The notes under the pieces were generated by a model. That model searched no databases. It saw only the letters and a program-made list of their open reading frames with translations, and was not told where the DNA came from. A program made the position numbers and the translations under genes. From positions 1-15,383 of the forward strand of contig JALGVQ010000171.1 in the NCBI GenBank assembly GCA_025774615.1: DNA of 15,383 nt, in the 5' to 3' direction. Position 1 is the first letter of the stretch. Each line of letters opens with the position of its first letter. The stretch comes from a bacterium (GTDB taxonomy: Bacteria; Blakebacterota; Blakebacteria; Blakebacterales; Blakebacteraceae). Positions 1 to 15,383 of this stretch are shown here, piece by piece.

Positions 1-1043
1 TCCCTCAGGGCAGCGACATCGTTCTCATGGATCAACCCCCGCTTGTCGGGCGGGATGTTCAGGAGAAGGACGCCGTTGCGGCCGACCGACCGGTAATAGA
101 CATCGAGCAGTTCCTGCAATGATTTGACCCTGTCGTCCTGGTCGGCATGGTAGAACCATCCCGGTCTGATCGAAGTGTCACAGAGGGGGATCGTCCAGTG
201 AGTTCCCTCCGGATCGCCGGTGTTCAGATAGGCCTGATTCGATTCACCGATGGTTACCCGATCGATATCGAGCATCGACCAGTTGGTTTCACCTGCGTAC
301 CCCCGTTCGTTCCCGATCCATCGGATGTCAGGACCGGCGTCTGAGAAGATCAGCGTACCCGGCTGCAGCGATTTGACCAGAGTGAAGGTTACATCCCAGT
401 CGTAGTACGTGGTGCGATCAATCCGCCGCTCTTCGTTGGCTCCACCGTACCAGCCGGTTCCGCCGTTGGCTCCGTCCACCCAGATCTCAATGACCTCGCC
501 ATAACGGGTCAGCAGTTCGGTGAGCTGCTTCCGGTAGTATTCAATGTAGGCGGCGTGCCCGTAGTCGGCATGGTTCCGGTCCCAGGGAGAGAGATAGAGA
601 CCGACCTTCAGGCCGTACTTCCTGCACGCCTCGACGAACTCTCCGACAAGATCGCCCTCACCGTTCTTCCACGGACTCTGTTTGACAGAATGATCGGTAT
701 GGTCCGATGGCCAGAGGCAGAAGCCGTCGTGATGCTTGACCGTCAGGATCAGTTCCTTCATCCCGATCTCAGCCGCTATCGAGGCCCATTGATCGGCATC
801 GAACTGTGAGGGGGCGAAGATGGAAGGGGACTCATCTCCGAATCCCCATTCCCGGTCGGTGAAGGTATTGACGGTGAAATGGATGAAGCCGGTGAACTCC
901 ATCCGGTGATACGCAAGCTGTTCCGCGCTCGGCACGACGGCATTCGGCGATATGTCGCTGGGAGAGGTTCCGCACGATATGAGCAGCAGCACCGGGCCGA
1001 CTGTAAACCAGAAAGTGAACCATCTGTGTGGACGTGCCCTCAC
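1..1043 (-). CDS. GH29 alpha-L-fucosidase lipoprotein (3' end cut by window edge)
   Basis: Retaining glycosidase that removes alpha-L-fucose from glycans, probably anchored in the outer envelope or periplasm. Read on the minus strand, the frame is open for 347 codons and runs off the window start. The N-terminus has RARPHR, a hydrophobic stretch and a lipobox LISC with Cys24. GH29 landmarks are KHHDGF (about residues 103-108), the WVDG motif with the expected nucleophile Asp near residue 190, SIRPGWFYH, and SVGRNGVLLLNIPPDKRG near the cut end. I chose the GTG at 1043 because GGAGGG lies 5 bases upstream (1048-1053). In-frame ATGs at 1055 and 1064 have no ribosome site but would add only 4-7 residues. 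It diverges from the TPR gene. The family call is secure; the substrate linkage cannot be read. Confidence 0.93.
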   Translation of the reverse strand, partial: MRARPHRWFTFWFTVGPVLLLISCGTSPSDISPNAVVPSAEQLAYHRMEFTGFIHFTVNTFTDREWGFGDESPSIFAPSQFDADQWASIAAEIGMKELILTVKHHDGFCLWPSDHTDHSVKQSPWKNGEGDLVGEFVEACRKYGLKVGLYLSPWDRNHADYGHAAYIEYYRKQLTELLTRYGEVIEIWVDGANGGTGWYGGANEERRIDRTTYYDWDVTFTLVKSLQPGTLIFSDAGPDIRWIGNERGYAGETNWSMLDIDRVTIGESNQAYLNTGDPEGTHWTIPLCDTSIRPGWFYHADQDDRVKSLQELLDVYYRSVGRNGVLLLNIPPDKRGLIHENDVAALR

Positions 1044-1209
1044 ATGACCCTCCATGTATCGCATGTTTCGGGAGATGGGATCCCCGGGCGAGGATAGAGA
1101 CGGCCGGATGATTGTGTAAATAGAGTTTCTTGTCCCGGTATCTGAAATTCCATTGGTTTCAGCCGCGAATTTTTTTTCAGCCATCCCACTGTCAGGTCTG
1201 ATATGATGC
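1044..1209. promoter_or_regulatory. Divergent intergenic region, fucosidase / TPR gene
   Basis: This 166-bp gap must hold promoters for both neighbours. It contains an inverted repeat CTGAAA/TTTCAG (1142-1147 and 1157-1162) and a T8 run at 1170-1177. A TATGAT at 1202-1207 could be a -10 box for the plus-strand gene, which would favour its ATG at 1240 over 1210. No convincing -35 box was found on either strand. Confidence 0.35.
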
Positions 1210-2235
1210 ATGCTCAACCCGCAACCGGATGACATGCTCATGACCGTTTCAGGGATCCATCTCAACAACATCCTCCACGGAATCGTCCTTCTCGGATTCG
1301 TCCTGGTCGGCGCCACCTGCAGTGGCGGCCGCGAAGAGGCGATCCTTCCCGACCTGCCTGATGGGATCCAGGCCGTTTCTCTGCTTGGTGATTCACTCTC
1401 ATCAGCAGCTCCATCTGAAGCCGTTGTGGAGCGGTACGAGCAGGCAAGACTGGACCATGAGGCCGACCCGCATGATGCCGATGCGCTCATCTGGTACGGG
1501 CGTCGTGCTGCCTACATGGGTGAGTACCGGGAGGCTGTCTCGATCTTCACGCACGGGATCGAGGCCTTTCCCGAGGATGCCCGGATGTTCCGTCACCGGG
1601 GTCACCGGTATATCACCCTGCGGGAATTCGACAGGGCCATAGAGGACTTCACAATCGCTGGTCGTCTGATTGAGGGGACCGAAGATGAGATCGAACCGGA
1701 CGGGTTGCCCAACGCCCTGAACATCCCGTTGAGCACCCTCCATAGCAACATCTGGTACCATCTCGGGCTGGCTCACTATCTGAAGGGGAACATGGAAGAG
1801 GCGCTCGAAGCGTACCGGAAGTGCCGGACGGTATCACGGGGCGATGATGGTATCGTCTCGTCGGTCCACTGGCTCTACATGATCCTGAGGCGACTCGGGC
1901 GTGATGATGAGGCCGTGGCGGTACTCGAACCGATCCACGCGGAGATGGAGATCATAGAGAACACCGCCTACTACCACCTCTGCCTGCTCTACAAGGGACT
2001 CCTCTCGCTGAATGAAGTGTCGGGTGATGGCCTCGAAGGGAGTTCAAATGATGCCCTGGTATATGGCATCGGAAACTGGCACTTCTACAATGGTGACCGG
2101 GAAGAGGCACAAGCGATCTACGAGCGGATATTGATGAAGGATGGTTGGGCTTCTTTCGGGTTCCTGGCCGCCGAGTCGGATCACCATCGGTACTTCACTC
2201 TCGACGGAGACCTGAGGCGGAAAATAACCGGATGA
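1210..2235 (+). CDS. TPR-repeat exported protein, possible lipoprotein
   Basis: Tetratricopeptide-repeat protein of unknown partner. The N-terminus has a hydrophobic segment (IVLLGFVLVGATC) that looks like a signal peptide. The Cys after GAT could be lipidated, but Thr at -1 is a poor lipobox. TPR helices are visible: an ALIWYGRRAAYMGEYREAV repeat, a following RGHRYITLREFDRAIEDF repeat, then IWYHLGLAHYLKGNMEEAL and YGIGNWHFYNGDREEAQAIY. These give four or more repeats ending in a short tail. The start is uncertain: ATG 1210, 1234 and 1240 are in frame and none has a strong ribosome site. ATG 1240 gives 331 residues with a more compact signal peptide. The BNR gene begins 105 bases downstream in the same direction. 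TPRs normally mediate protein-protein contacts; no specific role can be assigned. Confidence 0.85.
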   Translation: MLNPQPDDMLMTVSGIHLNNILHGIVLLGFVLVGATCSGGREEAILPDLPDGIQAVSLLGDSLSSAAPSEAVVERYEQARLDHEADPHDADALIWYGRRAAYMGEYREAVSIFTHGIEAFPEDARMFRHRGHRYITLREFDRAIEDFTIAGRLIEGTEDEIEPDGLPNALNIPLSTLHSNIWYHLGLAHYLKGNMEEALEAYRKCRTVSRGDDGIVSSVHWLYMILRRLGRDDEAVAVLEPIHAEMEIIENTAYYHLCLLYKGLLSLNEVSGDGLEGSSNDALVYGIGNWHFYNGDREEAQAIYERILMKDGWASFGFLAAESDHHRYFTLDGDLRRKITG

Positions 2236-2237
2236 AG

Positions 2238-2267
2238 GTGACGGTCTGCTTCATTGCAGACTATAAA
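2238..2267 (+). promoter_or_regulatory. Candidate promoter with a palindromic spacer upstream of the BNR gene
   Basis: A -35-like GTGACG (2238-2243) and a -10-like TATAAA (2262-2267) are separated by 18 bp. That spacer is exactly the inverted repeat GTCTGC-TTCATT-GCAGAC (2244-2261). The dyad could be an operator inside the promoter, or a transcript hairpin just after the TPR gene stop. It has no T-tract, so it is a poor terminator. The predicted transcript would have a leader of roughly 65 nt before the BNR start. Confidence 0.35.
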
Positions 2268-2339
2268 AGGGACAGAACTCACCCAACGGAATCGTGTGTG
2301 AAATTCCGGGTGGACCATTCCAACAGAGGAATCGAACTC

Positions 2340-5213
2340 ATGCGTCTCTCCAGAATCCAGACCAGAGTCCCGCTCGTCCTGGCAGCCGTGGTCATGGCAG
2401 CGATGTTCTCTATGCCGGCTCTCTCCCAGACAGCGGACGAATCCATCGTTGGTGAATACAGTTGGCGGCAGATCGGGCCGGCCAACATGTCAGGCCGGGT
2501 ATCTGATGTCGCGGTGCCAAAGGGCGGTGAGGCCTCGACCATTTACGTGGCTGCCTCAGCTGGCGGTCTCTGGAAGACCATCAACAATGGTACCACCTGG
2601 GAACAGGTCTTCAAGGGCGGCAAGACCGGGGCGGTCGGGGATATCGCTATCGCGCCCTCCGATCCCGAGGTCATCTACGTCGGCATGGGTGAACCCCATT
2701 CCCGCAATTCGATCAGCTGGGGTGACGGGGTCTGGAGGTCCCGGGATGGTGGAGGGAGCTGGGATCACATGGGGCTTGAAAACACGTATCACATCGGTCG
2801 GATCGTAGTGGACCCGCGTGACCCCGATGTCCTCTACGTCGCCGCGCTGGGCAACCTCTGGGACCGGAACATGGGTGATCGCGGGCTTTTCAAATCCACC
2901 AATGGAGGACGTCGCTGGCAGAAACTGATCGGTTTCGATGACGGGACCGGTTTCTACGACGTCATCCTCGATCCCACCGATCCCGACATCGTCTGGGCGA
3001 CCTCATGGGAACGGGAGCGTAAACCGTGGATCCTTCTCAGCGGCGGTGGTCCGAACAACGGAATCTGGAAATCAACCGACGGTGGTTCGAACTGGACCCG
3101 CGTCGAGGGTGGAGGGCTGCCTCCCTCAGATCAGAACGGCAAGATCAGCATTGACATCTTCCCCGATGATCCCTCGATCATGTTCGTTCGGATCGAGAGC
3201 TTCGCGTCCGATCCCGATGCTCCCGAGCCGGAAGAGCAGACCGGAGAGCCGGCCCGGTTCATGCGGCGGCAGAGTCCGCCGAGCATGAGTGGCACGTATC
3301 AGAGTACCGACGGCGGTCGCACGTGGGAACGGTTCGACCGGCGCAACGGACGCCCCTTCTACTACAACCAGCTACGGGTGGATCCGCATGATCCGAACCG
3401 GGTCTACCTGGTCGAAGGCAGCCTCTACAAGGCCGACGTGAAAGAAGCCCTGAAGTGGGTCGGGGATTATGACACTGCAGGGCAGGGCGGCTTCGGTGGA
3501 GGAGGTGGCGACGGTGAAGAAGAAGATCGCGGCGTGAAAGACATCACCGGCGGCCATCATGTCGATTTCCATGCCATGTGGATCGATCCCACCAATACCG
3601 ACCACCTGGTTGTCGGTTCCGACGGCGGCATCTCGATCTCCTGGGACCAGGGAGCGACCTGGAATTTTTGCGACAACCTCTGCCTGGCCCAGTTCTATGC
3701 GGTTGGGTATGACATGGCCGAGCCGTACAACGTCTACGGCGGTCTGCAGGACAACGGCACCTGGGGCGGCCCTCACATGGCACTTCGCGGACGGGGGATC
3801 CTCAACGAAGACTGGAAGAATTACCACAGCGGCGATGGATTCCACGCCCAGATCGATCCCTTCGATCCCGACCTGATCCTCTACGCCGAGAGCCAGGGGG
3901 GCAACCTGTCACGGGTCAACATCACCACCGGCGAGAGGGCAGGCATCTCGCCCCGGGCACCCCGTCCCGAAGGGGAAGCGCTGTCAGGTCGGGAGCAGAT
4001 GATGGCGATGATGGGTATGGGTGGCAGTGGCGACAATGTGGTGTCATCGGTCGAACCGGGCACAACATTCCGGTTCAACTGGAGCGCGCCGATCATCCTC
4101 TCTCCCCATAATCCGCATACGATCTATTATGGAGGCCAATACCTTTTCAGGAGCGTGGACCGGGGCGATTCATGGACCATAATCAGTCCTGATCTCACCA
4201 CCGCCGATGAGGAGAAGTACACCGCGACCAACCGGGGTGACTTCGCGACCGGTGCTGAGAACTACTGCAACATCATCACTATCGGTGAATCACCGATGGT
4301 TCCTGGGTTGATCTGGGTCGGAACCGATGATGGAAGAGTGCACCTGACCCGTGATGGAGGGGTTCACTGGACCGATGTGACCGGACGCTTCCCCGGTGTT
4401 CCGCCGACCACCTGGGTCAGCCGGGTACGGCCGAGCGGGTTCGAAGAGGGTCGGGCGTATGTGACCTTCGACGGGCACCGGTACGGTGACAACACAACGT
4501 ATGTCTACCGCACCGATGACTTTGGTGAGACTTTCGTCCGTTTGAGTGAGGGACTCCCCGAGGATGATCCTGCCTATGTGGTCACTGAGGATCCCCACAA
4601 CGTCAACCTGGTCTACCTGGGAACCGAGAGCGGCGTGTACGTGTCTCTCGACAGGGGAACGAGCTGGACCTCTTTCAGCAATAACCTGCCGGTGACACCG
4701 GTTCACGATCTGGTGGTCCACCCCCGCGATCGGGATGTAATCATCGGTACCCACGGGCTCGGAGCATGGGTGATGGACGATGTTGCCGGACTGGAATCAC
4801 TCACCCCCGAGGTGATGGAGAAGGATTTCGAACTGCTGGAAATATCCCCGATCACCTTGTGGAACATGGCACAGGCACAGGAATTTCCAGGTGACAAGCC
4901 GTTCGAGGGCGAGAATCCCAGCAACAGTCTCAGGATCAACTACTGGGTTGGAGAAGAGGTGGATAGTGTTCAGATCACCCTTGAATCGATCACGGGAGAG
5001 ACCGTTCGTGAGATCGAGGGTCCCGGAGATCGCGGGCTGAACATGGTGGAGGTCGCCGCCGGATCCTCCTTCGGGATGGGATTCAGGCGCATGGATCCGG
5101 ACGCGCCTCGGGTGATACCGTTGGTGGCAGGCAGTTACAAGGTCACGGTCACGTACGGTGAAACGACGGCCGTCAGTATCATCGAGCTGAAGCCGGATCC
5201 CCGCAGAGACTGA
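2340..5213 (+). CDS. Secreted BNR/Asp-box beta-propeller protein (VPS10/sortilin-like, glycosyl-hydrolase-like)
   Basis: A 957-residue exported propeller protein. The start ATG at 2340 is preceded by AGAGGA nine bases upstream and begins a clear signal peptide ending near PALSQ (residue 30); the frame is open further upstream but without comparable support. About ten Asp-box motifs (S-x-D-x-G-x-x-W) are seen: near residues 80, 133, 186, 245, 321, 433, 605, 670, 724 and 769 (for example STNGGRRW, STDGGSNW, SVDRGDSW, SLDRGTSW). This fits two propellers, as in VPS10/sortilin and xyloglucanase-like folds. Gly/acidic and Met-rich linkers lie near residues 380-400 and 540-570. The C-terminal ~110 residues end in an Ig/FlgD-like strand pattern (VAGSYKVTVTYGE). 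Relatives are often labelled glycosyl hydrolase, but I see no catalytic signature, so the activity is unknown. A GC hairpin follows the stop. Confidence 0.9.
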   Translation: MRLSRIQTRVPLVLAAVVMAAMFSMPALSQTADESIVGEYSWRQIGPANMSGRVSDVAVPKGGEASTIYVAASAGGLWKTINNGTTWEQVFKGGKTGAVGDIAIAPSDPEVIYVGMGEPHSRNSISWGDGVWRSRDGGGSWDHMGLENTYHIGRIVVDPRDPDVLYVAALGNLWDRNMGDRGLFKSTNGGRRWQKLIGFDDGTGFYDVILDPTDPDIVWATSWERERKPWILLSGGGPNNGIWKSTDGGSNWTRVEGGGLPPSDQNGKISIDIFPDDPSIMFVRIESFASDPDAPEPEEQTGEPARFMRRQSPPSMSGTYQSTDGGRTWERFDRRNGRPFYYNQLRVDPHDPNRVYLVEGSLYKADVKEALKWVGDYDTAGQGGFGGGGGDGEEEDRGVKDITGGHHVDFHAMWIDPTNTDHLVVGSDGGISISWDQGATWNFCDNLCLAQFYAVGYDMAEPYNVYGGLQDNGTWGGPHMALRGRGILNEDWKNYHSGDGFHAQIDPFDPDLILYAESQGGNLSRVNITTGERAGISPRAPRPEGEALSGREQMMAMMGMGGSGDNVVSSVEPGTTFRFNWSAPIILSPHNPHTIYYGGQYLFRSVDRGDSWTIISPDLTTADEEKYTATNRGDFATGAENYCNIITIGESPMVPGLIWVGTDDGRVHLTRDGGVHWTDVTGRFPGVPPTTWVSRVRPSGFEEGRAYVTFDGHRYGDNTTYVYRTDDFGETFVRLSEGLPEDDPAYVVTEDPHNVNLVYLGTESGVYVSLDRGTSWTSFSNNLPVTPVHDLVVHPRDRDVIIGTHGLGAWVMDDVAGLESLTPEVMEKDFELLEISPITLWNMAQAQEFPGDKPFEGENPSNSLRINYWVGEEVDSVQITLESITGETVREIEGPGDRGLNMVEVAAGSSFGMGFRRMDPDAPRVIPLVAGSYKVTVTYGETTAVSIIELKPDPRRD

Positions 5214-5250
5214 TCCGGCAGGTTGATATACTTCGGCACCTGATGGGAGC

Positions 5251-5276
5251 GGGGTGTAGTCGGCAGACTGCACCCC
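5251..5276 (+). terminator. Strong GC hairpin after the BNR gene
   Basis: GGGGTGTAGTC (5251-5261) pairs with GACTGCACCCC (5266-5276) around a GGCA loop. This gives 11 pairs with one G-U, starting 38 bases after the stop. A C9 run (5273-5281) overlaps the 3' arm and no T-tract follows, so termination would be imperfect or the hairpin may stabilise the 3' end of the mRNA. Confidence 0.55.
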
Positions 5277-5281
5277 CCCCC

Positions 5282-5732
5282 GTTTGCTGTTTACAGTATA
5301 TTGACAGCAATAAACAGTTAATATTACCTCTAGATAACTCTATATACGCTTATATACCATGTATATGGTAATATATGTCTTATAGAGATGTATATAAATA
5401 CATACTGCTTATAATATGATATAATAATCTATATACCCTCTAAAACATCGTTAATGATTTATAATAGTGGTTTAAGATAGTATGCAACCTTCAGAGGAGT
5501 ATGTCTTTCCATGGTACTGGCAGGAGCGTGGGGAAAAGCAGTGTCGGGATCAACCAGCACCATACCAGAGTGGATACAACAGCGGTAAACAGAGGGATGA
5601 TCGCATCCGTGATAATACTTAGGAATCCGTAATAATATCGGATACATCTGCACAGACCAGTGGGCAGGGCAGTGATAATGTGGGAGACTGGTCGCGAAGA
5701 AGCCCTGCGCTAATCAACCTGGAGTGATTACC
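5282..5732. other. Gene-free AT-rich tract with 10-bp phased TA steps
   Basis: No gene is supported in this stretch. At 5284-5310 an inverted repeat TTGCTGT/ACAGCAA overlaps a perfect -35-like TTGACA (5301-5306) and interlocks with a second one, CTGTTTA/TAAACAG (5287-5293 and 5311-5317). From 5321 to about 5490 the DNA is extremely AT-rich and periodic: successive 10-bp steps each begin with about six A/T bases (TATATA, ATATAT, ATAATA) and end with a more mixed tetramer, often ending CT or CTC. A small hairpin TACCAT-GTAT-ATGGTA lies at 5355-5370, and perfect TATAAT hexamers at 5410-5415 and 5420-5425. From about 5490 composition returns to normal. It probably includes the promoter region of msrBA. 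Confidence 0.6.
5711..5730 (+). promoter_or_regulatory. Ribosome site of msrBA inside a small inverted repeat
   Basis: TAATCA (5711-5716) and TGATTA (5725-5730) flank ACCTGGAG, which contains the GGAG ribosome site eight bases before the ATG at 5733. The stem is short and AT-rich, so the hairpin would be weak. The site decides for ATG 5733 over the in-frame GTG at 5724. Confidence 0.4.
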
Positions 5733-6828
5733 ATGGGTGGAAAGAACCTGATACTGTTCGGGGTGTTCGGAATGATGCTGCTGGCGATAGCGTGCTCCCA
5801 GCAGCTCCGTCCGGTCCCGGCTCAAACATTTTCCGGGGTACAGAACGTGTCACTGAATGAACTGACTCCTGATGAAGCACGTGTGATCATCGATAAGGGC
5901 ACCGAGATGCCCTTCACCAATGAGTTCCATGATCACCATGAAGAGGGAACCTATATCTGCAAGCAGTGCGATGCGCCCCTCTACTTCTCCACCGACAAGT
6001 TCGTCTCCGTTCCATGATCACCATGAAGAGGGAACCTATATCTGCAAGCAGTGCGATGCGCCCCTCTACTTCTCCACCGACAAGTTCGTCTCCGATTGCG
6101 GATGGCCGAGTTTTGATGATGAGATCGATGGCGCCGTCCTCAGAGTTCCCGATGCCGACGGCATGCGAACAGAGATCATCTGCGCCACCTGCGGTGGTCA
6201 CCTCGGACATGTATTCCTGGGAGAAGGGCTCACACAGAAGGATACCCGACACTGCGTCAACTCGATCTCAATGAAGTTCATCCCTGCGGGGCAGGAACTG
6301 CCTTCCCTGGTGCAGACGGCCTCGTCCGCTTCACAGGAGGTCACGAATCAGACGGCCTACTTCGCCGGTGGCTGCTTCTGGGGGACCGAGCATCTGGTCG
6401 AAGCCCTCGATGGTGTGATCTCGGTGCGGTCGGGGTATATGGGTGGCCGCAAGGACGATCCCACCTATGAGGAGATCTGCACCGGTCGGACCGGTCACGC
6501 GGAAACTGTCGAGGTGATCTTCGATCCTTCGAAAACGGATTACCGGACGGTGGCGAAATACTTCTTCGAGATCCATGATCCGACCCAACAGGATCGGCAG
6601 GGCCCCGATGTGGGTTCACAGTATCGCTCCGCTGTTTTCTACGTTGATACGGAACAGAGAGACACGACCGAAGAATTGATACAGATCCTCAAGGGCAATG
6701 GCTATGACGTCGTGACCGAGGTCGAACCGGCCGACATCTTCTGGCCGGCCGAGGAGTATCACCAGGATTACTATGCGAACAACGGCAATCGGCCATACTG
6801 CCACTTCTATGTGAAACGGTTCAGGTGA
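5733..6828 (+). pseudogene. msrBA: Bifunctional methionine sulfoxide reductase MsrB-MsrA lipoprotein, frameshifted by an 85-bp duplication
   Basis: Repairs both R- and S-methionine sulfoxide in envelope proteins. The start has a lipobox LAIAC (Cys21). As read, translation stops at 6017 after 94 residues; the remainder stays open in another frame from 5920 to 6828. The break is caused by an exact 85-bp tandem duplication (5924-6008 and 6009-6093). Removing one copy restores a 336-residue protein. In that protein the MsrB domain has zinc Cys pairs CKQC (76, 79) and CATC (122, 125), CGWPSF, GGHLGHVF and catalytic Cys146 in RHCVNS. The MsrA domain follows with GGCFWG (Cys185), GYMGG, GHAETVEV and EYHQDYY. 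All key residues of both domains are intact, so the lesion is recent or an assembly error. Domain identity is secure; whether the gene is truly broken is open. Confidence 0.88.
5924..6093. repeat. Perfect 85-bp tandem duplication inside msrBA
   Basis: Copy 1 is 5924-6008 and copy 2 is 6009-6093, with no differences between them. Both run from GTTCCATGATCACC to AAGTTCGTCTCC. The unit is not a multiple of three, so it shifts the reading frame within the MsrB domain. Confidence 0.97.
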
Positions 6829-6871
6829 TCTGCCCCTGACCTTCTGATCGATCCGATACGGAGACCAGGGT

Positions 6872-6901
6872 CAGCCGGAGAACAGGCTCCAGCACCGGCT
6901 G
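6872..6901. terminator. Inverted repeat between convergent msrBA and rsgA
   Basis: CAGCCGG (6872-6878) pairs with CCGGCTG (6895-6901), directly against the rsgA stop codon. A second nested pairing, GGAG/CTCC, and an outer CTGACC/GGTCAG are also possible in the 73-bp gap. There is no T-tract on either strand, so this is only a candidate bidirectional terminator. Confidence 0.3.
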
Positions 6902-7969
6902 TCAGCGTTTCTTCATCTTCTTGGCTTCTTTGACCAGGCGGGCGATCCGTTTGCCCTCTTCTTCACGGGCGATCGGATCGCTCCTCCTGATGTGCCATTC
7001 GATCTCTTTCTGCTGTTTCCGGTAACTGAGAAGGCGCTCGATCGGGATCTTGCCTGCCTCCACGGCTGCGATGACCGCGCAGCCCGGTTCGGCGTCGTGC
7101 GCGCAATCGCGGAACCGGCAGGCATCCTTCAATCCATCGATCTCGGGGAAGGCACCGGAGAGACCCTCCTCATCAGCCCAGAGCTGAACCTCCCGCATTC
7201 CGGGAGTGTCGATCAGCATGCCACCGTCCGGCAGCATGATCAGTTCACGTCTGCTGGTGGTGTGCTGGCCCTTACCATCACCTCTCCGCACTTCCCGGGT
7301 CTCCAGCAGCTCATGGCCGATCAGCATGTTGATGAGGGTGGATTTGCCCACACCCGAGGATCCGACCAGCGCTCCCGTTCTGCCGGACGGGATCCGTTCT
7401 CTGATCGCTTCGATGCCATCGCCGTGGAGAGCGCTCAGGGGAAGGACTTCGACCCGCTCGAAGAGGGATCGGGTCTCAGCCGCACGTCCCTCGAGATCTT
7501 CAGCCAGGTCTGACTTGTTGAGCAGGATGACCGGTTCTGCGCCACCGGTCTTCACCAGGGTGAGATATCGTTCCAGCCGACGCGGATTGTAGTCACGGCC
7601 GAGATCGGTGACGATGAATACGATGTCGAGATTGGCCGCGATCAACTGTTCTCTGGTCTTCTCACCTGCGGCCTGGCGCGAGATCCAGGTTCTTCGGGGG
7701 ATGATTTCCGTGATCGTGGCGGTGCCCTCTGCCGGCCGGATCACGGCGGCGACCCAGTCTCCCACGACCGGCATATCGGCCGGAGTGAGCGCCATATGTG
7801 TCAGTCTGCCGGTGACATCCGCGAAGAACTCACCCTCCCGGGCCAGCAGGCCGAAGCCGGTGCGATGCTGGGAGATGACCCGTCCGGGGGAGAGTCCCTG
7901 TTCGTCGAAGCGTGCGAATCCCTCTTCGAGGGTCGCGTCCCAGCCCAGTTCTTCAAGGCGGATGCTCAT
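6902..7969 (-). CDS. rsgA: Ribosome small subunit-dependent GTPase RsgA
   Basis: Circularly permuted GTPase that assists late maturation of the 30S subunit in the cytoplasm. Its 355 residues match the family length. The domain order is the expected one: an N-terminal OB fold (to about residue 100), then the permuted GTPase with G4 NKSD (151-154), G5 SAL (179-181), G1 GSSGVGKS (203-210), the GKGQHTT loop (233-239) and G3 DTPG (254-257). A zinc motif with Cys284, Cys289, His291 and Cys297 follows, then a basic C-terminal tail. The start ATG overlaps the stop of the ywiC-like gene by four bases (ATGA), so the two are almost certainly cotranscribed and translationally coupled. Nothing is unusual in the sequence. 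Confidence 0.96.
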   Translation of the reverse strand: MSIRLEELGWDATLEEGFARFDEQGLSPGRVISQHRTGFGLLAREGEFFADVTGRLTHMALTPADMPVVGDWVAAVIRPAEGTATITEIIPRRTWISRQAAGEKTREQLIAANLDIVFIVTDLGRDYNPRRLERYLTLVKTGGAEPVILLNKSDLAEDLEGRAAETRSLFERVEVLPLSALHGDGIEAIRERIPSGRTGALVGSSGVGKSTLINMLIGHELLETREVRRGDGKGQHTTSRRELIMLPDGGMLIDTPGMREVQLWADEEGLSGAFPEIDGLKDACRFRDCAHDAEPGCAVIAAVEAGKIPIERLLSYRKQQKEIEWHIRRSDPIAREEEGKRIARLVKEAKKMKKR

Positions 7970-8784
7970 ATCCTGAAAGTCCAGATGGTGAGAGCGGTGA
8001 AGATCAGGAACGCTCCGACCTGCGAGAGACCGATACGGGACGGCTGCACGCCGATGGCCGGCCGAAGGGTGCCGGCGATCACCTGGATCTGGGTGATACC
8101 GAAGGGCAGGGGAGCAAAGCGGGGCAGGATACTGAAGTACGTACCTGCTGTAACCAGGATGAGCATCGCCGCTGCGATCTGCATTGCTGGTCTACCCATG
8201 CTCAGCCGATGAGAAATGCTCTCCTCCCTCTCTTCCGCCTCCTCAAGCTGACGCTGGTCCAATCGCAGGTAGATATAGACGATTGAGACCACCGCGTATC
8301 CCCAGGTGAGGAGCCAGAGAAGGAGCGCAGTCACCGTCCAGCTTCCCGTCGATGAGATGTGTGCGGCGGACGCTGCCAGGGCCAGGATTCCGCTGCCCAC
8401 CAGTTCCACCGGCATCTGACGTTCTCTCCTCCGGTAGACCAGGCGCAGATGCCAGACGAGCAGCGCGATGGCCGGAACTGTGAGGGTCAATATCAGACCA
8501 TTTCCGGAAATAACGATCAGGACCGCGAAGAATGCAGTGACCAGTGAATAGCCGATGGTCCAGAGCAGAGCAGGACGAAGATCGTTCTGATTTCTTCGCC
8601 CGGCCCGGACTTTGACCAGAATGATCAGCGGGTGACGGGCCAGAAAGGCGAAGAGTATGGCACAGAAGGTCCAGAGCGTCGCTGTTGAGCCGGTTCCGGC
8701 AACTCCCCAACCGACCAGGAAGGGTGAGAGCCAGAGGGCCCAGATGCCGTGTTCATTCGGGATCGCGTAGTTGATCTGCCGCAT
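7966..8784 (-). CDS. YwiC-like integral membrane protein
   Basis: A 272-residue polytopic inner-membrane protein with about eight hydrophobic segments. The N-terminal PNEHGIWALWLSPFLVGWG (from residue 9) is the hallmark of the YwiC-like family, whose function is unknown. A short basic/acidic cytoplasmic loop (RLDQRQLEEAEEREES) lies near the middle. It is the first gene of a two-gene unit with rsgA, which overlaps its stop. There is no clear ribosome site upstream of the ATG at 8784, but the family's conserved motif sits only eight residues in, so a later start is unlikely. Confidence 0.88.
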   Translation of the reverse strand: MRQINYAIPNEHGIWALWLSPFLVGWGVAGTGSTATLWTFCAILFAFLARHPLIILVKVRAGRRNQNDLRPALLWTIGYSLVTAFFAVLIVISGNGLILTLTVPAIALLVWHLRLVYRRRERQMPVELVGSGILALAASAAHISSTGSWTVTALLLWLLTWGYAVVSIVYIYLRLDQRQLEEAEEREESISHRLSMGRPAMQIAAAMLILVTAGTYFSILPRFAPLPFGITQIQVIAGTLRPAIGVQPSRIGLSQVGAFLIFTALTIWTFRI

Positions 8785-8793
8785 GAACGTAAA

Positions 8794-8857
8794 GTCGATT
8801 ACCCGGAATGGTATTGTCCATGATAAACTCCGAGGAGCAGTCGATTATCCGGGAATG
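8794..8857. repeat. Near-perfect direct repeats in a divergent promoter region
   Basis: GTCGATTACCCGGAATG (8794-8810) and GTCGATTATCCGGGAATG (8840-8857) differ by one substitution and one inserted G, 46 bp apart. They lie in the 108-bp gap between the ywiC-like gene and the diverging membrane protein gene. One copy sits just before each start, so they may be binding sites for a shared regulator. Confidence 0.45.
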
Positions 8858-8892
8858 ATGTGGTGTGACCAGGAAACGGGCCGAGGACGCTG

Positions 8893-10110
8893 ATGGAACA
8901 CGGAATTGACCAGAGGATGGAGCAGAAAACCGGTGGCGGCTGCCTGATGCTGTTCGGCCTGCCTTTCTTCACCGTCGGTGTGTTCATACTGCTGACCGGC
9001 CTGGGAGTAACCGGAGTCGAGGTGGAAGACGATACACCCGCGATCATGCTTCTCCTGTTCGGACTCGTCTTCGGGGGCGTCGGAGCGGGGCTCATGTTCG
9101 GCCGGTCTGGTATCACCATCGACAGGACGACCATGCGGGTGACGAAATGGTGGGGTCTCCTGGTGCCGATGAGAACGACCGAGTACAACCTGCTCGACTT
9201 CGACCGGGTCACCATCAGCAAGGAGAATCGGGGCAGTGGCAATTCCTCTACGATCGTCTTTCCAGTGAAACTCGCCGGCAGAGGGGAGGTGGAGGCATTC
9301 GAGTACGAGGCGCCTGTCGATTATCAGAAGGCCCGGCAGGTCGGTGAGGAGCTCGCCCGCTTCCTCGGTCGGGACATCGAGGATCGGTCCTCGGGGGTGA
9401 CCATCCATCGATCGCTCAATGAACTGGATGAGTCGGTACGGGAGCGACAGCGTCGAACGCGGGAACGTGTGCGACTGCCCGCGGCGCCCTGGGGGATGAA
9501 AACGACCATACGGGAGGATATCGACGGCACCGTGATCGAGATCCCGTCCCCGGGGTTGAAACCGGCACATCTTGCTGCGATCATCCCGGCTCTTCTCTTT
9601 GCCGGCGTGGTCGGACTCTTCTTCCTGCGTCCACTCTTCGGTTCGGGTACGCCGGTGGAAACGCAGCTCTTTTTTGGCGGTTTCCTGGGGCTCTTCTTCA
9701 TCGTGATACCGGTTGTCATTACTCTTGCCACTGCTCTGAGAAAGGCGCGTCACCGGGTAACGATCACTGTCTCACAGTTGATGTTGCGGATCGAAGAGGG
9801 TACCGGGCGCAGACGAAAGGTGACTGAGATCCCCGGTTCTGACCTCGAAGAGTTCGAACTGGTGGGGCGGAAGGACATCTTCGATACCGCGATCCGTGAG
9901 GCAGGTGAAGAACAAGGTGAATCCACCGAACAGAGTCTGAAGATAGAGAAGATACTGGCCCCCGGTTCGATGCTCAGGAAACTGGCCCGTATGGCGACGA
10001 AATCTGAGATCGTGGCGCGAAGTGATACCGAGACGATCCGGTTCGGACGCGATCTCCCGGATGACGAGCTGTCTTATCTGCACGCCATTATCATGAGGGT
10101 CCTGACCTGA
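8893..10110 (+). CDS. Unknown four-helix membrane protein, possibly with PH-like soluble domains
   Basis: I do not recognise a named family. The 405-residue protein has two hydrophobic segments near the N-terminus (about 18-42 and 50-70), a soluble middle part of about 150 residues, another helix pair (about 226-250 and 258-285) and a C-terminal soluble part of about 120 residues. Each helix pair is followed by a beta-rich stretch (GITIDRTTMRVTKWWGL; HRVTITVSQLMLRIEEG) that resembles bacterial PH-like domains, so the protein looks like a tandem duplication of a two-helix plus PH-like unit. A strongly charged Arg/Glu segment (LDESVRERQRRTRERVR) precedes the second pair. ATG 8893 has GAGGA upstream. 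It diverges from the ywiC-like gene. Confidence 0.85.
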   Translation: MEHGIDQRMEQKTGGGCLMLFGLPFFTVGVFILLTGLGVTGVEVEDDTPAIMLLLFGLVFGGVGAGLMFGRSGITIDRTTMRVTKWWGLLVPMRTTEYNLLDFDRVTISKENRGSGNSSTIVFPVKLAGRGEVEAFEYEAPVDYQKARQVGEELARFLGRDIEDRSSGVTIHRSLNELDESVRERQRRTRERVRLPAAPWGMKTTIREDIDGTVIEIPSPGLKPAHLAAIIPALLFAGVVGLFFLRPLFGSGTPVETQLFFGGFLGLFFIVIPVVITLATALRKARHRVTITVSQLMLRIEEGTGRRRKVTEIPGSDLEEFELVGRKDIFDTAIREAGEEQGESTEQSLKIEKILAPGSMLRKLARMATKSEIVARSDTETIRFGRDLPDDELSYLHAIIMRVLT

Positions 10111-10269
10111 TACGCGGCCAGGGCAAGGATACTTCATCCCATTCACCTGATGCTCAGTCAGACGCTCTTTCACATGAAGCCGGTAAAACTATGGGCGATC
10201 GACAGTGCTTTCAGAGGTGTGACGACCCTGATCATGGGGATCATTATCGGGATCTGGTCGTGATCGACG

Positions 10270-10319
10270 CCTGATCATACATCAGGTTAATCTGTGCAGA
10301 GCCGTTCGCCCGAACGGTT
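10270..10319. terminator. Two hairpins between convergent genes
   Basis: CCTGAT-CATAC-ATCAGG (10270-10286) is followed by TTAATCT. AGCCGTTC-GCCC-GAACGGTT (10300-10319) ends five bases before the permease stop. Together they may end transcription from both sides, though neither has a long T-tract. Confidence 0.45.
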
Positions 10320-10324
10320 CTGAT

Positions 10325-12616
10325 CTACCCCGAATTGATCACCGAGATCGGATCGATGCGGGAAGCCCGGAATGCCGGCAGGAAGCCGGCAACGACCGAC
10401 AGCAGGGCCAGTACCGATACCATGACACCCAGGGTGATCGGGTCGGTCGGGCTGACTCCGTAGAGCATGGACATCCCGATCTCACGGGTCTGCTGACTGA
10501 CAGAGTACGAGACGACACCGTAGATTCCCAGAGAAGCCAAGAAGAGCGCGATCAGCGCGAATGCGCTGATGAGAAGCAGGATGAACCGTCGCGGGGATAC
10601 TGCCAGGTCGACGATTTCCTCCAGGGGCCGGAAGTCGCCGGTCGGCAGGGTGGAATCGATTCCTCTCAGGGTCGCTGAGATATGCGGTGCAATCGACTCG
10701 AGGGGCTGCTCCGACCTGATCACCAGATCGAGCGCGAAACCATCGCCACCCTGCTGCATGATCGGCAGGTACATCTCAAGGCCGGAATCCTCTTCGAGGG
10801 AGCTGTGCCGTACATTTGAAACGACACCCACGACCCGTATAGGTCCCCCCAGCAGGATGTTCTGACCGATGGGCTCATCGTCGGGCCACCCCAGCAGGAT
10901 GTTCTGACCGATGGGCTCATCGTCGGGCCACAATCGTCGGGCCATGTTTTCATTGATGATGACGACTGCGTCGGTTTCGGCTGTGTCGTGGATCGTGAAG
11001 TCACGACCGGATATCACTGGTATCTGCATCGTCCCGATATATCCGCTGTCCACGATCCGCGGGAAGGCGACCGGTGTTTCACCGGGACCATACACCTGGC
11101 CTTCAGCCCTGAGGCCCCAGGCCCGGTTCCGGCCAAGCGGCAATGTGTCGGTCAGGCCTGCTGATTCGATTCCCGGAATGGCTTCTACCTCATCAGTCAA
11201 TCGCTGGAGGTAAGCGTTCCACTCAGCACCACTGCTGAACGGCTGGTTCGTCTCGATTCGCCACGATGCGGCATTTTCCGGTTGAAATCCGAGGTCGACA
11301 TCCATCAGCGTAACGAAACTACGCAGTAACAGTCCTGTTCCGACCAGGAGCAGACACGCCAGGGCGATCTCCGAAACCATCAGTGCCTCTCGTGCCCATC
11401 TCCGGTTCCGTCCCTGACTGGCGCCGCGACTGGAGTCCTTCAGGGATCTGTGTCCATTGGTCCCCGAGATCTGCAGCGCCGGAACGATACCGAAGAGCAG
11501 TCCGGTCGTGATCGCCACGATCAGCGTGAAGAGAAGGGCGGTACCATCGACCGTGACCGCTGCAAGAAGGGGAATGCTGATAGCCTGTGTGCCGGCAACG
11601 GTCGATGTGACAGCATAGGCCAGGAGTATGCCGAGGAGAGCCCCTGAAGAGGAAAGAATGAGGCTTTCTGTCAGTAACTGACGCATCAGCCGGGTCCGGT
11701 TCGCGCCGAGCGCGCTGCGCACCGCCATCTCCGTGCGTCGGGATGAAGCACGGGCCAGCAGCATGTTCGAAAGGTTGGTGCACGTGATCAGGAGAACCAG
11801 TCCAACGGCACATGCCAGCAGCAGCATCGATTTGCGGAATCGTCCGGTGATCTGTTCTGTAAGGTCGGTTGTGAGCGCGTTTAGCCCCCAGCGGGAGGGA
11901 TCGGCCTCACGCAGCTGCCCGTTGATCGATTCGAGTTCTGCCTGGGCGACTTCGATCGTGATCCCGGGCTTGAGACGTCCGATGGCAAAGATCGTGTTGC
12001 CCCAGCCATCTGTCTGGTCGCTGACGGGAAAGGGAGTGAGAAAATCCACCCGGGTTCCGGGCGCGAAGACCGAGCCATAATCGAACCAGTCCGGTAGAAC
12101 TCCTACAACCGAGGCAGGCGACTTGTTGATCGTTATCGTGCGTCCGATGATCTCCCGATCACCATTGTACTGACGATGCCAGAATTCGTGGGTGAGGATG
12201 ACCGCATCAACACGACCCCACACATCCTCCTCCTCGACAAAGTTCCGGCCGAGTTGAGGCTGGATGTCGAGGACCTCAAGGAAATCACGGACCACACCCA
12301 CGCCGACGACATGCTTCGGATCACCCTCACCGGAAAGGATGTAACTGATGTAATCGAAAAAGGCGAAGTAGCCTGTCATCTCTTCGAACGACTGATTCAT
12401 TTCCCGCCAGTCACGGAGGTTCGAAGTCCGCAGGGTCGCAGAGGAGAGCCCGCCCTGGGTGCCGATGTTTGATATCAGAACAAGGCGCGCCGGGTCCCGG
12501 AATGGAAGTGGTCGGTAGAGCAGGGTGTTCACGACGCTGAAGACAGACGTGTTGGCGCCGATCCCCAATCCGATGATCAGTATAGCGATCAGGTAGAAGC
12601 CGAGATTCCGCCGCAT
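10325..12616 (-). CDS. ADOP-type MacB/FtsX permease, probably damaged
   Basis: Orphan permease resembling the acidobacterial duplicated (ADOP) type: two MacB periplasmic domains and two FtsX domains in one chain, normally about 800-850 residues with no ATPase attached. Here 763 residues are read. The first helix (about 5-28), the first FtsX domain (about 265-385) and the middle helix (about 413-435) look intact. Three oddities occur. Family-like residues (DLLRDDVVYAGRT) lie in frame upstream of the ATG, without any ATG/GTG/TTG. A 14-residue unit WPDDEPIGQNILLG is doubled. In the last FtsX domain TREIGMSM joins directly to LYGVSPTDP, skipping about 45 residues including one helix. No ATPase gene is nearby. 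It lies 43 bases after the Ig-like lipoprotein gene and may be cotranscribed with it. Confidence 0.85.
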   Translation of the reverse strand: MRRNLGFYLIAILIIGLGIGANTSVFSVVNTLLYRPLPFRDPARLVLISNIGTQGGLSSATLRTSNLRDWREMNQSFEEMTGYFAFFDYISYILSGEGDPKHVVGVGVVRDFLEVLDIQPQLGRNFVEEEDVWGRVDAVILTHEFWHRQYNGDREIIGRTITINKSPASVVGVLPDWFDYGSVFAPGTRVDFLTPFPVSDQTDGWGNTIFAIGRLKPGITIEVAQAELESINGQLREADPSRWGLNALTTDLTEQITGRFRKSMLLLACAVGLVLLITCTNLSNMLLARASSRRTEMAVRSALGANRTRLMRQLLTESLILSSSGALLGILLAYAVTSTVAGTQAISIPLLAAVTVDGTALLFTLIVAITTGLLFGIVPALQISGTNGHRSLKDSSRGASQGRNRRWAREALMVSEIALACLLLVGTGLLLRSFVTLMDVDLGFQPENAASWRIETNQPFSSGAEWNAYLQRLTDEVEAIPGIESAGLTDTLPLGRNRAWGLRAEGQVYGPGETPVAFPRIVDSGYIGTMQIPVISGRDFTIHDTAETDAVVIINENMARRLWPDDEPIGQNILLGWPDDEPIGQNILLGGPIRVVGVVSNVRHSSLEEDSGLEMYLPIMQQGGDGFALDLVIRSEQPLESIAPHISATLRGIDSTLPTGDFRPLEEIVDLAVSPRRFILLLISAFALIALFLASLGIYGVVSYSVSQQTREIGMSMLYGVSPTDPITLGVMVSVLALLSVVAGFLPAFRASRIDPISVINSG
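10847..10930. repeat. Perfect 42-bp tandem duplication inside the permease gene
   Basis: Copies are 10847-10888 and 10889-10930, identical, and the identity extends one base further. The unit is in frame and repeats 14 residues of the second periplasmic domain. A 12-base piece, ATCGTCGGGCCA, recurs again at 10933-10944, 14 bp after its copy at 10919-10930. Confidence 0.97.
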
Positions 12617-12659
12617 GGTGCGGCCCGCGTATACAACATCATCTCTGAGAAGATCAGCG

Positions 12660-13400
12660 TCAATTGCCCCCGCCGGCTGTGATGGTGACCGAGAGGTAGG
12701 TTGACCGGTACGAAGTGGTACCTACGTATGCGAAGTGGGTCGATCCACCGCCACTGATCGGCATCTGGTTCACCGGGAATACTGAGAGGTAGTAGGACTC
12801 GGCGGGCTCGAATCCGGCGATCTCGAGTGTTGTAGTTGTGATCGGCAGGAGGTACGCCTTCATGGTGTACGGGTCGGTACTGAAGTTCCTAACGTAGACG
12901 ATGACATGCGTCGCCGCGGTCGTCTCCTCAGTGATCGTCCAGGTCAGGTCGAACGGCTGGCTGACCGAGGCGTAGTTCGCAGGTGCGGTGATCGTTGAGT
13001 AGGCATCGGAGGTAACGGTGGGAGTTCCGTTGAATGTGGTGCCCAGTGCCGTGATCTGGACAGAAACATACTGACCAGGGGTGTGGGAGAATTCCTCATC
13101 CCCCGGAGCGTAGTACCCGACCGGATGGTTTTCGCTGGGCGGGTAGTATATCAGCTCCAGTGACTCCCCGGTCGTCGTATTGGTCACCGTGACGGTGGCA
13201 TCGTCCACGAGCTCCCCGCCGGTGATCGGCTGTTCCCAGTCACCTATGTCGAGGGTGCCGCCTTCGTTGATGTAGAACGTCGGCCAGGAGAAGAAGCCGA
13301 CTATGACGACGTTCGGATTATCCGGATCTGTCGTGCAGGAGGAGAAAAAGAGTGGGAGAACAAGTATCCCGGCCATCATGATGCGCAGCGCCTTCTTCAT
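12660..13400 (-). CDS. Ig-like/FN3-like lipoprotein of unknown function
   Basis: A 246-residue lipoprotein. The signal peptide MKKALRIMMAGILVLPLFFSSC ends in a good lipobox with Cys22. The mature part is rich in Thr, Tyr and Gly. It reads as two beta-sandwich stretches: an early one with VDDATVTVTNTTTGESLEL, and a later fibronectin-like one with FDLTWTITEETTAATHVIVY and FEPAESYYLSVFPVNQ. A ribosome site (AAAGGA) lies eight bases upstream of the ATG. It is the first gene of a possible pair with the permease and diverges from the FG-GAP gene. No family name is recognised, and the beta-sandwich assignment is inference from the pattern. Confidence 0.8.
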   Translation of the reverse strand: MKKALRIMMAGILVLPLFFSSCTTDPDNPNVVIVGFFSWPTFYINEGGTLDIGDWEQPITGGELVDDATVTVTNTTTGESLELIYYPPSENHPVGYYAPGDEEFSHTPGQYVSVQITALGTTFNGTPTVTSDAYSTITAPANYASVSQPFDLTWTITEETTAATHVIVYVRNFSTDPYTMKAYLLPITTTTLEIAGFEPAESYYLSVFPVNQMPISGGGSTHFAYVGTTSYRSTYLSVTITAGGGN

Positions 13401-13415
13401 TGTTATGGTCCTTTC

Positions 13416-13477
13416 ACTACCCGAAATACGTTCTGTAATACAGGCTCTGACTTCTCAGTGTGATACTACCTGAAATA
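13416..13477. repeat. Direct repeats in the divergent region before the lipoprotein gene
   Basis: ACTACCCGAAATA (13416-13428) and ACTACCTGAAATA (13465-13477) match at 12 of 13 bases, 49 bp apart. They lie just upstream of the lipoprotein start on the minus strand and could be regulator sites. Confidence 0.35.
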
Positions 13478-13559
13478 TGAACCCACGGTTCCTCTGATAC
13501 GATACAATTAATAGAGATGATTCGGTTGTTCCTGACCTGTGCCGATTGTGCTGGTCGGC

Positions 13560-13565
13560 TATACT
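13560..13565 (+). promoter_or_regulatory. Candidate -10 box for the FG-GAP gene
   Basis: TATACT lies 33 bases before the ATG at 13599. No good -35 hexamer is found at 16-18 bp. An AGAGG ribosome site follows a few bases before the start codon. Confidence 0.3.
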
Positions 13566-13598
13566 GGGTCATCGAAACCAGAACCGGAAAGAGGCGAA

Positions 13599-14858
13599 AT
13601 GAAAAGAGCACTCTCTGTTACTGCCATGCTGGCGCTCATTGCCCCTGTGACCACCGGGGCACAGGTCGTGAAGCTGGCGGCCGGGGTTCAGGTTGAAATG
13701 GCTGATGGCTCCCCGCTGGAGGTGGGTGAGGTCGGTCACGCAGCGCCTGTCTATCACGATTACGACGGTGACGGTGTCCCTGACCTCGTGGTGGGAGAAT
13801 TCGAGGACGGCGCCTGCCGGATATTCCATAACTATGGGACAGCGACCCGGCCGGTTTTCAGGGACTTCGAATTTTTCCATGCCGGCGGGAAGAAGGCCAC
13901 AGTTCCTCCCGACTGATGCATGGGCTTCGCTCCACAGTTCGTGGACATGAACGGTGACGGTCTCGAGGACATCCTCTCCGGATCGTATGCAGGCGATGCA
14001 ACCCAGCCTGAGGGCCATGAGGGTCATATCGTAGCGGTGACCGACGAGAACGGCGATCCGGCCAGTGAGATCTTCGTGTATTACCGGCAGCCGGACGGCA
14101 CCTTTGCGGATCGGGTCGCGATCGGTATGAGTCATACCCATGCGGCCGCCAGTCCGGTCGACTGGGACGGTGATGGCGATTTCGACATCATCACCGCCTC
14201 ACGGGGCACGAATACCGGGCAGGTAGGGAATATCAACCTGCATGAGAACGTCGGTACACAGAATGCACCGGTACTGGCCACGCAGGTTGTTCTGGTGGGA
14301 CGGGTCGAAGGGCACTTCATCACTTCCGCGGAAGCGTACGACTGGGACGGGGACGGGCTCCTCGATCTGGTCGCCGGTACCGAGTATGGGAAGGTCCTCT
14401 GGTTCAGGAACACCGGTACTGGTGATAACCATTCCTTTGGAGAGGCGGTCATCCTGACAGCGGAGGAAGAGGAAGAAGGTGCCGGAGGTGGGTTGGGAAG
14501 TACCCGCCTTGCGATCTATATCATCGACTGGGATGGTGATGGCGTGCAGGACGTGATCGGCGGGGACTTCTACTACCTGCAGCGTACTGAAGAAGAGATC
14601 CTGGCGGGAGCGACCGCCTCTGAGATCGCCGCCTGGCGTGAGGCAAAGGCAAAACTGGAAGACCTCAACGAGAAGACACAGGCTCTCTACGAGAGTGTCG
14701 ACCTTCGGAGCATGAATGATGAGGAGAGAGAGGAGTTCAACCAGAAGTACGAAGAGATATCGGCACCCTATGCCGAATACCAGACCCTGATCTGGGAGAA
14801 GTACCCGGAGCAGAGCTATCACGGCTTTGTCTGGTTCTTTAAAGGAAAGACGCGCTGA
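13599..14858 (+). CDS. Exported FG-GAP beta-propeller protein with in-frame TGA (candidate selenoprotein)
   Basis: One protein of 419 residues if TGA 13914-13916 is decoded as selenocysteine (residue 106, followed by Cys107). Both halves are in the same frame with no overlap or shift. The first half (105 residues) has a signal peptide ending near TTGAQ and one calcium-binding repeat, DYDGDGVPDLVVG. The second half has no signal peptide and continues with DMNGDGLEDILSG, DWDGDGDFDIITA, DWDGDGLLDLVAG and DWDGDGVQDVIGG, giving five propeller repeats in total. An acidic linker and a charged, probably coiled-coil stretch (about 325-395) precede the C-terminal YHGFVWFFKGKTR. The ATG at 13920 lacks a ribosome site, so a separate second gene is unlikely. 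Function is unknown; a nonsense mutation or sequence error remains possible. The isomerase gene starts 44 bases downstream. Confidence 0.82.
13914..13949 (+). promoter_or_regulatory. Candidate bacterial SECIS element after in-frame TGA
   Basis: TGA 13914-13916 is followed 14 nt later by a stem TCCAC (13931-13935) / GTGGA (13941-13945) with loop AGTTC. CATG (13919-13922) and CATG (13946-13949) can extend the lower stem across an 8-nt one-sided bulge. The loop begins 19 nt after the TGA and has G as its second base, like the fdhF element of E. coli. The stem is short, so chance is not excluded. Confidence 0.5.
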
Positions 14859-14902
14859 GCGGCCATGCTGAGCTGAATGAAACCTGCAACAGGAATGGGT
14901 GG

Positions 14903-15383
14903 ATGGGGCAACTCCCGGTCGGCATAGACAGTTACGGACCGATTCCGCTCGGCCTTGAGCCGCTGGCCCTGCTCGAGTGGGCTCGAGCGCACGGAGCTGA
15001 TGGTGTGCAGTTCTCCGGGATCGAACCTGAGTTCCGACCGAAGATCGACCGTGTGTATCTCGAGGAGATGAGAGAGTACGCACGGGGAGAAGGGATGTAT
15101 ATCGAGTGGGGCGGCGCCCGACACATCCCGCGGGATATGGAGAGCTGGGTAGAGGAAGATATCTTTGATGTGAACCGGAGAGCGGCCGAAGAAGCCGCAA
15201 TCCTCGACACCAGGGTGATCCGTTCCTGCTCGGGAGGGCTGATGCGCTGGGATCCCGCAAATCCCACGACCGAGACCCTCCTCCGGGAAACATCAGAGGC
15301 GCTGAAGGTGCAGCGGTCGATGCTCCGGGACCACGGGGTGATCCTGAGTATCGAACTTCATTTCGAGTTCACCACATTTGAAC
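14903..15383 (+). CDS. Sugar phosphate isomerase/epimerase-like TIM barrel (3' end beyond window)
   Basis: The first 160 residues of a protein that runs off the window. It resembles the xylose-isomerase-like / AP-endonuclease-2 TIM-barrel superfamily. Landmarks are an early strand ending GIDSYGP, then HGADGVQFSG after the first helix, a MYIEWGG strand, a conserved-looking VIRSCSGG strand, and VILSIELHFEFTT, whose Glu and His fit a metal-site strand of this fold. There is no signal peptide, so it is cytoplasmic. The ATG at 14903 has AGGA eight bases upstream. It follows the FG-GAP gene by 44 bases in the same direction and may be cotranscribed. The substrate cannot be told; members act on sugars, inositols or hydroxypyruvate. 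Confidence 0.82.
   Translation, partial: MGQLPVGIDSYGPIPLGLEPLALLEWARAHGADGVQFSGIEPEFRPKIDRVYLEEMREYARGEGMYIEWGGARHIPRDMESWVEEDIFDVNRRAAEEAAILDTRVIRSCSGGLMRWDPANPTTETLLRETSEALKVQRSMLRDHGVILSIELHFEFTTFE

Follow-up and report, generated by a model that had tools for sequence, protein, structure and literature searches.

The stretch of DNA analyzed here (the window; 15,383 nucleotides, contig JALGVQ010000171.1, from a bacterium of the Blakebacterota) carries a gene for a predicted exported FG-GAP propeller protein of 419 residues. The only stops in its frame are a TGA at codon 106 and the terminal TGA (Table 1). A preliminary description of this DNA, made from the letters alone, had proposed that one TGA interrupts an otherwise continuous exported FG-GAP frame and is followed directly by a cysteine codon. 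Both points are borne out: FG-GAP repeats flank codon 106 on either side, and residue 107 is encoded by TGC. The window protein scores 88.6 bits against PF13517 (FG-GAP_3, cut-off 26.9) and 33 bits against PF01839 (FG-GAP, cut-off 22.1). The N-terminus contains a hydrophobic segment in 67 of 82 family members, and the protein is likely exported, judging from its sequence. Reassignment of TGA to an amino acid throughout the genome would also leave the frame open, which is all that speaks for it, but TGA is the stop codon in eight of the nine clear window genes checked, the selenoprotein gene included. We therefore reject recoding as extremely improbable, in keeping with the earlier view that TGA is the normal stop in the neighborhood and that the code is unchanged.

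Table 1 Features of the predicted selenoprotein gene in the window.
Feature	Position	Strand	Remarks
Predicted exported FG-GAP propeller selenoprotein gene	13599..14858	+	419 aa, Sec at residue 106
Probable signal peptide, residues 1-21, MKRALSVTAMLALIAPVTTGA	13599..13661	+	read from sequence
FG-GAP Ca-loop 1 (D54-D62), blade 1	13758..13784	+	
TGA codon, predicted selenocysteine 106	13914..13916	+	142 TGA, 9 TGY homologs, 0 TAA/TAG
TGC, cysteine 107 of the predicted vicinal Sec-Cys pair	13917..13919	+	Cys in 142/142 TGA and 9/9 Cys-Cys members
bSECIS	13929..13947	+	stem 13931-13935/13941-13945 (UCCAC/GUGGA), apical loop 13936-13940 (AGUUC)
FG-GAP Ca-loop 2 (D116-D124), blade 2	13944..13970	+	preceding inner strand comes after Sec-Cys
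FG-GAP Ca-loop 3 (D188-D196), blade 3	14160..14186	+	
FG-GAP Ca-loop 4 (D248-D256), blade 4	14340..14366	+	
FG-GAP Ca-loop 5 (D310-D318), blade 5	14526..14552	+	
Helical hairpin (residues 331-401) within last blade	14589..14801	+	AlphaFold2 model
C-terminal strand, residues 405-414, closing last blade	14811..14840	+	contains conserved GxVW motif
Terminal TGA stop of the selenoprotein gene	14856..14858	+	

The window contains two tandem duplications outside this gene. One, exact and 85 nt long, lies in msrB (5924-6093) and puts an msrB-msrA fusion gene out of frame; it may be real or an assembly slip. The other, of 42 nt (95%), lies at 10842-10925 in a MacB/FtsX-like permease gene and is in frame. 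Elsewhere in the same genome (G000, contig C138), a 615-bp stretch, L067, is 89% identical to the window at about 14792-15383. It spans the end of the selenoprotein gene and the next gene, which encodes a TIM barrel, is cut by the contig end, and may be another copy or derive from a variant strain.

The preliminary description had looked to homologs with Sec-Cys or Cys-Cys at residue 106, and homologs do align at this column. Codon-level verification gave 142 distinct homologs with TGA, each followed by Cys, and nine with Cys-Cys; TAA or TAG occurs at this column in none of the aligned sequences. Planctomycetota, Armatimonadota, and Zixibacteria are among the phyla that contribute TGA-Cys homologs. 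A GTDB genome scan found 53 loci, 11 of which hold 14 gene copies with an in-frame stop at the residue-106 column, all TGA and all followed by Cys. Alignment searches and a hand count of genome listings put the places with exactly one TGA at about 165 (119 in a sample of 392 Planctomycetota genomes, 19 in 291 Armatimonadota-phylum genomes, 24 in 39 Zixibacteria-phylum genomes, and 5 in a spread of relatives that includes the window), with nearly all members coming from metagenome-assembled genomes (MAGs) and related sequences not counting as independent events. Some genomes contain multiple tandem copies of the family gene, and a plasmid search matched generic FG-GAP proteins alone. The 142 exclude one TGA-Arg alignment match and two variants. 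In one of these (L213, genome G830), the pair is reversed to Cys-Sec at about 705-711; in the other (L214, genome G934), a lone Sec without Cys occupies the same place as the pair, at about 718.

The family motif is U-C-[IVMTLQ]-[GS]-x-x-P-[QR]. No variation occurs among 54 members at Sec106, Cys107, the Ca-loop Asp, or two Gly. Near-invariance extends to P112, P50, and H/Y47, the last of these being the blade 1 loop position equivalent to the Sec-Cys pair.

A SECIS-like hairpin after the TGA had also been noted. The window hairpin (13931-13945) has a loop that begins at nucleotide +20 relative to the TGA. When folded by itself and compared with dinucleotide shuffles, the hairpin is unexceptional (z -0.15), and we therefore used a family-wide test; the significance of the hairpin derives from its conservation across the family. 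The family hairpin pairs +13..+19 with +25..+31 in a stem of 5-7 bp, closed by a five-base loop from +20 that mostly reads A-G-N-U-N. In the 142 TGA members, RNA stability over the 45 nt after the TGA exceeds that of synonymous-codon controls (z -1.59 +/- 0.11), whereas the Cys-Cys (CC) members display no excess stability in the same test (+0.67 +/- 0.28). Further downstream of the TGA, excess RNA stability over these controls is absent.

Individual synonymous positions carry the same signal. At +27, a third codon position that faces +17, 140 of 142 TGA members and none of the nine CC members carry G; as a control, 225 of 583 Val/Ala codons further downstream in these genes have a final G. At +16..+18, Pro is encoded by CCA where this codon faces GUN (82 members, A-U) and by CCG where it faces GCN (35 members, G-C), with five G-U wobble pairs (CCG-GU) and five other cases. 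The Fisher p values for these two patterns, 6e-13 and 1e-25, respectively, assume independence among related sequences and therefore exaggerate the significance. When synonymous codons were permuted within columns for 83 members, the observed pairing was reached in 0 of 2000 trials. Published bSECIS limits (loop of 3-9 nt, G in the first two loop positions, spacing of 16-37 nt, MFE <= -7.5; PMC13188914) accommodate 132 of the 142 TGA members, the window included, as well as six of the nine CC forms, so the pass count under these loose limits does not discriminate by itself. The conserved bSECIS, with a synonymous constraint that is lost in CC forms, substantiates the hairpin proposed earlier.

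The genome that contains the window (G000; 324 contigs, 82% complete) encodes all four of the genes, selA, selB, selC, and selD, that the preliminary description had named as worth seeking. The tRNA-Sec gene selC is on contig C184 (66.2 bits; ARAGORN tca), selB on C262 (346 bits, scored with its neighbors in frame), selA on C132 (509 bits), and selD on C273 (351 bits); selD itself carries one in-frame TGA. Among the first-found member genomes, tRNA-Sec, selA, and selD are present in 10 of 10 and selB exceeds the cut-off in 9 of 10. Planctomycete TGA genomes contain tRNA-Sec in 26 of 31 cases and selA in three of the other five; neither tRNA-Sec nor selA was found in two fragmented TGA genomes (G279 and G398). 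Since tRNA-Sec also occurs in 13 of 20 planctomycete genomes without a family match, its presence alone is unspecific, and what carries weight is its absence from the CC clade. Of the nine CC members (L124, L208, L125-L130, and L209), six (L125-L130) make up this clade, with genomes of 7.6-8.3 Mb; tRNA-Sec and selA were each found in none of the six, and in five of them a single contig of nearly genome length carries the CC gene. The genomes of the other three CC members (G255, G533, and G559) retain selA, so the change from Sec to Cys is not always coupled to loss of the machinery.

In a tree built from 82 proteins, including 7 Cys forms, Cys arises at least twice inside Sec. Sec is likely the ancestral state on this sequence evidence, though unproven because the tree was rooted at its midpoint. 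The Sec-less clade L125-L130 has a further Cys-Cys pair (HCCP), located in a later repeat and absent from the Sec forms looked at. Two forms from related genomes (L060 and L210, in G053 and G1051) have Gly-Cys, with Gly replacing Sec, and an extra Cys four residues past the retained one (CMGCC / CMGAC); both genomes retain selA.

At four Zixibacteria-phylum loci (L012 in G066, L314, L315, and L316), selD and tRNA-Sec are clustered with between one and four FG-GAP selenoprotein genes in tandem, and in the planctomycete G433 (L291) the family gene is divergent to selD. No other conserved partner gene emerged from the neighbor survey, which ignored clusters of spurious high-GC frames, and Pfam scans of 20 neighbors revealed no common theme; gene context is thus silent on the substrate.

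These observations bear on whether the TGA is a genuine stop, be it in a pseudogene, through a sequencing error, or between two distinct genes. By itself, the first piece would make a short exported protein, and one base change could create a stop, but 142 homologs share the TGA and never replace it with TAA or TAG, on which ground we reject a pseudogene or sequencing error. The SECIS synonymous constraint that disappears in CC forms, the occurrence of CC forms in Sec-less genomes, and the presence of selD and selC as neighbors likewise argue against a genuine stop, which we consider highly improbable. Comparative genomics instead points to a true selenoprotein belonging to a large family, a reading to which we assign a probability of roughly 95%.

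An AlphaFold2 model computed from a 54-member alignment (pLDDT 85.9, pTM 0.85) has five blades, the helical hairpin, and the C-terminal strand, and places Sec106-Cys107 just before inner strand 112-115 of blade 2. A second AlphaFold2 model, of a Zixibacteria member, contains five inner strands followed by further β domains and a sorting tail; the seven-bladed integrin-type fold appears in neither. The best whole-model matches from VIA-align are the five-bladed GH62/GH43 folds (GH62 5b6s, Z 18.8, rmsd 3.6 over 264), while Foldseek matched integrin and other FG-GAP/propeller chains. A profile search against PDB sequences matched integrins and CRTAC1, covering the FG-GAP repeat part of the protein alone.

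The family resembles integrin alpha-type FG-GAP/FG-GAP_3 proteins (PF01839, PF13517) in its D-x-[DN]-G-D-G-x-x-D Ca loops but differs from integrin alpha propellers in having five predicted blades instead of seven, a helical hairpin in the last blade, and Sec-Cys between repeats 1 and 2. Its likeness to GH43/GH62 glycosidases is one of five-bladed fold only: identity is 5-14% in the rows listed, the family invariants are Sec-Cys and the Ca-loop Asp, and there is no GH43/GH62 Pfam match. PQQ alcohol/methanol dehydrogenases offer an analogy only, as exported propellers with two adjacent Cys-type residues, one of which the family replaces with Sec; no PQQ repeat Pfam match was found among four members. 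The PQQ dehydrogenase propeller is also larger than the five-bladed family propeller.

Comparative genomics supports well a reading in which SelB and tRNA-Sec decode UGA106 as selenocysteine, directed by the bSECIS with its apical loop from +20. The product is predicted to be exported and, as modeled, to adopt a five-bladed FG-GAP propeller fold that bears five Ca-binding-type loops plus a helical hairpin. By analogy with other propellers, Sec106-Cys107 would point toward the mouth of the central channel, where it may cycle between a selenol/thiol and an internal selenenylsulfide and perform redox chemistry on an extracytoplasmic substrate. We favor a redox-active pair over one with a metal-binding or structural role, and put it at close to an even chance.

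The pair of this selenoprotein could alternatively bind or sense a soft metal (Hg, Cu, Cd, or As). Metal-linked catalog families with adjacent Cys-Sec exist (the MerB-like SaoL, HgcA, and MbdU; PMC13188914), Cys-Cys would do the same job in Sec-less genomes, and the multiple tandem gene copies would suit such a role. We nevertheless judge it unlikely, as the family has no invariant His or extra Cys ligands throughout and no recurrent metal-resistance neighbors. FG-GAP propellers are frequently binding modules, and a selenoprotein in which a rigid vicinal ring at the propeller mouth acts mainly as a structural or binding platform, without turnover, is a further alternative. A precedent for it is the vicinal disulfide bridge canonical in bacterial PQQ alcohol dehydrogenases (PMC13384848). 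The retention of costly Sec across divergence and several phyla, however, suggests that selenium chemistry is needed, the Cys form is rare (9 versus 142 verified), and we rate this platform as slightly less probable still than a metal site.

No FG-GAP, VCBS, or propeller selenoprotein is present in the May 2026 catalog of 119 prokaryotic families (PMC13188914), in deep-Sep, or in NCBIfam 20. For the window protein and four relatives, no NCBIfam model exceeded its curated cut-off, barring a T9SS sorting-tail model in one Zixibacteria protein. No prior description of the family was found in the literature searched, a scope that excluded preprints and most subscription papers. The earlier suggestion that FG-GAP propellers are not known as a selenoprotein family holds across these sources.

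Like catalogued bacterial selenoproteins (PMC13188914), the family combines an in-frame UGA, a bSECIS, Sec machinery, and Cys homologs, but it is unlisted, has its own motif, and in our sample occurs far more commonly in the Sec than in the Cys form. Because the family is mostly Sec, searches that start from Cys homologs would tend to miss it, and annotation in which the UGA is taken for a stop would leave its genes truncated or split. The majority of characterized selenoproteins combine a thioredoxin-like fold and a redox motif (PMC13188914); in this family, which occurs in several little-studied phyla, Sec instead belongs to a vicinal Sec-Cys pair carried by an exported propeller. We tentatively suggest, at somewhat less than even odds, that it constitutes a new class of extracytoplasmic selenoenzyme: a Ca-looped five-bladed propeller with a catalytic vicinal Sec-Cys, ancestrally Sec and rarely Cys, overlooked through splitting at UGA, and sufficiently frequent in Planctomycetota and Zixibacteria to contribute to maintaining their Sec trait. 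The family offers a testable target for the extracytoplasmic role of selenium in Planctomycetota and their relatives.
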